From Bdellovibrio sp. (GTDB lineage Bacteria > Bdellovibrionota > Bdellovibrionia > Bdellovibrionales > Bdellovibrionaceae): a DNA stretch of 64,000 nucleotides. Both the position numbers and the translations under genes were made by a program. This document shows, one piece after another, positions 1 through 64,000 of the stretch; within the stretch, counting starts at the first letter, position 1, and every line of letters starts with the position of its first letter. Below the pieces are notes generated by a model that worked only from the letters and a program-made list of their open reading frames with translations, was not told the DNA's origin and searched no databases. The stretch is from the NCBI GenBank assembly GCA_014376435.1, contig JACMRL010000015.1, positions 1 to 64,000 of the forward strand, written 5' to 3'.

Positions 1-260
<260 letters not shown>

Positions 261-349
261 TTTAAAAATTTTTTTTCAGAGTTTCCGTACTATGTACGTT
301 GAAACGAACAGATTCTAATTTCCTCGCTAAAAATCAATTAAAACAATTT

Positions 350-467
350 TGCTGGTGTCTATAGCAGAGAGGTCACACCTGATCCCATTCCGAACTCAGA
401 AGTTAAGCTCTCTTGCGGCGATGGTATTGCACGCGCAAGCGTGTGAGAGAGTAGCGCGATGCCAGCT
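350..467 (+). rRNA. rrf: 5S ribosomal RNA
   Basis: About 116 nt downstream of 23S. The ends pair (GCTGG at 351-355 with CCAGC at 462-466), and the interior has the conserved 5S stretch CCGAACTCAGAAGTTAAG. This is the normal 23S-5S order of a bacterial rrn operon. No tRNA follows it. Confidence 0.93.
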
Positions 468-480
468 CTTTTTTATACAT

Positions 481-530
481 AAACCCGAATTAGCAACGCC
501 ATGGCGAAGTTAGTTCGGGTTTTTTTTTGC
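481..530 (+). terminator. rho-independent terminator of the rrn operon
   Basis: ACCCGAA at the left pairs with TTCGGGT at the right, around an AT-rich stem and loop, and a run of nine T follows. It lies about 15 nt after the 5S end and closes the rrn operon. Confidence 0.85.
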
Positions 531-645
531 TTTTTTTAATAATTGTCACCGTGTTAAATATTTAGACACTATTTTAGCCAGTCTTTAACCTATTCGATTT
601 GAAAATGGCACTATGATTGATAATTGAGTCTGTAGGCGGTGATCT

Positions 646-1821
646 ATGAAGACCATTACAGTTAGTCAATTTGCTTTAGGGATAGCTCTCGGCGTGCTGA
701 TCGCATGTTCTCCGACTAAGTTTTCAAACCCTTCCCAACTATCAGGGGTATGCAATGCTTCTACAAATTGTGTTCAAGGCAACGGATACGAAGATTATAC
801 AAATGTTCCATTTAAAGTAGGCGCTGGAAAAGTTGACATTTTATTTATAGATGATAATTCGGCTTCAATGTCGAAAGCTCATGTAGCAATGGCTTCAAAG
901 TTTAGCGGATTTATTCAAAATCTAGATACAAAACAAATTGACTACAGAATCGCCATTACAACAACTGATGTTGCAAGTGTTGGACAAAAAAGATTAGTCG
1001 CGATCGGGGGAGCCAATCCTAGTTTTTTAACAAAGAATGATCCAAACCGAATTAATTTATTCAATAACTCAATTCGACGTAATGAAACTATTCAATGTGA
1101 AGATCATATTACGGCCTACTTTAATACCTTTAACGTAAATTTCCAAAGCGCTGCCGGATACCAAACTGGATACATTCAAAAGTGTCCTTCTTCAGATACG
1201 CGAGGTCTTTACACTGGTAATATGGTTGTATCGGATAATGCAGATTCATTTATGCGAACCGATGCGAACTTAAATATCATTTTAATTTCTAATGATGATG
1301 TTCGCCAAGGAAGATATTTAACTGATTCAAATTATGCATTAGATGTAAAAGATACAGCTGAAGGTTTTAAAGCCATGATGCAATCAAAGTATCCAATAAA
1401 GTATTGGGATTTTAACTCGATCGTTGTTGGCGATAGTACTTGTAAAGCAAATCAGACCTTAAGAAATGCTTCCAATATTGAAGTTACAAATCAAATGGGG
1501 CCGGCAATCGCGGGTGGTATAGGAACTGAATATATTAAGCTTTCAAGTTCAGCAGCAGTAGACATTGATAACGATACTAGATCACGTGGCTTAACTTTAG
1601 ATATTTGCCAAGCTAACTACAGTGGCAACTTTGCTTTAATGGCGGTTCAAATTTCTCAAGCAGCGCGTATGAAAGTATTAAATTGTACTCCGACCGCTGC
1701 CCCCGTAGTTAGTCCAGCAAATATTCCATATACGTGGAATGGTAATAAATTAGTCTTCAACGCTGGTTCTGAAGGCATTCCTGTGACGATAAGCTACCGT
1801 TGCTATACGGGTGCGTTATAA
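646..1821 (+). CDS. VWA-domain lipoprotein
   Basis: The 391-residue product has a signal peptide ending in a lipobox (L-I-A-C, Cys21), so it is predicted to be a membrane-anchored lipoprotein. A von Willebrand factor A fold starts near residue 63: after a beta-strand (VDILFIDD) come D70-N-S72-A-S74, which fits the metal-binding DxSxS MIDAS motif. Several cysteines in the mature part suggest disulfides outside the cytoplasm. VWA domains usually bind protein ligands through a metal ion; the partner here is unknown. The gene stands alone after the rrn terminator, with a GGCGGTG Shine-Dalgarno. A weak GTCTC/GAGAC hairpin follows at about 1837-1851. Confidence 0.8.
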   Translation: MKTITVSQFALGIALGVLIACSPTKFSNPSQLSGVCNASTNCVQGNGYEDYTNVPFKVGAGKVDILFIDDNSASMSKAHVAMASKFSGFIQNLDTKQIDYRIAITTTDVASVGQKRLVAIGGANPSFLTKNDPNRINLFNNSIRRNETIQCEDHITAYFNTFNVNFQSAAGYQTGYIQKCPSSDTRGLYTGNMVVSDNADSFMRTDANLNIILISNDDVRQGRYLTDSNYALDVKDTAEGFKAMMQSKYPIKYWDFNSIVVGDSTCKANQTLRNASNIEVTNQMGPAIAGGIGTEYIKLSSSAAVDIDNDTRSRGLTLDICQANYSGNFALMAVQISQAARMKVLNCTPTAAPVVSPANIPYTWNGNKLVFNAGSEGIPVTISYRCYTGAL

Positions 1822-1930
1822 ATTTAAATAAATTCCGTCTCTTTCTGAGACGAGAATCTTTTATCCAACATTTCTAATATTTCTATAATAATTATTTAAT
1901 TATCGACCCAGACCATCCGATAAACTGCGT

Positions 1931-2602
1931 ATGAGTATGGTAGACAGGTACAAAAAATCGGGCGGCTTTTTACAATTGGTTCAAGTCATTGAAACATGTG
2001 GAACTAAAAAACGTGAACAGTTCATGAATATTATTACGGAAGAAAGTCCTCAGTGGGCCGAAGCACTTAATCAGAAGTGTTTATCTTTCGAAAAAATTAT
2101 TGCGTGGAAACCCGAAATTCTTTTAGAAATTTTGGCCGCAGTAAATATTTTATCTTTTGCAACCGCACTTAAAGGCTTAGAGAAACCCAAGCTAGATGAG
2201 TTTTTAGGAAAGCTTTCTCACCAAGAGAAAAAAAGAATTGAACTTGCAATGTTAGAGATGAATCCAAATCCAAACGAAATTTCATCAAGCATGATGAAAG
2301 TCGTTTCTGAAACCAGAAATCTACTATCAAGTAACGCACTTAAAGCAGATAAAATCGATCAGTCGCTAGTAATTCCGGATGAATTCGAAACCAAGTTAGA
2401 AAAGAAAGACTCCGGCCAAGGCATGGATTTATCTGCTAGCGTGCTACGAGACGTATCTGTGGGAGCGGTAGGAGCTGTTAGCGGCGCCGAAGTAGAGAAG
2501 TTACAGAAGAAGCTGATTCTTATATCGAAAGAGCTCCAGAACTTGAAACAAGAGAACATCTTGATGAAAGATAAGCTGGATAAGATTAAGAAGATTGCTT
2601 AG
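1931..2602 (+). CDS. FliG-like domain protein with C-terminal coiled coil
   Basis: A 223-residue cytoplasmic protein without signal peptide or membrane segment. Residues about 15-120 are helical. They resemble the FliG middle/C-terminal armadillo repeats: a hydrophobic stretch, then ALKGLEKPKLDEFLGKLS, like the ALKG...FL..LS pattern of flagellar switch proteins, followed by an E/K-rich helix. The last 40 residues form heptads of Leu/Ile (EVEKLQKKLILISKEL...), a probable coiled coil. No flagellar gene is near, so it is more likely a paralogue or adaptor using the same fold than the motor switch itself. The FliG relation rests on pattern recognition and needs an HMM or structure comparison. Confidence 0.55.
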   Translation: MSMVDRYKKSGGFLQLVQVIETCGTKKREQFMNIITEESPQWAEALNQKCLSFEKIIAWKPEILLEILAAVNILSFATALKGLEKPKLDEFLGKLSHQEKKRIELAMLEMNPNPNEISSSMMKVVSETRNLLSSNALKADKIDQSLVIPDEFETKLEKKDSGQGMDLSASVLRDVSVGAVGAVSGAEVEKLQKKLILISKELQNLKQENILMKDKLDKIKKIA

Positions 2603-2687
2603 GGATGAGTTTCTCGACGAATAATTTTACAATACATTTATTGCAATTCCAAAAATATATTTTAAAAAATATTTAAAATAGCTAAAA

Positions 2688-3791
2688 CTACTTATTTGGC
2701 ACATGTAGCGTAATTGAGGTTCCTTTGTTTAGTACAGAATTAACCTCCAGAAGACCACCCATTTTTTTTAGAGCCTGAGTTGCTGAATATAAACCAATAC
2801 CATTGCCTTCTTCACTTTTTCCAAAGGAAATCTCTCTTAGTCCAATTACGTCAAGAATATCTTTAGGCATTCCGCGACCATTATCAGTAATGCAAATTAG
2901 AATTTTTGCTTCTGAAAGAGTTGATGTAATTTTAATTTGGCCTTTTCCTGGCTCAGTAGCATCGATTGAATTTTGAATAATATTATTTATAATAGAGTAT
3001 AAAAAATCTGGACATTTAATATTTCTAAATTTACTTTCACGAATAAATTTAAATTTCCTCTGAAGCGACTCAGATTTTAGTTTGTATTCGCTTTCAAGTT
3101 GATCAATAAGTTGAGAATAATCTAAGGTTTGGTTACTGCGAGTGTCGTTTAACAGCTCTTCTGCGATTTGATTGATTTGTGATATGACTGCTATTTGAAG
3201 TTCTTTAGCTTGAACATTGTCAATTTTTGATGAAATTAAATTTAACGTAGAAAGTGGTGACCGTATATCGTGCGCTAATTTTCTGGATAAATTTATTTTA
3301 AGCTCTTGAGATTTGAAATAGGCGTAACTAGTATTCTTTTTTGAATAAAAATCATCAATAAATCTGTAAAAAATTAAATTTAAAAGTGCTAAACCAAAAG
3401 TTAGTAAAAATATTGTCTTAATCTGTTTCGAAATATCTATTTTATAAAAAATAGAAGTAATTTTATTTACTTTTGAGAAATCAAAAAATATTTTTTCTTC
3501 AATAACTAAGGATAATAAGCTTTTTCTCTTTTCGCTACAAAAAATTTGTATTGATTCTTGATTAAAATCATACTTAAGGTCAATTAAATTTAATGAATTG
3601 CACTGATTAATAGTTATTTCACTCAAATGGCGAACATTATTTGACAATAAATTCTCTCGAACTATTTCAGAAAAATTTTTTAAATTGTTTTTAGTCAAAT
3701 TAAACTCGTGTACTAAAAAAAGTCCACTTGCGAGCGAAATGCTTATTAAGAAAAATATGCAAGTCATCTGAACGGGCTTGATATTTTTCAT
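2688..3791 (-). CDS. membrane sensor histidine kinase (orphan)
   Basis: Last gene of the 6520-2688 operon; its ATG directly follows the stop of the YcaO-like gene. The 367-residue product has a transmembrane segment at about residues 8-28, an extracytoplasmic sensor part of about 95 residues, and a second transmembrane segment near 125-145. Then comes the kinase core. The H-box is KLAHDIRSPLS with phospho-acceptor His174. The ATPase domain has an N-box (NIIQNSIDA), a G1 box (DNGRGMP) and a G2 box (GNGIGLYSA). There is no HAMP domain, and no response regulator lies in this operon, so its partner must be elsewhere, or it shares the regulator encoded at 10392-11555. Its place after a peptide-binding protein suggests it senses the product or ligand of this operon (inference). 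Confidence 0.9.
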   Translation of the reverse strand: MKNIKPVQMTCIFFLISISLASGLFLVHEFNLTKNNLKNFSEIVRENLLSNNVRHLSEITINQCNSLNLIDLKYDFNQESIQIFCSEKRKSLLSLVIEEKIFFDFSKVNKITSIFYKIDISKQIKTIFLLTFGLALLNLIFYRFIDDFYSKKNTSYAYFKSQELKINLSRKLAHDIRSPLSTLNLISSKIDNVQAKELQIAVISQINQIAEELLNDTRSNQTLDYSQLIDQLESEYKLKSESLQRKFKFIRESKFRNIKCPDFLYSIINNIIQNSIDATEPGKGQIKITSTLSEAKILICITDNGRGMPKDILDVIGLREISFGKSEEGNGIGLYSATQALKKMGGLLEVNSVLNKGTSITLHVPNK

Positions 3792-4712
3792 TTAATCTAA
3801 AAAGTGAGGATAATTGTTTATAAATTTTCTTTCAGCAAATCCAGTATAGAGTTTTAGTAGCTGAGGTGATGTGCAACGCACAGCCCCTAGGTCAAATGGA
3901 AAAGGAATCTTTAATATTTTGTAATTGAACTCAATGTTATTTAGCTGCTCCGAACATGCGAAGCTATTAGTATTATTATTTTTGTTAAATAAAAACGAAA
4001 AATTTTTATAGTAAGGAAAATTTTTTGCAAGCTTTCCGTGATCATTGAAAGTAATATCTTTTATGTTTTTGAATTGGTCTAAAGTTATATTTTCCGAAAA
4101 AGTATTAAGATTAAAATCGTGAGAGGTAGTTGAAAGCATTTCAAAGAAAGAATGTTTTATGGCGTATGTTTGATTGGGTTTTGCGCTAAGACCAATTACA
4201 GCACCAAATTGCTGGCTGTGTTTTTCTCCTGTAGCTATGCACAGTACGCATTTTTGAGATTGGATAGATTCAGTTTCAAAAAAATTGACATTTATTGTTG
4301 AAGGAAAATAAGTATAAAAAATTTTTTCAAAAAATTTAGTGTCTTCATTACTCAAATAATTATATCCAATTAAATTAATCCAATGACGCAGAAATAAATG
4401 CCGTTCTATAAGTTCATTCTTTGCGCTTTCTTTAGAAAATTCGATAGAGTTTGAAATCGCAACACCGTTTGAATTATCTATATCATTTTCTTCCAACAAT
4501 GTGCGTTCAATAGCTTCATAAATGGCTTTAGTTATAGCAATTTCAGAGGAGTCATCAATTCCTCTGCCTTCATATTTTTGGCCATTTAATAAAATTTCAG
4601 CCGAAAAATCGAACCACTTGTTATTTAGTGATTTAATGTAATTATTCTCAAAAAAATTAAGACTATTATTAATTTTTAAGTAGTCTATGATCTGCAAAAT
4701 TTTATTCTGCAT
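3792..4712 (-). CDS. YcaO-like protein, degenerate
   Basis: A protein of about 306 residues. YcaO proteins are ATP-dependent enzymes that activate peptide-backbone amides to make azolines, thioamides and amidines in RiPPs, or act on ribosomal protein S12. Matching landmarks in family order: G-x-G before a helix, E-A-I-E-R (about residues 66-70), an N-G-x-A turn, then N-E-L-I-E-R-H (about 99-105, where the family has ELIERDA). Further on is a helix HSFFEML, where the usual ExxxxQ lacks its Gln. The tail ends in NYPHFLD and lacks the full PxPxxP of cyclodehydratases, so ATP chemistry may be altered or lost. The start chosen is ATG 4712, overlapping the stop of the upstream gene by 11 nt; an in-frame ATG at 4769 would add 19 residues and overlap by 68 nt. 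The family call is by motif order only. Confidence 0.6.
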   Translation of the reverse strand: MQNKILQIIDYLKINNSLNFFENNYIKSLNNKWFDFSAEILLNGQKYEGRGIDDSSEIAITKAIYEAIERTLLEENDIDNSNGVAISNSIEFSKESAKNELIERHLFLRHWINLIGYNYLSNEDTKFFEKIFYTYFPSTINVNFFETESIQSQKCVLCIATGEKHSQQFGAVIGLSAKPNQTYAIKHSFFEMLSTTSHDFNLNTFSENITLDQFKNIKDITFNDHGKLAKNFPYYKNFSFLFNKNNNTNSFACSEQLNNIEFNYKILKIPFPFDLGAVRCTSPQLLKLYTGFAERKFINNYPHFLD

Positions 4713-6219
4713 ACTTAGATATTTTCCAAAGTTTAGTAGAGGCAGACAGTTTTGATTGAAAAGATTCATAAGGTGCTCTAGTAATTATCGTATATGGAGA
4801 TACAAATAACGGACCAACGAGAGCTTCATTTAATATTTTGAAGTGAATCATATTGATTAGTTCTTGTTTTTTATCTTCAGATTCTGTATTTAAAAATTTT
4901 TCAAGAAGTTGTTCGGCCTCAGAATGCTCAATGGCGACAATTTGGTTGCCTAAATAATAGCTAAGTAGTGAATAGTTAACATTAAAGGCCATGTCTCCAC
5001 TTAAAAAGTATATAGATGGGCGTTTTTCGTACGTAGTTTCTAGTGGAAAATCATCTTCAAAGCGCAAATCTAAGTTTTCTATATTTTTTAAATTACTCAT
5101 GCTTTTTTCTAAACCTTTGTAGGTATGAAATATGTATTTTGATTCTATAGGGAGTTCTTCGGATGTACGCGTAGTTAGCTCTTGCTTTTGTTTTGAAGAT
5201 AATCTGCCGTCACCAGTTTTTGTTAGAAACTGATCAGTTTCATCAGTACCCGCTGATAGCGGGTACTGATGAATTAGGATTTCGCGTATTTTGTTAATAA
5301 GAGAGGTACGCTGCGCAGAAGACGTGGTTGAAATTATTTTTGGCCCAAAGGCAATCATGAATAACTTAATTTGATTTGTGTAAAATATATTGAAGATATT
5401 TGTAGATTCAAATTCTTTCGCTTTGGCTGCGCTTATATTATTAGATGTCGTTATTAGATCAATTTTATTGTCAATTAAGTCGTTTAATAATTCATCTGAC
5501 GATACACTGCCAATAATTTCTACGGTGTCTGGGAAATTAAGCGAAAAAGTAAAATTAGTATTTTTCTTTAGTGTCGTATTTTTACTAAAACTAGAAATTG
5601 AAAAAGCGCCAGTGGTATTTGTGTAGTCAGTAATTTTCAAACTTTTTGGATCAACTGCGCTTTTTGGTACAATTCCATATTCTGTTGAAGCAAGAATCTT
5701 TAAGAGAACCTCCGCTTTAGAGTTAGAGATTGTATGTAGTATAAGATTTTTTTCATCAACAATTTCGATACTATCGCAAGGATCATTAATATTTTTAAAA
5801 TCTTCTGAGCACGAAAGAAATTTATCCAACTTTGCGTGAGTATTCGTATCTAGCGAGAGTAAACGTTTTAAGCTGAATGCGACGTCTTGAGCAGTGATTT
5901 TGGTTCCGTTGGAAGTAAGTGAGTCCTGCAATTCAATAAATATATTATTATCTTTAATGAAAAAAGTTTTAGCTAGCCATGACTTTGGCGTAGCATCATC
6001 ATAAGTTATTAATCGTGCGTATAAGTTATCGCAGAGAATAGCTTTGTCGAGAGTATCTATTTTTGCAGGATCAATACTGATTTTTTGCGGATTGGTGACC
6101 ATTCCCATTCGTATATTCATATTCGGATCCTTCGAAAATAAAATAAAGTATATCATAAGAAAAATACAGGAACAAAAAGCTAACAGCAAGGCGATGTATA
6201 AATTATGTTTATCGACCAA
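4702..6219 (-). CDS. peptide-type extracellular solute-binding protein (SBP_bac_5 family)
   Basis: A 505-residue protein with an N-terminal hydrophobic segment (about residues 8-30), either an uncleaved anchor or a signal. The rest has the layout of dipeptide/oligopeptide-binding proteins of ABC importers: an early DPAKIDTLDKAILCDNLYAR (the family has DP....D.....N.y..L), then ALTSNGTKITAQDVAFSLKR-like text, where the family has G..ltA.DV.fSl.R. No permease or ATPase gene follows, so it may be a receptor rather than an importer part. It starts at TTG 6219, overlapping the small secreted-protein gene by 11 nt. It ends inside the start region of the YcaO-like gene, so the operon looks translationally coupled. 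Proteins of this family can feed ligands to sensor kinases, and one is two genes downstream. Confidence 0.8.
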   Translation of the reverse strand: MVDKHNLYIALLLAFCSCIFLMIYFILFSKDPNMNIRMGMVTNPQKISIDPAKIDTLDKAILCDNLYARLITYDDATPKSWLAKTFFIKDNNIFIELQDSLTSNGTKITAQDVAFSLKRLLSLDTNTHAKLDKFLSCSEDFKNINDPCDSIEIVDEKNLILHTISNSKAEVLLKILASTEYGIVPKSAVDPKSLKITDYTNTTGAFSISSFSKNTTLKKNTNFTFSLNFPDTVEIIGSVSSDELLNDLIDNKIDLITTSNNISAAKAKEFESTNIFNIFYTNQIKLFMIAFGPKIISTTSSAQRTSLINKIREILIHQYPLSAGTDETDQFLTKTGDGRLSSKQKQELTTRTSEELPIESKYIFHTYKGLEKSMSNLKNIENLDLRFEDDFPLETTYEKRPSIYFLSGDMAFNVNYSLLSYYLGNQIVAIEHSEAEQLLEKFLNTESEDKKQELINMIHFKILNEALVGPLFVSPYTIITRAPYESFQSKLSASTKLWKISKYAE

Positions 6220-6520
6220 GTTTATTTCCGGTGTCGCGTCGTATAATAGGAACCGCGCGGCAACGTGTGCCCGTTTCGCTTCCTGTAGAAGTAAATCTGT
6301 CTTGAATTAGTCCCTTTTCTTTCAAATGAGAATATAGATCACTTTCTATATAAATTAGTTTTTTTTCGGGCGAGGTATTTCTTTGTAAGGAGCATATAAA
6401 TTTGTCTGAGCTAGATAGGGGTGATTGGTTGGGCCAGCAAATTAATTGCGCAAGACTTTGTTCAGAAAAAATACTTAAAATTGAGATCGTTGATAATAAT
6501 TTGGCAAGTTTGACTTTCAT
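6209..6520 (-). CDS. small secreted protein, first gene of the YcaO operon
   Basis: A 103-residue product with a clear Sec signal peptide (Lys-rich start, hydrophobic core, cleavage after S-L-A near residue 24). The mature part of about 79 residues has three cysteines and a basic, Ser/Thr-rich tail (TSTGSETGTRCRAVPIIRR). It has a strong Shine-Dalgarno (AAAGGAGTAATT-ATG) and a possible -10 (TAAAAT) about 40 nt upstream. No family was recognised. It leads an operon with a peptide-binding protein, a YcaO-like protein and a kinase, so it could be a precursor peptide, a pheromone or a periplasmic partner of the receptor. A Sec signal is unusual for a YcaO substrate, which would normally be modified in the cytoplasm. 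Confidence 0.7.
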   Translation of the reverse strand: MKVKLAKLLSTISILSIFSEQSLAQLICWPNQSPLSSSDKFICSLQRNTSPEKKLIYIESDLYSHLKEKGLIQDRFTSTGSETGTRCRAVPIIRRDTGNKLGR

Positions 6521-6795
6521 AATTACTCCTTTTAATAGATTAAATCAGCTAAAGTATTTTACTATGCAAAACTTTGGCCAATTAAATTCGGTCTTTATGA
6601 AAGATAAGATTTATATTACGAATGTCTTCTAATATATGAGATCTGACGTATCTTAGTTATTCGAATGTAATGCTCATTGAATTTTATATAAGATATACAT
6701 TTTTTTGTACAATATGGTGCTCTTTAGATACCAGTAACTATTCCTAACTAAGCCCTCTTGCTTTATTTGTCTAGACCTATACTAGACTTTTGGTG

Positions 6796-6836
6796 CCTAC
6801 GTAATAATTATCAAGTTCCGATAAGAAATACGTAGG
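6796..6836 (+). promoter_or_regulatory. 5'-leader hairpin covering the Shine-Dalgarno of the synthase gene
   Basis: CCTACGTA (6796-6803) and TACGTAGG (6829-6836) are perfectly complementary. The right arm contains the start of the Shine-Dalgarno (TAGGAG, 6833-6838), 6-9 nt before ATG 6845. Folding would hide the ribosome site. Just upstream, GTCTAG/CTAGAC (6770-6788) is a second inverted repeat. This is the divergent intergenic region 6521-6844, which must also hold the promoters of both signalling operons. I see no other gene in it. Confidence 0.5.
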
Positions 6837-6844
6837 AGAGCAAC

Positions 6845-8533
6845 ATGAGTAAACTAGATCAACAAATGCGTTCTAAAAGATTTAAGGTAAAGGCCGAGGC
6901 CAACTTAATATTAGTTGTAGATTTTAATACGGGCGAAAAGCTTAAATTTAAAATAACGGATTGTTCTCAGACGGGAATTCGAGGGTTTTGCGAAACTGAA
7001 CTTTCTCCGGAAAGTCTTCCTGAGCAAGGTTCGATTGCCACTGCTTCAAAACTTCTTTGGGGTCAGTCCGAATATGGATTAGGCAGATTAGTTTTTAGAC
7101 GCGCGTTTCCTAATCCTAAAGGATTAGATTTTGCGTTTTCAACTGTTGATATTAAGATTCCAATCGCTGGTGCAATTAGTAAACTTTTAGATTTTAAATT
7201 TGATCAAGTTGATGATGGTAAAACTGAAGAGCTTAGTTCAGAAAAATTCTCATTGGCTCACTTTGTTGAGAATGAATATTCAAACATAGATCTTTTTGAT
7301 CGTATGCGAAAATTTGATACTTTTCGTGTCCAATGGGAACGTAGTCAAAAATATGGTTATAAAACGGTTCGCGAAGCTTCAAAGGGCGAACGAGTTAATT
7401 TAAGTCGAACTAGAAAAAATAATCGTAGAGATTATATCGTTATGGGATCAAATGATTATTTAGGTCTTGGTGCCCATCCTGAAGTTGTTAGTGCGGCTCA
7501 CAAAGCTTTAGATCTATATGGATTTGGTTCCACGGGATCACCTGTTACTACAGGAACTACAGACTTACATAATCAACTGTGTGATCAAATTGCCAAAATT
7601 CATAAAAAAGAAGCAGCGATACTTTTTAACTCTGGATACGCAGCAAATATTGGTATTATCTCAGCTGTTACAGCTGCGAATGATCTTATTGTCGCTGACA
7701 TGCTTTGTCATGCGTCTATTCAAGATGCGATGCAAATGTCTCGTGCTACCTCGCGATTCTTTAAACATAACGACGTAGCTCATCTTGAGCAAATTTTATC
7801 TAATGAAAGACAAAACTATAACGGTTGTCTTGTTATCACTGAAGGTGTTTTTTCAATGGATGGCGATACGGCTAAATTGGATGACATATATTATTTAGCT
7901 AGAAAATATAACTGCAGAATAATGGTGGATCAGGCACATTGCTTCGGAGTTGTAGGGCCAAATGGATTAGGTATTTGCGAAAAGTACAATCTTTTGCGCG
8001 AAACAGATATTATTATGGGTACATTCTCAAAAATCTGTGGCGCCATTGGTGGCTTTGCAACGGGCTCTGTGGAATTTATTGAATGGCTTAGAGCATTCAG
8101 TCGTGCACAAGTTTTTTCAGTGAGTTTGGCCCCATCAACTGTTGCGGCAGTAAGTAAATCACTTGAATTATTCACAGCTAATAAAGACCTTCTAAATAGT
8201 TTGCACAGTAATATTGATCACTTCGTCAAAAATTTAGAATCCCTTGGCTATAAATTTCCACATAAACAGGAAAGTGCAGTCATCCCAGTTGTTGTTGGTG
8301 ATGAAACAAAACTAGGAATTATGTACCAAAGTCTATTGGATGACGGCGTACTATGTATTCCTATCGTTTATCCAGCCGTTAGCAGAAAAAATTGTAGATT
8401 TAGATTTACGCTAATGGCTACTCATACGAAATCAGATTTAGACTACGCTACTTCTTGTTTAGAAAAAGCGATGTTGAGAGCTAATTTTTCTTTTGCCGAT
8501 TTACACAAGGAAGAAACGAAAAAGGCCGCTTAG
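6845..8533 (+). CDS. PilZ-like domain fused to a PLP-dependent alpha-oxoamine synthase
   Basis: The 562-residue product is a fusion. Residues 1-about 110 look like PilZ: the D39-C-S41-Q-T-G44 motif (DxSxxG) is intact, but the RxxxR motif is reduced to R9-S-K-R12. From about residue 150 it is a fold-type I alpha-oxoamine synthase, the family of KBL, BioF, serine palmitoyltransferase, CqsA and LqsA. It has the NDYLGLG motif, a Gly-rich substrate loop (GFGSTGSPVTTGTTDLH), D362-Q-A-H365 (the family usually has DEAH) and the Schiff-base lysine K396 in TFSKICGAIGG. Such enzymes condense an acyl-CoA with an amino acid or similar amine. Substrates cannot be read from the sequence. Two bases separate it from the sensor-kinase gene, which favours a signal-synthase role, but a sphingolipid-type or biotin-type role is possible. 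Confidence 0.85.
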   Translation: MSKLDQQMRSKRFKVKAEANLILVVDFNTGEKLKFKITDCSQTGIRGFCETELSPESLPEQGSIATASKLLWGQSEYGLGRLVFRRAFPNPKGLDFAFSTVDIKIPIAGAISKLLDFKFDQVDDGKTEELSSEKFSLAHFVENEYSNIDLFDRMRKFDTFRVQWERSQKYGYKTVREASKGERVNLSRTRKNNRRDYIVMGSNDYLGLGAHPEVVSAAHKALDLYGFGSTGSPVTTGTTDLHNQLCDQIAKIHKKEAAILFNSGYAANIGIISAVTAANDLIVADMLCHASIQDAMQMSRATSRFFKHNDVAHLEQILSNERQNYNGCLVITEGVFSMDGDTAKLDDIYYLARKYNCRIMVDQAHCFGVVGPNGLGICEKYNLLRETDIIMGTFSKICGAIGGFATGSVEFIEWLRAFSRAQVFSVSLAPSTVAAVSKSLELFTANKDLLNSLHSNIDHFVKNLESLGYKFPHKQESAVIPVVVGDETKLGIMYQSLLDDGVLCIPIVYPAVSRKNCRFRFTLMATHTKSDLDYATSCLEKAMLRANFSFADLHKEETKKAA

Positions 8534-8535
8534 TA

Positions 8536-10395
8536 ATGCAAGAATTTCTGGTTTCTATTTTATTAGGTTTTTCCTCATTTTTAGGAGTGGAAAGTCTACC
8601 AAGGGATATTAGTCCTTGGAAGATTGAAACTCAGTGGATTAGACAAGATAACGGTTGGATTCTAGAGGCAACTACTACTAAGGTTTCTGAACTTTGTAAA
8701 AACAACGACGATGTGTTAGTGTTGCCTCAGGTTATCCATGGCATTCATAAAGTATTTTCCGATGGTAAGCTTGTCTACGAGTCTGGTGATGATTCTTTTC
8801 AGAAAACCTCATCTTTTTACAATCGCGGATCCGTAAGTTGTAAATATCTAGCAAAAGCAGAAACTTTGAGTTGGTCTGTTAAAACATATTCTCATTATTT
8901 TGCTCGTGTAAATGAGATGCCGCATATAACCTCTGCAAACAGCGGTTTTTATTTTATAGATGTTATATTGAATCTTATGTCTGCCGGAAGTTTATTTATT
9001 CTTTCTTTGTTTTCACTTTTCATTTTCAAGGGTCGAGTAAGTAATCATTATATTGTTAGCTTAGCAATAGGTTCGATTACGTTAGGAATTTACGCTGCTC
9101 TTACATCTGCAAATTATCTCGGTATTAAAACAGAAATGCTTACTGTTCACAAAATTGCTGACGTATGTGCTTGGGTAGGATCTTTTTGTTATGTCTATTT
9201 CTTTAGAAAATTTAATTTTTTAGGAAAGATTGAGTACTACAGTTTTGTTATATCGTTTATCTTAGCTGAAATAATAATAATTTTTGGTACTTCAGCTGAT
9301 GTTGTGCAGATGGGTAGTACGCTCCCTATGCCATTTGCGTTTATATGTTTAATTTCGCTTTTAGCGCATTCTATATATAATGGATTTAAAGCCGGTTTTG
9401 ATAAGCATAATGTTTTAGGTATTATTTCATTAATATCGTTTGTAACGGCTGGATGTAATGACCTTTTGCACTTAATGGGAATTATTGATAGCTACATGTT
9501 AATGCCTATTGGTTCTGTGGCGGGCGTATTTTTTCTTGCTGCAGCGGTAAATCAAGATATCGAGAAAACTTACATCCAGCGTGATGATCTAGTAGATAAT
9601 TTAAAGCAAAAGGTTGCAGAGCAAACTCAGCACTTGTCAGATGCCCTTGAACAACTAAAAAAGTCTCAAGTAGATTTAGTTCAATCGGCTCGTTTGGCAT
9701 CTTTAGGTACTTTGAGTGCGGGCATTGCTCATGAAATTAATAATGCTATTAATTATGTAAATGGTGCAGTTATTCCCCTTGAACGTAAAGTTATGAAATC
9801 TATTCCCGAAAGTGATCGTGTCATTACTGAAAAACTTTTCGCTGCGATTAAAGAAGGAACACATTTAACTGTTGAGATAGTTAGAAGTTTACGAAATTTC
9901 ACTGGTTTAAATCAGGCAAAAGTTAAAGATGTTAATTTAAAAGAAACTATTACGTCTGTTCTTACTATCCTTAAAAGTAAACTCAGTAGAACTGAAGTTG
10001 AGCTGAACATCGAAGATGACTTAGTTTTGAATTGTTATCAGGTGGGTATGAATCAGATTTTTATGAATCTTGTATCTAACGCGATCGATGTGTTGCCTGA
10101 AGTCGGCGGTAAAATTTCTATTTGTGCGAAATTTATTGAAAATGATGAGATCGAGTTGAGAGTTTCAGATAATGGTTCTGGAATGCCTCCGGAAGTTAAG
10201 AATAGAATTTTTGATGCTTTTTATACTACTAAGGGTGTTGGAAAAGGTACTGGGCTTGGTCTTCACATTGTGCAAAAAGAAGTTGAGCGACATGCGGGGA
10301 AAATTTATGTCGAGTCTGAAGTCAACAAGGGTACAACTTTCATAATTAGAATTCCTAAAAATTTAGAAACGAATACGATTGAGGAGGCTGCATGA
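8536..10395 (+). CDS. 7TM-type sensor histidine kinase
   Basis: A 619-residue protein. After a signal-like N-terminus comes an extracytoplasmic domain of about 110 residues. Then about seven hydrophobic helices span residues about 140-340, the layout of 7TMR-DISM sensors. A coiled coil (KQKVAEQTQHLSDALEQLKK) leads to the kinase core: H-box SLGTLSAGIAHEINN with His399, N-box NLVSNAID, G1 DNGSGMP and G2 GTGLGLHIV. Its neighbours are the alpha-oxoamine synthase upstream (2-nt gap) and a response regulator downstream (4-nt ATGA overlap), so all three are very likely made together. CqsS and LqsS are also multi-TM kinases but lack the large N-terminal domain seen here. Confidence 0.92.
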   Translation: MQEFLVSILLGFSSFLGVESLPRDISPWKIETQWIRQDNGWILEATTTKVSELCKNNDDVLVLPQVIHGIHKVFSDGKLVYESGDDSFQKTSSFYNRGSVSCKYLAKAETLSWSVKTYSHYFARVNEMPHITSANSGFYFIDVILNLMSAGSLFILSLFSLFIFKGRVSNHYIVSLAIGSITLGIYAALTSANYLGIKTEMLTVHKIADVCAWVGSFCYVYFFRKFNFLGKIEYYSFVISFILAEIIIIFGTSADVVQMGSTLPMPFAFICLISLLAHSIYNGFKAGFDKHNVLGIISLISFVTAGCNDLLHLMGIIDSYMLMPIGSVAGVFFLAAAVNQDIEKTYIQRDDLVDNLKQKVAEQTQHLSDALEQLKKSQVDLVQSARLASLGTLSAGIAHEINNAINYVNGAVIPLERKVMKSIPESDRVITEKLFAAIKEGTHLTVEIVRSLRNFTGLNQAKVKDVNLKETITSVLTILKSKLSRTEVELNIEDDLVLNCYQVGMNQIFMNLVSNAIDVLPEVGGKISICAKFIENDEIELRVSDNGSGMPPEVKNRIFDAFYTTKGVGKGTGLGLHIVQKEVERHAGKIYVESEVNKGTTFIIRIPKNLETNTIEEAA

Positions 10396-11555
10396 AGCCG
10401 ATTATAATTTATGTTGATGATGAACCAATGAATTTAACAGTTCTTGAGGCAGCATTACCATCTGAATGGGATATTCGAACTTTTGATAGTCCGCTAAAAG
10501 CTTTAGATATGCTTTCGCAGATAGATCCTTGGATTGTTATTTCCGATCAGAAAATGCCTGGAATGAACGGTGTTTCGTTTCTTGAAATTGTTAAAAAAAC
10601 TAACCCTCACGCTCTTCGTGTTTTAGTAACTGGATACTCTGATGAAGACTTAGTTGTTGATTCAGTTAGAAAAGCGCGAATCTCAGATTATATTCGCAAG
10701 CCGTGGGACGTAGACGATTTAGAGCATCGCGTACGCAAACTGGTAGATACTTATTTATTGGAAAAAGAAAATCGCGAGAAATCGGCTTTGCTTGAAAAGC
10801 AAAATATTGAACTTAATAAAGCTTTAAAAGTTGCAGAAGACTCGAAAACGCGTGAAGAAAAATTTCGGAAAGAATTAGAGTGCTGGGCGCCGCCATTTAT
10901 TTTGAATATGTTTGAAGCTGGTGAAAAAAATTACCCGTGCACAAAGGATTTAGCCGTCATCACATATGACATTATTAAAAGTTCTGAGTTACACGATAAG
11001 TCTTTCAATAATATCTCTATTCGTTCATTAATACTTCGTGGTTTTACAGAAATCTTATTAAAGTCTGGTGCATGGAGAGAGTCCCACTCGGGTGACTCGG
11101 CATTCGGGCATATTGGTTTATTCAAAGATGTACCGAACTCGTGTGACATACTGATGTCAGTAGCTTCTGAATTTCGCGTTTTTTTACGTAACTTGAGTTT
11201 GCAATCTAATATACAGTTTGAATGTGGAATCGGTCTTCACTATGCGAAAGATTGTCTAGTTGATATCCACGAAGTAAATATTGATTATTTTGGACAGAAA
11301 TTAACACAAAAGTCTTTTGATGCAACAAGCTCAGGTATTGACTTAGTTCATCGAATTGAAAAAGTTGCTCATGATTTTCCAGGTTCGAATGTAATGATGA
11401 CAAAAGACTTTTATGAGCGGATTACGATGGGCAAAAATATGGTTCAGAGCTTGGGTTCGTTTGCCTTCAAAGGGCAGGCTTCAGAGACTGAAGTTTTTGC
11501 TCGTTTGAGCGATCAGGCAACCGAGCAAATTAAAAGAAAGCTAAAGGTTGCATAA
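10392..11555 (+). CDS. response regulator with C-terminal class III cyclase-like domain
   Basis: A 387-residue protein. Residues 1-about 120 form a receiver domain: the acidic pair in YVDDEPMN, a phospho-acceptor Asp in VISDQKMPG, Thr in VTGYSD and Lys in RKPW. A helical linker (about 120-170) follows. The C-terminal part (about 180-350) resembles a nucleotide cyclase homology domain: AVITYDIIKSSE is like the metal-binding first strand (vvF.DI.gfT), and GIGLHYAKD and GQKLTQKSFDA are like later core motifs. The second metal Asp and the transition-state residues are not obvious, so activity is uncertain. It is the natural partner of the kinase it overlaps. It has no DNA-binding domain, so output is probably a nucleotide or protein-protein signal. 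Confidence 0.82.
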   Translation: MKPIIIYVDDEPMNLTVLEAALPSEWDIRTFDSPLKALDMLSQIDPWIVISDQKMPGMNGVSFLEIVKKTNPHALRVLVTGYSDEDLVVDSVRKARISDYIRKPWDVDDLEHRVRKLVDTYLLEKENREKSALLEKQNIELNKALKVAEDSKTREEKFRKELECWAPPFILNMFEAGEKNYPCTKDLAVITYDIIKSSELHDKSFNNISIRSLILRGFTEILLKSGAWRESHSGDSAFGHIGLFKDVPNSCDILMSVASEFRVFLRNLSLQSNIQFECGIGLHYAKDCLVDIHEVNIDYFGQKLTQKSFDATSSGIDLVHRIEKVAHDFPGSNVMMTKDFYERITMGKNMVQSLGSFAFKGQASETEVFARLSDQATEQIKRKLKVA

Positions 11556-11650
11556 CGCTCATTAATTAGGCTTTTATTTCTTATTAGAAGCTTTAAGCGC
11601 CTTTCCCTTTGACATTATTTAGGTGTATTTATATCTTCGTCTCTTCGTGT

Positions 11651-11727
<77 letters not shown>

Positions 11728-11752
11728 ATTTTTTAAAAATCCCACTTATAAA

Positions 11753-12433
11753 TTAATTCACCACCGCTATCAACTCGTGAGCCGCTTTTGAAATTGCTTC
11801 GCGAGCTGCTTTTCCCATCGGTGAGTTTTTTGTATTTTTGTAATCTAGCATATTTGCATCCACTTTAAATTCTGAATCAATAACTTCTCCGCTTGTGGTT
11901 ACGGTCTTTATGACTTCTCCAGTCGTTACGTCGATAACTCTAACATCAACGGTTAGTTTTGCTTTTGAGCCTGTTCTTCCTACTCTAAAATCGGGTGCTT
12001 CGCTGAAACCGAAAGCTCTAGCTACGGACCCCACATTTACCGAGCCACCCTCTTCGCTTGAGCAGTATTCGAATTCAGTAACTGCGCCTACGAATGTGTA
12101 TTTGGCTTTTTTGAAAGCTTTCTTTTTAATTGAAACGTCGTTTTCTGAATTTACTAGTTCGTGTTCTTGAGAATAAATTTCTTTGATATTTTCTCTTTCG
12201 AATAATGCTAACTTATCTGATTTTTTTAATTCTGTAATTAACATTTCTTGAAAACCATTTCCGATGTAGCGGCTCCAGTAGTTGTCCCAGCCGAATCTGC
12301 AATTACTTGCTCCGGATTTGTCTGAAAAGGCTGTGACCGATACCGGGATTTTTTGTGACCAAGACAAGGCGGGGCTAAGGGTAAGCGTTAACATTGTCGT
12401 TGCGACTATTAGTACGTTTTTTTGAATTGCCAT
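11753..12433 (-). CDS. CsgG-family exported protein
   Basis: A 226-residue protein with a Sec signal peptide (cleavage near S-W-S-Q, residue 27) and no lipobox cysteine, so periplasmic or outer-membrane associated. The mature part follows the CsgG/curli-assembly pattern: VTAFSDKSGASN (strand plus loop), GNGFQEMLITELKKSDKLALFERENI (like the family's lt..L..s.rf.vvdR..l), AKYTFVGAVTEFE, and KLTVDVRVIDVTTGEVI. Paralogues without the lipid anchor are common and need not be curli pores. A C-terminal Ala/Lys-rich helix closes it. The Shine-Dalgarno is AAGGAAG, and the gene converges on the tRNA. Confidence 0.8.
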   Translation of the reverse strand: MAIQKNVLIVATTMLTLTLSPALSWSQKIPVSVTAFSDKSGASNCRFGWDNYWSRYIGNGFQEMLITELKKSDKLALFERENIKEIYSQEHELVNSENDVSIKKKAFKKAKYTFVGAVTEFEYCSSEEGGSVNVGSVARAFGFSEAPDFRVGRTGSKAKLTVDVRVIDVTTGEVIKTVTTSGEVIDSEFKVDANMLDYKNTKNSPMGKAAREAISKAAHELIAVVN

Positions 12434-12454
12434 TTGAAACTTCCTTGGTTTGTG

Positions 12455-12469
12455 TTTACCGACGGTAAA
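12455..12469. promoter_or_regulatory. palindrome upstream of the CsgG-like gene
   Basis: TTTACC-GAC-GGTAAA is a perfect 6-bp inverted repeat with a 3-bp spacer, 22 bp before the start of the gene at 12433. It could be an operator or a short leader hairpin. No regulator can be named. Confidence 0.35.
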
Positions 12470-12911
12470 GCAAAGTTTGGGAGGCTTATAAATGACAGAG
12501 CATAGCGGTATGAGACCGCAAGTCGGATTTTTTAAGCTCCGGATGTTTTTGCGGAGTTACTTTGAGATCGTCATCATGCAGGCAGTGCCGAGATGGCAAA
12601 TAAACAAAAGAAAGTGCTAGGCTTTGTTTTGTCCCAACCATAAGTTACCTAAGTGGCCACCGCATGAATATAAACTTATTTTACCGGCGAAAATTTTCTT
12701 TAAGAATACGAAGTCGTTTTCGTTGTGTACTCTTTGTATGAAAAAGTTGTGGCTTCTAGTAAACGTAAACTTTGCTGCCCTTTAGTGGCTTTTACTTTTA
12801 ATAAACCAGTGTCGCGTACTTGTTGGCTGGCGTAGATTACGTCACGTAATATTTCGCGGAAAGTTTTGCCGACAGAGAACTCTAATCAAAACGCGTTTTA
12901 CGAACTTATTC
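12470..12911 (-). other. intergenic stretch with a possible gene remnant
   Basis: No intact gene is seen in these 440 bases. On the minus strand from about 12885 to 12700 a 60-codon open stretch without a start reads protein-like (VGKTFREILRDVIYASQQ ... FSYKEYTTK) and ends in TAA. It lies in a different frame just after the stop of the exported-protein gene (12912), so it may be a decayed continuation or a separate remnant. The evidence is weak. Confidence 0.25.
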
Positions 12912-13934
12912 TTAATTAAAAAGTGCCGGGCAAGAGTTTATTGTTGGAGCTAGAAGTTTTTTGAAGGGTACAATTAAAAAATCTAAAGAAGATTTATTCA
13001 AGAGAGTTTTGATGCGCACAAAACCTTTTGTAAAAGGAGAGATTGTTAAACGTAGCAGAATGTGCTTATTTAAGTAGTTTTCATAAGTCAGAACATCTCC
13101 CAATGGTGAGGGTGGAATCGTAAAGCCTGAGCTGAGGCCCGATGTAAAGCTATTCGGAGTTGTCGAGCTAAAGCCTGGGAAAAATGCGGGGTAAAATGAA
13201 GTGCCGGTTGTTTTAAGTTCTTGTTTTTGGTTGGCGATGTAAAAACCGCCTTTACCTACCGCTCCAGCAAGGAAAACTGAGGGTAGAATTGTGCTTCGGT
13301 ATCTTTCAACATCAGTGATAATCTGAATTGCAAGTGCTTTTTCTTCCCAATTAAATCCCAGCGAAATGCCGATGTCGATTAAGCCTCCGTAACCTTTGTG
13401 GGGTTGTCCCCCTTCAATCATCAGCCCGCCAGCCATGAATCCGCCAAACTCATTTGATTCGGCCACGATGGGGGCTTGTTGCCACAGTTTCTGGTCGAAG
13501 GCAGTTATAATATTTTTAATTAATTCTTGTGAGAGTTCATCGCGTGTTATCTGAGAACGTGACCGATATTCTGTTTTTAATTTTTCTTCTTGAATGGCTA
13601 AGTTTACGAGAATGTCTTGTTTGGTGCCATCGTCGTAAGTATTAGCTAATTTTTCAATTTGGTATTTTTCACGCGTTAATTTTTCGTATTTGCGTTTACT
13701 TTGAAAAACGGCAACGGGGCCAATGGCCCACTTCATTTTAGTTAATGCTTTTTCGGTTAGCTCTAAAAATAGAATTCTTTTTTTAAGAAAACTAGCCTGC
13801 TCTTTATCGGACATATTAGAAAACACAATTTTGGCCTCGTGCTGCATCTCTTCAGCGGATAGCTCGGCCTTCGCGGCATGCGATGAAAGAATCGTGGCGA
13901 TTAAAATAAAATGTTTGACCAAATTTAAGCTCAT
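12912..13934 (-). CDS. exported protein of unknown function
   Basis: A 340-residue product with a Sec signal peptide ending A-K-A near residue 23. Residues about 25-140 are helical and charged, with a hydrophobic hairpin around WAIGPVAVFQ. The second half alternates Gly-rich and hydrophobic strands (GGFMAGGLMIEGGQ, GYGGLIDIGISLGF, FLAGAVGKGGFYI), as in outer-membrane or periplasmic beta proteins. No family was recognised. The tail after about residue 290 changes character (Lys/Leu-rich), and a protein-like remnant continues in another frame after the stop, so the C-terminus may have been altered by a frameshift. It has a GGGA Shine-Dalgarno and starts 2 nt after a 62-codon ORF. Confidence 0.65.
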   Translation of the reverse strand: MSLNLVKHFILIATILSSHAAKAELSAEEMQHEAKIVFSNMSDKEQASFLKKRILFLELTEKALTKMKWAIGPVAVFQSKRKYEKLTREKYQIEKLANTYDDGTKQDILVNLAIQEEKLKTEYRSRSQITRDELSQELIKNIITAFDQKLWQQAPIVAESNEFGGFMAGGLMIEGGQPHKGYGGLIDIGISLGFNWEEKALAIQIITDVERYRSTILPSVFLAGAVGKGGFYIANQKQELKTTGTSFYPAFFPGFSSTTPNSFTSGLSSGFTIPPSPLGDVLTYENYLNKHILLRLTISPFTKGFVRIKTLLNKSSLDFLIVPFKKLLAPTINSCPALFN

Positions 13935-13936
13935 TA

Positions 13937-14125
13937 TTACGTCCCACGTTCTACATAACCAACCTGCAAAAAGCCTGGCTGTAGGTTAACGCACCAAAAA
14001 GAAATGGTTCGATCTGAGACAATTAGGACGTCAAAATCTTTGACAGAGCGCCCCTGACTGCGTCCACGGGCGCAAACCTTGAGTTTTGCCCGAAGGTTTA
14101 CAAGACGATTTCGGATTGAACGCAA
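13937..14125 (-). CDS. possible small basic protein (TTG start)
   Basis: A 62-codon open frame ending 2 nt before the ATG of the exported-protein gene, a spacing that would suit translational coupling. The translation is Arg-rich (RSIRNRLVNLRAKLK, then VCARGRSQGRS) and then becomes strand-like (KDFDVLIVSD). It starts at TTG with no convincing Shine-Dalgarno, and the same DNA is full of hairpins (13961-14099), so it may instead be a structured leader. I do not recognise a family. Confidence 0.25.
   Translation of the reverse strand: MRSIRNRLVNLRAKLKVCARGRSQGRSVKDFDVLIVSDRTISFWCVNLQPGFLQVGYVERGT
13961..14099. repeat. cluster of three hairpins, two of them directly abutting
   Basis: AACCTGCA/TGTAGGTT (13961-13987, one G-U pair), GCGCCC/GGGCGC (14048-14073) and AAACCTT/AAGGTTT (14074-14099). 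The last two are each 26 nt long and abut exactly. None has a T-run, so they are not ordinary terminators. They lie 5' of the minus-strand gene at 13934 and could form its leader, a small RNA, or a REP-like element. Confidence 0.5.
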
Positions 14126-14554
14126 GGTCTGGCGGTTAAAGGTTTATTAAAAGAATGGACTCAGTTCTTAGAAAATTTAAAATCAAACCGTGGGGCGAGC
14201 CTTTTGTAATTTCCTCTGCATTTTGATTATTCTTTAAAAACTAATTGATTTAAATTTATTCAATCTTGGGCCAGCGAATTTGATTTAGCTTAAGAATTTC
14301 GTCATCTAAGTTGGTTTAAAGACGGGAAGATTCTTCCGGCGCCGAATATTCTATATTGCGATTTATTGCTAATGAATTGCATCCGTCAGACTTTAAGCGT
14401 GCTGAATTATGGGCTGATCGATTTCGACAATACCCCTGAGATGGCCACCTGTTTTATTAAAAATTTGAATGAAGTGGTTGAGTTAAAATTAAAATTTAAA
14501 GTTCTTAAGCCAGAAAAACTAAAACCAAAAGACCTTCAACCAAAACTTCTTTAG
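14125..14554 (+). pseudogene. decayed coding region, family unknown
   Basis: The plus strand shows protein-like stretches broken by stops and frame changes. From about 14134 there is AVKGLLKEWTQFLENLKS, later SWFKDGKILPAPNILY; in the next frame EYSILRFIANELHPSDFKRA up to a TGA; and then in the first frame again NTPEMATCFIKNLNEV, ending in a Lys/Leu/Pro-rich tail at TAG 14552-14554. The last part overlaps the end of msrP by 4 nt. This looks like an old gene with at least two internal stops and one frameshift. No family was recognised, and a chance open frame cannot be excluded for parts of it. Confidence 0.4.
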
Positions 14555-15540
14555 TAATTCTTTTTTAGATCTAAACCTGCATATAAATGCGCAACTTCTT
14601 TTTCGTAGCCATTGAATAACAACGTAGGTTTTCGTTTTGGTAAAAAACTTCCGTCTAAAATTTTCTCGTTCGCCTGTGACCAGCGGGGATGATCCACCTT
14701 AGGATTTACGTTGGCATAAAATCCGTACTCATCCGGAGCTAAGCTGCTCCATAAAGTTTTAGGTTTCTCTTCTGTGAATTCAATTTTTACGATGGATTTA
14801 ATGCTTTTAAATCCGTATTTCCACGGAACCACTAGCCGAAGTGGTGCACCGTTTTGTTTTGGTAAAGCTTTACCGTACATACCCGTGGCAATTATTGTGA
14901 GTGGATTCATCGCTTCTTCCATCGTTAAGGCTTCGGTATAAGGCCAAGGGTACTGTGAAAGCCCGCCAATGTTTGGACCGATTTTTTTGTCGCCAAAAGT
15001 TTGAAATTTTACATATTTAGCTGAACTTTTTGGTTTTAATTTCGTAATTAAATCTGAAAGAGGAATTCCCGTCCACGGCACAACCATTGACCAACCTTCA
15101 ACGCAGCGGAAGCGGTAAATTCTTTCTTCTAAGCTGGCGCCCGAGAAATTAATAAGGTCATCCACGGCAAAGCTTTTTTTATTTTCAACTAAGCCCGCAA
15201 TTTCGACTTGCCAGTTTTTATCAAGCGTCCATGCGCCAACTTTACTTTTCACGCCGTCTTTATCAAGGCTGAATTCGTAAAAATTATTGTATGAGGTAGC
15301 AATGTCTTCCTTTGTTAAAACAGCAGAGTCGCCAGAAAGTTTATATTTATCATTTACTTTAGCAGGATAGCTTAAGCCTTTGCCCCAGGCTTTGAATGGA
15401 AGAGCTGCCGCCGCTGCCGCCCGAAAAGAATTTTTCATAAAACGTCTGCGATTTATAAAATAATATTCCGGTGTGATATCTTCCAGTGTAGCGCCATCAA
15501 TTTGCCAAGGTTTTTTAGTTTTACTGTTCATGCTTTTCAT
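14551..15540 (-). CDS. msrP: protein-methionine-sulfoxide reductase catalytic subunit MsrP
   Basis: This molybdopterin enzyme (formerly YedY) repairs oxidised methionines in periplasmic proteins using electrons from MsrQ. The 329-residue protein has a twin-arginine signal (N-R-R-R-F-M-K, about residues 30-36, then an Ala-rich core). The sulfite-oxidase-type fold follows, with the cofactor-binding cysteine in YRFRCVEGWSM and PWTGIPLSDLI after it. GAPLRLVVPWKYGFKS is another family hallmark. It is encoded divergently from msrQ, with only 17 bp between the two start codons, unlike the usual msrPQ operon order. The length and signal fit the family well. Confidence 0.93.
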   Translation of the reverse strand: MKSMNSKTKKPWQIDGATLEDITPEYYFINRRRFMKNSFRAAAAAALPFKAWGKGLSYPAKVNDKYKLSGDSAVLTKEDIATSYNNFYEFSLDKDGVKSKVGAWTLDKNWQVEIAGLVENKKSFAVDDLINFSGASLEERIYRFRCVEGWSMVVPWTGIPLSDLITKLKPKSSAKYVKFQTFGDKKIGPNIGGLSQYPWPYTEALTMEEAMNPLTIIATGMYGKALPKQNGAPLRLVVPWKYGFKSIKSIVKIEFTEEKPKTLWSSLAPDEYGFYANVNPKVDHPRWSQANEKILDGSFLPKRKPTLLFNGYEKEVAHLYAGLDLKKNY

Positions 15541-15557
15541 GTCACCATTGTTGTTAA

Positions 15558-16148
15558 ATGTTTAGCAAGTTATTTCGCGTGCTTTTATTACTGCCGGTTA
15601 CCTATTGGATTTATTTAATCTTTTGGGGAGATTTGGGAGCAGATCCCGCAAAAAATTTGAACCATCTGACCGGCCCAATGGCGCTATATTATATTATTCT
15701 TAATTTAGCGATTGGGATTCTGATTTCTTTTTCATTTAAATTTCCAAAGTTTTTAAGATTTTTATTAACAAATCGCCGATTTTTAGGTGTACTGAGTTTT
15801 ATATTTCTTATTTTTCATGTGACCTTGTATTTTTTGATGGAAGGCTTTGAAAAAATCGCATTTGTTCAGTTGGTAACGAAAACTTACCTGATTCTAGGGC
15901 TGCTGGCTTGGCTCATTTTGTTGGTGCTAGCGGTGACCTCAAATGATTACTCAGTACGTAAGCTGGGTGGTAAACGCTGGAAGCTACTTCATCGCAGCGT
16001 CTACTTAGCCAGCGCATTTTTGACGGTGCATATTTTATTGATCGAAAAAGCAGATCTACTTAAGTACGGAATTATTTTGAGTAGCCTTTGGGTTTTACAA
16101 TTTTTTCGAGTTATTCGTAATCGTAAAAATATTAAGGTAGGCCTATGA
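15558..16148 (+). CDS. msrQ: heme-binding membrane subunit MsrQ
   Basis: A 196-residue inner-membrane protein of the YedZ/ferric-reductase-like family that passes quinone-pool electrons to MsrP. About six hydrophobic helices are visible. The family landmarks are the early GxxPAKNLNHLTG segment, RRFLGVLSFIFLIFHVTLY with a helix histidine, and W-K-L-L-H-R-S-V-Y-L with the second heme histidine plus the following VHILL. The ATG is preceded by an in-frame TAA and a poor Shine-Dalgarno. The promoter must lie within or beside the msrP start. The next gene overlaps it by 4 nt (ATGA). Confidence 0.9.
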   Translation: MFSKLFRVLLLLPVTYWIYLIFWGDLGADPAKNLNHLTGPMALYYIILNLAIGILISFSFKFPKFLRFLLTNRRFLGVLSFIFLIFHVTLYFLMEGFEKIAFVQLVTKTYLILGLLAWLILLVLAVTSNDYSVRKLGGKRWKLLHRSVYLASAFLTVHILLIEKADLLKYGIILSSLWVLQFFRVIRNRKNIKVGL

Positions 16149-16840
16149 GTTTAGATCAAGTTCTACAAAAAATACCTAAGCCAGTTTTAGTTGGTGGGGT
16201 ATTGGTTTTAACGTTAGCATTTTTTGTTTTTAACGATCCGCTTCGTGACGAATGCGACATTCAAACAAAGATTTTCGAAAAAAATACATCAGGAATTTTG
16301 AAGCCAGAACGAAAAAAAGGGAAAACTCAGTTTGCTAAAATGACTTACTGGCGTGATTTATGTGCGCAGGGAAATAGCGTTGGTGCTTGCGAAGATTATT
16401 TTACGGGATTGAAAACGGTAACCACTGAACTTAAATCATTTAATGAGAAGTGTCAGCTAGCCTACAGCCAGACCGACGAAGAGTTTGTGCAGCATTTAAG
16501 TCGTGCATTGCAGATGATTCCATTGCTAGCTTGGGGAGGGAAGCCTCCGGAAGGTTTATCGGGCCGCCTGGGCTGGTTAAATGAATCGAATTTAAAAACA
16601 TTTTGCGCCATCAAGGATACATACATTCAATTGGTGGGTGAAGAAAAGTATCTTGAATTAAGAAAAAAAGTTTACCGCCAATATCCCGATGCCTGGCCGG
16701 AGAAAACTCCCATTGATGCTAGAAATCCGGAAAGCCGTCCGATGGCTCTGAAGTCGGAAGCAAATCCAACCGGAACATTAATGGAGGCGAAAATTTATGA
16801 GCGAAGTTTATTTTCGATGCGCTGCGATCTTTATATGTAA
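16145..16840 (+). CDS. membrane-anchored protein of unknown function, cotranscribed with msrQ
   Basis: A 231-residue product with one transmembrane segment (about residues 14-32), then a soluble region with seven cysteines (for example CDIQ, DLCAQG, GACEDY, KCQLAY, FCAIKD, RCDLYM), probably periplasmic and disulfide-bonded. No family was recognised. The overlap with msrQ means it is translated with the methionine-sulfoxide repair system, so a periplasmic redox or maturation role is possible (inference from position only). Confidence 0.7.
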   Translation: MSLDQVLQKIPKPVLVGGVLVLTLAFFVFNDPLRDECDIQTKIFEKNTSGILKPERKKGKTQFAKMTYWRDLCAQGNSVGACEDYFTGLKTVTTELKSFNEKCQLAYSQTDEEFVQHLSRALQMIPLLAWGGKPPEGLSGRLGWLNESNLKTFCAIKDTYIQLVGEEKYLELRKKVYRQYPDAWPEKTPIDARNPESRPMALKSEANPTGTLMEAKIYERSLFSMRCDLYM

Positions 16841-16844
16841 AACC

Positions 16845-17072
16845 TTACAAGCTGCCTAATTGGATCGAGTTCCACTTTTTTTCGCCATCTTTTGAAATAG
16901 TCTTTCCGATAAAATAAAACGAAGGCTCTTGCTTGTGCTGAATTTTGATTTGGTTTTCGGTATTCTTGATGAGTAACCAATCGAATGGCTGTAAGCCAAA
17001 CTCTGATAAGCCCAGGCTGAGTAATTTAAGTTCGGTAGCTTTTGTCACGTTCGTTGTTTGCAAAAAATTCAT
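16845..17072 (-). CDS. small cytoplasmic protein, unknown
   Basis: A 75-residue protein with a good Shine-Dalgarno (AAGGGGAACTT-ATG). It is strand-rich (FDWLLIKNTENQIKIQHK, PSFYFIGKTISKDGEKKW) with no signal peptide and may be a small beta-barrel. It converges with the preceding gene, leaving 4 nt between stops. The opposite strand also has an open frame of 70 codons, but it lacks a ribosome site and its translation is less protein-like. Confidence 0.6.
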   Translation of the reverse strand: MNFLQTTNVTKATELKLLSLGLSEFGLQPFDWLLIKNTENQIKIQHKQEPSFYFIGKTISKDGEKKWNSIQLGSL

Positions 17073-17204
17073 AAGTTCCCCTTGTTTTGTTATCCAAGTA
17101 CGATTGCAAGATCAGAGCTGTGCTTATGCGCCATCAGGTAGAACATATTTACTTTGAGATTTTTTTGTCTTTAAATGAAGACACATTCTTAGAAAGTGGA
17201 ATTT

Positions 17205-17624
17205 ATGAAAATGAATAAATATCGAAATCAGTTGGCGGTTTTTTTACTTTGGGCTGTTTGCGTAATCGTATTCTTTAAGTTTATTCCCGATCGCCAGATC
17301 GCGGCGCTACTAGCGGGAGCGGGTTTTATTATTTGGCCGTCGTTATTCTTGTTTTTAGAGTTAAAATCTCCGAACAAAAGCAAAATTCATGTCTTTGCTT
17401 TGAGCTTATTCTTAGTAGCAGCGGCTTTGCCGATTTTTTTGTTGAGAGTGATTCACTGGGGGGAAGACTTCGGCTCATTGACGTTATTTGGGCTGCCTGC
17501 GGTGAATCTTCACCAGACATCGAACGTATTTTATTTAATTGTGATGGTTTCGTGCTTCTATAATTCGTGGGTTATCGAGAGAAGACGCCGCCGAGAAGAA
17601 TTAGCTAATCCTAGCAGAAACTAA
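17205..17624 (+). CDS. four-helix membrane protein, unknown
   Basis: About 139 residues with four hydrophobic helices and an Arg-rich cytoplasmic tail (IERRRRREEL). I chose ATG 17205 after AAAGTGGA; a GTG nine bases earlier is in frame. No recognised family. It stands alone, and a hairpin follows its stop. Confidence 0.7.
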   Translation: MKMNKYRNQLAVFLLWAVCVIVFFKFIPDRQIAALLAGAGFIIWPSLFLFLELKSPNKSKIHVFALSLFLVAAALPIFLLRVIHWGEDFGSLTLFGLPAVNLHQTSNVFYLIVMVSCFYNSWVIERRRRREELANPSRN

Positions 17625-17648
17625 AAAAGCCGGCTTCACAGCCGGCTT
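17621..17648 (-). terminator. rho-independent terminator of the minus-strand rpsR-like gene
   Basis: AAGCCGGC (17627-17634) and GCCGGCTT (17641-17648) form an 8-bp stem with a 6-nt loop. Read on the minus strand it is followed by six T, so it terminates the gene ending at 17692. On the plus strand there is no T-run. Confidence 0.8.
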
Positions 17649-17691
17649 ACCGTTAGGAACAACAATCCAAACCAATATAATCTGAAATTAA

Positions 17692-18048
17692 CTAAGCTTC
17701 AAATGGAACAGGACTAATTAGTTCTGGTCTAGGCGAAGTATCGTAAGCATCAGTACCAGACGGAAGTAATGCTAAATTACGAGACTTTTTAACAGCTGAA
17801 GAAACTTGCTTCTGCTGAGATAAGCTCAACTTAGAAATACGGGCTGGAGTAATTTTGCCTGCATCACCAACGAAACGAGTTAAAGACGCTGGATCTTTAT
17901 AATCGAAGTTATGATCGCCAGCGTACTCTGTTCTGTACTTGCTACGAACGTTGCTTTTACGGCCTTCGCGACCGCCATTATCATCTCTACCGCCACGGCC
18001 TTCATCTCTGTTGCCACGACCACCATCACGATTCATTTCTTTTTCCAT
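17692..18048 (-). CDS. rpsR: ribosomal protein bS18, cysteine-free form with RG-rich extension
   Basis: A 118-residue protein. Residues about 48-105 are bS18: FDYKDPASLTRFVGDAGKI (family iDYKD...L.rfi...GKI), then a Gln-rich helix and S-R-N-L-A-L-L-P (family ARnlALLP). The first 45 residues are an unusual Arg/Gly/Asp-rich tail (repeats like GGRGNRDEGRGGRDD). No cysteine is present, so this is the zinc-independent type. bS18 is normally encoded with rpsF and rplI; here it is alone and divergent from rpmB-rplX, so it could be a paralogue, but the main locus cannot be seen. Its own terminator follows. Confidence 0.85.
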   Translation of the reverse strand: MEKEMNRDGGRGNRDEGRGGRDDNGGREGRKSNVRSKYRTEYAGDHNFDYKDPASLTRFVGDAGKITPARISKLSLSQQKQVSSAVKKSRNLALLPSGTDAYDTSPRPELISPVPFEA

Positions 18049-18221
18049 TCTAAACCTCTTGCCAATTGAAGAATATCTGAATATACCAGAAAGCTCGGTT
18101 TTGGAAGATAAATATTTTTCTTATTAAGGTAAATATTTAGGCACACTCTAAAACTGGGAAAAGTACGCTTAAAGAACTTAATGTACATAAGATATAAGCC
18201 AGCTAAGTCTGAGGAGACCGT

Positions 18222-18515
18222 ATGAGCCGTTGTGAAATCACAGGAAAATGCACCGTAGTTAAGAACTTGGTGAGCCACTCGAACATTAAAACTAAAAGCA
18301 CAGCGCTTCCAAATGTTCAAAGAAAACGAATATTTAGCAATACTTTGAACCAAATGGTTCGCCTCTATGTTGCTACCAGCACAATCCGTGATATGGAGCA
18401 TGGTGGTGGTTTTGACGCATTTATTTTAAGTCAAAATGATGGAACGCTTTCGAAGCGCGCTATGGAAGTTAAAACACGCATTCGCCGCAAGATGGCAGCT
18501 AAGAAAAAGGCGTAG
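18222..18515 (+). CDS. rpmB: ribosomal protein bL28
   Basis: A 97-residue protein of the large subunit. The family start M-S-R-C-x-x-T-G-K and the NLVSHSNIKTKS motif are present, and an Arg/Lys tail ends it. Cys4 and Cys10 are present but the second CxxC pair is missing, so no complete zinc ribbon. It has a strong Shine-Dalgarno (GAGGAGACCGT-ATG) and forms an operon with rplX (8-nt gap). Confidence 0.93.
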   Translation: MSRCEITGKCTVVKNLVSHSNIKTKSTALPNVQRKRIFSNTLNQMVRLYVATSTIRDMEHGGGFDAFILSQNDGTLSKRAMEVKTRIRRKMAAKKKA

Positions 18516-18523
18516 GAGTCTAT

Positions 18524-18793
18524 ATGAAATTAAAAATCAAAAAAGGTGACACTGTACAAGTTATTGCTGGAAGCGATAAAGGCAAAAAAGGTCCAGTTAT
18601 CGAAGTGAAACCGACGGCTATGAAAATTAAAATTCAAGGCGTTAAAGTGCAAACTCATTATGACAAAAAAGATGGCTTACTTAAAAAAGAAGGTTTCATC
18701 GATTATTCTAATGTAAAATTAGTTGAAGCAAAGACAGCTAAAGCTACAAAAGAAAAAAAGACGACTAAGAAAACGGCTGCTAAATCTAAGTAG
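18524..18793 (+). CDS. rplX: ribosomal protein uL24
   Basis: An 89-residue protein with an N-terminal KOW motif (KKGDTVQVIAGSDKGKKG), the GVKVQTHYDKK loop and the DYSNVKLV strand typical of uL24, which starts assembly of the 50S subunit. The tail is Lys/Ala/Thr-rich. uL24 normally sits in the spc operon (after rplN); here it is with rpmB, so it is either a relocated gene or a paralogue. A palindrome (18801-18814) and a terminator (18871-18917) follow. Confidence 0.87.
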   Translation: MKLKIKKGDTVQVIAGSDKGKKGPVIEVKPTAMKIKIQGVKVQTHYDKKDGLLKKEGFIDYSNVKLVEAKTAKATKEKKTTKKTAAKSK

Positions 18794-18870
18794 TATTTCT
18801 TTAGACTAGTCTAAGTCTAAGATTGGTCGAGTCAGCTCGATCAATTCACAAAAAATCTGGATTAAAACTC

Positions 18871-18917
18871 AAGGCCATTTGAAAATAAAGTATGTTTTCA
18901 AATTGCCTTTTTATTTT
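18871..18917 (+). terminator. terminator of rpmB-rplX, overlapping the next start codon
   Basis: AAGGCCATTTGAAAA (18871-18885) pairs with TTTTCAAATTGCCTT (18895-18909) with one mismatch, and TTTATTTTT follows: a strong rho-independent terminator. The 9-nt loop (18886-18894) holds the ATG of the next reading frame. Confidence 0.85.
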
Positions 18918-19248
18918 TGTATGTATGTTGGTTACGAACCCTCTATCTTGGGCACAAGCTCCAAGTATGCCGGCGGTAACTCCGCAAGTTTCGGCTGAAG
19001 CCGAAGTGGGAGATATCTTTTTACTTTGTAAGCGCGATAAAAGCGTACGCTGGTTGCGGGCTTACAAATTAGACAGCGGTAAATGTAAAACTCTTTATTC
19101 TAAAGAAGGCTACTTACAAGTAGTCAGTTCTGCGACTTACTTTGCTTCGTGTGAAGGTGTTTTACAAAGTGTGCGCCAGAATATTGAAGAAGGCGGATTT
19201 AAGTGTACCGCAATGCCACAAGTCTCTTATTTTGGTATAGAAAACTAA
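18892..19248 (+). CDS. small exported protein, unknown
   Basis: A 118-residue product with a signal peptide (hydrophobic core LFIFVCMLV, cleavage near S-W-A-Q-A, residue 23) and a strand-rich mature part with four cysteines (LLCKRD, KCKTLY, SCEGVL, KCTAM), probably two disulfides. The ATG lies in the loop of a terminator hairpin and has no Shine-Dalgarno. A later in-frame ATG (18925) would cut into the signal peptide. No recognised family. Confidence 0.6.
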   Translation: MFSNCLFIFVCMLVTNPLSWAQAPSMPAVTPQVSAEAEVGDIFLLCKRDKSVRWLRAYKLDSGKCKTLYSKEGYLQVVSSATYFASCEGVLQSVRQNIEEGGFKCTAMPQVSYFGIEN

Positions 19249-19269
19249 GTTTAATTAAAGGTTCTAAAG

Positions 19270-20076
19270 ATGAAAATTGGTTTAGCGCAGCTTAACTCTA
19301 TCGATGATCTTAAAGAAAATTTTAAAAATATTTTAAATTTGATTGAGCTAGCAAAAATAGAAAAACCAGATTTGATTATTTTTCCGGAAAACAGTCTGTA
19401 TTTTCGCTTAGAAACTGAAGCTAAAATCAAAGCAATTCGATTAGATGATTTAATTTTTGTTGATTTACAAAAAATTTCTGATCAAACACAAATGGCATTT
19501 CATCTGACGACCGCGATTGAGGATTACGATAAAAAAGTTTTCAATACTTCGGTATTTATTCAGCCAGGTAAACCGGTGATGATTCTTTACCGTAAAATTC
19601 ATTTATTCGATATTAACTTGATCGACCAAAAACCCATTCGTGAATCTGATACTTTTGCTTACGGAGCTACGCCTAATATTTTTGAATATAAGGGATTTCG
19701 TTTTGGCAGTTCGATTTGTTACGATATTCGCTTTTCTGAACTTTATAGTTTCTACGCAAAAGAGCAAGTGGACGCGATTTTAGTTCCCGCTGCTTTTTTA
19801 GTCAAAACAGGAATAGCTCATTGGGAAGTTTTACTTAGAGCCCGCGCGATTGAATCACAATGTTATGTTTTAGCACCGGCGCAAGTGGGTAAACATATTA
19901 GCCCTGTTACGGGATCAATGCGTGAGACTTATGGAAACACCCTTGCGGTTGACCCATGGGGACAAGTTCTTCAGAAAAAAGTCGCTGAAACCGGAGTGGT
20001 ATTTGTCGATATTCAAAAATCTGAAATTGCGGCCGTGCGCGGCCAAATTCCAATGAATAATCATCGCCGCTTATAG
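19270..20076 (+). CDS. carbon-nitrogen hydrolase (nitrilase/Nit family amidase)
   Basis: A 268-residue cytoplasmic enzyme of the nitrilase superfamily. The catalytic triad is visible: Glu40 (IIFPEN), Lys109 (YRKIHLFD) and Cys150 (SSICYDIRF). It also has HWEVLLRARAIESQCYVLAPAQVG, as in the Nit1/Nit2 group. The closest group by motif order is Nit1-type, which hydrolyses deaminated glutathione, a metabolite repair reaction; omega-amidase is an alternative. Length is normal. The start is 21 nt after the upstream stop, after AAAGGT. Confidence 0.88.
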   Translation: MKIGLAQLNSIDDLKENFKNILNLIELAKIEKPDLIIFPENSLYFRLETEAKIKAIRLDDLIFVDLQKISDQTQMAFHLTTAIEDYDKKVFNTSVFIQPGKPVMILYRKIHLFDINLIDQKPIRESDTFAYGATPNIFEYKGFRFGSSICYDIRFSELYSFYAKEQVDAILVPAAFLVKTGIAHWEVLLRARAIESQCYVLAPAQVGKHISPVTGSMRETYGNTLAVDPWGQVLQKKVAETGVVFVDIQKSEIAAVRGQIPMNNHRRL

Positions 20077-20121
20077 ATGTTAAAGCTTTATTTTGAGCTT
20101 ATTTAGGTCTAACTTTAAAGA

Positions 20122-20328
20122 ATGAAAAAAATGAGCGTGTTCTTTCTTAGCATTACCGTATTCGCATTTGGTTTTTCGGCTGTAGCGGCTGAAGATTCGG
20201 CTCACGCTGAAAAAGCCCGTACCCGCCAATACACGGGCGGAGCTGACGAGGGCGATTTAAAAGTGCAGCCGCTTCAAACAAAAGATCAGAAAAATAAAAC
20301 GGATCAAGAAGCAAACGAAGGTTTTTAA
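20122..20328 (+). CDS. small exported protein, unknown
   Basis: A 68-residue product with a Sec signal peptide (cleavage after A-V-A-A, about residue 23). The mature part of about 45 residues is charged and likely disordered (Lys/Asp/Gln-rich, no cysteine). It lies between the amidase and ETF-QO genes in the same direction. No family was recognised. Confidence 0.6.
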   Translation: MKKMSVFFLSITVFAFGFSAVAAEDSAHAEKARTRQYTGGADEGDLKVQPLQTKDQKNKTDQEANEGF

Positions 20329-20350
20329 TTTAATTAAGTTTGGAGTATTT

Positions 20351-22081
20351 ATGGCAATTAATGATTCTTTACCTGAAGGCGTAACCCGCGACACGATGGA
20401 CGTAGATGTTTTGATCGTCGGTGGGGGAGCCGCGGGTTTATCTTGTGCTTACCGCTTAGCAACTGAAATTGAAAAACATAACCAAGCCGTAGCCGAAGGA
20501 AAACTTCAGGCTGAGCCAATCCCTGAACAAATGATCGTGGTTTTAGAAAAAGGCCCGGAAGTGGGCGCACATAGTTTTTCAGGTGCAGTTTTAAACCCAG
20601 CTGCTTTAAAAGAATTAATTCCAAACTTTTTAGAATTAGGTTGCCCGCTAGATACAGAAGTTAAAAAAGATGCGGTTTATTATTTAGCTAAAAAGTCGGC
20701 ATTTAAATTACCGATCACTCCGCCGCCTTTTCATAATATTGGTAAATATATTATTTCATTATCAAAATTTAACCGCTGGTTAGGTTCGCAGTGTGAGGCC
20801 AAAGGTATTAATATCTTTCCGAGTTTTGCGGCGGTCGAAGCGTTATATGAAGGTGATAAAGTTGTGGGGGTTCGCACGGGAGATAAAGGCCGTGATAAAG
20901 ACGGAAATCCGAAAGCTAATTTTGAACCGGGTTTAATTTTAAAAGCGAAGACCACGATTTTTGCCGAAGGTACACGCGGTAGTTTATTTAAAAAAGTTTC
21001 AGAGAAGTTAAACTTACGCGAAGGTCGTAACGAGGAAACTTTTGAAGAAGGCGTTAAAGAAATTATCCAGATGCCAGCGGGTACGGTTGAAGCGGGACAA
21101 GTCATTCATACTTTGGGTTACCCGCTAAATAAAAGTATCGGTGGAACTTTCATCTATACAATTCCGGGCGATAAAATTATTTTAGGTTTAGTAGCTTACT
21201 TGGATTCTAAAGATCCCTTGTTAGATCCGCACCGTGAATTGCAAAAATTAAAAAATCATCCGTTCATCGCCAATATGATCAAAGGCGGAAAAGTTGTTTC
21301 TTACGGAGGAAAAACCTTACCGGCTGGTGGCTACTATTCAATGCCGAAACTTTACGGTAATGGCTTTATGGTTGTGGGTGATTCAGCCAGCATGGTCGAC
21401 GTACAAAAGCTGAAAGGAATTCACTTAGCGATGAAATCAGGGATGCAAGCGGCGGATGTGGCTTTACAAGCGATCCTTAAGCAAGATTCATCGGCTGAAG
21501 TTTTAAAAGCTTATCCTGAATTAGTAAAAACGAGTTACGTCGCCAAAGAATTATACCGCGTACGTAATTTTCACCAAACCTTAAGTAAGGGAATGTTTGC
21601 CTCGTTACCTTTGATCGCTTTACAAGAGATCACGGGTGGTCGTGGATTATTCGACGGGATGACTTCGCACAGAGATGCGAAAACGACCCAAACAGTTAAA
21701 GAAGTTTGGGGCTCAGAACGTGTAGCGGCTCCGGAAAATATGCTTCCGCCGATCGAGGGCGTCTTGGCCATGAATAAACTGGACAGTGTATATCTAACGG
21801 GGACGATGCATGATGAAGACTCTCCCAATCATCTATTAGTGGCTAATACCGATACCTGCCGATCGGTTTGCGAGCCCCAGTTTAAGTCTCCGTGTACGCA
21901 TTTTTGCCCAGCTCGCGTTTATGAGATGCTACCTTCAAAAACCGAGTCAGGTAAGTTAGATTTACAAGTTAATTATACGAACTGTATTCATTGTCAAACC
22001 TGTGATATTAAGTGCCCATTCGAAAATATCGAGTGGACTGTTCCCGAAGGCGGGGGCGGACCTAAATACACTGAAACATAG
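20351..22081 (+). CDS. electron-transfer flavoprotein:ubiquinone oxidoreductase
   Basis: A 576-residue enzyme that moves electrons from ETF (fatty-acid and amino-acid oxidation) to the quinone pool at the inner membrane. Domain order: FAD dinucleotide fold at the N-terminus (VDVLIVGGGAAGLSCAYRLA), FAD/ubiquinone domain (GAHSFSGAVLNP; later GGYYSMPKLYGNGFMVVGDSA), and a C-terminal ferredoxin part with cysteines in NCIHCQTCDIKCP binding a 4Fe-4S cluster. Length matches the family. The Shine-Dalgarno is TTTGGAG. No etfAB lies in the window. Confidence 0.96.
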   Translation: MAINDSLPEGVTRDTMDVDVLIVGGGAAGLSCAYRLATEIEKHNQAVAEGKLQAEPIPEQMIVVLEKGPEVGAHSFSGAVLNPAALKELIPNFLELGCPLDTEVKKDAVYYLAKKSAFKLPITPPPFHNIGKYIISLSKFNRWLGSQCEAKGINIFPSFAAVEALYEGDKVVGVRTGDKGRDKDGNPKANFEPGLILKAKTTIFAEGTRGSLFKKVSEKLNLREGRNEETFEEGVKEIIQMPAGTVEAGQVIHTLGYPLNKSIGGTFIYTIPGDKIILGLVAYLDSKDPLLDPHRELQKLKNHPFIANMIKGGKVVSYGGKTLPAGGYYSMPKLYGNGFMVVGDSASMVDVQKLKGIHLAMKSGMQAADVALQAILKQDSSAEVLKAYPELVKTSYVAKELYRVRNFHQTLSKGMFASLPLIALQEITGGRGLFDGMTSHRDAKTTQTVKEVWGSERVAAPENMLPPIEGVLAMNKLDSVYLTGTMHDEDSPNHLLVANTDTCRSVCEPQFKSPCTHFCPARVYEMLPSKTESGKLDLQVNYTNCIHCQTCDIKCPFENIEWTVPEGGGGPKYTET

Positions 22082-22092
22082 TGTGTAACACG

Positions 22093-22124
22093 CCGAAATA
22101 CAGCGCCTTGGGACTGTGTTTCGG
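22093..22124 (+). promoter_or_regulatory. intercistronic hairpin before the rRNA methyltransferase gene
   Basis: CCGAAATACAG (22093-22103) pairs over 11 bp with CTGTGTTTCGG (22114-22124), one G-U pair, 10-nt loop. No T-run follows. It ends 8 nt before the AAAGGGAG Shine-Dalgarno, so it may protect the transcript or tune translation. Confidence 0.35.
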
Positions 22125-22144
22125 TACAAACAAAGGGAGTACCG

Positions 22145-23341
22145 ATGCCACAGTTTTATGCCTCATGCCCAAAAGGTATGGCGGAAATCGTTGAACAAGA
22201 ATTACAAGAAATGGGATTCGAAACCTGGGAGAAAACTTCCGGCGGAGTGATGTTCGAATCAAACTGGGAAGGCTGTTACAAAGCCAATCTAAATTCTCGC
22301 TACGCAAGTCGTATTTTAAAACCCTTATTAGATTTTCCGGCTTATCAAAACGATGAGCTTTACAATCATATCCGTAAACATGATTTCACCAAGTACATTG
22401 ATCCAACACAAACTTTAGCAATCGATGTGGTTGTGAAAGATTGTATGTTGCACGATCAACGTTTCGTCGCTATGAAAATTAAAGATGCGATCGTTGATCA
22501 GTTCCGAGACAAATTTGGCGTGCGCCCGGATGTTGACTCAAAAAATCCCCACTTACGTATTCACGTTCGCGGTGTGAAAGATCAGTTCTCGGTTTCACTA
22601 GATACTTCGGGCGATTCTTTATTTATGCGTGGTTACCGTCAAGCAACGGGTGAAGCTCCGATCAAAGAAAATTTAGCGGCGGGTTTAATTGGTTTATCGG
22701 GTTGGGATAAAAAAACTTCGCTGGTTGATTTATTTTGTGGATCAGGAACTTTATTAATTGAAGCCGCGATGATGGCCTTAAATATTGCTCCGGGTATGCA
22801 GCGTAAGAAATTTGGTTTCTTCAATTTAAAAGATTTTGATCAGGCCGCGTGGGACCGTGTGATTGAAGAAGCAGTTTCGAAAGAGACGGAAGAGCTTGAT
22901 TTTAAATTTTACGGCAATGATATCGATAAAAAAGTTTTAGACGTGGCGAAACGTAATGCGAAAAACGCGGGCGTCGCTGAATTCATTGAATTTAATCGTG
23001 TGCCGGTCGCAACGGCTTTACCTCCGGAAGAAAAATGTATGGTAATTTGTAACCCGCCTTACGGTTCACGTATCGGTGATGAAGATAACTTAAAAGACGT
23101 ATATCGTGATTTAGGTTTTACTTTGAAACATCGTTTTAACGGCTGCGAAGCTTGGGTATTGTCGGGTAATGCAGAATTACTTAAAGAGATGAAATTAAAA
23201 TCAACTCGTCGTCACTTTGTATTTAACGGGAACATTGAATGTCGTTTCTTGAAATATGAAATGTATGAAGGTAGTCACCGTAAGACTCCGCTCAATAAAC
23301 TGCGTGAGACGGCCTTTAAGCCAACGGGTATGCAAGAGTAG
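22145..23341 (+). CDS. THUMP-domain 23S rRNA guanine-N2 methyltransferase (RlmL N-terminal/YpsC type)
   Basis: A 398-residue enzyme. The N-terminus (FYASCPKGMAEIVEQELQEM) and following THUMP region bind RNA. The C-terminal Rossmann methyltransferase has motif I (LVDLFCGSGTLLIEA), an acidic FYGNDIDKKV and the catalytic NPPYG (VICNPPYGSRIG). This is the order of RlmL/RlmK N-terminal-half enzymes that make m2G in 23S rRNA. The RlmK half is absent, as in many bacteria. It has a strong Shine-Dalgarno. Confidence 0.92.
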   Translation: MPQFYASCPKGMAEIVEQELQEMGFETWEKTSGGVMFESNWEGCYKANLNSRYASRILKPLLDFPAYQNDELYNHIRKHDFTKYIDPTQTLAIDVVVKDCMLHDQRFVAMKIKDAIVDQFRDKFGVRPDVDSKNPHLRIHVRGVKDQFSVSLDTSGDSLFMRGYRQATGEAPIKENLAAGLIGLSGWDKKTSLVDLFCGSGTLLIEAAMMALNIAPGMQRKKFGFFNLKDFDQAAWDRVIEEAVSKETEELDFKFYGNDIDKKVLDVAKRNAKNAGVAEFIEFNRVPVATALPPEEKCMVICNPPYGSRIGDEDNLKDVYRDLGFTLKHRFNGCEAWVLSGNAELLKEMKLKSTRRHFVFNGNIECRFLKYEMYEGSHRKTPLNKLRETAFKPTGMQE

Positions 23342-23475
23342 TTTTGCTTAATAAAATTTGAACGGCGTTCTCGAAAAAAATCTGATCTTCCGCAGAAAAG
23401 CGATCGAGTGAGGCCGAATCCACACCCAAGGCACCAATGCGCGTTCTTTTCTTTTGCTTGGCCGCTGCGAAGTTT
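23340..23475 (-). pseudogene. msrC-like (GAF domain) gene fragment with internal deletion
   Basis: The minus strand reads AAKQKKRTRIGALGVDSASL and then DRFSAEDQIFFENAVQILL, in one frame. This equals two separate parts of the intact msrC at 25899-26417 (AAATQKKSMRI and IGVLDVDSASLNRFSAED), with the roughly 30 residues between them missing. The DNA match to about 25966-26056 is evident by eye. There is no start; the frame runs on to a TAA at 23316 inside the methyltransferase gene. It is a remnant of a second copy. Confidence 0.75.
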
Positions 23476-23535
23476 GGATGTTGTCGGGACTAATCCAATA
23501 GTCATGCCTAAAAAATAATATTTAGTATGGAAACA

Positions 23536-24117
23536 TTAATCCATAACACAAAATTCTTTAGCATTTTCGTTAGGAACACAGGTTCCGCGAAAATAAGCAT
23601 CACATCCTTTTTTTGTCTTATATCGATCAAAAATCCAGGACCTTTTTTTTAGGTCTGCTTTGTTTATTTCTGAATCAATAAAATCTCCAGAAACACAAAC
23701 ATGCTTTTCATTTTTCGTAAACCTTGCCCAATCGCGCAGATAAAGATGACACGTTTTTAATTTCATTGGTCTTCTTGAAATAAATTCATTGAGTTCGTTA
23801 TTCCTTGTGCCAGAAATTACTAGCATGGTCATTTGGCTTTTTTCTTCGGTAGAATATTTTTTACCTTCACAAACTATTTTAGCATCTTTGATTTCGAAGC
23901 ATTGCCAATAAGGATAAAAAGTACTGCTGTTTTCAGAAAAAAGAGATGGCTCTGCAATGCATTGATTCATTTTCAAATCGTCTTTATTTAAAATCCCAAA
24001 ATCATCTGTAAGTAAGGCATAAGGAAATAGTTCCTTGAGTTCTTGCAAGTGGGCATTTTTTTCTAAAGCCATTGTATTTACTGAAAGCAGCAATGAAAAA
24101 ATTATGACTTTCCGCAT
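23536..24117 (-). CDS. exported cysteine-rich protein, possible immunity partner
   Basis: A 193-residue product with a Sec signal peptide (cleavage near T-M-A, residue 17). The mature part has eight cysteines (for example MNQCIAE, YWQCFEI, IVCEGK, KTCHLY, HVCVSG, KGCDAY, GTCVPN, EFCVMD), fitting a disulfide-rich periplasmic protein. No family was recognised. Its start overlaps the end of the transglycosylase gene by 16 nt, so the two are coexpressed. The neighbour is a cell-wall enzyme without a signal peptide, so this could be its periplasmic inhibitor (inference). Confidence 0.65.
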   Translation of the reverse strand: MRKVIIFSLLLSVNTMALEKNAHLQELKELFPYALLTDDFGILNKDDLKMNQCIAEPSLFSENSSTFYPYWQCFEIKDAKIVCEGKKYSTEEKSQMTMLVISGTRNNELNEFISRRPMKLKTCHLYLRDWARFTKNEKHVCVSGDFIDSEINKADLKKRSWIFDRYKTKKGCDAYFRGTCVPNENAKEFCVMD

Positions 24118-24857
24118 TTTGAAAGCTCCTTGAGCGCTTTATTAAATTCATTCATAAGTTTTTGAGCCCGTTCTTTAGACGTTGTGCGGCCACCTTTAAA
24201 TTCGTAGATAGCTTCATCCCAAGAGGCCGCTCTTTTCAATAGGCTGGATGCGATTTCGCGTTTACGAAACAACCAGCGAATCCCTGCGCATATATTATTG
24301 CATGGGTCGTTCAAATTTTCTCGTTTAAGAGTTAAATAGTGATTTTTTAACTCTCCCTTTTCATTACCTAAAATTTTTCTGCTTTCATTGGTCACTTGCA
24401 TAAGCCCACGAGCGCTATTTTTATCTTTTTTATTAGCAAGTATTTTAGGATTAAAACCGGATTCGGTAGCAATCAAAGCTTTAACGACGTTGGGATCTAA
24501 GGGAATATCTGGTTTTAAGATGTCATTCCAATATTTTGTCCAGCCAGCAATAAGGTCATCGTATTGACTTCCTTTTTCTTTGAACTCTAGACCTATCGGG
24601 CATGGTTTTTTCTCAACTTTCGAAAAATTTTGCTGTGCCATTTCTTGGATTTCATCTGGATATAGCTGATCTTTTTTGGATGGGTTATCTGCACAATGCG
24701 CATGGCGAATGGTTGTACTGCCTCCAGGATTTTTCTGGCTTGGCGGCCTTGTTAAGGCGTGTTCACGAACCCAGTGCCGGCCAGGAGCACAAAGGCGCCA
24801 AGGATGAAGATTTTGAGCAACGACAGAAGTTTTATTTGAGTTTTCTTTTTTTGCCAT
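24102..24857 (-). CDS. SLT-type lytic transglycosylase with Cys/His N-terminal domain
   Basis: A 251-residue protein. Residues about 105-235 form a lysozyme-like SLT domain: ALIATESGFNP with the catalytic Glu, then SARGLMQVT, then NICAGIRWL. It would cleave peptidoglycan glycan strands. The N-terminus has no signal peptide. It carries a conserved-looking Cys/His block instead (HPWRLCAPGRHWVREH, then TTIRHAHCADNPSKKDQLYP), reminiscent of domains found in front of catalytic parts in polymorphic or secreted toxins; this recollection is not verified. A peptidoglycan enzyme with no Sec signal suggests delivery by another route. It is cotranscribed with an exported Cys-rich protein. Confidence 0.82.
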   Translation of the reverse strand: MAKKENSNKTSVVAQNLHPWRLCAPGRHWVREHALTRPPSQKNPGGSTTIRHAHCADNPSKKDQLYPDEIQEMAQQNFSKVEKKPCPIGLEFKEKGSQYDDLIAGWTKYWNDILKPDIPLDPNVVKALIATESGFNPKILANKKDKNSARGLMQVTNESRKILGNEKGELKNHYLTLKRENLNDPCNNICAGIRWLFRKREIASSLLKRAASWDEAIYEFKGGRTTSKERAQKLMNEFNKALKELSKCGKS

Positions 24858-24971
24858 TCTGATTCCTAGATAGGTAAATAAGGTGCTAAATCAGTGACAG
24901 AATTTTAGCAAAAACGTGGTCTATGTGCAAACGAAAGAAGTTATGACAGTTTAGGTAAAAATAAAAAATAG

Positions 24972-25250
24972 AGTGCGACAGATCTGGCGATTAAAATCAA
25001 TGATTCCCCGGGAAGTCTAAATTTAAAAGAACACCATCGAAAATGTCTTAATAATGCAATTAACGCACTGGATTCACCGGCAGAAAAAAGAAAATATAGA
25101 AGTCTGAATATGGCATTATCGGAAACTGAATACCAGGAAGTAAGTGAGAAAATTTCAGATTTTTTATCACAGCTGTTTACAATCTATGGTTGCCAGGACA
25201 ATATAGCCGGCAAAAGACTTTTTAGATTAAATTATAATATCAGTCCTTAG
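24972..25250 (+). pseudogene. 5'-truncated TIGR02147-family gene
   Basis: An open stretch of 92 codons starts after a TAG with no start codon. It reads EHHRKCLNNAINALDSPAEK, KYRSLNMALSETEYQEVSEK and ends LFRLNYNISP. This follows the C-terminal pattern of TIGR02147 (DUF4423) proteins: a helix, P-x-E-x-R, S.t.al, a helix, then Q/R-L-N-x-x-x-x-P. The usual protein is about 270 residues, so the N-terminal two thirds, including the putative DNA-binding part, are missing. The rest of 24858-25386 holds no other gene that I can see. Confidence 0.6.
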
Positions 25251-25386
25251 ACAAAAAAAATCCCGGCAGAAACCGTTCTGTAAGCGTGCTTTTTTTGTAA
25301 ATATATATCATGCGGTCTTGCAAATAGAGGTCGCTGTATACTGTTTAGTCGCTCAAAATTCTAAACAAGAACTTAAAAACGTTTAA

Positions 25387-25813
25387 ATGCCCACTCAACC
25401 GTTAAATACAGTTCTTCCATTAGCTTTTGCTAAAGAAGGTGATACTTCAAAGTACGGTGCTATGGTTGATGTCAAAATCACAAAAAATCAAGATGGCTTT
25501 TTCAGCGGTACAAAAGAAGCCACTATTAATGGTGAAAAGGTGGAAGTTATTATCTACTCCCGAATCAAATCGTCTTCCGCGTGCTTCGCATGTTGCCGCA
25601 TTATCTGATTCTATTGTGAATGAAGGCCCTAAAGCTGGTGGAGAGATTTTTACTGCAATCAAGCGTGAAGGTGAAACGCTTGTGATGACTCAAAAGTTAG
25701 TAAAGGCTCTTCAATCTGCTGGTATGTGGGGAAAATATCCACTAAATACAAGTGTACTTGCTTCGCAGGATGCATTCGCAGTTCAAGAAGCGGTAGTAGA
25801 ATTACTGAAGTAG
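25387..25813 (+). pseudogene. frameshifted gene, unknown protein
   Basis: Two overlapping frames make one protein. Frame 1 runs from ATG 25387 (PLNTVLPLAFAKEGDTSKYG ... INGEKVEVI), and frame 2 carries on (STPESNRLPRASHVAALSDS ... VQEAVVELLK) to TAG 25811. The switch is near 25550-25570 and needs one base gained or lost. The joined product would be about 140 residues with no signal peptide. It may be a real mutation or a sequencing error. The 14-bp unit GTAGAATTACTGAA is duplicated in tandem across the stop codon (25796-25823). Confidence 0.6.
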
Positions 25814-25898
25814 AATTACTGAAGCAGAATAAAATTACTGCTGAATTTGTAATTGCAATCTCGACAGTTTTTGATTGCAACTTGAAGTAAAAAATTTG

Positions 25899-26417
25899 TT
25901 AGTTAAAAAAGAAGGCTGCGTTAATTTGCTGGCCTTCTTTTTCATTTAAAAAATAAATATTTAACAAAATCTGAACGGCCTTCTCGAAAAAAATCTGATC
26001 TTCTGCAGAGAAGCGATTGAGTGAGGCGGAATCTACATCTAAGACGCCGATGACTTTGTTATCTACAATCATCGGTACCACAACTTCTGATCTAGATCTT
26101 GAATCACATACAACATGACCCGGGAATTGATCGACGTCGGCGATGCGCATGCTTTTCTTTTGTGTGGCTGCGGCTCCGCAGACGCCTTTTGAAAAAGGAA
26201 TTGTGGCGCAAGCGGGCAGGCCTTGAAATGGGCCTAGCCATAAAGTTTCTTTTTCATCAGCTAGGTAAAAACCCAACCAATTAATATCGTTGAAGCGTGA
26301 ATTTAGAAGTGCAGCGGTATTTGATAAGTCAGTTACCCAGCGGCCGGTTAATATCGCTTTAAGCTCTTGCAGAGTTTCTTTTTGCGTAAAATTATTTTTA
26401 AGTGTTTGAGTCTGCAA
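25899..26417 (-). CDS. msrC: free methionine-(R)-sulfoxide reductase (GAF domain)
   Basis: A 172-residue GAF-fold enzyme that reduces free methionine-R-sulfoxide, probably with thioredoxin. The three family cysteines are in place: GPFQGLPAC, FSKGVCGAA and HVVCDSRSRSEVVVP. WLGFYL and VIGVLDVDS are other hallmarks. It is the last gene of a minus-strand operon with a 14-bp gap after the small membrane protein. With msrP/msrQ, the window encodes two methionine-repair systems. Confidence 0.93.
   Translation of the reverse strand: MQTQTLKNNFTQKETLQELKAILTGRWVTDLSNTAALLNSRFNDINWLGFYLADEKETLWLGPFQGLPACATIPFSKGVCGAAATQKKSMRIADVDQFPGHVVCDSRSRSEVVVPMIVDNKVIGVLDVDSASLNRFSAEDQIFFEKAVQILLNIYFLNEKEGQQINAAFFFN
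25906..25942. terminator. bidirectional terminator between the frameshifted gene and msrC
   Basis: AAAAAGAAGGC (25906-25916) pairs with GCCTTCTTTTT (25932-25942) over 11 bp. T-runs appear on both strands. It overlaps the last codons of msrC. Confidence 0.75.
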
Positions 26418-26431
26418 CTGAAGCTCGTTAA

Positions 26432-26800
26432 TTAAAATGGTTTATAGACCGCAAAGTAAGCCGCGATTAAGAATACGATAAGTAATGATAGGTAAAGCGG
26501 CCAGCCGATTTGGCCTTTACGTTTAACTAATGTTAAAGCTCCACCCATAAATAACCAAACAGCTAGCTTTACGTAAATCCAGTTCGGCATGTTTTGAGTT
26601 AATTGCAAACGCGCGACTAGTCCGAAGCCACTGACTAGTAAAAGTACTAAACCCACGCCGTGCGATACAAAAACTAGAGACTTGGTTGAGCCTTCTAATT
26701 TTCCGCCCGACATTCTTACCGTTAATAATCCCACTAGTCCTGAAAATAATAATACTAGGCCTAATAAATGTAATATTTTGTAAACTTCGTATGAAATCAT
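26432..26800 (-). CDS. four-helix membrane protein, unknown
   Basis: 122 residues, four hydrophobic helices. The first carries a histidine (YKILHLLGLVLLFSG) and the second another (FVSHGVGLVLLLVSG), a spacing that could suit a heme or quinone site (inference). It lies 3 bp after lpxD and 14 bp before msrC. A resemblance to SirB-like small membrane proteins is possible but not firm. Confidence 0.65.
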   Translation of the reverse strand: MISYEVYKILHLLGLVLLFSGLVGLLTVRMSGGKLEGSTKSLVFVSHGVGLVLLLVSGFGLVARLQLTQNMPNWIYVKLAVWLFMGGALTLVKRKGQIGWPLYLSLLIVFLIAAYFAVYKPF

Positions 26801-26803
26801 TTT

Positions 26804-27820
26804 TTACTCCTCTTCAGCGAGCTGAAGGTGTTTTAAAATTTGGCGAACTTGTTTTCTAATTTTCTTAATTTGCGGTAATGACATTAAAGTCTTTGTGCTT
26901 TCGCGCTGAGTCTCTAAAGGAAAGCCGCCGTAAATTCCAGATTCAGTGATTGAACTGGTTACCCCCGCGCGTGCTAAAAGTGCAACGTTATCGGTAATCT
27001 TGATGTGTCCGTTTACATCAACGGCTCCGCCTGCGATTAGATTTTTTCCGATCTGAGTAGAGCCGGCCACGCGAAAACTTGCGGCCATCAATCCATGTTC
27101 ACCGATTACGACGTTATGTGCGAAGTGACAATAGTTATCTGTCTTACAGCCTTTTTTTAATCTTGTTTCCGTGAGTGTCGCGCGATCAACCGCAGTGAAT
27201 GCGCCTAATTCGCAGTCGTCTTCAATCACCACGCGACCGATTTGTGGAATTTTATGATGATTATTTTTTTTGTCGGTGAAAAATCCAAAACCATCTGAAC
27301 CAATCGATACATGCGGGCCTAAGTGGCAGCGTGCGCCGATTATACAGTAAGCCCCAACAAAAACATGACCAGATAAATAAGTTTCATCACCAACTTCAGC
27401 ATGAGCTTCGACGACACTGTAGGGGCCAATCGAAGCGGACGGTGAAACTTTAGCTGTTGGATGCACAAATGCGGCTGGGTGAATGCCTGCTTTAATAAAA
27501 TCTTTTTTAAGATCAAAAAGAGGCAGAACTAAACTCATCGCTTGTGGGATGCTAGCTACGGTCCAAATAGACATCTCAGGGGTAATCAAAGATTTTACTT
27601 CGATCCAAACGGCCTCGGTTAAGATGAAGCCTTTTACTTTATTCTCGTTTGCTTGTTGGAAAAGATTTTTGTTTGAAGCGAAGACTAAGCTTGATGCCTT
27701 TGCTAATTCTGGGGGGAGAACTTCGGAAAACGCAATCGTCGCCATTTGTTGAGGCTGCAAGATCAACGTGCTATCATGCATGCCGCAGTCGGAAATTTGC
27801 TGAGTTGAAATCGATTTCAT
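26804..27820 (-). CDS. lpxD: UDP-3-O-acylglucosamine N-acyltransferase LpxD
   Basis: A 338-residue enzyme of lipid A synthesis that adds the N-linked acyl chain. The N-terminal uridine-binding part (about 1-95) is followed by left-handed beta-helix hexapeptide repeats (PTAKVSPSASIGPYSVVEA, then many V-x-I-G-x units). The catalytic His is in HFAHNVVIGEHG, and a C-terminal helix closes it. Length is typical. It is not beside lpxA, lpxB or fabZ here, so it may be a second LpxD or a relocated gene. It shows the cell makes a Gram-negative outer membrane. Confidence 0.93.
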   Translation of the reverse strand: MKSISTQQISDCGMHDSTLILQPQQMATIAFSEVLPPELAKASSLVFASNKNLFQQANENKVKGFILTEAVWIEVKSLITPEMSIWTVASIPQAMSLVLPLFDLKKDFIKAGIHPAAFVHPTAKVSPSASIGPYSVVEAHAEVGDETYLSGHVFVGAYCIIGARCHLGPHVSIGSDGFGFFTDKKNNHHKIPQIGRVVIEDDCELGAFTAVDRATLTETRLKKGCKTDNYCHFAHNVVIGEHGLMAASFRVAGSTQIGKNLIAGGAVDVNGHIKITDNVALLARAGVTSSITESGIYGGFPLETQRESTKTLMSLPQIKKIRKQVRQILKHLQLAEEE

Positions 27821-27915
27821 AATTGCATTCTAATGCCTCGCGAAACAAAACACACCATTTTACTTGTGCATCGAACGGCGCAGGATATAAGAACAATAAG
27901 TGGAGGTTTAGTCTT

Positions 27916-28566
27916 ATGGCCAAAAAAACTGCAACGAAAAAGAAAATGGCTTCTGTAAAAGCTGCGAAGCCCTCTAAAAAACCCTCGAAGCCAATCGCAA
28001 AACCTGTAGCGAAGCCAGCAGCAAAGCCAGTAGCAAAGCCAGTAGCAAAGCCAGTAGCAAAGCCAGTAGCAAAGCCAGTTGCTAAGCCAGTTGCTAAGCC
28101 AGTTGCTAAGCCAGTGAAAAAACCAGTTGCGGCAAAACCAGCGGCTAAAGCGCCGCCACTAAAAGTTGCGGCCAAAGAAAAAACTACTTCAGTTAAAAAA
28201 GAATCAAAAGTTAAAGCAGTCGTTGAAGAAAAAGCGGCACCGGTTAAAGTTCAAACTGTTATTTCGATGATGGAAGATCCATCAAATGGTGACGATGCGG
28301 CTAAAGCTGAAAAAGTAAGCAAAGTGAAGCCAGTTAAAATTGAGCGTGGCAATGTAGCGGATGAAAAAGCTAAATGGGCTGAGCTCTATAAAAAATTTGG
28401 CAAAGATAAAGCGATTACTTACAAAATGTCAGAAACTTTCACACCGATGATTCCAGTTCAGCATAAAGTTTTAGGCTGGGGATTCGTATTAACGAATGAA
28501 AATGACCGCTTAGAAGTTTTGTTTGAAACGGGTATTCGCATGCTAATCAGTAATTATAAAGTTTAG
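27916..28566 (+). CDS. Lys/Ala/Pro repeat protein with conserved C-terminal domain
   Basis: About 216 residues. I chose ATG 27916 because GGAGGTTTAGTCTT lies just before it; the open frame continues upstream to 27823 without a ribosome site. Residues about 5-100 are a histone H1-like tail of A-K-P-V repeats, basic and disordered, likely to bind nucleic acid. The C-terminal 75 residues are different: KWAELYKKFGKDKAI, then HKVLGWGFVLTNENDRLEVL and GIRMLISNYKV, a compact strand-rich domain. The whole resembles no named family that I recognise. It could be a nucleoid-associated protein. Confidence 0.75.
   Translation: MAKKTATKKKMASVKAAKPSKKPSKPIAKPVAKPAAKPVAKPVAKPVAKPVAKPVAKPVAKPVAKPVKKPVAAKPAAKAPPLKVAAKEKTTSVKKESKVKAVVEEKAAPVKVQTVISMMEDPSNGDDAAKAEKVSKVKPVKIERGNVADEKAKWAELYKKFGKDKAITYKMSETFTPMIPVQHKVLGWGFVLTNENDRLEVLFETGIRMLISNYKV
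27997..28116 (+). repeat. 12-bp tandem repeat coding A-K-P-V
   Basis: Ten units of 12 bp. Four are identical (GCAAAGCCAGTA, 28021-28068), followed by variants ending in T or G and beginning GCTAAG. Two looser units precede them. Unit number can change by slippage without breaking the frame. Confidence 0.9.
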
Positions 28567-28664
28567 CGATTGGCGTTGTTGTTGCCCGACAATGTGCTTG
28601 GGTATTAAACTTTCTGAGTTTTTCCATTGCCACCAGATCATGAATGAACTTAAGATCACCTCAC

Positions 28665-28886
28665 ATGGCAAAAGATGATTTAGCACAATTCGATGGAAAA
28701 GTTGTAGATGCACTCGCGGGTGGAATCTATAAGATAGAACTAGAAGCTAACAAAGTGGTCATTGGTGCCAAGCTTTGTGGTAAAATGCGTCGATTCAATA
28801 TCCGCATTGTTGTAGGCGACAGAGTTAGTGTTGGAGTTTCTCCGTATGATCCGACTCATGGCCTAATCATGTACCGCCATAAATAA
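28665..28886 (+). CDS. infA: translation initiation factor IF-1
   Basis: A 73-residue S1/OB-fold protein. The start MAKDD, then GKMRRFNIRIVVGDRVSV and SPYDPTHGLIMYRHK match the IF-1 pattern (GKMR...IRIl.GDrV.v..SPYDlt.GrI.yR.K). I chose ATG 28665 to fit MAKDD; ATG 28644 is in frame but adds seven unlikely residues. The Shine-Dalgarno is poor. Confidence 0.93.
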   Translation: MAKDDLAQFDGKVVDALAGGIYKIELEANKVVIGAKLCGKMRRFNIRIVVGDRVSVGVSPYDPTHGLIMYRHK

Positions 28887-28940
28887 TAAAACGATCTCTA
28901 TCATGCACTTATTATTCAAAAAAAATTAAAAGGATAAAAA

Positions 28941-31394
28941 ATGGAACAAGCTCTACAGGGTTACTTGGCTCGTGTTGTTCAAGGTGTTTCGGCGAAGTCT
29001 GCAGCTTCAGTTTTACTATTAACCGCAGAAGGTGGAACGGTTCCATTCATCGCGCGTTACCGTAAAGAACAAACTGGAAATTTAGATGAAGTTCAAATTC
29101 GTAATGTGATCGAAGCAAACGAAACTTACCAAGAGATCGTAAAGCGTAAAGCTTTCTTAGTAAAAGAAATTGGCGAGCAAAAGAATTTAACTCCCGAAAT
29201 TCAAAAACGTATCGAGATCTCTTGGGATTTAAATGAGCTGGAAGAGATTTACAAGCCATTCAAGAAAAAGAAAAAAACCAAAGCCACCATCGCACGCGAA
29301 GCGGGCTTAGAGCCTTTAGCGAATTGGATTTGGGATATGGGTCATGGCATACTAAAAGATGCTGAGACTATGGAAATCAAAGCGAAGAATTTTATCAATG
29401 CGGATAAAAAAGTTGTTACTTATGACGATGCATTAAAGATGGCTCAAGATATTATTGTTGAACGTATTGCCAATGATGCTGCATTACGTGAGCAAGTTGT
29501 TAAAAATTATTTCGAACAAGGTAAAGTTGCAGTTAAGGCTGCAAAAGGTTACAAGCCAAATTCAAAATACGAAATGTATTCGAAAGACTACACGGAGGCA
29601 GTTAAGAATTTATTAGAAGAAAAAGCTTCGCACCGTTACATGGCGATTAAGCGTGGTTGGACTGAAGAAGAATTAGCTTTAGATTTGTCGGCTGACGATG
29701 AAATGTTACTTAAAACATACGAGCGTTATGCAACAAATGTTGAAAATGCGATTGGTACTTATTTAAAAGAGTCAGCGCGTTTAGCATTGAATGTATATGT
29801 TGTGCCCTCTGTAAAAAACGAAGTACACGCGAAATTAAAAGAAAAATCTGATGAGCACGCGATTAAAGTTTTCACTGAAAACGTACGCCGCGTATTATTG
29901 GGTTCACCATACGGAAACAAATGTATTCTGGGGGTTGATCCGGGTTTACGTACGGGTTGTAAGATCGCTTTAATCGATAAAGCGGGTAACTACGTTTCTC
30001 ATACTGTGATGCACACTTTAGGGGAAGGTGCCGAAGGTAAAGCAAAAACTTTAATAAACGAAGTCACTAAGCAAATCAAAATCGAAGCGATTGCGGTGGG
30101 TAACGGTACTGCCGGACGTGAGACAGAAATTTTCTTGAAAAAGATTTTAAAAGAGCTAGGTAAAGATAAAGAAATTCCAGTTATTATGGTGAGCGAATCA
30201 GGCGCTTCGGTTTATTCGGCAAGTGATATTGCGCGCGTTGAATTTCCGGATTTAGATCTGACGGTGAAGGGAGCGATTTCGATTGCTCGCCGTTTACAAG
30301 ATCCACTAGCTGAACTTGTAAAGGTAGATCCAAAATCAATCGGCGTTGGCCAATACCAGCATGATGTGAATCAAACTCAACTTAAAAAAGGCTTAGAAGC
30401 CGTAGTCGAAAGTTGCGTAAATAATGTTGGCGTTGATGTAAATACGGCATCGGCTTCGCTGTTGTCATTTATCTCTGGCGTAGGTCCGGGCTTAGCGACG
30501 GCGATCACTGAGCATCGTAAGAAAAATGGTTTATTCACCGAGCGTTCTGAATTAATGAAAGTTCCGCGTTTTACCACGAAGATTTATGAACAAGCGGCGG
30601 GTTTTTTACGAATTTTAAATGGAAAAGTATTTCTAGATTCCACGGGCATTCACCCTGAGCGCTACAGCGCGATTCGTGATATGGCTCAAGATGTGGGTGC
30701 GGAATTAAAAGAATTAACGGGTGAGGGTGCTAAAAAACTTTTAGCTTCTCGTACCAAATGGGCAGCGGTTGTTGGTGAGTATACTTTTGACGACTTAGTA
30801 AAAGAACTCGAAAAGCCAGGGCGTGATCCACGTGATCCGTTTAAAGTGTTTCAATTTCGCGATGATATTTTTGAAGTAAAAGATTTAACCGAAGGAATGA
30901 TTTGCCCGGGATTGGTGACGAACGTAACTAATTTTGGAGCTTTTGTTGATATCGGCGTTCATCAAGATGGCTTAGTTCATATTTCTGAACTGGCTCACAA
31001 ATTCGTGGAAGATCCACGTAAAGTTGTAAATCCGGGTGATCAAGTAACGGTGAAGGTATTGAAAGTTGACCAAGCGAAAAATCAAATCGCTTTATCTATG
31101 AAGTTAGATGCGGCTCCAAATCACAAATCCTTCCGTGATATGAAAGAAGCGGGACAGCGCCCAGCGGGCGGCCCCTTGCAAGGTGGTCCTAGACCTTCGC
31201 AAGGTGGTGGCAATCGTCCAGCCGCGGGTGGCGGATTTAAACCTCGCGAAGGTGGTGGTGGATTTAATCGAGATAATCGTGGCAATGATAACAACCGTAG
31301 CTTTGATAACCGTGGAAACGGTGGCGGAGCGGCGAAGCCGGCGTTTAACAATCCGTTTGCAGCTTTATTAAACCAAGGCAATAATAAGAAATAA
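28941..31394 (+). CDS. tex: Tex-family RNA-binding transcription accessory protein
   Basis: An 817-residue protein with the full Tex layout. N-terminal helical region (TVPFIARYRKEQTGNLDE), YqgF/RuvC-like core (CILGVDPGLRTGCKIALID), helix-hairpin-helix part (FISGVGPGLATAITEHRKKNG) and an S1 RNA-binding domain at about 650-720 (GMICPGLVTNVTNFGAFVDI). It ends in a Gly/Arg/Asn-rich tail of about 80 residues, an addition to the usual protein that should bind RNA or drive self-association. Strong Shine-Dalgarno (AAAGGAT). A tiny basic protein gene follows. Confidence 0.96.
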   Translation: MEQALQGYLARVVQGVSAKSAASVLLLTAEGGTVPFIARYRKEQTGNLDEVQIRNVIEANETYQEIVKRKAFLVKEIGEQKNLTPEIQKRIEISWDLNELEEIYKPFKKKKKTKATIAREAGLEPLANWIWDMGHGILKDAETMEIKAKNFINADKKVVTYDDALKMAQDIIVERIANDAALREQVVKNYFEQGKVAVKAAKGYKPNSKYEMYSKDYTEAVKNLLEEKASHRYMAIKRGWTEEELALDLSADDEMLLKTYERYATNVENAIGTYLKESARLALNVYVVPSVKNEVHAKLKEKSDEHAIKVFTENVRRVLLGSPYGNKCILGVDPGLRTGCKIALIDKAGNYVSHTVMHTLGEGAEGKAKTLINEVTKQIKIEAIAVGNGTAGRETEIFLKKILKELGKDKEIPVIMVSESGASVYSASDIARVEFPDLDLTVKGAISIARRLQDPLAELVKVDPKSIGVGQYQHDVNQTQLKKGLEAVVESCVNNVGVDVNTASASLLSFISGVGPGLATAITEHRKKNGLFTERSELMKVPRFTTKIYEQAAGFLRILNGKVFLDSTGIHPERYSAIRDMAQDVGAELKELTGEGAKKLLASRTKWAAVVGEYTFDDLVKELEKPGRDPRDPFKVFQFRDDIFEVKDLTEGMICPGLVTNVTNFGAFVDIGVHQDGLVHISELAHKFVEDPRKVVNPGDQVTVKVLKVDQAKNQIALSMKLDAAPNHKSFRDMKEAGQRPAGGPLQGGPRPSQGGGNRPAAGGGFKPREGGGGFNRDNRGNDNNRSFDNRGNGGGAAKPAFNNPFAALLNQGNNKK

Positions 31395-31424
31395 TTTAGA
31401 AAACAAAACCATAAGGGAGTTCAC

Positions 31425-31532
31425 GTGGCATTAAAAGTTGGCGGTAAAAAAAAGGGAGCTAAGAACAAAAGTGCTCGTCATAAAGCAAAACGTCTTACTA
31501 AAAAGAAAAGAATGAATAAAGCTAAGAAGTAG
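31425..31532 (+). CDS. very small basic protein (35 aa)
   Basis: GTG start with a very good ribosome site (AAGGGAGTTCAC-GTG) and TAG stop, giving 35 residues with about 16 Lys/Arg: ALKVGGKKKGAKNKSARHKA and on to KRMNKAKK. It lies 30 nt after tex. The composition is like short ribosomal or RNA-binding proteins, but I cannot assign a family. A short gene normally missed by annotation; real because of the Shine-Dalgarno and codon use. Confidence 0.6.
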   Translation: MALKVGGKKKGAKNKSARHKAKRLTKKKRMNKAKK

Positions 31533-31551
31533 TTTTTAGCTTTAAAAAATT

Positions 31552-32166
31552 TTGAAACTAAAAAATATTTACGTCATACGGCATGGAGAAACTGATTGGA
31601 ATAAAAACAGTCGTTTTCAAGGCCGTACTGATATTAAATTAAATGATCAGGGCAGAGAGCAAGCCGCATTACTTCGACCGGTCATGCAGCAACTGCAAAT
31701 TGAATCTGTCTATGCCAGTTCTTTGGCGCGCGCGTATGAAACCGCCGAAATTGCGACCGGCGACCTTAAATTAACGATTCAAAAAGAAGATCGTTTACGT
31801 GAAACCAATATCGGGGAAGCCGAAGGAATGACGATTGACGAGATCAATGAAAAATACGGCGAAGGCAATTTGCAGAAGTGGCGTTCTTACGAAGAACGTT
31901 TACTTGATTTTCGTTTTCCGAATGGTGAATCAAAGCGGGAAGTGATGTTTCGCTTACGACAAGTTTTTTTAGATATTGCCCAGAATTCAAACCGATCATC
32001 GATTGCCGTATTTTCTCATGGCATGATTATGAGGGCGATGACTTTTGTATTTAGCACCGGTATTCCGTGGGAGCAGCACGTTTTTCATAACGGATCTGTA
32101 CACCATTACTTGTGGAGCGGGGAAGACACGGAAAGACTGATTTACAAAGGAAAATTAAATCCGTGA
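31552..32166 (+). CDS. histidine phosphatase (phosphoglycerate mutase-like)
   Basis: A 204-residue enzyme of the histidine phosphatase superfamily. The catalytic motif is I-R-H11-G-E-T-D-W-N. Further landmarks are SSLARAYETAEIAT, RLRETNIGEAEGM and VFSHGMIMRAM with the second His. Substrates vary widely (phosphoglycerate, alpha-ribazole phosphate, others) and cannot be fixed here. It starts at TTG 31552 with no clear Shine-Dalgarno. The next gene starts by a GTGA overlap with its stop. Confidence 0.9.
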   Translation: MKLKNIYVIRHGETDWNKNSRFQGRTDIKLNDQGREQAALLRPVMQQLQIESVYASSLARAYETAEIATGDLKLTIQKEDRLRETNIGEAEGMTIDEINEKYGEGNLQKWRSYEERLLDFRFPNGESKREVMFRLRQVFLDIAQNSNRSSIAVFSHGMIMRAMTFVFSTGIPWEQHVFHNGSVHHYLWSGEDTERLIYKGKLNP

Positions 32167-33866
32167 TTTTTAAAAGTGTTAAAACTTTTTTTAGAGAAAA
32201 CTCATTTTTAAATTTCATTGTATTGGCGATCGTTTTTTTTATTCCTTTAGCATGGTCACGTTACTTAAATGCCAATTATGTTTCGGCTAAGTTCTTTTTA
32301 TTTTTTCTAGTCACTTCTTTAGCTTTGCTGGTTAGCTTTAAAAAATTTGCGGTACCAGTCTTGCCGAAGTGGCTTTGGGCTATTTTCGGCGTATTGGTCG
32401 CATTACATTTTACGTCGCCTTTGTTGACTCATAATTTTTACGATTACATGTATTTATTTAAATTCTTTGGCTTCTGCTCGCTGGCTTATTATTTCTATGG
32501 TTTGAAAACGGGCGAAATAGATCAGGCTTTTCGTAAAACCACTTATGTTATTTTTGCAGTTGTTTCTTTGATCTTGTTATTTGCATTGTTGGATTTTTAC
32601 AAATTCCGTATTGACCAGATGTTTATCGAAAGTGGATATTTGCTAGGATCTTTCGGAAATGTAAATATGATGGCCGAGTTTTTAATTTTGGCCACACCTT
32701 TGGTTTTTCATTGGGTCAAATTTAAAGATCGCGTTCCGTACGTAGTAAAGTTCGTATTATTTACGCTTTGGATATTCTTTATCATGTACTGTCGTAGCCG
32801 TTCGACATGGATGGGGTTGGGTCTTTGGACCGTATGGGTACTAGTTAAAAGTAAGCAGCGTAAAGAACTGTTGGCTTTACCGGCGGCTTTGATTTTTTGC
32901 CTGATCGCTTTAAATACGCCAACTTTAACCGTAGTTACTTCAGACGTAAAAAATGATTCGTTTCGTGAGCGAGTTAATTTATATAAAGCGACTTTTGCCT
33001 TAGTGGCGGAAAATCCTTTAGGGGTTGGCATTTCGCATTTTGATAATTTTGTTGTACCTTACCAAGAAGATTCGGCTGGTAAGCCGGGTGAGTACTTACA
33101 TTATGACCAGCCTCATTCTGAATTTTTGAGATGGGCTGCGCAACTTGGGTGGCTGGGTTTGGGATTAACGGCCGTGATGTTAGGTCTGATGGCTTGGTTG
33201 TTACTTCTGAAAAAAACTGCATCCTTGACCGATGCAAATTATAAAAACCGTAATTTTTTATTTGAAAGTTTATTAGTACTTTTTCCGCAAATGCTATTTC
33301 AGTTTCCTTTTCACAACCCAGCTTCGTTATTATACCTTTCATTTTTATTCGCGATGTTTCTAAGTTTTTACCCGACTCAGAAAGAAATTTTATTAAATTG
33401 GAAAGTGCGCACACCGATTTTTCTAATCGCGATGGTTGGTGTGATGCACGCATTTTCTTTTGTGTATTCTATTTTTCTAGAGTCAACGCAGCCTGAAAGC
33501 TATGAAAGTGTTGCTTTGGCCTGTGATCTGTATCCGACTAATCAGAATGCTTGTTTTTTAAAAACTTACCACTTAGTTAAAGACGGAAAATACCCACAAG
33601 CACGTCTAGAGTTTCAACGAAGTTTTGATAATTTTATCTATCACCGTGGTTTGTTAAGAATTTTACCCACGTATGTTAAGTATACCGCGGGAGATGTAAA
33701 ATCTTGTGAGGCTGTGCAAGTTTACCGATTATTATTTCCGGCACAGAAGTTTTTTGAACCCGAAGTAATTAAAAGTTGTGCGGGGACGAGTTCTCCGATT
33801 CAGATAAAAAATCCTAAACAATTTGCTATGGATTATCGTTATTGGCTAAATCGCCAACTACAGTAA
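32163..33866 (+). CDS. O-antigen ligase/polymerase-like membrane protein
   Basis: About 567 residues from GTG 32163, which overlaps the upstream TGA by 4 nt. Some 10-12 transmembrane helices are followed by a soluble C-terminal part of about 110 residues with TPR-like helices (LVKDGKYPQARLEFQRSFDN). The large loop holds YDQPHSEFLRWAAQLGWLG, the signature of the Wzy_C/WaaL family (H..E.l...aE.G..Gl). These proteins join or polymerise surface glycans; some relatives glycosylate proteins. Which one cannot be told. Confidence 0.82.
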   Translation: MIFKSVKTFFRENSFLNFIVLAIVFFIPLAWSRYLNANYVSAKFFLFFLVTSLALLVSFKKFAVPVLPKWLWAIFGVLVALHFTSPLLTHNFYDYMYLFKFFGFCSLAYYFYGLKTGEIDQAFRKTTYVIFAVVSLILLFALLDFYKFRIDQMFIESGYLLGSFGNVNMMAEFLILATPLVFHWVKFKDRVPYVVKFVLFTLWIFFIMYCRSRSTWMGLGLWTVWVLVKSKQRKELLALPAALIFCLIALNTPTLTVVTSDVKNDSFRERVNLYKATFALVAENPLGVGISHFDNFVVPYQEDSAGKPGEYLHYDQPHSEFLRWAAQLGWLGLGLTAVMLGLMAWLLLLKKTASLTDANYKNRNFLFESLLVLFPQMLFQFPFHNPASLLYLSFLFAMFLSFYPTQKEILLNWKVRTPIFLIAMVGVMHAFSFVYSIFLESTQPESYESVALACDLYPTNQNACFLKTYHLVKDGKYPQARLEFQRSFDNFIYHRGLLRILPTYVKYTAGDVKSCEAVQVYRLLFPAQKFFEPEVIKSCAGTSSPIQIKNPKQFAMDYRYWLNRQLQ

Positions 33867-33869
33867 AAT

Positions 33870-34235
33870 ATGAATTTTTTTGAACATTACCAGATTGAAA
33901 AAATTCATAGTGCTGATTTTGACGATAAAATAATTATTCCTAAAGGTTTAGTCTGTGTTTTTTTATGGGGACATAACTGCCCGAATTGTGAAATTTCTAA
34001 AAACATTTTAGTCGATCGCAAAAGTGAAGTCGAATCTTTAGATATTAAATGGTTTCACGCGAATATCTATGAAGATTTTAAATTAGCGACACGTTTTGGA
34101 TTGTTTGGAATTCCGGTGTTTTTGTTTTTTAAAGAAGGGAAGAAGCTGGGAAAGATTAGCCCGTTCCCGGGCTTTGATCCATTTTTTGAAGCCGTTCAAA
34201 ATCTTAAAAATAAAATTAACGACGTAGCTGAATAA
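33870..34235 (+). CDS. thioredoxin-like protein
   Basis: A 121-residue cytoplasmic protein with the redox motif C37-P-N-C40 (FLWGHNCPNC) and the cis-Pro strand FGIPVFLFFKEGKKLG. Overall it is a thioredoxin fold; the CPNC motif is unlike the CGPC of standard thioredoxin, and relatives may reduce particular partners. It starts 3 nt after the O-antigen-ligase-like gene. Its end overlaps the convergent HAD gene by 20 nt. Confidence 0.85.
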   Translation: MNFFEHYQIEKIHSADFDDKIIIPKGLVCVFLWGHNCPNCEISKNILVDRKSEVESLDIKWFHANIYEDFKLATRFGLFGIPVFLFFKEGKKLGKISPFPGFDPFFEAVQNLKNKINDVAE

Positions 34236-34992
34236 TACGATCGGCAATTTCTGCAAAACCTTTTCCGCCGCTTGATTCAGATATGTATTGTGGAAGATGT
34301 TTTATTTCTTGTTCGAAATTGCGCACATTTGCAACGCCGAAAGAGTGTGGAAATTTCTCGAACATGGGCTCATCATTGGGAGAGTCACCGACAAAAATAC
34401 ATTTGGTTAAAATGTCATTTTCACTAAGCTGCATTTCATTTTTTAGAAAGTTGAAACTTGTTTTTAGTTTATTATAATCACCAAACCAGCCGTTTACGTG
34501 GATTGAACTGACCTTGGCTTGGGCTCCGTGATTTGTGAAAATTTCGACTATTTTCTGTACTGATTTTTTGTCTAACGGCGTTACGTCTTCGCAGAAATCA
34601 ATGGCTAAATCCATCAGTCGGCAGAATTGGTCGGAGGAGATGGCTGCACCCGGAACAGAAGATAAAATTTCTTTCTGCACTTCGAACAGTTTTTGCTGAT
34701 TTATTTTGATGGTTTTATCGTCACAAAAAAACCATCGATGCATTTTTTTATCATAGCGAAAGTAAAAACCACCGTTTTCACCAACAATGCCCGCAATCGG
34801 CCAGAATCGGGCGATCATTTCACACCAACCCGCAGGTCGGCCAGTGATGGGAATGATTTTTAGTCCGGCGTCGTGCAGTCGCCACAAAGCTTGGTAGGCG
34901 TCGGCGTGTAACTGGCCGTTCGTCGTGAGTGTGTCGTCAATATCTGTAAGGACGAACTCGATCTTTGAATTGAACTGCTTTAAATTTTTCAT
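34216..34992 (-). CDS. HAD-family phosphatase (Cof-like)
   Basis: A 258-residue phosphatase. Motif I is F-V-L-T-D17-I-D19-D-T-L; motif II is ITGRPAGWCEMIARF; the cap is between residues about 80 and 180, and motif III/IV is FVGDSPNDEPMFEKF. The GENGG segment after motif II is typical of Cof/MPGP-type enzymes acting on sugar phosphates, including the mannosyl-3-phosphoglycerate phosphatase group. The exact substrate is unknown. Confidence 0.88.
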   Translation of the reverse strand: MKNLKQFNSKIEFVLTDIDDTLTTNGQLHADAYQALWRLHDAGLKIIPITGRPAGWCEMIARFWPIAGIVGENGGFYFRYDKKMHRWFFCDDKTIKINQQKLFEVQKEILSSVPGAAISSDQFCRLMDLAIDFCEDVTPLDKKSVQKIVEIFTNHGAQAKVSSIHVNGWFGDYNKLKTSFNFLKNEMQLSENDILTKCIFVGDSPNDEPMFEKFPHSFGVANVRNFEQEIKHLPQYISESSGGKGFAEIADRIIQLRR

Positions 34993-35039
34993 TGTGCTTT
35001 CTATGAAATCAGTGTTTTTAATAGTTTAGAGGAATACGA

Positions 35040-37754
35040 ATGGCGAAGAAAGCTGCATCTGGTTTTGACATAAATTCTGGCTCTGGAACTAAGTTAGTGA
35101 TCGTAGAATCCCCGACGAAAGCCAAGACAATACGTAAGTTTCTAGGTTCAAACTACATCGTTGAATCATGTATGGGGCACGTTCGTGATCTACCTAAGTC
35201 GGCAAAAGACATTCCCGAAAAAGTAAAAAAAGAAAAATGGGCGCAGTTAGGGGTGAATGTTGATAAACATTTTGAGCCCTTGTACTGCGTTCCCAAAGAT
35301 AAACACAAAGTCATAAAAAATTTAAAAGATAAATTATTACTAGCCGATGAACTTTATCTAGCGACGGATGAAGATAGAGAAGGTGAAAGTATTAGTTGGC
35401 ATTTATTGGAAGTTTTAAAACCCAAAGTTCCAACAAAACGAATGGTCTTCCACGAGATCACGAAAGAAGCGATTCAAAAATCTTTAAATGAAACTCGCGA
35501 AATTGATTACAACTTAGTGCGTGCGCAAGAAGCCCGTCGCGTCTTGGACAGATTAGTGGGTTACACGATTTCTCCGTTACTTTGGAAAAAAGTTGCTTTC
35601 GGATTATCGGCCGGCCGTGTGCAGTCCGTAGCTGTTCGTTTGGTTGTCGAGCGTGAAAAAGAAAGAATTCGTTTTAAAAAATCAGCGTACTTTGGCTTGG
35701 CTGCTTTGCTTGATAAAACCGGACACGAGTTCGAATCAAAAATTCAAACTTACAAAAATAAAAGAATTGCGACCGGTAAAGACTTCGATGGGTTAACCGG
35801 ACAGTTGTCAGCCGGTAAAGACATGATGGTGCTGGATGAAAAAACGGCCGATCAAGTTTTAAAAGATATTCAAAGTAAAAACTGGGTTGTTTCGGAAATT
35901 GAAGAAAAACCAGTGACTCGTCGTCCATATGCTCCGTTTATTACTTCTTCATTACAGCAAGAGTCGAATCGTAAGTTAGGTTTGAGTGCCCGCGAAACCA
36001 TGCAGGTTGCGCAGAAACTTTACGAACAAGGTTTTATTACTTACATGAGAACAGATTCTACTTTTTTATCGACCGAAGCTATTAAGGCTGCGCGCGATAG
36101 CATTGCGACGAAGTATGGTAAAGATTATTTACCGGATGCTCCGCGTACGTATGAAGGTAAAAAAGTAAAGGGTGCGCAAGAGGCCCATGAAGCGATTCGA
36201 CCGGCGGGAACCGCATTTATTGATCCAGATGATACGGGTTTAGTCGGTCCGCAATTTAAATTATATGATTTGATCTGGAAGCGCACGATGGCTTCGCAAA
36301 TGGCCGATGCAAAACAAAAACAAGTCTCTAGTAAAATTGCGGTGGGCGATGCAATTTTTTCTGCTTCGGGTACCACGATCGAATTTCCGGGATTTTTACG
36401 CGCGTACGTTGAGGGTAGCGATGATCCAGAAGCAGACCTTGAATCACGCGATGTGAAGCTTCCGCCGTTAAAAGTAAACGACATTTTAAAACTAAGTAAA
36501 ATTGATCCGACTTCGCATGAAACAAAACCGCCGGCGCGCTTTACCGAGGCCTCGTTAGTTCAAATCATGGAGAAAGAGGGAATTGGTCGTCCGTCAACTT
36601 ACGCTAGCGTTATCGGCACGATCATTGATCGTGGCTATGTTCGTAAAGCGGGTAGTGCGTTGATTCCGACATTTACTGCGATGGTGGTTTCTAAATTATT
36701 ATCTAAGCATTTAACACAGTACGTGGATTTAGGATTTACTTCCGAGATGGAGCAATCGCTAGACAATATTGCCGACGGTGAATTGAACTGGGAAAAATAT
36801 TTAACAACGATTTATCATGGTCCATTGGGATTAAAAGCGACCGTTGAAAAACAGGGCGAGAATATTATTCCGGAAGAAGCGCGCTCGATTAAGCTAGAAG
36901 GTCTTGAACAGTATGAATTTAACGTGGGCCGCTACGGTGCTTACGTGAAATCAAAACGTGGAGAAGATAGTTTTAGTGCTTCGATTCCGGATAATGAAGC
37001 TCCGGCGGATATGACCGCCGAGCACGTTGAAAAGTTAATTGATCAAAAATTAAAGGGCGCCGATTCATTGGGTGCTGATCCGATCACGGGTAAAAAGATT
37101 TACGTATTAAACGGACGTTATGGTCCGTATGTACAATTAGGCGAGAGCGACGAAGAAAAAATTAAACGTGGATCATTACCTCCGAATGTGAAGCCTGAAG
37201 ACGTTGATTTTAAAATGGCTTTAGAAATTCTGTCGATGCCAAAAACTTTAGGAGCTCATCCTGATTCGGGAAAAGATGTTAAAGTGGGGATTGGCCGTTT
37301 TGGGCCATTCATCGTGCACGAAGGTGATTATCGTTCGGTTCCTAAAACGGAAACTGTATTTACGATGGATTTAGCGAAGTCTTTAGCATTATTAGCCGAG
37401 CCTAAAAAAGGTCGCGGTAAAGCTTCAGCAATTAAAGACTTTGGTAGTCATCCTATTCATGAAATTCCGGTTCAGGTATTTAATGGCCCTTACGGGGTTT
37501 ACATCAAAGCTGGAAAAACGAATGTTGGACTTCCTGAGGGAACGACGCTGGAGCAATTAACTGCAGAAAAAGCATTTGAATTAATAAATGACAAAATCGG
37601 TACGACTAAATTAGGTGGATCTTCTTCGAAAGAGAAAGAAAAAGCAAAACCTAAAAAGAAAGCGGCCGCGAAGGCTGTCGTAGTTGAAGAAAAGAAAAAG
37701 GCTAAAAAAGTTATTATTAGTAAAACAGCTAAAAAGGCAGCAAAAAAGAAATAA
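35040..37754 (+). CDS. topA: DNA topoisomerase I
   Basis: A 904-residue type IA topoisomerase that relaxes negative supercoils. The TOPRIM domain starts at KLVIVESPTKAKTIRKFLG, with the acidic DEDREGE. The catalytic tyrosine is Y335 (FITYMRTDSTFLS). AHEAIRPAG and EGIGRPSTYASVI are further hallmarks. In place of zinc fingers, the C-terminus has four topoisomerase C-terminal repeats (D-P-x-T-G-K-x-I-x-x-x-x-G-R-Y-G-P-Y-V type). It ends in a Lys/Ala tail of about 50 residues. Strong Shine-Dalgarno (AGAGGAATACGA-ATG). Confidence 0.97.
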   Translation: MAKKAASGFDINSGSGTKLVIVESPTKAKTIRKFLGSNYIVESCMGHVRDLPKSAKDIPEKVKKEKWAQLGVNVDKHFEPLYCVPKDKHKVIKNLKDKLLLADELYLATDEDREGESISWHLLEVLKPKVPTKRMVFHEITKEAIQKSLNETREIDYNLVRAQEARRVLDRLVGYTISPLLWKKVAFGLSAGRVQSVAVRLVVEREKERIRFKKSAYFGLAALLDKTGHEFESKIQTYKNKRIATGKDFDGLTGQLSAGKDMMVLDEKTADQVLKDIQSKNWVVSEIEEKPVTRRPYAPFITSSLQQESNRKLGLSARETMQVAQKLYEQGFITYMRTDSTFLSTEAIKAARDSIATKYGKDYLPDAPRTYEGKKVKGAQEAHEAIRPAGTAFIDPDDTGLVGPQFKLYDLIWKRTMASQMADAKQKQVSSKIAVGDAIFSASGTTIEFPGFLRAYVEGSDDPEADLESRDVKLPPLKVNDILKLSKIDPTSHETKPPARFTEASLVQIMEKEGIGRPSTYASVIGTIIDRGYVRKAGSALIPTFTAMVVSKLLSKHLTQYVDLGFTSEMEQSLDNIADGELNWEKYLTTIYHGPLGLKATVEKQGENIIPEEARSIKLEGLEQYEFNVGRYGAYVKSKRGEDSFSASIPDNEAPADMTAEHVEKLIDQKLKGADSLGADPITGKKIYVLNGRYGPYVQLGESDEEKIKRGSLPPNVKPEDVDFKMALEILSMPKTLGAHPDSGKDVKVGIGRFGPFIVHEGDYRSVPKTETVFTMDLAKSLALLAEPKKGRGKASAIKDFGSHPIHEIPVQVFNGPYGVYIKAGKTNVGLPEGTTLEQLTAEKAFELINDKIGTTKLGGSSSKEKEKAKPKKKAAAKAVVVEEKKKAKKVIISKTAKKAAKKK

Positions 37755-37757
37755 GTT

Positions 37758-38666
37758 ATGAGCGATTCGAATAACCAAAAAAAGCGACAACTTGAGCTGG
37801 GTCAAACCTTTCTTAAAGAACCTGATCGTAATTACCATCGGGGTGGACGCAGTTTTTATTTTTTTGACTTCGATGATAATATTGCTTATTTAACAACCCC
37901 TTTAATTATTTTTCATAAAGAAACCGCGGATGAACTTCATCTAACCAGCGGCGAGTGGGCTTTACATAATTCACACATTGGTAAAACAGGCCCGTACAGT
38001 GAATTTGAAATTCGTTACGACGACGAAACGGGCTCGTTCCGTCGATTTCGCGATGTTGATTTAAAAGAATTAGAAAAATTAGGGCATCAGAAACAATTAT
38101 TTGTACAAGATGTTTTACACGCCCTAAATTTGCCAGATATGCAGTGGAAGGGTCCTTCTTGGGACTGCTTTTACCATGCAACATTTAATCAACGCCCGAT
38201 TTCGGTGATTACGGCGCGTGGGCATAATGCGGCGACAATACAAGATGGTGTAAAAGAATTTGTGCGTGCGGGGTACTTGCCGGCGGAACCAAATTACTTA
38301 AGCGTGTATGCCGTTAGTAATAAACATGTACGTACGCATTTAAAAGACCCCGATTACAAAGCAACGATTGCTGAATTGAAACAACGTGCAATTCGTGCGT
38401 CGGTCGAAAAAGCGATCGAAGTTTATGGGTACAGCCCCCATCATCGTTTTGGGATGAGTGATGATGATCCTAAAAATATTCAGTTAGTGATCGAAGAAAT
38501 GACCCGACTTAAGTCGAGCTATCCAGAAATGTCATTTTTTATGATCGAAACCCACGGTGGCGATTTTATTAAACACGAAATTGGCCAACATGGTTTGAAA
38601 TCGCAACTTATACATGACGGGGCATCGCAACTAGATTTGTTCGATCCAACCCGACGTAAGCCTTAA
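37758..38666 (+). CDS. HAD-like protein of unknown substrate
   Basis: A 302-residue cytoplasmic protein. F-F-D37-F-D39-D-N-I-A-Y-L resembles HAD motif I (DxDx[T/N]), later VITARGHNAATIQDG fits motif II (hhhTaR), and RFGMSDDDPKNIQLV fits motif IV (GDD..D). Asn in place of Thr/Val after DxD is seen in some nucleotidase relatives. It starts 3 nt after the topA stop, so it is cotranscribed. No precise function. Confidence 0.7.
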   Translation: MSDSNNQKKRQLELGQTFLKEPDRNYHRGGRSFYFFDFDDNIAYLTTPLIIFHKETADELHLTSGEWALHNSHIGKTGPYSEFEIRYDDETGSFRRFRDVDLKELEKLGHQKQLFVQDVLHALNLPDMQWKGPSWDCFYHATFNQRPISVITARGHNAATIQDGVKEFVRAGYLPAEPNYLSVYAVSNKHVRTHLKDPDYKATIAELKQRAIRASVEKAIEVYGYSPHHRFGMSDDDPKNIQLVIEEMTRLKSSYPEMSFFMIETHGGDFIKHEIGQHGLKSQLIHDGASQLDLFDPTRRKP

Positions 38667-38749
38667 CCCAAAAATCCCGCTCAAAAGATCTTACTAATTT
38701 AAAAAGAGTGGGCATATACTTTTAGTTACGTCATTAAAAAGGAAACATC

Positions 38750-40747
38750 ATGTTTAAATCTGTCGTGTTACTTGCTTCTCTGTTTAGCTCAATGGTATTT
38801 GCTCAAACTTTGGATTTCACTAAAAATTTAGATTGTAATTGGGTTGATCCAATTCAAACAGGATATTTACAAAATCATTTAGTTTTTAAACAAAAAGATT
38901 CAAACCTTGAAGGACGCGTGATTGAGCAATATATCAAACGCCAAGACCCTTCAAAAATATACTTACTTGAAGAAGACATCGCTAAAACAAAAACAATTAT
39001 GAAGAGCGTATTCGAAGACATCGCTAAAAAAGATTGTAAGTTTACAACCGAAATTCAAGCCCTGTTAGTTAAACGCGTCGAAGAACGTACGGTATTTGTT
39101 AAAAAATACTTAGGTAAAGATTTTAAATTTAATAAAGAAACCGAATTTGTTTACGATCCAGACCACAAGAAAAATCCGAAAAATGCGGATGAAGCGAATG
39201 AGTTCTTAAAAAAATATGTTCAGTTTCAAGTCGCTAACTATTTAGCAACCGATATCAAATTAGACGAAGCTAAAGAGCGCGTAGTTAAAAATTACGAGCG
39301 TAACTTAAAACGAATTAAAGATACCAAATCTGACGAGTTGATCGCCAATTACTTAAACTCTTTTGCACTTTCTTTAGATCCGCACTCGAGCTTTTTCTCT
39401 AAAGATTACTACGAAGATTTCACGATCGATATGAGTCTTTCTTTAGAAGGCATTGGCGCAACGCTTTCTCAGCAAGATGGTTTTACGACGATTGAAGCTT
39501 TAGTTCCGGGCGGAGCCGCCGCAAAATCAAGAAATTTAGAGCCACAAGATAAAATCGTTGCCGTTAGCAAAAAAGATAACAAAATGGAAAATGTAATCGA
39601 CATGGATTTGAAAGATGTCGTGAAATTGATCCGTGGCCCCAAGGGTACAAAAGTTAAACTTTCTATTTTGCGTAAAGAAGGCGAAGGAAATAAAAAATTT
39701 GACGTTGAATTAGTACGTGAGAAAGTTTCTTTAGAAGACAATGCCGTTTCAATTTACTACCAAGACAAAGAAATTAATGGCGCAAAGAAAAAAATCGGGA
39801 TCATTAATTTCCCATCATTCTACGCAGACTCCAAGCGTGGCGGACGTTCTTCCGCGGCCGATATGAAAAAAGTAATTGCACAGGCACGTGAGAAAAAAGT
39901 GGATGGCTTAGTTTTAGATTTATCCAATAACGGCGGCGGTTCTTTAGAAGACGCAGTTAAAATCGGTGGCCTATTTATCAAAACTGGAAATATTGTAAAA
40001 CAGTCTTCGCGTGCGGAAGGCAAAGAAATTCCTTTGGCTGATACCGATGATAAAGTTGATTGGAATGGCCCCTTAGTAATTTTAATTTCTAGAATAAGTG
40101 CTTCGGCTTCAGAAATCGTATCGGGCGCAATGAAAGATTATAATCGTGCGGTCGTGGTTGGTGCGGATCACACTTATGGCAAAGGTAGCGTGCAAACGGT
40201 GCTTCCCGTTCCGGGCGAACTTGGCGCATTAAAAGTAACGATCGGGATGTTTTTTACTCCGGGCGGTTTTTCAACTCAGCACCGCGGCGTTGAATCAGAT
40301 GTGATTATCCCCAGCCCGTACAGCGTGGATGATATCGGTGAAAAAAGTATGGACTATTCTTTACCTCCGAAAAAGTTAGCAAGCTTTTTATCCAAAGATG
40401 CTTACGTTGAAAAAGGTGACGGCGCTTGGCAAGAAGTGAAGGCTGACTGGATTAAGAAATTAAAAGTTCGTTCTACGGAACGCGTTGGCAAAAATGAAGA
40501 ATTCAAAAAAATCTCTGATGAATTAGAAAAAACTAAAAAACTTGGTAAAGTGATCAAAGTTTCAGAAGTGATTAAAGAAAAAGGTGAGAAAGATAAAAAA
40601 GTTAAGAAATCTCGTTACGCTGGTAAAGATGAGAAAGAAAAAGAGTATTTAAAACGCGCAGATATTCAGGAAGCTTCGGATGTGGTCGCGGATTTAATTG
40701 TATTAGAAGACGGTAAAGATTTAGTGCCGATTTCAACTAAGAAGTAA
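38750..40747 (+). CDS. prc: tail-specific protease Prc (S41, C-terminal processing)
   Basis: A 665-residue exported protease. Signal peptide (cleavage near V-F-A-Q, residue 19), helical N-terminal domain, and LDPHSSFFSKDYYEDF leading to a PDZ domain (IEALVPGGAAAKS). The S41 core has the catalytic serine in the ISASASEIVSG motif (about 450-457) and the lysine K478 in YGKGSVQTVLP; a C-terminal Lys-rich domain closes it. It degrades or trims periplasmic proteins with hydrophobic C-termini, including cell-wall hydrolases. Length fits Prc. Good Shine-Dalgarno (AAAAGGAAAC). Confidence 0.95.
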   Translation: MFKSVVLLASLFSSMVFAQTLDFTKNLDCNWVDPIQTGYLQNHLVFKQKDSNLEGRVIEQYIKRQDPSKIYLLEEDIAKTKTIMKSVFEDIAKKDCKFTTEIQALLVKRVEERTVFVKKYLGKDFKFNKETEFVYDPDHKKNPKNADEANEFLKKYVQFQVANYLATDIKLDEAKERVVKNYERNLKRIKDTKSDELIANYLNSFALSLDPHSSFFSKDYYEDFTIDMSLSLEGIGATLSQQDGFTTIEALVPGGAAAKSRNLEPQDKIVAVSKKDNKMENVIDMDLKDVVKLIRGPKGTKVKLSILRKEGEGNKKFDVELVREKVSLEDNAVSIYYQDKEINGAKKKIGIINFPSFYADSKRGGRSSAADMKKVIAQAREKKVDGLVLDLSNNGGGSLEDAVKIGGLFIKTGNIVKQSSRAEGKEIPLADTDDKVDWNGPLVILISRISASASEIVSGAMKDYNRAVVVGADHTYGKGSVQTVLPVPGELGALKVTIGMFFTPGGFSTQHRGVESDVIIPSPYSVDDIGEKSMDYSLPPKKLASFLSKDAYVEKGDGAWQEVKADWIKKLKVRSTERVGKNEEFKKISDELEKTKKLGKVIKVSEVIKEKGEKDKKVKKSRYAGKDEKEKEYLKRADIQEASDVVADLIVLEDGKDLVPISTKK

Positions 40748-40749
40748 TC

Positions 40750-40980
40750 TTAGTTCTTTTTTTGGCTGTCGGGATTTTTTAAAAAAATTCCGACAATAGC
40801 TAGGCAGCAATACACGATCACAAAACTAAGTGCAGAAGCGATCACATCGATCAACCAAGACTGCATTCTATTCGGTTTTTTAATTTGAAGATGATTAGAT
40901 ATCAAAGATAGTTTGGATTGATCCAAACTATCTTCAGTATGAACAGGTGAATCTAAATTTTTTAGTTTTAGCTCGCCCAT
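40750..40980 (-). CDS. small single-helix membrane protein, unknown
   Basis: 76 residues with one hydrophobic segment (LIDVIASALSFVIVYCCLA) near the C-terminus, so tail-anchored in look. It lies 6 nt after the next minus-strand gene, without a Shine-Dalgarno of its own, so probably coupled to it. No recognised family. Confidence 0.55.
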   Translation of the reverse strand: MGELKLKNLDSPVHTEDSLDQSKLSLISNHLQIKKPNRMQSWLIDVIASALSFVIVYCCLAIVGIFLKNPDSQKKN

Positions 40981-40986
40981 AATTGA

Positions 40987-41424
40987 TTAAGCTGCTTTGT
41001 TTTGAGTTTCAGGTTGTGATTCAACTTTATGTTGTTCAACAACTTTTGGTTGATCTGTTAAACCCATCCCGATTCCTAAAGCATGCATTACTGATGGCAC
41101 GAATGGAATGTAAGTAAGGTATGGTAATAAATCAAATGCACCCGCCGCTAAGGCAAAATATTTCAAATAAGGCTTATTCGTTTTTTGGCCACGTACGTGC
41201 GCTCCGTAAACTAAACCAGCAAATAATGCTATTTGAATAATCGTGTAAACCGTAGAAGCAGAAGAAGCTCCCTTACCGTAACCCGAAGCTTCGGCTGCTT
41301 TAGATAGCGGACCGGGCTTGATCCAAGGGATAATATAAGTTGGTACAGCTAAGCATACGTAAAAAATGGAATAACCAGCTGGGTTTGAAAAGATTTTGTC
41401 TTTGAAAGATATGTTTTGAGACAT
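40987..41424 (-). CDS. three- to four-helix membrane protein, unknown
   Basis: 145 residues with hydrophobic segments (SIFYVCLAVPTYIIPW, VYTIIQIALFAGLVYGAH, FALAAGAFDLLPYLTYIPF) and a charged Gln/Glu-rich tail. Strong Shine-Dalgarno (AAGGAG). No recognised family. It forms a two-gene unit with the 76-residue membrane protein. Confidence 0.65.
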   Translation of the reverse strand: MSQNISFKDKIFSNPAGYSIFYVCLAVPTYIIPWIKPGPLSKAAEASGYGKGASSASTVYTIIQIALFAGLVYGAHVRGQKTNKPYLKYFALAAGAFDLLPYLTYIPFVPSVMHALGIGMGLTDQPKVVEQHKVESQPETQNKAA

Positions 41425-41481
41425 TGCACGAACTCCTTATTTTGTTTGATAACATCTCGGAGTTTAAATTCAGAACATGAA

Positions 41482-41531
41482 TAGTAAAAACAAAAAAACT
41501 GAAAATTAGTTATTAAACTAATTTTCAGTTT
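41482..41531 (-). terminator. strong rho-independent terminator of htpX
   Basis: A perfect 16-bp stem (AAACTGAAAATTAGTT / AACTAATTTTCAGTTT, 41496-41531) with a 4-nt loop. On the minus strand it is followed by a T-rich tail, so it ends htpX transcripts and separates them from the membrane-protein pair. Nothing else is seen in 41425-41604. Confidence 0.85.
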
Positions 41532-41604
41532 CATAATCGAACAAAAATTTGTATCAGTTTGAACTCTTCACAAAAAAAGTTAAGTTCTTGTTAAGTAAAA
41601 AGGT

Positions 41605-42558
41605 CTAGGTTGCGTCCGCATAAGTGCGGTTACGAAGTGCTTCAATACGCTCCTCTAATGGCGGGTGGGTCGCAAATAAATTTCCTAAGCCCGAACGTTT
41701 CTTGCCCGAAATTTTCATCGTCGCTAAATCATCTGACTCTTTGTGAGTTTCATCGACGGTATTTTGTGGAGCCGCAATTTGATAAACTTTTTGTAAGCGA
41801 ATTAAAGCCTGCGACATTTTATCGGTGGAAGCGTATCGGGCTCCGCCGGCATCGGCGCGAAATTCGCGGCGGCGTGAGAAGTAACAAACGACGATAGAAC
41901 CCAATAATGTAAAAGCCGTAACGACGGCAGAGTAAATCATTTGCCGAAGTATAAAATCGCCAAAGCCTCTGCGGTCATCATCATTTCTGCGGAATGCATT
42001 CATAATTACGGTTGTAATAATATGCGCAAAGAACATCGCAAACGAATTTACGATACCTTGAATAAGTGTCAGCGTAACCATATCACCATTTACGATGTGC
42101 GCAATCTCGTGCGCCAGCACGCCTTCAATTTCTGGGTCGGTCATCGTATTCATTAAACCGCTAGATACAGCAACCAGAGCGCGCTTTTTTGAAGGGCCGG
42201 TGGCAAATGCATTAACATCTGGAGATTCGTAATAACCCACTTCAGGCATCACGTCCATGCCGGCACGTCTGGCAATTTGATAAACTAAATCAATTAATTT
42301 TCTCTCGATCGGATTTGTAGTTAGCGGATTTACAACTTCAACACCGTGAAATTTTTTAGCCATCCAGCGTGAAAGTTGTAGCGAAATAAATGCGCCGGCA
42401 AAACCCCAGATAAAACAAAATATAAATAGTCCGGCGTAGCCGCCGCCAGTTAAGTTAATACCAAAAAACGCGCTCACTACCCCGACGATCAGACTGACCG
42501 TTAAGACAACCAGGATGTTAGTGATGATAAAATAGCCTATACGTTTAAAAAATTTCAT
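41605..42558 (-). CDS. htpX: membrane protease HtpX
   Basis: A 317-residue M48 zinc protease of the inner membrane that degrades misfolded membrane proteins. The zinc site is HEIAH (GVLAHEIAHIVNGDM), with a third ligand Glu in the later EFRADAGGARYAS segment. Two N-terminal and two internal transmembrane helices are visible, and NAFATGPSKKRALVAVSSGL is conserved. Good Shine-Dalgarno (TAGGAG). Confidence 0.95.
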   Translation of the reverse strand: MKFFKRIGYFIITNILVVLTVSLIVGVVSAFFGINLTGGGYAGLFIFCFIWGFAGAFISLQLSRWMAKKFHGVEVVNPLTTNPIERKLIDLVYQIARRAGMDVMPEVGYYESPDVNAFATGPSKKRALVAVSSGLMNTMTDPEIEGVLAHEIAHIVNGDMVTLTLIQGIVNSFAMFFAHIITTVIMNAFRRNDDDRRGFGDFILRQMIYSAVVTAFTLLGSIVVCYFSRRREFRADAGGARYASTDKMSQALIRLQKVYQIAAPQNTVDETHKESDDLATMKISGKKRSGLGNLFATHPPLEERIEALRNRTYADAT

Positions 42559-42713
42559 TAAAACTCCTACTACGAAGGTGAGTTCTACTTATAACGTGTC
42601 AAGGTGCCTAGAACAAGGGCAAGGCTTTGTTACCGCACCTCATTATACAAGGCTTTTAACAATGAATTTAGCTAGAATAAAAACTCTGGTAATTAAATCA
42701 CAGCGGGATAAAA

Positions 42714-43772
42714 ATGGCGCAAAAAAAGACGCAGAAAAAAGCTACGGCTAAACCGAGTTCTTCAAACTCTTCATCAAGCTTTGGCGGTTTAGATAAAAAA
42801 ATATTACTTCAAATGCACAGTCACATGGTGAAGTCGCGAGTTTTAGAAGAGCGACTGATAAAAATTTACCGCGCCGGTGAATCTTATTTTTGGATTGGTG
42901 GCCCGGGCGAAGAAGCTTGGGGGGTTCCGCTGGGAATGTTAGGCCGTATCGGTCACGGACCTGGAAATGATTTCTATCATCTTCACTATCGCTGTACGCC
43001 CACCTTAATTGCGATCGGTTTAGAAATGGTTGATTCCATTCGATTGACGATGAATCGCGCGACCGATCCTTCGACGGGTGGAAGAAATTTTTCGAATCAT
43101 TACGTATTTCCGAAATGGAATGTGGCGCCGGTAACGTCTCCACTTGAGATCCAATATCCGATTGCTTGTGGTACCGCGCACGCGCAGAAGCGTTTTGGAA
43201 AAAAAGCGATTTCGATTGTAACGGGCGGAGATGCGGGAACGGCGGAAGGAGATTTTGCTTCGGCATTAATTTTAGCTTCGCGCCGAGGACAAGAACTTCC
43301 ACTTTTAATAACGGTACAAAATAATAAATGGGGTATTTCGACTTCTTATGATGGTCAGCACGGAGAAGACGAGATTGCGGATCGGGCCCGCGCATTTAAT
43401 ATTAAATCGCGCGTGATTAACGGAAACGATCCGGTTGAAAGTTATTTAACTTTAAAAGAAGACATGGAATATATTCGTAAAACGGGTAAGCCCGCTTTTA
43501 TCGAAGCCCACGTATCACGTCTTTACGGACATTCATCGGCCAGCGGTGCAAACCCGGTGCAAGGCGAAGTCGATCCCGTGATGGAATTCGAAAAACGATT
43601 ATTAAAAGCAAATTTATTAACGGCCACCGATGCTAAATCCATTTGGGAAAATTTTGAAGCCGAAGGCGTGCGCGCCGCTGAAATTGCACGCGCGGAAATG
43701 GTACCAAGTGCCGATAGCGTTTGGGATCACACCTATGTTGATAACGAGAACGCGGATTGGAGAAAATTCTAA
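42714..43772 (+). CDS. 2-oxoacid dehydrogenase E1, alpha subunit
   Basis: A 352-residue thiamine-diphosphate enzyme subunit. It carries GDAGTAEGDFASALILASRR (the family GDG.a.eG.f.Ea...a) and QNNKWGIST, as in branched-chain or pyruvate E1 alpha. It decarboxylates a 2-oxoacid together with the beta subunit encoded next. The first 25 residues are Lys/Ser-rich. No E2 or E3 gene follows, so the rest of the complex is elsewhere. Which oxoacid is used cannot be told; the YHLHYRCTPTLIAIG region favours the BCKDH-like group. Confidence 0.88.
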   Translation: MAQKKTQKKATAKPSSSNSSSSFGGLDKKILLQMHSHMVKSRVLEERLIKIYRAGESYFWIGGPGEEAWGVPLGMLGRIGHGPGNDFYHLHYRCTPTLIAIGLEMVDSIRLTMNRATDPSTGGRNFSNHYVFPKWNVAPVTSPLEIQYPIACGTAHAQKRFGKKAISIVTGGDAGTAEGDFASALILASRRGQELPLLITVQNNKWGISTSYDGQHGEDEIADRARAFNIKSRVINGNDPVESYLTLKEDMEYIRKTGKPAFIEAHVSRLYGHSSASGANPVQGEVDPVMEFEKRLLKANLLTATDAKSIWENFEAEGVRAAEIARAEMVPSADSVWDHTYVDNENADWRKF

Positions 43773-44827
43773 TGGCAAACATGGCTCAAGCCATCAGAAT
43801 GGCTTTAAACTACGCGGAAAAAAATTACGAATTAAAAGATATTTTCGGTCAAGATGTGGGGGCTCCTCTCGGCGGCGTATTCACGGCAACGCAAGGATTG
43901 AAAACCACTTGGAACTCAACATTGGATGAACGTGGAATTATCGGAATGGCGATGGGAATCGCAATGGCGGGTGATCGCTGTGTGGCCGAAATTCAGTTTG
44001 CCGATTATATTTTTAATACCATCGATCTTTTAAAAATCGCGGGTAATACTTTGTGGTGTACAAACGGCCAGTATAATTTACCGATGACGGTGATGACTCC
44101 GGTGGGTGCGGGCATTCGCGGTAGCGTTTATCATTCGCATTCATTCGACGCTTGGGCTTCGCGTTTAGCGGGTTGGAAAGTGGTAATGCCTTCGACTCCG
44201 TTAGATGCTTATGGCTTACTACTTTCGTGCATTAAAGATCCTAATCCTTGTATGTTTTTAAAACCGAAGGCGCTAATGCGTGTTCGTGGTGAAGAATTAA
44301 TTCCGGGAGAGCCGGCAGATGAAAAAGAATTAAAAACTAGAATTGATGCACCGATTGGTGATCGTAAAAATTGGAAGGCCAACTGGCCGAATGCGGAAGA
44401 GTATTTAATTCCGTTCGGTAAAGGTAAAATCACTCGTCAAGGTGAACAAATCACGGTGGTTAGTTACGGACGTCATCTGTTAGTTTGTAACGAAGTAGCA
44501 GATCAGTTGGCGCAAAATGGATATTCAGTTGAAGTGATCGATTTACGTTCGATTTACCCTTATGACTGGCAAATGATAAAAAGTTCGGTTGAAAAAACTG
44601 GCCGCGTATTATTTGTGAATGAAGATACCGAAGTGACTAATTTTGGTGAGCACTTAGCTTATCGGGCGACCACTGAATTATTTTACCACCTACAAGCGCC
44701 TCCGCGCGTGTTGGCGGGTAAAAATGTTCCGGGCATTGGTTTACATCCGCATTTAGAAGACTCTAGCGTTCCGCAAAAACATGAAATAGCAATATTGATC
44801 CAGCAGATTTGTGCTGAGGTTCCGTAG
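43772..44827 (+). CDS. 2-oxoacid dehydrogenase E1, beta subunit
   Basis: A 351-residue partner of the alpha subunit. Landmarks are GQDVGAPLGGVFTATQGL (GeDvg..GGvF..t.gL), VAEIQFADYIFNTIDLL (E.QFaDyi..a.dqi) and HSFDAWASRLAGWKVVMPST. I chose ATG 43772, which shares one base with the alpha stop and has GGAGAAAATTCTA before it; a TTG 15 bases earlier is in frame. Tight coupling implies equal synthesis of the two subunits. Confidence 0.92.
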   Translation: MANMAQAIRMALNYAEKNYELKDIFGQDVGAPLGGVFTATQGLKTTWNSTLDERGIIGMAMGIAMAGDRCVAEIQFADYIFNTIDLLKIAGNTLWCTNGQYNLPMTVMTPVGAGIRGSVYHSHSFDAWASRLAGWKVVMPSTPLDAYGLLLSCIKDPNPCMFLKPKALMRVRGEELIPGEPADEKELKTRIDAPIGDRKNWKANWPNAEEYLIPFGKGKITRQGEQITVVSYGRHLLVCNEVADQLAQNGYSVEVIDLRSIYPYDWQMIKSSVEKTGRVLFVNEDTEVTNFGEHLAYRATTELFYHLQAPPRVLAGKNVPGIGLHPHLEDSSVPQKHEIAILIQQICAEVP

Positions 44828-45648
44828 TGAAAAAAAATAAAAATTCATCTTTGATTAAAACGAGAAAATTACCATTTGATAAATATGCTCTATATAATCA
44901 AGCGGTTCAGTCGCCGGAAGATGACGTTGAATTTTACTTGAAATGTTACAAGACAATTCGCAAAGGTAAAAAACCTATTACTTTACGAGAAGATTTTTGC
45001 GGCGGCGGAGCTATTTCGTGTGAATGGGTTAAATTAGATAAAACACATAAGTCATCAGGTTTAGATTTAGATTCTGAGCCGATGGATTATGGCCGTGCGA
45101 ATTACATTTCAGCTTTAAAGCCTGACCAGCAGGATCGCATTGCGCTGATTAAAAAAGATGTTTTATCGGGAAATTTGCCGACGGCAGATATTGCGGTCGC
45201 GATAAACTTTTCTTATTTCTTATTTAAAAAACGTGAAATTTTAAAAAAGTATTTTGATAATGTTCATCAATCTTTAAATCATAAAGGTCTTTTTATATTA
45301 GATATTTTTGGTGGTTCGCAATGCTACGATGCGATAGAAGATAAAACGAAACATAAGAATTTTACTTATTATTGGGATCAGAAAAATTTTGATCCAGTAA
45401 CGAGTGAAGCTGATTTCGGAATTCACTTCCGTTACAAAGGAAAAAAATACGAAGACGTTTTCAGTTACGACTGGAGAATGTGGTCGATTCCGGAAGTAAA
45501 AGAATTACTCCAGGAAGTGGGCTTCCAAGATGTGCAAGTATATTGGGAAGGTACCGATCGTAAAGGCGGGGGTAATGGTATTTTTAAACAAACTCAAGAA
45601 GGCGAAGCTTGTTTAAGCTGGATCGCTTACGTCGTTGGAATTAAATGA
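44827..45648 (+). CDS. class I SAM-dependent methyltransferase
   Basis: A 273-residue protein with a Rossmann methyltransferase core: LREDFCGGGAISCEWVK (motif I), GLDLDSEPMDYGRAN (acidic end of strand 2), ADIAVAINFSYFLFKKR (motif IV) and FILDIFGG. The acceptor is unknown. GTG start overlapping the E1 beta stop by one base. The next gene, folB, overlaps it by 4 nt, so the E1-methyltransferase-folate genes could be one transcript. Confidence 0.82.
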   Translation: MKKNKNSSLIKTRKLPFDKYALYNQAVQSPEDDVEFYLKCYKTIRKGKKPITLREDFCGGGAISCEWVKLDKTHKSSGLDLDSEPMDYGRANYISALKPDQQDRIALIKKDVLSGNLPTADIAVAINFSYFLFKKREILKKYFDNVHQSLNHKGLFILDIFGGSQCYDAIEDKTKHKNFTYYWDQKNFDPVTSEADFGIHFRYKGKKYEDVFSYDWRMWSIPEVKELLQEVGFQDVQVYWEGTDRKGGGNGIFKQTQEGEACLSWIAYVVGIK

Positions 45649-46031
45649 GTCAGATTTTAAAACAATCACTTAAAGTACAAGATTACGAAGTATGGGTTCA
45701 CTTAGGTTGTACTAAGGATGAACAAACTTTTACTCAGCCCGTACATTTCACCGTGGATATTCAATTTGAAAAAGCGGTGAAGGGTTTTGATACCGATCGC
45801 TTAGCCGATACGATTGATTACGTCGAACTGACGGCATTGATTAAAAGTAAATCGATGCGTGGACCTTTTCATTTGATTGAACACCTCAACGAAGAAGTTT
45901 TTACGATCTTATATGAATTTTTAAAATTGAAACAAGTTAAAGGAAAATTAATCGTTCAGGCTAAAAAAATTAGAGTACCAGTTGAAAACTTACGAAACGG
46001 CGTAGTATTTACATGCGAAGCCGAACTGTAG
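45645..46031 (+). CDS. folB: dihydroneopterin aldolase FolB
   Basis: A 128-residue folate enzyme (7,8-dihydroneopterin to 6-hydroxymethyl-dihydropterin plus glycolaldehyde). Landmarks are VWVHLGCTKDEQ at the N-terminus (family G....E...), DTIDYVELTALIK, and FHLIEHLNEEVF with the active-site Glu. Length normal. It is the first of three overlapping folate genes. Confidence 0.9.
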   Translation: MSQILKQSLKVQDYEVWVHLGCTKDEQTFTQPVHFTVDIQFEKAVKGFDTDRLADTIDYVELTALIKSKSMRGPFHLIEHLNEEVFTILYEFLKLKQVKGKLIVQAKKIRVPVENLRNGVVFTCEAEL

Positions 46032-47314
46032 CTTTAGGCCTGGGATCTAATTTAAAAAATCCTATCGTTAATTTACGTTCAGCGCTGAATGAGCTGAAAA
46101 AAATATCTGAAATTAAGGTATTAAAAGTTTCTTCGATTTATGAATCAGATGCGCAGTTACCGAAAAACGCTGGTGGCGACTGGAATAAAAAATATTTAAA
46201 TGCAGTCGTGCTTTGCGAAATGTCGGATGGGCTAACCGCAAACTTGTTACTTGAATTCGTTAAAGAAATTGAAAAAAAATTAGGCCGTGATGCTTCTGAA
46301 AAATGGGCACCGCGCGTGATCGACATTGATCTACTTTATTGGAGCGCGGCTAATTACAAAGACGAAACATTACAGATTCCGCATTCGCATTTAACTGAAC
46401 GGCCTTTTGCGCTCTTACCATTATTAGAAGTGTGGCCAGAGGCTCAGTTACAGAATCGTCCAATGTGGGCGGATGCCTGGATTTTAGAGAAACCTTTTCA
46501 TACGCTTAAAAGTAAAAATTTTGGTTGGCCCGAAATGGTCGGTATTTTAAATATAACTGAGGATTCTTTTTCAGACGGTGGGAAATTTATCACGCCTGAA
46601 CAAATACAGAAGCAAGCCATTCATCTTTTAGACTCAGGCGCAGATATCATAGATATTGGCGCTGAATCGACCCGTCCCGGGGCAAGTCCGGTCACGTTAG
46701 AGCAAGAGACGGCGCGACTATTGGCTGCCTTCGCTTACTTGGGTGAAATTAAAAAAAACCGTTCTTTTAAAATTAGTTTAGATTGCCGTCAGGCAGATGT
46801 GATCAGGAAAGTACTTTCGAAATACGAAATTGATTTTTTAAATGACGTAACTGGTTTTGATTCCATTGCGATGCAATCAATATTAAAAGAATCAAAACTA
46901 AAAGCTTTTGTAATGCATTCATTGTCGATTCCTCCGAATGCGGATTTAACTTTAGATACTGACGTGAATCCCTGCGCTCAGTTAATGGATTGGTGGCAAA
47001 AAAAGTCGACGCAATTAGTTCAAGCAGGAATCAATCGCGAACAGTTAGTGTTTGATCCCGGGATTGGCTTCGGCAAAACAAAATTACAAAGCATGTATAT
47101 TTTAAATCATTTAGAGCAATTCAGTGCAGTTCAAGCGGAAATTATGATTGGACATTCAAGAAAATCTTTTCTAACGTTTTTTTCGGATCGTCGGGCAGAT
47201 CAGCGCGATTTAGAAACGGCATTGATTACCAGGGATTTAAATTTAGCGTTTACTCAGTACTTACGGGTTCACGATATCGAAACTCAAAAAATTTCTTTAC
47301 GGTCGTCGCTGTGA
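46013..47314 (+). CDS. folKP: bifunctional HPPK-DHPS (FolK-FolP fusion)
   Basis: A 433-residue fusion covering two consecutive folate steps. Residues 1-about 160 are 6-hydroxymethyl-dihydropterin pyrophosphokinase (ALGLGSNLKNP, WAPRVIDIDLLYW). From about 175 it is dihydropteroate synthase (MVGILNITEDSFSDGG, DIIDIGAESTRPGASPV, VFDPGIGFGKT). Fusion of these domains is known in some bacteria and is the norm in fungi. It starts 19 nt inside folB and overlaps folC by 4 nt (GTGA). DHPS is the sulfonamide target. Confidence 0.95.
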   Translation: MRSRTVALGLGSNLKNPIVNLRSALNELKKISEIKVLKVSSIYESDAQLPKNAGGDWNKKYLNAVVLCEMSDGLTANLLLEFVKEIEKKLGRDASEKWAPRVIDIDLLYWSAANYKDETLQIPHSHLTERPFALLPLLEVWPEAQLQNRPMWADAWILEKPFHTLKSKNFGWPEMVGILNITEDSFSDGGKFITPEQIQKQAIHLLDSGADIIDIGAESTRPGASPVTLEQETARLLAAFAYLGEIKKNRSFKISLDCRQADVIRKVLSKYEIDFLNDVTGFDSIAMQSILKESKLKAFVMHSLSIPPNADLTLDTDVNPCAQLMDWWQKKSTQLVQAGINREQLVFDPGIGFGKTKLQSMYILNHLEQFSAVQAEIMIGHSRKSFLTFFSDRRADQRDLETALITRDLNLAFTQYLRVHDIETQKISLRSSL

Positions 47315-48570
47315 AAAAATATTCTGAAATTGTTAGTTTTTTAGAAACATTACAGATTATGCCAAAGACGATGCCTGGTTTAGATAAAATTAAACGTGCC
47401 TTGGTGCAAACAGATTGGTACGCCAGCTTGGATCCATTTAAGATTATAGTGGTGGCAGGTACAAATGGTAAAGGTTCAACTTGCGCCATGCTTGAATCAT
47501 TATTGATTGAGGCTGATCAAGCGGTGGGCTTTTATAGCTCTCCGCATTTAATTAGCACCACGGAAAGAATTCGCACGAGTGGCGCCCAATTATCAGAAGA
47601 TATTTTTATAGAAGTTTTTACTGATTGCGAAAAATTAATCAAAGAATGTGAGTTATCACACTTTGAATCGCTAACTTTAATGGCTGGGCATTATTTTTTT
47701 TCTAGCAAATGGAATCAGAATTTAGATTTTGTAATTTTTGAAGTGGGCTTGGGTGGAACTTACGATGCGACAAACGCATTTCCGCATGCGTATTCAGTCA
47801 TTACGCCGCTGGGCTTAGATCACACAGCAATTCTGGGAAATACATTGGCTGAAGTTGCGCAAAATAAATTTGGCATTATTCAAGCGGGTAACGTGGTGAT
47901 TCACCAAGGTTTTTCAAATTCTCTGATGCCTTTGAAAAAAGATGTGGAAGAAGAAACCAATTCTAAGTGGTATGAAGTGCCAGTCGCGCAATGTCGCGTT
48001 GCTAAAAATAGTAACGAACCAAAGTATTTTGTGAAAACAATATGGGGCGAAGCAGCTTTAGCTTTACCTGGCGAGCGTGCCGCGCAAAATGCCATGACGG
48101 CGCTGTACACTTTTGAAAAACTAGGCTTTTCGCCACTTTTATATTTAGATGCCTTGGCCGATACAAATTGGCCCGGACGCATGCAAAAAATTTCTTGGCC
48201 AAACATAACTTGCCCGGTTTATTTATCAGGTGATCACAATCCAGATGGAATTATAAGTCTTTTAAAAATTCTAAAAGATTTTTCGTGGCATACTTTACAC
48301 GTGATTGTGGGAATTGGCGTGGATAAAGACGCTGACGAAATGTTGGAAGAGCTTTCAGAGCTACCGAATATGAATCTTTATTTAACCGCTACCCCTTTCA
48401 AAGGTCTTAAGCTAAATGAGTATCCGCAAAAATATCTTTTTCAATCAACTGATCGTAATGCCGATGTCATTGAGATACTAAACACGATCGATTGCGCACC
48501 TAATGATTTGGTTTTAGTGACTGGATCTTTATATTTAGTTGGCAAAGTTTTAAAAAATCTAAAAACTTAG
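47311..48570 (+). CDS. folC: dihydrofolate/folylpolyglutamate synthase FolC
   Basis: A 419-residue Mur-ligase-type enzyme that adds glutamate to folate. ATP P-loop AGTNGKGSTCAML, folate-binding YSSPHLISTTERIR, and GLDHTAILGNTLAEVAQNK. It starts at GTG. Its end overlaps pyrE tail to tail by 4 nt. Confidence 0.95.
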   Translation: MKKYSEIVSFLETLQIMPKTMPGLDKIKRALVQTDWYASLDPFKIIVVAGTNGKGSTCAMLESLLIEADQAVGFYSSPHLISTTERIRTSGAQLSEDIFIEVFTDCEKLIKECELSHFESLTLMAGHYFFSSKWNQNLDFVIFEVGLGGTYDATNAFPHAYSVITPLGLDHTAILGNTLAEVAQNKFGIIQAGNVVIHQGFSNSLMPLKKDVEEETNSKWYEVPVAQCRVAKNSNEPKYFVKTIWGEAALALPGERAAQNAMTALYTFEKLGFSPLLYLDALADTNWPGRMQKISWPNITCPVYLSGDHNPDGIISLLKILKDFSWHTLHVIVGIGVDKDADEMLEELSELPNMNLYLTATPFKGLKLNEYPQKYLFQSTDRNADVIEILNTIDCAPNDLVLVTGSLYLVGKVLKNLKT

Positions 48571-49088
48571 TTCGGAAAATCAGTTCTAACAAACAGTGGC
48601 TTTAAAGTTAACCCGGCTTCTTTTAGTTTTTTTTCTGCCGGTTCGCCTCCACGATGAATCACGCACAGAACATTTTCAATTTTTGCACCTAGTTCGCGAA
48701 GATCTGCGGTGCTTAACAAAACTTGCCCACCTGAAGTAATAACGTCTTCAATAATCAAAACATTTTTATCTTTGATATCGAGGCCTTCCGCAAACTGACA
48801 CGTTCCATACTCTTTTGCACTTTTCCTAACAAAGACGCACGGAATGCCGGTCGCCAATGATAGGGCTGTGCCAACGGGAATTCCGCCCATTTCAAGGGCC
48901 GCTAGAATTTGGGTATTCGGTGGAATTAATTTTTTTATTTGTTCGGCAATTTCTTTTAAGATCGTCGGTTGAGATTCGAAGCGATATTTATCAAAATACT
49001 CTGTCGAGCGAATACCACTGCGGAGTAAGAAATCTCCTTTAAGATGACAAACCTTATAGATACTTTGGGCTAGTTCACGGTGAGTCAT
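48567..49088 (-). CDS. pyrE: orotate phosphoribosyltransferase PyrE
   Basis: A 173-residue pyrimidine-synthesis enzyme joining orotate to PRPP. The PRPP-binding motif is VLIIEDVITSGGQ, and FVRKSAKEYGT is the loop with catalytic Lys residues. Good Shine-Dalgarno (AAAGGAG). It is convergent with folC. Confidence 0.94.
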   Translation of the reverse strand: MTHRELAQSIYKVCHLKGDFLLRSGIRSTEYFDKYRFESQPTILKEIAEQIKKLIPPNTQILAALEMGGIPVGTALSLATGIPCVFVRKSAKEYGTCQFAEGLDIKDKNVLIIEDVITSGGQVLLSTADLRELGAKIENVLCVIHRGGEPAEKKLKEAGLTLKPLFVRTDFPN

Positions 49089-49165
49089 GCGGGCTCCTTT
49101 TGGGATTATTTTATTTGGCTTAGTTTATGCTTTTTACATTGTTATGGAAAGGGCTGTCGCACTGA

Positions 49166-49342
49166 ATGGAACAAAAAAAACTTAGAGAATATCAAACAGT
49201 TCGTCTTTTCGCGACTTTAGCGTTTCTAACAATATTGATAGTTCTATTATTCAAAGTGGTGCTATTTGGTCCTCAAAGCCCCGATAAATTACGCCTACCG
49301 GCACAGCAGTCTGAGCCTGCAGTATTCACTGCCGAAAAATAG
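49166..49342 (+). CDS. small membrane protein (58 aa)
   Basis: ATG 49166 to TAG 49342 encodes 58 residues: a basic start (EQKKLREYQTVRLF), one transmembrane helix (ATLAFLTILIVLLFKVVLF) and a Pro/Gln-rich tail. It lies in the 303-bp gap between pyrE and the CNNM gene. The Shine-Dalgarno (GAAAGGG) is 12 nt from the ATG, so a little far. Not recognised. Confidence 0.5.
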   Translation: MEQKKLREYQTVRLFATLAFLTILIVLLFKVVLFGPQSPDKLRLPAQQSEPAVFTAEK

Positions 49343-49391
49343 TTTAATTAAAGGTGAAATGATGGCGGCTCAGCGGCCAATCAGCTGCTGA

Positions 49392-50432
49392 TTAAAAGCG
49401 GCGATTGTCTTTTTTACGTTGCTGCCACTGCTCTAAAGCGTATTTGCGCATATCTTCGATATTGTCGAATTCATCCACAATTTCAACACCCAGAAGGGTT
49501 TCTACGGTGTCTTCGAGTGTAACTAAACCGGTCACCACGCCATATTCATCGGTCACTAAGGCTAAGTGATCTTTTTCTTTAATAAAGAAATCTAAGGCCT
49601 GAGAAACCGACATGCGTTCGTTAACGTTGGCAATCGGTAAAATTAATTCGCGTAAAGTTTTTGTATGCTGATCTTGCGATAAAGCTTCTAAAATTTTGTA
49701 ACGGTGGGTAAGTCCAATAATTTGATCTAAAGACTCTTCGTAAACGGGTAAACGAGAAAAACGTATTGGTCTAAATTTTTTCGCTACTTCATCAACGGTT
49801 AAAGAAGCCTCCAGCGCCATGAAAACTGAACGGGGAGTCATAATATCAGAGACATAAATTTTATCGAGCTTTAATAAATTACGAATAATTATTGATTCTT
49901 TTGCCTTGATTGTTCCTTCTTCAACGCCCAGTTCCGCGTGCTTTATCATTTCATCGCGCGTGATATCGGGCTCTTCCGATTCAGTCGCTAAAGCTTTTGA
50001 AACGTATTCAGAAAGTTTAACCAAAGGCCATAACATAACGATCATTAATTGGATCGAATAGCCGACGAAGGGCGCCAAAGTCTTCGTATGATTTTTACCG
50101 ATTGTTTTAGGAATAATTTCTGAAAAAATTAAAACCATAAAAGTCAGAAAGACCGAACAAACCGTTACCCAAGATTCACCAAATTCGTGATGAACTTGGT
50201 ATGCAATCCAAGCAGAACCTAAAGTATGCGAAATTGTGTTTAACGTAAGAATCGCCGAAATGGAACGATCAGAATGATCTAATAAATGTTTTAAAAGTTT
50301 ACCCGATTTAGATTTACCTTCGGCTTCAACTTCTACGAAAGCAGGCGAGATTGACAAAAAAACTGCCTCGCATAGCGAACAGACAAATGAAATCGAAAGA
50401 ACTAATATGAATGAAACAAGAATTAATACCAT
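49392..50432 (-). CDS. CNNM/DUF21-CBS membrane protein (HlyC/CorC group)
   Basis: A 346-residue protein. Residues 1-about 170 form the DUF21/CNNM transmembrane domain (SISFVCSLCEAVFLSISPAF, later IPKTIGKNH). A CBS pair follows at about 190-320 (DIMTPRSVFMALEASL and DHLALVTDEYGVVTGLVTLE). The CorC_HlyC domain after the CBS pair is missing. Relatives export Mg or Na ions and bind adenylates in the CBS part. Last gene of a three-gene minus-strand set. Confidence 0.92.
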   Translation of the reverse strand: MVLILVSFILVLSISFVCSLCEAVFLSISPAFVEVEAEGKSKSGKLLKHLLDHSDRSISAILTLNTISHTLGSAWIAYQVHHEFGESWVTVCSVFLTFMVLIFSEIIPKTIGKNHTKTLAPFVGYSIQLMIVMLWPLVKLSEYVSKALATESEEPDITRDEMIKHAELGVEEGTIKAKESIIIRNLLKLDKIYVSDIMTPRSVFMALEASLTVDEVAKKFRPIRFSRLPVYEESLDQIIGLTHRYKILEALSQDQHTKTLRELILPIANVNERMSVSQALDFFIKEKDHLALVTDEYGVVTGLVTLEDTVETLLGVEIVDEFDNIEDMRKYALEQWQQRKKDNRRF

Positions 50433-50450
50433 CTAAGAGCCATTAGCGTA

Positions 50451-51215
50451 TCACTGCTTGGGAGCGGGCGGCAAAGCGATCGAAGTCGCGGACTTGACCT
50501 TAGTTGGGGTAAGTTTATCTCTAGACGGAAGACTAGTGCGGGCATTTTTACGATCAATAATAACAAACTTAATATTTTTTTCACTTTTAAGCACGACTTC
50601 TTCAAGCTCTTTACTTTCTCGACAAAGGTCTAAAGTTTGCCAGAAGATCTTATTGGTCTCTTTTGAAGCGATCTGCTTTGCATCATCTGGACCAGAAGTT
50701 TTGATACGGGTCAAATCATAGTTATCGACCGTACTGGCTACTTTTAAATTATAATCTAGCTTAAGCTCTTGCAGCAAAATTTGAGTGTGCTCAGTGTAAA
50801 GTGAAATTGTAGATTTGTCTTCGGCGCTAGTTTTTTTACAGTCAGCAATAAGCTTTAGTTTTTTGGCATCAATTGCCTGAGCAATCAAATTCCAGTTTTT
50901 ACGATTATCATTTTTGGCCGCGATGTAACTTTTAGAGAGACCTTCAATATTTTGGTTAATAAAGATTTGTGCGCGATCTTTTAATATATCTGGTTGGGTA
51001 GAGCAAAAATAATGTTTATCTTTACCGTTAGATAGTAAAAACTGAGATTTATCTTTGTTTGAAGGAATAAAAACAACGTCGTCACTTACAAAGCCCCAAC
51101 CGATGACATCGTTCAAAATGGCATCGTGGCACTTTTTAATCCCCACGAGATTTTCAGAAAAAGAGATTGAATTGAATAAAGTAGCGACTAGAAAGATTAA
51201 CGGTATTATTTTCAT
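50451..51215 (-). CDS. exported protein, unknown
   Basis: A 254-residue product with a Sec signal peptide (cleavage near S-F-S, residue 20) and a helical mature part with few aromatic residues and a Pro/Lys-rich tail. Six cysteines. No family recognised. It lies between the S1 protease and CNNM genes with short gaps (31 and 18 bp). Confidence 0.65.
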   Translation of the reverse strand: MKIIPLIFLVATLFNSISFSENLVGIKKCHDAILNDVIGWGFVSDDVVFIPSNKDKSQFLLSNGKDKHYFCSTQPDILKDRAQIFINQNIEGLSKSYIAAKNDNRKNWNLIAQAIDAKKLKLIADCKKTSAEDKSTISLYTEHTQILLQELKLDYNLKVASTVDNYDLTRIKTSGPDDAKQIASKETNKIFWQTLDLCRESKELEEVVLKSEKNIKFVIIDRKNARTSLPSRDKLTPTKVKSATSIALPPAPKQ

Positions 51216-51246
51216 CTAAGACAGCTTAACTTAAAAAAGCCGATAG

Positions 51247-52137
51247 CTAAAGTCCAGAGATGTTACTTTCGATCCAGTCACGATAAAAAGTGACATTGGA
51301 ATAATAGCCATGGCCGATACATTTGTCGTAAATTTCGTCCGGATCAAATTGCTCTTTTTCGGCTTTGGTAACACTGATGTATGAAGTAACTCCCACGATG
51401 AAAAAATCGCTAGCTTCCTCATCGTAAATAAAGCCCGGTCCACCGGAATCTCCCGAGCAAACTCCGGTCATATCGTTTTGATTAATGTTAAATGTTTCAG
51501 ATTCTTTTTTGTAGCCGGTCACGGTTTTCATGACAAAATAAAGCTGCGGAGATTCTTTATCCATAGCGATTGATTCAGGTGATGGATCAAACAGTGCCGT
51601 CTTTTTTCCGTAGCCAATCGAAACTAAATTTAAAAATGCAGAGGTTTGCTCGGCCTGCGCCAACCGGGAGACTCGTTGGGCCGCGATCGGTTTGGCTAAT
51701 TTTAATAGAGCTAAATCGTGATGAAGGACACCCCTTTGTTTAGTTTCATCGCGATACTGTTCGTGAATAATAATTTTTTCGATTTGAATTTGTTCGCTGG
51801 ACGACAAATTTTGATCGCGGGGGTTAGCGGAAAGAACCGCCTTAATTTGCGAAGATGCAAAGCCTTTAACGCAATGAGCGGCGGTTAATAAAATATTCGG
51901 CGTGAGCGCGGAAGCCGTACAAAGCGAAGATTTTTTACTGGTGCCGATGGTTAAATAAATCACGCGTTGTGAAAAAATACTCGAAGCAGAAACCTGTTTT
52001 CCACCCAAAATTGAGTCGGCTTCATTATCGTGATAGATTTGGCTTTGCTGTTTTTGGCAAGCCGAAAGCCCAGACGTAAGACCCAAAACGAGTAGCAGTA
52101 TAAGAAATTTTATAAAGCCTGTATCATTGTTAGACAC
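51247..52137 (-). CDS. trypsin-like serine protease lipoprotein (S1 family)
   Basis: A 296-residue protein with an N-terminal lipobox (GLSAC, about residue 27). The chymotrypsin-fold triad is clear: His in TAAHCVKGF, Asp in HHDLALLKLAKP and Ser in CSGDSGGPGF. Start GTG with AAGGGG before it. Lipid-anchored S1 proteases are expected at the cell surface or periplasm and suit a predatory or protein-scavenging lifestyle. Confidence 0.92.
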   Translation of the reverse strand: MSNNDTGFIKFLILLLVLGLTSGLSACQKQQSQIYHDNEADSILGGKQVSASSIFSQRVIYLTIGTSKKSSLCTASALTPNILLTAAHCVKGFASSQIKAVLSANPRDQNLSSSEQIQIEKIIIHEQYRDETKQRGVLHHDLALLKLAKPIAAQRVSRLAQAEQTSAFLNLVSIGYGKKTALFDPSPESIAMDKESPQLYFVMKTVTGYKKESETFNINQNDMTGVCSGDSGGPGFIYDEEASDFFIVGVTSYISVTKAEKEQFDPDEIYDKCIGHGYYSNVTFYRDWIESNISGL

Positions 52138-52258
52138 CCAAAACCCCTTTGAAAAATCTTTAAATGCAACAGTCTAGTTACGGACCGTGATTTGATTGTT
52201 CTCTCTTGATACAAAGCAAGTCCTTTGCCAGGGTCCGGGTATCTATCCATGTAAAATT

Positions 52259-52290
52259 TTGACATAATAAATAGGTAAGTCAGATTAATA
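52259..52290 (+). promoter_or_regulatory. possible promoter of the giant lipoprotein gene
   Basis: TTGACA at 52259-52264 matches the -35 consensus. The best -10 after 17-19 bp is weak (GATTAA/ATTAAT, about 52283-52289). It is 65 bp upstream of ATG 52329. The gene has no obvious Shine-Dalgarno. Confidence 0.3.
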
Positions 52291-52328
52291 GGTTAGTCGA
52301 AACTTAGTCAGATCTTACAACTAAAAAA

Positions 52329-55300
52329 ATGAAAAGTTGGACGTATTTTCGCCTCATTTTATTAAGCTTCATTTTGGCTGCGTGCTCGCGCAATCCTTTG
52401 GGTGAAGACTTGTCACAACCGATTTTAAATCTTGGTTTCTTACTTTCACAAAGTTGTACAAATACTTTAAATCAAGATGCACCTTACACATGTACGATTA
52501 TTCCCAATGAAATTATTCCTAATTTAAATTACACCATCGAGCCGGGCACTACATGTACCTGGGCCGCGATTAATCCGGTAACTGCCGTCGTAACGGGGGT
52601 ACCGAATGATAATCAAGTAGGAACTTGCCAACTCGTGATTGGTTCAAAATCAACTAAACGAAAAGCTTTACCGTTAAGTTATAATATTCAGATTCAAAAT
52701 ATTGCACCTACTTTAACGGTTACAAATGCAGCAAATATTTTAGAAGATGCGGCATTAACAGTGATTCGTACGGATGCAGCCGTGCAAGCCAGTGAAGAAG
52801 GTTTTGGAACTTACCGTTTTGATAATTTGAATACGACGGTCCCGCGCTGTTCGGATAACGCGACGGCTTTAGTTGTTGATGCAAATACGGGTGCTATTTC
52901 TTATGCTCCAGCTTTAAATTATAATGGCACCTGTAATATTCGTGTTGTTTTCGATGACGGCAATGCGGTTGCCAACAGTACCGTATCGTCAGAGTTTTCA
53001 ATAACGGTTTTGCCGATTAACGATGCGCCGACAATTGCGCCGATCGCAAATCAATCAACATTTGAAAATATTGCGGCCGTTATTCCGATGAACATTGTTG
53101 ATGTTGATTCCGCGATTACTTGCGGAGCTTTAAATGTATCGGCTACTTCATCGGTTACTTCGATTGTTTCGCCAAGTGGAATTTCAATTACGGGAACGAT
53201 TCCGAATTGTACCTTAACTTTAACTCCGATTGCTTTCGCAAATGGAATTACGCTAATTACCGTTACGGCGACTGATGGACTTTTAAGTTCAACCAGAGTT
53301 TTTAATCTAAATGTTATTCCCGTTCCAGATCCGCCGGTTTTATTACCCATTGTTAATCAGTTAGGAACAGAAGATACGCCACTGGTTTTTAACATCAACA
53401 TGACAGATCCAGATACAGTGCTGGCATGTAATAGCACCTTTTTGAATGCAACTTCTTCAAATAGCAGTTTGCTTCCCGTGGCGGCTATTTCGTATTCTGG
53501 TTTACCACCAAATTGTACGGTGACATTAATTCCGGTTTTAAATCAGAATGGTTCAACCAACATCGTCATTTCGTTAACGGATGGGCCAAACACAGTCACC
53601 CAAGCATTTACAGCAACGTTTTCTTCAGTCAATGATGCGCCCATTTTATCGGTTATAACAAATCAGACAACAAACGAAGATATTCCGTTGGTTGTTAATT
53701 TCACCATCACGGATGTGGATAGCCCCGTGAATTGCGTGACTTCAATGAGCGCGAGTTCTTCAAATCTGACTCTTTTACCAACGAGTGGAATCGCGTTTGG
53801 CGGCACGGCGCCAAATTGTACGGCGACATTAACATCTTTACCGGATATGAATGGAGTATCAAATTTAAGTTTCACGCTAAGTGATGGTGCACTAACGAAC
53901 GTGAAAAATTTTACATTTACAGTGAACCCAGTGAATGATGCGCCGACGTTGTCAGTTATTGCCAATCAAACAACGCTTGAAGATACTCCATTAACATTTG
54001 GTTTTATTTTAACGGATATCGATAGCGCGATTTCTTGTACCACTTCAATGAGCGCTACTTCTAGCAATTTAGGTTTATTGCCCGTCTCTGGTATTTCGTT
54101 CGGTGGAACGGCCCCAAATTGTACGGTGACATTTACGACTTTACTTAATCAATCAGGAATTTCAGCAATTTCATTTATTGCAAATGATGGCGCCTTGACT
54201 TCAACCCGCAATTTTAATTTAACGGTGACCGCGGTTGATGATCCACCCGTTTTATCTGTCATTACAAATAAAACAACAAATGAAGACGTTTCGTTAGTCG
54301 TAAATTTTACGGTGAATGATCCGGATACTGTTTTAGTTTGTTCGACTTCGATGTCGGCTACTTCCAGTGATGGAACATTATTACCAGTTGCAAACATCGT
54401 TTTTGGTGGAACGGCACCGAACTGTACAGCGACGCTAACACCTTTTTTGAATCAATATGGATTAACAAATTTAGTATTTACTTTAACAGATGGAACCACG
54501 CCGGTTACTCAGTCTTTTTCATTAGCGGTTACGTCGGTTAATGATGCGCCGGTGCTTTCGGCGATCGGGCCACAGTCGATGGTGGAAAGCACGACTTCGG
54601 TTATTAGTTTTACGTTAAATGACGTAGACAGCCCAGTCACTTGTGGAGCGTCGGTATCGGCATCCACTTCAAACACTACGTTATTACCTTTATCTGGAAT
54701 TTCAATCGGTGGAACGGCGCCAAATTGTACCTTAACGGTTACGCCCGTTATCAATGTAAATGGAACAACAAATATTTCTTTAACTGCCACCGATGGATCT
54801 TTAACCGATATCAAGAATTTTACATTAACAGTTATTCCATATAATGATCCGCCGGTAATCGGCGCTATTACCAATCAAACAATGGCCGAAGACGGAACTT
54901 TAATTGTTAGTTTTAATATCAGCGATGTGGATAATACTTTATTTTGTAACACGTCAATGAGTGCCACATCTTCAAATACAGCTTTGCTTCCGGTTGCAGG
55001 AATTGTATTTGGCGGAACGGCACCAAGTTGTACGGCAACAATTAGCACCGCTTTAAATGCGAATGGCCTTTCAAATTTAGTTTTTACAGTCAGCGATGGA
55101 TTATTAACCGATGTTAGAAATTTTAGTTTAACGGTTACGCCCGTTAACGACGCGCCCGTTTTATCGGTTATCACGAATCAATCGACGAACGAAGATACTG
55201 CTTTAGTTATTAATTTCACAATCAATGACGTCGATAACGTATTAGCTTGTAATACATCTTTAGCCGCCACGTCATCTAACACGGCACTGTTGCCGGTAGG

Positions 55301-58300
55301 AAGCATTGTGTTTGGCGGAACGGCGCCAAATTGTACGGCGACTTTTACTCCGTCATTAGATGCGTTTGGTGTTTCAAACTTAGGTTTCACCGTTACCGAT
55401 GGCACTTTAACCGATGTTAAAAACTTCACATTCACGGTAAATGCGGTGAATGACGCGCCAATTTTATCGACGATTACAAATCAAACAACGGCCGAAGACA
55501 CTCCGTTGATCGTTAATTTTACCGTTAATGATGTGGATAGCATACTGCTTTGTACAAGCTTAAATTTAGCGGCAACTTCGTCGAATACGATATTATTACC
55601 GATTGCAAATATCGTATTTGGTGGAACAGCGCCGAATTGTACGGCGACTTTAACTTCCGTTGCAAATTTAAGTGGCCTATCTAATTTATCGATTACTCTA
55701 GCGGATAACGGAACACCTAATTTACAAGACGTGAAAAGTTTTACATTTACGGTGAGCCCCGTTAATGATGCTCCGGTACTTTCGACGATTGCAAATCAAA
55801 CAATTAATGAAGATGGAAATATCACCGTTAATTTCACGATTAATGATGTGGATAACATTTTATCTTGTAATACTTCGGTATTAGCGACTTCATCGAATGC
55901 GGCATTATTGCCGGGAGCAAGCATTTTATTCGGCGGAACGGCACCAAATTGTACGGTGGTATTAACTCCGTTAGCCAACGCAAATGGTACCTCAAACTTA
56001 AGCTTTACGTTAACTGATGGCACATTAACAGATATCAAAAACTTTACATTCACGGTAAACGCGGTCAACGATGCTCCCGTTATGTCAACGATTGCTAATC
56101 AAGCTACTCTACAAGATGTGCCGATCGTAGTTAATTTCACCATCACTGATGTTGATAATGTGTTAGTGTGTAACACTTCAGTTTTAGCGACTTCTTCGAA
56201 TACTACGCTAATTCCGGTAGGAAATATCGTATTTGGCGGAACGGCGCCAAATTGTACCGCGACCATGAGCCCGGCTTTTTTACAAAGTGGTTTATCGAAT
56301 ATTAGTTTCACGGTTACAGATGGCGCGTTAACCAATGTGAAAAATTTCGTTTTTAGTGCAAGTTCCGTGAATTATCCACCGACAATTTCAGCTATTACAG
56401 CTCAATCAACTAACGAAGATGTACCGTTAGTGGTGAATTTTACCATCGGGGATGTAGATAGCCCACTGGCATGTAATACTTCATTAACGGCAACTTCTTC
56501 AAATACGACATTATTACCGGTAGCAGGAATTACTTTCGCTGGAACGGCGCCAAATTGTACGGCGACTTTAGCATCGGCGGGAAATTTAAATGGAACGTCA
56601 AATTTAATTTTCACTGTCTCAGATGGAACGAATACAACGCCAACTAGTTTTACGTTAACGGTAACACCAGTGAATGATGCCCCCGTATTGGCCACAATTA
56701 GTAATCAATTAACTTTAGAAAATATACCAGTCGTAGTGAATTTTACGATTACTGATATTGATAGCACTTTAGTTTGTAATACGGCGATGACGGCAACTTC
56801 TTCGAATACGACATTATTACCGGTGGCGGGAATTACTTTCGGCGGAACCGCGCCAAATTGTACCGCGACTTTGACTTCGGCAAGTTCTGCAAACGGAACT
56901 TCAAATATAAGTTTTACGGTCAGCGATGGTACTTTAACCGACCTGAAAAATTTCACCTTAACCGTTACGCCGGTAAATGATCCACCGGTTATGGCGGTGA
57001 TTACGAATCAGACAACTCCGGAAGATACTCCGCTTGTGGTCAATTTCACAATTACCGACGTGGATAGTGCCTTGGTCTGCGGAACTTCAGTTTCAGCGAC
57101 TTCTTCAAATACCACCGTCCTAGCGGTAGCCGGAATTACTTTCGGCGGAACCGCGCCAAATTGTACCGCAACGTTGGTGCCGGCACTTAACGCGAACGGC
57201 GTTTCAAGTTTAACGTTTACCGTTACCGATGGCACTTTAACTAATGCAAAAAGTTTTACGTTTACCGTCACTCCAGTAAATGATGCTCCCGTAATGTCGA
57301 CGATTGCGAATCAAACGACGCCGGAAGATTCTCCGCTAGTCGTAAATTTTACGATTAATGATGTTGATAGCATTTTAACCTGCGGAACTTCAGTTTCAGC
57401 GACTTCTTCGAATACGGCATTGTTGCCGGTAGCGGGAATTACTTTTGGCGGAACCGCACCAAACTGTACGGCTACGTTGACGACAACTTTGGATGCGTCT
57501 GGAGTTTCAAATTTAAGCTTCACGGTAACTGATGGTGCATTAACCGATATTAAAAACTTTACCTTTACGGTTACGCCGGTGAATGATGCGCCGATCATAG
57601 CAGCAATCGCAAATCAAACGACGCCGGAAGATGCTTCGCTAGCGGTAAATTTTACGATTACCGATGTAGACAGTGCCTTAAATTGTACGACATCAATGTC
57701 GGCGACTTCTTCAAACACCACGCTAATTCCGGTCGGAAGTATTTTATTTTCGGGAACGGCGCCAAGTTGTACGGCAACAATTACGCCGACCGCTAATTTA
57801 AATGGAGTTTCAAATTTAAGTTTTACCGTAACAGATGGCGCATTAACAGATATTAAAAACTTTACCTTTACGGTTACGCCGGTGAATGATGCGCCGATCA
57901 TAGCAGCAATCGCAAATCAAACGACGCCGGAAGATGTACCGTTGGTGGTTAATTTTACAATTACTGATATTGATAGCACATTAATATGCGGAACGTCGGT
58001 ATCGGCATCTTCATCAAATATGATCTTATTACCAGTTTCTGGAATCGTCTTCGCAGGCACGGCACCAAACTGTACCGCAACAATCACTTCGGCTGCAAAT
58101 TTAAGTGGAACTGCAAATTTAAGTTTCACCGTAACAGATGGCGCATTAACAGATCTAAAAAGTTTCACTTTGACGGTAACTCCAGTGAACGATGCGCCGG
58201 TGCTAACAACAATTACGAATCAAATAACCAGTGAAGATGTACCGATCGCCGTGAATTTCACAATTACTGATATTGACAGTGTATTAAACTGCACAAGTTC

Positions 58301-61300
58301 AATGTTGGCGGTATCTTCTAATACAACTTTAGTGCCAGTGGCTAATATTTTATTTTCGGGAACGGCGCCTAACTGTACGGCAACGATTACTTCGGTAGCA
58401 AATTTAAATGGCGTAACAAATTTAAGTTTCACGGTGACGGATGGCTCATTAACCGATGTTAAAAGCTTTTCTTTAACTGTAACGGCGGTGAATGATGCAC
58501 CGGTGCTTTCAGCGATTTCAAATCAAACAACCACCGAAGATACTTCATTAGTCATTAATTTTACGGCGAATGACATCGACAGCGTCTTATTATGTTCCAG
58601 CTTAAATCTATCGATGACTTCATCGAATACGGCATTGTTGCCAGTGGCTAACGTAGTTTACGGCGGAACAGCGCCGAACTGTACGGCGACTTTAACTTCG
58701 ACGGCAGATGCGAATGGAGTTACAAATTTGAGCCTAACTTTGATGGATAATGGAACTCCAAATTTACAAGATGTAAAAAACTTTACGTTCACGGTAACGC
58801 CAGTAAACGATGCGCCAACCATGCCGGCGATTGCGAACCAAACTACAAACGAAGACACCGCGTTGATCGTTAACTTTACGATCGCCGACGTCGATAATGT
58901 TTTAACGTGTGGTACATCTTTAACGGCAAGCTCAAGTAACGTAACAACGATTCCGGTAGCGTCGATTGTTTTTAGCGGAACGGCACCAAATTGTACGGCG
59001 ACAATTAATCCCGCCTTAAATCAAAATGGAAATGTAAATTTAACTTTCCGCGTAAGCGATGGAATATTATTTTTAGATCGCACTTTTCAAGTAACGGTTA
59101 CACCGGTAGATGATGCGCCAGTTATTTCAACCATTGCCAATCAAACAATTTTAGAAGACGGGAATGTAGCCGTTAACTTTACTATCACGGATGTAGATAG
59201 CATATTAAATTGTACGACATCGATGTCAAAAGCTTCTTCAAATATAACATTACTGCCTCTAGCAAACATTGTATTTAGCGGAACCGCACCAAATTGTACG
59301 GCGACTTTAACTCCGGTACTTAACGGCAGTGGGGTTTCAAATATTACATTAACGGTAACGGATGGTACAACTCCGGTTGCACAAGCTTTTTCATTGACGG
59401 TGACCGCTGTGAACGATCCGCCGGTATTATCAACGATTTCAAATCAAACGACTTTAGAAGATATTGTTTTACCAGTGTCGTTTACGATTACTGATCCAGA
59501 TGATATTTTAAGTTGTACAACTTCGATGTCTGCGACTTCGTCAAATACTGCTTTAATACCCGTTGCAAATATCGTATTCAGCGGAACCGCACCTAATTGT
59601 ACAGCAACATTTACTTCAGTTGCGAATGCCTTCGGAGTTTCAAATATTAGTTTCACTGTAACCGATGGAAGTTTAACGGATGTGAAGAACTTTACGTTTA
59701 CCGCAACCGCGGTTAATGATCCACCAGTTATGTCGACGATTGGCAGTCAAGTGACGAATGAGGATACGTCACTGGCTATTCCATTTACGATTTCAGACGT
59801 AGATAATACATTAACTTGTAGTGGATCAATGACGGCCTCTTCAAACAACACAGCGCTTGTTCCGGTGGCGAATGTAGTATTCAGCGGAACAGCCCCTAAT
59901 TGCACAGCGACGGTATCTCCATTTTTAAATGCAAATGGTTTAGTTGATTTAACATTTACGGTAACGGATGGAACCACTCCGGTATCACAAGTTTTTGACT
60001 TAACAGTTAATGCGGTAAATGATAACCCAGTCATTTCGGCAATCGGGGCGCAATCAACTTTAGAAGACACTCCGCTAGTTGTTAATTTTACAATTACCGA
60101 TGTAGATAGTGGATTAAGTTGTACAGGTTCAATGAATAGAACTTCGTCGAATGTTACTTTGATGCCAGTTGCAAATATTATATTTAGTGGAACTGCGCCA
60201 AATTGTACGGCGACATTTACACCAGCGGCGAATCGGTTTGGCGCAACGAATGTAAGCTTTTTCGTAACGGACGGTATTGGTAGTGCGATACGCACGTTCA
60301 ATGTTTCGGTAATAGCCGTGAATGATGCTCCGGTTATTTCGGTTATTTCGGCGCAAACGACTCCAGAAGGAACTCCTATAGCGATTAACTTTACGATGAG
60401 TGATGTGGATAATGCGTTAACTTGTACAGCGGGAAGTCTTTCAATGACTTCTTCTAATGTTGCTTTAATTCCAACGGCAAATGTGGTTTGGTCAGGTACG
60501 GCACCCAACTGTACGGGTACGATTTCTCCAGCCGGCACTAATTACGGTACTGCAAATATTAATTTTATTGTAACGGATGGCACTTTATCTACCAGCAGTC
60601 CCTTTGTACAAACAGTTACAAATATTAATCAAGCGCCGACAATTACTTCGATTGCCAATCAAACCATTTACGAAGGAAGACCGAATACAATCAACTTTAC
60701 TTTATTCGATAACGACGGCCCATTAACTTGTAGTGCAACAAATTTATCGGCGACTTCTTCAAATACCGCCCTGGTTCCAGTTGCTAACGTAGTATTTGGT
60801 GGATCATATCCTAATTGTACCGCAGTGATTAGTTTAGCGGCTGGTCAAGCGGGTACTTCAAATCTTTCAATTATCGTTACGGATACGATTGTTACCGCGA
60901 ATGCGGCCTTCACCGTAACGGGCGCAAAAATTAACGCTGTGGCTTTAAGTCCATTAACACCAATCGTACCAAAAAATTCTAATTTCTCTTTTGCCTTAAC
61001 AGCTACTTATTCAGATGGGCAAACGCGTAATGTAACGACGGCTTCCACGTGGACAACCTCGAACACCGCGATCTCCTCATTTCCGTCGGCCGGCGTATTA
61101 AATAATACTTATGCGGGCGCCGCCGTTGTGAACTCGACAATTACAGGAACTTACGGCTCGTTTTCAGCGAACACTTCTGCGACGATTAACCCAGCGACCG
61201 TAACTTCAATCATTGTAAATTCAACCAGTGGAAATATTAACGTGGGTGGAACAGTCCAAATTAAATGTATAGGTATTACGAGTGATGGCGGAGCGATTGA

Positions 61301-61907
61301 TTTAACTCAGAGTTGCAGTTGGGCTTCTGCCAATGCATTGATTGCTTCGGTGGATAACTCGGTGGATAAGGGTTTAGTAACAGGTAACAGTTTAGGATCA
61401 GCAACCAATATCACGGCAACCTATGGATCTTTCAATGCAAGTGCGGCAATTACGGTGGATTCAAATCCACCGGCGGTATCTGATGATGGAACGGGATTAA
61501 CCGCAAGCTATTACGCCGGCGGTACAAATTTTAATACTTTTGCGAATACACGTATTGATGCAACAGTTAATTTTAACTGGGCCACCGGAAATAACCCTGC
61601 GGGCAGTGCGGATTCATTTTCGGCACGCTGGACAGGTTTTATTAAAGCGCCGACAACTGGAACATTCACGATCTACACACAATCGGATGATGGAGTGCGT
61701 ATGTGGGTTAACGGCGTTCAAATTATTAATAATTGGACATCGCATGGTTCGATTGAAGATTCAGGAACGGTCGCGATGACGGCGGGCGTAAAGTACGCAG
61801 TAATTTTAGAATTTTTTGAGAATACAGGCTCTGCGCAAATTGAGTTGCGATACTCTGGGCCTTCCGTTATTAAACAAGTCATTCCACAAATTAATTTATA
61901 CCCTTAA
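52329..61907 (+). CDS. giant tandem-repeat surface lipoprotein with Big-like and PA14 domains
   Basis: A 3192-residue protein. The signal peptide ends in a lipobox (I-L-A-A-C19), so the N-terminus is lipid anchored. After about 200 residues begin 26 cadherin-like/tandem-95-type repeats of about 100 residues (residues about 229-2860). Each opens with V-N-D-A-P-V and a [N/S]QTTxED step, has the VDS/VDN acidic turn (likely Ca2+ binding) and two conserved cysteines about 28 residues apart (C-N/G-T-S ... A-P-N-C-T-A). Two Big_2-like domains follow (about 2870-3045). A C-terminal PA14 domain closes it (about 3053-3185; GLTASYYAG, ARWTGFIKAP, SDDGVRMWVNGVQIIN). PA14 binds carbohydrate in many adhesins. 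The layout is a long stalk with a sugar-binding tip. No sortase, T1SS or GlyGly-CTERM signal is seen. Confidence 0.93.
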   Translation: MKSWTYFRLILLSFILAACSRNPLGEDLSQPILNLGFLLSQSCTNTLNQDAPYTCTIIPNEIIPNLNYTIEPGTTCTWAAINPVTAVVTGVPNDNQVGTCQLVIGSKSTKRKALPLSYNIQIQNIAPTLTVTNAANILEDAALTVIRTDAAVQASEEGFGTYRFDNLNTTVPRCSDNATALVVDANTGAISYAPALNYNGTCNIRVVFDDGNAVANSTVSSEFSITVLPINDAPTIAPIANQSTFENIAAVIPMNIVDVDSAITCGALNVSATSSVTSIVSPSGISITGTIPNCTLTLTPIAFANGITLITVTATDGLLSSTRVFNLNVIPVPDPPVLLPIVNQLGTEDTPLVFNINMTDPDTVLACNSTFLNATSSNSSLLPVAAISYSGLPPNCTVTLIPVLNQNGSTNIVISLTDGPNTVTQAFTATFSSVNDAPILSVITNQTTNEDIPLVVNFTITDVDSPVNCVTSMSASSSNLTLLPTSGIAFGGTAPNCTATLTSLPDMNGVSNLSFTLSDGALTNVKNFTFTVNPVNDAPTLSVIANQTTLEDTPLTFGFILTDIDSAISCTTSMSATSSNLGLLPVSGISFGGTAPNCTVTFTTLLNQSGISAISFIANDGALTSTRNFNLTVTAVDDPPVLSVITNKTTNEDVSLVVNFTVNDPDTVLVCSTSMSATSSDGTLLPVANIVFGGTAPNCTATLTPFLNQYGLTNLVFTLTDGTTPVTQSFSLAVTSVNDAPVLSAIGPQSMVESTTSVISFTLNDVDSPVTCGASVSASTSNTTLLPLSGISIGGTAPNCTLTVTPVINVNGTTNISLTATDGSLTDIKNFTLTVIPYNDPPVIGAITNQTMAEDGTLIVSFNISDVDNTLFCNTSMSATSSNTALLPVAGIVFGGTAPSCTATISTALNANGLSNLVFTVSDGLLTDVRNFSLTVTPVNDAPVLSVITNQSTNEDTALVINFTINDVDNVLACNTSLAATSSNTALLPVGSIVFGGTAPNCTATFTPSLDAFGVSNLGFTVTDGTLTDVKNFTFTVNAVNDAPILSTITNQTTAEDTPLIVNFTVNDVDSILLCTSLNLAATSSNTILLPIANIVFGGTAPNCTATLTSVANLSGLSNLSITLADNGTPNLQDVKSFTFTVSPVNDAPVLSTIANQTINEDGNITVNFTINDVDNILSCNTSVLATSSNAALLPGASILFGGTAPNCTVVLTPLANANGTSNLSFTLTDGTLTDIKNFTFTVNAVNDAPVMSTIANQATLQDVPIVVNFTITDVDNVLVCNTSVLATSSNTTLIPVGNIVFGGTAPNCTATMSPAFLQSGLSNISFTVTDGALTNVKNFVFSASSVNYPPTISAITAQSTNEDVPLVVNFTIGDVDSPLACNTSLTATSSNTTLLPVAGITFAGTAPNCTATLASAGNLNGTSNLIFTVSDGTNTTPTSFTLTVTPVNDAPVLATISNQLTLENIPVVVNFTITDIDSTLVCNTAMTATSSNTTLLPVAGITFGGTAPNCTATLTSASSANGTSNISFTVSDGTLTDLKNFTLTVTPVNDPPVMAVITNQTTPEDTPLVVNFTITDVDSALVCGTSVSATSSNTTVLAVAGITFGGTAPNCTATLVPALNANGVSSLTFTVTDGTLTNAKSFTFTVTPVNDAPVMSTIANQTTPEDSPLVVNFTINDVDSILTCGTSVSATSSNTALLPVAGITFGGTAPNCTATLTTTLDASGVSNLSFTVTDGALTDIKNFTFTVTPVNDAPIIAAIANQTTPEDASLAVNFTITDVDSALNCTTSMSATSSNTTLIPVGSILFSGTAPSCTATITPTANLNGVSNLSFTVTDGALTDIKNFTFTVTPVNDAPIIAAIANQTTPEDVPLVVNFTITDIDSTLICGTSVSASSSNMILLPVSGIVFAGTAPNCTATITSAANLSGTANLSFTVTDGALTDLKSFTLTVTPVNDAPVLTTITNQITSEDVPIAVNFTITDIDSVLNCTSSMLAVSSNTTLVPVANILFSGTAPNCTATITSVANLNGVTNLSFTVTDGSLTDVKSFSLTVTAVNDAPVLSAISNQTTTEDTSLVINFTANDIDSVLLCSSLNLSMTSSNTALLPVANVVYGGTAPNCTATLTSTADANGVTNLSLTLMDNGTPNLQDVKNFTFTVTPVNDAPTMPAIANQTTNEDTALIVNFTIADVDNVLTCGTSLTASSSNVTTIPVASIVFSGTAPNCTATINPALNQNGNVNLTFRVSDGILFLDRTFQVTVTPVDDAPVISTIANQTILEDGNVAVNFTITDVDSILNCTTSMSKASSNITLLPLANIVFSGTAPNCTATLTPVLNGSGVSNITLTVTDGTTPVAQAFSLTVTAVNDPPVLSTISNQTTLEDIVLPVSFTITDPDDILSCTTSMSATSSNTALIPVANIVFSGTAPNCTATFTSVANAFGVSNISFTVTDGSLTDVKNFTFTATAVNDPPVMSTIGSQVTNEDTSLAIPFTISDVDNTLTCSGSMTASSNNTALVPVANVVFSGTAPNCTATVSPFLNANGLVDLTFTVTDGTTPVSQVFDLTVNAVNDNPVISAIGAQSTLEDTPLVVNFTITDVDSGLSCTGSMNRTSSNVTLMPVANIIFSGTAPNCTATFTPAANRFGATNVSFFVTDGIGSAIRTFNVSVIAVNDAPVISVISAQTTPEGTPIAINFTMSDVDNALTCTAGSLSMTSSNVALIPTANVVWSGTAPNCTGTISPAGTNYGTANINFIVTDGTLSTSSPFVQTVTNINQAPTITSIANQTIYEGRPNTINFTLFDNDGPLTCSATNLSATSSNTALVPVANVVFGGSYPNCTAVISLAAGQAGTSNLSIIVTDTIVTANAAFTVTGAKINAVALSPLTPIVPKNSNFSFALTATYSDGQTRNVTTASTWTTSNTAISSFPSAGVLNNTYAGAAVVNSTITGTYGSFSANTSATINPATVTSIIVNSTSGNINVGGTVQIKCIGITSDGGAIDLTQSCSWASANALIASVDNSVDKGLVTGNSLGSATNITATYGSFNASAAITVDSNPPAVSDDGTGLTASYYAGGTNFNTFANTRIDATVNFNWATGNNPAGSADSFSARWTGFIKAPTTGTFTIYTQSDDGVRMWVNGVQIINNWTSHGSIEDSGTVAMTAGVKYAVILEFFENTGSAQIELRYSGPSVIKQVIPQINLYP
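53010..60920 (+). repeat. array of 26 degenerate ~300-bp coding repeats
   Basis: Twenty-six units of about 300 bp (roughly 100 codons). Most are diverged, but one recent duplication leaves an 88-bp perfect repeat at 57546-57633 and 57849-57936, exactly 303 bp apart. The array keeps an open frame throughout. Because of composition, many false open frames appear on the minus strand. Confidence 0.9.
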
Positions 61908-61944
61908 TGCTTGGTTAATCCTTAAATTTTGTTAACATATCAGA

Positions 61945-62685
61945 GTGAAGATACTTCTATCTATTTTATTTTTTTCAAGCTTGTCTCAAGCGAAAAGTAG
62001 CGACTACCGGGGCTTGGCTTTTCTGAATGAGCATTTAAGAATTGGTCTAGGCATGGCCTATTCCAAATTAGAAACGGGCTCTGATGTCGGAAATTATTTT
62101 CTACTTTCGCAAGCCAATCCCAGATTAGAAGTTATTTACGATACAGGCGCTCAAGAATCTTTTAAACAACGTTATGAATTTTACGTAAAGCGCGAACTAT
62201 TTCGTCCCGAGAATAACGCCTTACGAGTAAAATCAAATCTGGAGCATACCAATTACGGTTTATCTTGGGAGCCTTTATGGATGACCGAAGGCCAAGGCTT
62301 TGCCTACGGATTTAAATTCGCGGCCAAAGCGGGAACAATCATTTCAGAAATTCCGGATCCATTTAACGTAAATGGTGATATCGCAACTCGTTATTCGGGT
62401 GAAGGCGGTTTGAGTTTTACCTGGTACGGCCAGACGGTAGCAAAATTTCCACTTAGTTTAAATTTAGAAATTTTGTATTCGCAAAATCTGTTAGATAATT
62501 CAGTATTAACTTACTACAATGGTTTGGTTTACCGATTCAGTTTAGAATTTGATTTTAAAAAGAAAACTTTATTCTCGGGATGGAATTTGCGTGCATTTTA
62601 TGAATACGAAGACGTAAAAAACACGTACAAAAATTTTGTCGATAAAGACATCGGATTTATGGTTCATAAAGTATTTATATTTTAG
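61945..62685 (+). CDS. outer-membrane beta-barrel-like protein
   Basis: A 246-residue product with a short signal peptide (cleavage near S-Q-A, residue 16). The mature part alternates amphipathic strands with Tyr/Phe girdles (HLRIGLGMAYSKL, RYEFYVKREL, NYGLSWEPLWM, LSLNLEILYSQ) and ends in V-F-I-F, a C-terminal aromatic as in OMPs. Start GTG 61945, 37 nt after the giant adhesin gene and in the same direction, so it may be cotranscribed with it. Confidence 0.72.
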   Translation: MKILLSILFFSSLSQAKSSDYRGLAFLNEHLRIGLGMAYSKLETGSDVGNYFLLSQANPRLEVIYDTGAQESFKQRYEFYVKRELFRPENNALRVKSNLEHTNYGLSWEPLWMTEGQGFAYGFKFAAKAGTIISEIPDPFNVNGDIATRYSGEGGLSFTWYGQTVAKFPLSLNLEILYSQNLLDNSVLTYYNGLVYRFSLEFDFKKKTLFSGWNLRAFYEYEDVKNTYKNFVDKDIGFMVHKVFIF

Positions 62686-62698
62686 TGTTGATCAGAAA

Positions 62699-63217
62699 TT
62701 AAAATAAATAATTTAAAACTAAACTAGGAAAATATTCAGCCACATCTTTTTGTACGGCGGTTGAATCGGCGATATCCGTTTTATAACGCATTTTGCGATA
62801 CGAATATTTAACGCCCACGTGAATTTGATCACCGATATGTTCCATATACCCTAGATCTACTTCGAAACCTTCACCATTTGTCCAACGCCCTAATTTGGCT
62901 AATACATCGTAAGTGACTAACACAAAATATCCACGCTCCGAATAAAAGCCGGCCATCGGCCCGTAAGCCTGCCCGGAAGTAGATTCATTATCATTACGAG
63001 CTTCAATGATATAACGACCGCCGAAGGTAGGCCCACCGCGTACCAAGTACAAAGCTTCAAAACTCATCTTATGATTAAAAAGAGCATTGTCGCCCGCATC
63101 CGTACTTTCAGAAATAGAACCACTAAACTGAGCCATAATGGAATACATACGCGGAGCCATGGTAGCCGTTGCGTGGAGTGAAGAAAGCAAAATGAAGAGA
63201 GAGGCCAAGATACGCAC
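62699..63217 (-). CDS. small outer-membrane beta-barrel-like protein
   Basis: 172 residues from GTG 63217. Signal peptide (cleavage near H-A-T-A, residue 18). The mature part has eight or so amphipathic strands (SFEALYLVRGGPTFGGRYI, GYFVLVTYDVLAKL, GFEVDLGYME, IHVGVKYSYRKM) and ends in N-Y-L-F, a canonical OMP C-terminal phenylalanine recognised by BAM. It could be an 8-stranded barrel. Convergent with the 246-residue barrel gene. Confidence 0.75.
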   Translation of the reverse strand: MRILASLFILLSSLHATATMAPRMYSIMAQFSGSISESTDAGDNALFNHKMSFEALYLVRGGPTFGGRYIIEARNDNESTSGQAYGPMAGFYSERGYFVLVTYDVLAKLGRWTNGEGFEVDLGYMEHIGDQIHVGVKYSYRKMRYKTDIADSTAVQKDVAEYFPSLVLNYLF

Positions 63218-63316
63218 ATAAAAAGCCTAACTAAAAAAAAACGATGTGACCACAAATAACGCCATCAGAGGCGGAGGTAAAATCTAAATGGCATTCTAGG
63301 CTCAGCGTAACTTTTT

Positions 63317-63547
63317 ATGACCACGGCTAAACCTTTACAAAGAGTAACTAATGAGCACGGAAAACCAATTTTATTTCGTAAAGGAAAAGAATTTTTAGCT
63401 CAAAATTCCGGATGAATTACTACGGATTACCTTTTTAGGTTGCTTGATCCTGCGATCAAAATTAAATCATCTTGGGCATCAGAAAGCGCTGACGATTTAA
63501 TTTTTGAAGCTGCACAGAGAAGTATTATCAAAGCGCGCGTTTGCTAA
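63317..63547 (+). pseudogene. small ORF interrupted by an in-frame TGA
   Basis: ATG 63317 opens a frame of 76 codons ending at TAA 63545-63547, with one TGA at codon 33 (63413-63415). Both halves look protein-like: TTAKPLQRVTNEHGKPILFR before and ITTDYLFRLLDPAIKIKSSW, then EAAQRSIIKARVC, after. Most likely a nonsense mutation in a small gene. It overlaps the convergent membrane-protein gene by 20 nt. The rest of 63218-63316 shows nothing. Confidence 0.45.
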
Positions 63548-63989
63548 GGCTGAAAACGTAGTCGTTTGACAGGTAAATGAACGAGATAAGAATGATCAGA
63601 TAAGGAAGTGTCCAACCAAAAGTAATATCGGGTCTAAAAATTTCCACGATTGACCAGTCCGAAGAATAATAAGCAAATTTATAAACTATAGCGATAGTTA
63701 AACCAACTGCTATCCAGCTTATGGTAATTACCTTTTTCGCATGAAGCGGATTTTTAGTTGATAAGCGTTTTAATAAGGGGACAACTAAAAGTATAAAAGG
63801 TGCTAACCAAATTGCAGTCTCAATAAAAATAAACGGCCAAATTCTTGGCTTCCTTAAAAAACCACTGAACATCTCAGGGTTTACAAAAAGTTCTCCCGCT
63901 GCCATACAAATAAACATGACCAGTCCGCCAATCAATCCGCATTTGATCGAAAAGAAAATCGCAGGATATTTTTTCAAGATTCTAGTCAT
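63528..63989 (-). CDS. four-helix membrane protein, unknown
   Basis: 153 residues with four hydrophobic helices (GLIGGLVMFICMAAGELF, FIFIETAIWLAPFILLVVPLL, ISWIAVGLTIAIVYKFAYY, LPYLIILISFIYL) and basic cytoplasmic ends. The ATG is 11 nt from the window end; the upstream region is not seen. No recognised family. Confidence 0.7.
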   Translation of the reverse strand: MTRILKKYPAIFFSIKCGLIGGLVMFICMAAGELFVNPEMFSGFLRKPRIWPFIFIETAIWLAPFILLVVPLLKRLSTKNPLHAKKVITISWIAVGLTIAIVYKFAYYSSDWSIVEIFRPDITFGWTLPYLIILISFIYLSNDYVFSLSKRAL

Positions 63990-64000
63990 GTCTGAATTCC

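Follow-up and report, generated by a model that had tools for sequence, protein, structure and literature searches.

A YcaO-containing operon of Bdellovibrio sp. is probably one copy of a phylum-wide peptide-signalling cassette

Introduction

In a contig of Bdellovibrio sp., genes for a small exported protein, a peptide-binding protein (SBP), a YcaO-like protein and a histidine kinase (HK) follow one another on the same strand, and the question is what such a set might do. We analysed this operon within a stretch of 64,000 nucleotides (the window). Autoinducing two-component systems for RiPPs are represented by the nisin NisRK type, and LuxP-LuxQ is an SBP-HK receptor pair in which the periplasmic binding protein presents the ligand to the kinase. 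A first-pass annotation had suggested a peptide-sensing circuit in which the YcaO modifies or binds a peptide and the SBP presents it to the kinase. The conserved unit which this implies has stood; the part which treats YcaO as a binding protein is not supported. We propose that the operon probably represents a signalling cassette found across the phylum, in which a peptide acts through an enzyme, an SBP and an HK on a sigma-54 regulator.

Results

Gene organisation of the window operon

All four ORFs, including the Sec-exported protein of 103 residues, were found on the minus strand as overlapping or abutting genes, and the four-gene observation is thus real. The features are as follows.

6209..6520, minus strand: small protein of 103 aa, Sec-exported, candidate precursor or pheromone (ORF list)
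4702..6219, minus strand: SBP (SBP_bac_5, OppA fold), a membrane-anchored oligopeptide-binding protein with a TTG start (Pfam 5.6e-14)
3792..4769, minus strand: YcaO-fold protein, probable start at 4712 (Pfam 7.7e-8)
2688..3791, minus strand: sensor HK with two N-terminal hydrophobic stretches, an HDIRSP H-box and HATPase_c (Pfam 1.8e-19; sequence reading)
6566..6580, minus strand: sigma-54 -24/-12-like promoter, TGGCCAAAGTTTTGC (8 of 10 consensus bases)
6260..6262, minus strand: codon of Cys87, which probably corresponds to the Cys/Ser near the C-terminus in relatives (judged visually by the tail motif)

The small gene overlaps that of the SBP by 11 nt. The SBP and YcaO genes overlap by 68 nt as ORFs, or by 11 nt if YcaO starts at ATG 4712, close to which its family profile match begins, and the YcaO and HK genes abut. 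In Pfam, YcaO (PF02624) scored 32.5 bits, above the curated cut-off of 25.7, and the HK was recognised by HATPase_c, with HisKA reaching an E value of only 0.38; the small protein had no match. None of the NCBIfam matches listed for the four proteins reached its cut-off (for the HK, the best 25 of 67 matches). Neither collection revealed an RRE, E1-like or TfuA partner, nor an MNIO enzyme or DUF2063 partner, among the four. The fold of the SBP was confirmed by an AF2 model (pLDDT 89.6, N-terminal helix at 4-28), whose best PDB match is an OppA (E 2.8e-25). The ORFs of the operon include no transporter genes and no dedicated ABC exporter or peptidase, and no response regulator gene adjoins that of the HK, which agrees with the earlier description of a receptor without transporter and an orphan kinase. 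A role in anti-phage defence was considered and rejected, as the four proteins gave no PADLOC match at E 0.01.

Conservation of the cassette

All our locus counts come from one phylum (Bdellovibrio-related bacteria). Here an SBP was observed beside YcaO (same strand, at most 900 nt) in 79 of 86 YcaO loci, and both SBP and HK in 76 of 86, the window included. Thirty-nine extra loci were picked by hand down the profile ranking (E ~2e-77 to 5e-15); they form part of the matches listed in it, and their neighbours were not known beforehand. One further region, a placeholder of 10 bases, was discarded. The genes are therefore kept together in relatives, YcaO with a small exported protein and SBP with a kinase, and since the set recurs across the phylum the operon is more than a chance arrangement. 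A crude regular expression for the ABC-ATPase signature was applied to the fetched flanks of 79 loci and matched in only two of them.

Four closely similar copies, found in two genera, have in common a segment of about 5.7 kb that starts shortly ahead of the regulator and runs to the HK, at 89.5-91.6% identity; outside this segment further matching was seen in only one of three comparisons. For the window copy no ortholog was recognised, since other YcaO proteins share no more than about 30% aligned identity with its own, and the SBP tree was a quick build in which long branches were flagged. Some genomes have up to six YcaO-profile matches among the matches listed, and one (G046) holds five cassettes (L049, L055, L058, L064 and L074), so that parallel channels are possible. 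Plasmid carriage was rejected, as a search of plasmids only with the YcaO of one relative returned no match.

The small exported protein

Of the cassettes that could be tested, 76 in number (window counted; three of the 79, at contig ends, were removed), 67 have an exported small ORF ahead of the SBP, as compared with 44 of 230 control genes, so the rule used is not a strict one. A short candidate precursor gene beside the presumed modifying enzyme, as expected of a RiPP, is present in these 67. Three (L036, L037, L039) of the nine cassettes that failed the rule show a small ORF by eye. A Cys within the last 22 residues was observed in 54 of 76 cassettes and in 11 of 230 controls; it is missing from 13 of the 67 small ORFs. 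In the window protein Cys87 lies within ..GSETGTRCRAVPII.., and it probably matches the tail Cys/Ser of relatives, a correspondence judged visually on the tail motif and not by a significant alignment. An HMM seeded with this protein gave no sequence match, and its counterpart in relatives is positional. The small proteins are often 90-170 aa long. In relatives the small ORF behaves, to judge by its substitution pattern, as a coding sequence: Ka/Ks is 0.15-0.33 in seven pairs with Ks <1, all from relatives, the window ORF being without a close relative to compare. The secreted protein is likely to be both substrate and signal, a point that the first-pass annotation had missed.

Fold and conserved residues of YcaO

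The AF2 model of the window YcaO had a pLDDT of 90.8, and each of the first 40 PDB matches in Foldseek was a YcaO or a protein with a YcaO domain (best E 3.9e-10), with query TM-scores of only 0.37-0.57; the YcaO fold is hence supported. Residues E85, R89, G102, E119, E122 and R123 are invariant in 76/76 cassettes, and the six acidic/Arg positions (E85, E88, R89, E119, E122, R123) are retained in 75-76 of 76. These acidic/Arg residues, of which E119/E122/R123 align to E199/E202/R203 of E. coli YcaO, belong to the ATP/Mg site of the superfamily. The positions of E. coli E191 and Q195 are occupied by F and S and vary across the family, and the activity of YcaO is uncertain because they are not kept.

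Loss of the ExxxxQ glutamine had earlier been read as a sign that YcaO may bind and not catalyse. Two characterised YcaO proteins, however, likewise lack this Gln (Q195), which is His in MJ1094 and Gly in McbD, and the acidic/Arg residues are kept; a role in binding only is therefore unsupported. A pseudo-enzyme that merely binds the precursor, as a chaperone or export gate, with the unmodified peptide as signal, would fit the change at E191 and Q195 and the several copies that are short (~265 aa) and miss the C-terminal part. Conservation of the six positions speaks against it, as do the occupation of the same slot by other modifying enzymes and the tail residue that tracks enzyme type, both described below, and we regard it as unlikely.

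Exchange of the modifying enzyme

Related SBP-HK units were observed to carry, instead of YcaO, an aKG-HExxH beta-hydroxylase (match 6.1e-13) or DUF4135, a LanM-type dehydratase (1e-12, 6e-8). In six loci the gene order, RR-small-SBP-HExxH-HK, is exactly that of the YcaO cassette. A same-strand SBP lies within 3.5 kb in 15 of 20 short HExxH loci and is absent in five; three of the 20 had been picked for a nearby SBP match, and among the other 17 it is present in 12. For DUF4135 the figures are 14 of 20 with and six without, where six of the 20 were chosen with an SBP match already known to lie nearby and 9 of the other 14 have one. Three of the six negative loci (L285, L286, L302) have an SBP nearby on the opposite strand with an HK beside it. 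In a DUF4135 subgroup (L206, L208, L215 and others) a membrane protein is encoded upstream of the SBP and a precursor is not evident. The survey did not extend to two LanM genes of full length (G102) or to one DUF4135 gene (G040:C41).

The tail residue of the small peptide follows the enzyme type, the exported peptide having a tail Cys in 54 of 67 YcaO units and in 1 of 21 units with another enzyme. These 21 small ORFs were chosen by hand and include near-copies, as the sigma-54 units below were also hand-chosen, and the Fisher values therefore overstate independence. An exported ORF of 156 aa at L292, unlike the rest, was left out; L295 is without a same-strand SBP, and the SBP at L220 is a fragment. 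Eight SBP loci without an enzyme showed no exported small ORF. A single leader family common to all enzyme classes was rejected, its best E value of 0.027 being not significant against shuffles from 0.42.

Response regulator and sigma-54 sites

Nisin-type systems have an HK with a cognate response regulator. An HK is present in 76 of 79 cassettes. Next to 45 of 79 a sigma-54 (NtrC-type) response regulator is encoded, its domains confirmed in one; in 34, the window among them, no adjacent regulator was found. The sigma-54-like site of the window ends 45 nt upstream of the ATG of the small gene. Taken alone it is weak, because 8 of 168 control regions equal or exceed its score. Relatives carry sites at a similar position, and scores of at least 8/10 were obtained in 19 of 76 operons as compared with 8 of 168 controls, and sites were seen in 13 of 17 hand-listed units with other enzymes. 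Single-base shuffles were used first in these tests, the 168 control regions being the fairer control. The first-pass annotation mentioned neither the regulator of the relatives nor the sigma-54-like site, nor the replacement of YcaO by other RiPP enzymes.

Discussion

We propose that the small protein comprises a Sec signal peptide, a body serving as leader and, at the C-terminus, a short core in which a Cys (in some cases Ser/Thr) is the key residue. Before export the core would be modified by YcaO in an ATP-dependent manner, most likely in the backbone at Cys/Ser/Thr (azoline or similar), and after passage through Sec it would be freed by periplasmic processing. The modified peptide would then be bound by the anchored OppA-like SBP, and the loaded SBP would switch the HK, leading to phosphorylation of the NtrC-type regulator. 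Together with sigma-54 RNA polymerase, the regulator would turn on its own operon, a quorum-sensing-like self-induction, as well as other targets. In the window case the regulator would be encoded elsewhere, away from the kinase.

The small protein could instead assist the SBP or the kinase in the periplasm without being a ligand, the SBP sensing an outside peptide, for example one derived from prey. OppA-like proteins bind many peptides, and the length that the small protein often has is long for a pheromone. This would leave unexplained why the operon has a modifying enzyme, why that enzyme is exchanged for other RiPP enzymes and why the C-terminal Cys tracks it, and we give the idea little credence. 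Self-induction is also usual for bacteriocins. An antimicrobial or metal-binding product, with the SBP-HK merely regulating or sensing stress, nevertheless seems very improbable. A Sec-exported Cys peptide with a modifying enzyme does resemble the bufferins as presented in the available part of PMC12452194, but there is usually one short tail Cys against their multi-Cys patterns, and the SBP belongs to the peptide-binding type.

The proposed signalling cassette resembles the nisin NisRK type in combining a ribosomal peptide, a modifying enzyme, an HK and a response regulator, with self-induction likely. It differs in its export through Sec rather than a dedicated ABC exporter, and in its SBP receptor, sigma-54 regulator, exchangeable enzyme (YcaO, DUF4135, HExxH) and Gram-negative hosts. 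As in LuxP-LuxQ, a periplasmic binding protein is paired with a kinase, but the SBP is OppA-type and its ligand probably comes from the same operon and is enzyme-modified. In bufferins and MNIO RiPPs, within the accessible text of PMC12452194, the precursor likewise contains Cys, bears a Sec signal peptide and undergoes modification ahead of its export; here, however, the enzyme is YcaO and not MNIO, and an SBP-HK-RR module is attached. YcaO adjoins a small peptide gene also in the YcaO-TfuA thioamide/azoline clusters (PMC8120280, in the portion available), from which the cassette is set apart by its exported precursor and by its SBP and HK; no TfuA or cyclodehydratase partner was seen among the window genes. 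RiPP genes adjoin an HK and a response regulator in Bacteroidales clusters too (one with both), but those have peptidase transporters and rSAM enzymes, and the available text of PMC10352776 nowhere mentions a 'binding protein'. PMC9426513, in its accessible part, mentions YcaO generally and Bdellovibrionota merely as a phylum label. The YcaO/SBP/HK set was not found in the titles and abstracts of the literature searched, which is weak evidence, as subscription papers lay mostly outside the search.

A wider view, which we favour by a smaller measure, is that this is cell-cell signalling across the phylum: an exported ribosomal peptide modified by an exchangeable RiPP enzyme (YcaO, LanM-type dehydratase or aKG-HExxH hydroxylase) would be bound by a membrane-anchored OppA-like receptor and read by a kinase together with a sigma-54 regulator capable of self-induction, with multi-cassette genomes holding several private channels. 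Such a cassette would represent a form of peptide signalling not yet described in bacteria. If this is true, a Gram-negative phylum noted for its predators would couple RiPP chemistry to two-component signalling, and many of its orphan YcaO genes, as well as truncated LanM-type genes and short HExxH genes, would gain a function. Peptide, enzyme and receptor would be available for testing as matched sets, and coordination among such bacteria would be open to direct testing.

Operon organisation and the YcaO protein

The operon in the window encodes a small exported protein, an OppA-type substrate-binding protein (SBP), a YcaO-like protein and a histidine kinase (HK). It is flanked by two genes on the opposite strand.

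6209-6520, minus strand: small exported protein, no Pfam match
4702-6219, minus strand: SBP, Pfam SBP_bac_5
3792-4769, minus strand: YcaO-like protein, likely start 4712, Pfam YcaO
2688-3791, minus strand: HK, Pfam HATPase_c
6845-8533, strand opposite to the operon: flanking gene, Pfam Aminotran_1_2
1931-2602, strand opposite to the operon: flanking gene with a FliG_C domain (Pfam)

The divergent gene at 6845-8533, which we take to be alpha-oxoamine-synthase-like, encodes a PLP enzyme with an additional N-terminal part. After it come a second gene for a histidine kinase and one that resembles a response regulator (the latter judged by eye).

The window YcaO is a genuine member of its family. 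Its predicted model (mean pLDDT 90.8, from 46 aligned sequences) was compared with the PDB using Foldseek, and each of the best 40 matches was to a YcaO or a YcaO-domain protein (best E 3.9e-10), with modest query TM-scores of 0.37-0.57. At the sequence level, a profile of the cassette YcaO family detected MJ1094, McbD, TruD, MusD, the M. kandleri YcaO, LynD and E. coli YcaO (E 3.5e-14 to 5.6e-5). Residues E85, R89, G102, E119, E122 and R123 are invariant in all 76 cassettes compared, and E88 is kept in 75. On alignment, E119, E122 and R123 correspond to E. coli E199, E202 and R203; the retained acidic and arginine residues are ATP and Mg binders in characterised YcaO proteins. The positions of E. 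coli E191 and Q195 are not conserved in the cassette family. The ExxxxQ glutamine whose loss the first-pass annotation noted corresponds to Q195, and MJ1094 and McbD also carry a residue other than Gln there.

The predicted SBP model (pLDDT 89.6) has as its closest structure OppA with a bound tripeptide (E 2.8e-25), and its N-terminal helix is likely, from the model, to be a membrane anchor. No transporter genes are present in the window operon, and an ABC-ATPase signature was found in the flanks of only 2 of 79 loci. These features are in keeping with a role as receptor, and less so with one as importer.

Conservation of the gene set

Of 147 genomes, 34 had a YcaO relative, among them that of the window, and all 46 non-self matches were fetched with wide flanks. 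A further 39 loci were hand-picked down the ranking of a search across the phylum, which gave matches at E <= 0.001 in 194 of 368 genomes; judging from eight of the relatives, which are Bdellovibrionaceae, Oligoflexia and Bdellovibrio MAGs, the phylum is Bdellovibrionota. The SBP gene lay beside YcaO (same strand, within 900 nt) in 79 of the 86 loci (85 fetched and the window), in the order SBP-YcaO-HK in 58 and YcaO-SBP-HK in 18, with no adjacent HK detected in three. The remaining seven comprise L060, at a contig end with an HK, and six loci in other contexts (L122, L125, L131, L136, L145 and L146). Pairwise distances of YcaO, SBP and HK were correlated (Mantel 0.78-0.84, n=74), which may be partly due to species history. 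Four cassettes, three in one genus and one in another, share about 5.7 kb at 89.5-91.6% DNA identity; this stretch starts shortly ahead of the regulator and runs through the HK, and the match continues in only one of three comparisons. It marks regulator, small gene, SBP, YcaO and HK as a single unit that may be transferable.

Some YcaO genes have other RiPP-like neighbours. L146 (1946-4169; genome G010, of the window's genus) holds YcaO, a putative TfuA-like protein and, as candidate precursor, a 55-aa protein in which GTMG motifs recur, and looks like a thioamide-type RiPP cluster. At L131 (6500-10764), a 155-aa ORF with a Cys-rich end (GCCGCYSSGC) lies about 3 kb from a non-cassette YcaO. 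L136 and L122 have RiPP-like small ORFs close to YcaO.

The small exported protein

A small gene for an exported protein belongs to the cassette as well. Of the 76 testable cassettes (three at contig ends were dropped), 67 have a short ORF that begins with a hydrophobic segment and ends near the SBP start, as do 44 of 230 control genes; requiring a Cys within the last 22 residues left 54/76 against 11/230. Common tails are SSICVG, GGTICF, NPTCW and GGASCG, and that of the window is GTRCRAV. Several Cys-less tails have Ser/Thr at a seemingly equivalent place (PSSIG, PTTIS), and in L053 and L132 the Cys motif is located further inward. Seven pairs with Ks under 1 gave Ka/Ks of 0.15-0.33, indicating purifying selection on the small genes of relatives. 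An HMM seeded with the window small protein recovered no other small protein; these proteins are fast-diverging and tied together by position and form.

L043 (8914-9692) carries a tandem pair of exported small ORFs ahead of a single SBP, and precursor bodies appear duplicated in L062 and L063. In L038 (9464-9748) the small ORF ends before the expected Cys tail, and a Cys-containing stretch lies in a different frame.

Response regulator and sigma-54-like promoter

In part of the loci, a response regulator (RR) and a sigma-54-like promoter also go with the cassette. A same-strand adjacent RR was present in 45 of 79 cassettes (31 upstream of the small gene, 14 at the HK end), with a receiver-sigma54-Fis make-up, its domains confirmed in one. 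Sites matching TGGCAC-N5-TTGC at 8/10 bases or better lay upstream of 19/76 operons against 8/168 control genes, and perfect 10/10 sites upstream of 7/76 against 1/168. In the window an 8/10 site occupies 6566-6580, 45 nt upstream of the small gene; by itself this is weak promoter evidence. The window's genome encodes RpoN and gives nine strong matches to NtrC-type regulators (E 2.5e-55 or better), five without an HK in the short flanks.

Exchange of the enzyme

An SBP-family search in 61 genomes, with 20 further loci read, revealed SBP-HK units with non-YcaO enzymes. L223 and L220 encode DUF4135 proteins above the Pfam cut-off (1e-12 and 6e-8); with the full-length LanM model they scored far below the whole-protein cut-off (2.1e-10 and 6.2e-7), as expected of a lone domain. 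L217 encodes an aKG-HExxH peptide beta-hydroxylase (6.1e-13, 49.2 bits against a cut-off of 40). Phylum searches found DUF4135 in 20 of 368 genomes and HExxH in 132, many of the latter being a longer, separate class. A same-strand SBP lay within 3.5 kb at 14/20 DUF4135 loci, 12 of these with an HK, and at 15/20 short HExxH loci, 13 with an HK; six and three loci, respectively, had been picked knowing of a nearby SBP match, and the remainder gave 9/14 and 12/17. Six HExxH loci (L311, L317, L318, L319, L320 and L322) have the order RR-small-SBP-enzyme-HK, identical to the YcaO order, and all six have a 10/10 sigma-54 site ahead of the RR.

A tail Cys occurs in 1 of 21 exported small ORFs of the other-enzyme units (hand-chosen, near-copies among them), against 54 of 67 in YcaO units. 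Eight enzyme-less SBP loci (L204, L209, L210, L211, L213, L214, L218 and L222), which lack YcaO locally and whose genomes gave neither a DUF4135 nor an HExxH match in the phylum searches, had no exported small ORF, and at four of them no HK lay beside the SBP. Mapped on an SBP tree of 116 rows, built by a quick method, the enzyme labels require 7 changes, the minimum possible being 3 and shuffles averaging 34.6. The enzymes track SBP lineages but seem to have been swapped on more than one occasion.

In four SBP-HK units (L206, L208, L212 and L215) a membrane-type protein of about 380-390 aa lies upstream, with no evident exported precursor and no Pfam match in the two tested; a DUF4135 gene is near each (L212: opposite strand). 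Many genomes of one family (f16) encode the longer HExxH class, whose open frames are about 400-500 aa long.

Proposed mechanism and novelty

In the most economical account, the small peptide would be modified by the cassette enzyme and exported, the SBP would present it to the HK, and the system would induce itself through sigma-54. We infer this chain from modification to signalling; what speaks for it most is the sharing of one slot, adjoining one receptor module, by three unrelated families of RiPP enzymes, together with a peptide tail that varies with the enzyme. Two findings count against a simple picture: a subgroup of DUF4135 units shows no evident precursor and has a membrane protein ahead of the SBP, and the precursor bodies that go with different enzymes cannot be proved to be related.

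SBP-HK pairs and self-inducing RiPPs are both known. Bufferins provide a precedent for Sec-exported RiPP precursors (PMC12452194), and RiPP clusters containing HK and RR are described in Bacteroidales (PMC10352776). Our search of the open-access literature returned no description of the YcaO/SBP/HK set, nor of an exchangeable enzyme. As a gene system the cassette appears to be new; in function it would work in the manner of autoinducing peptide systems.
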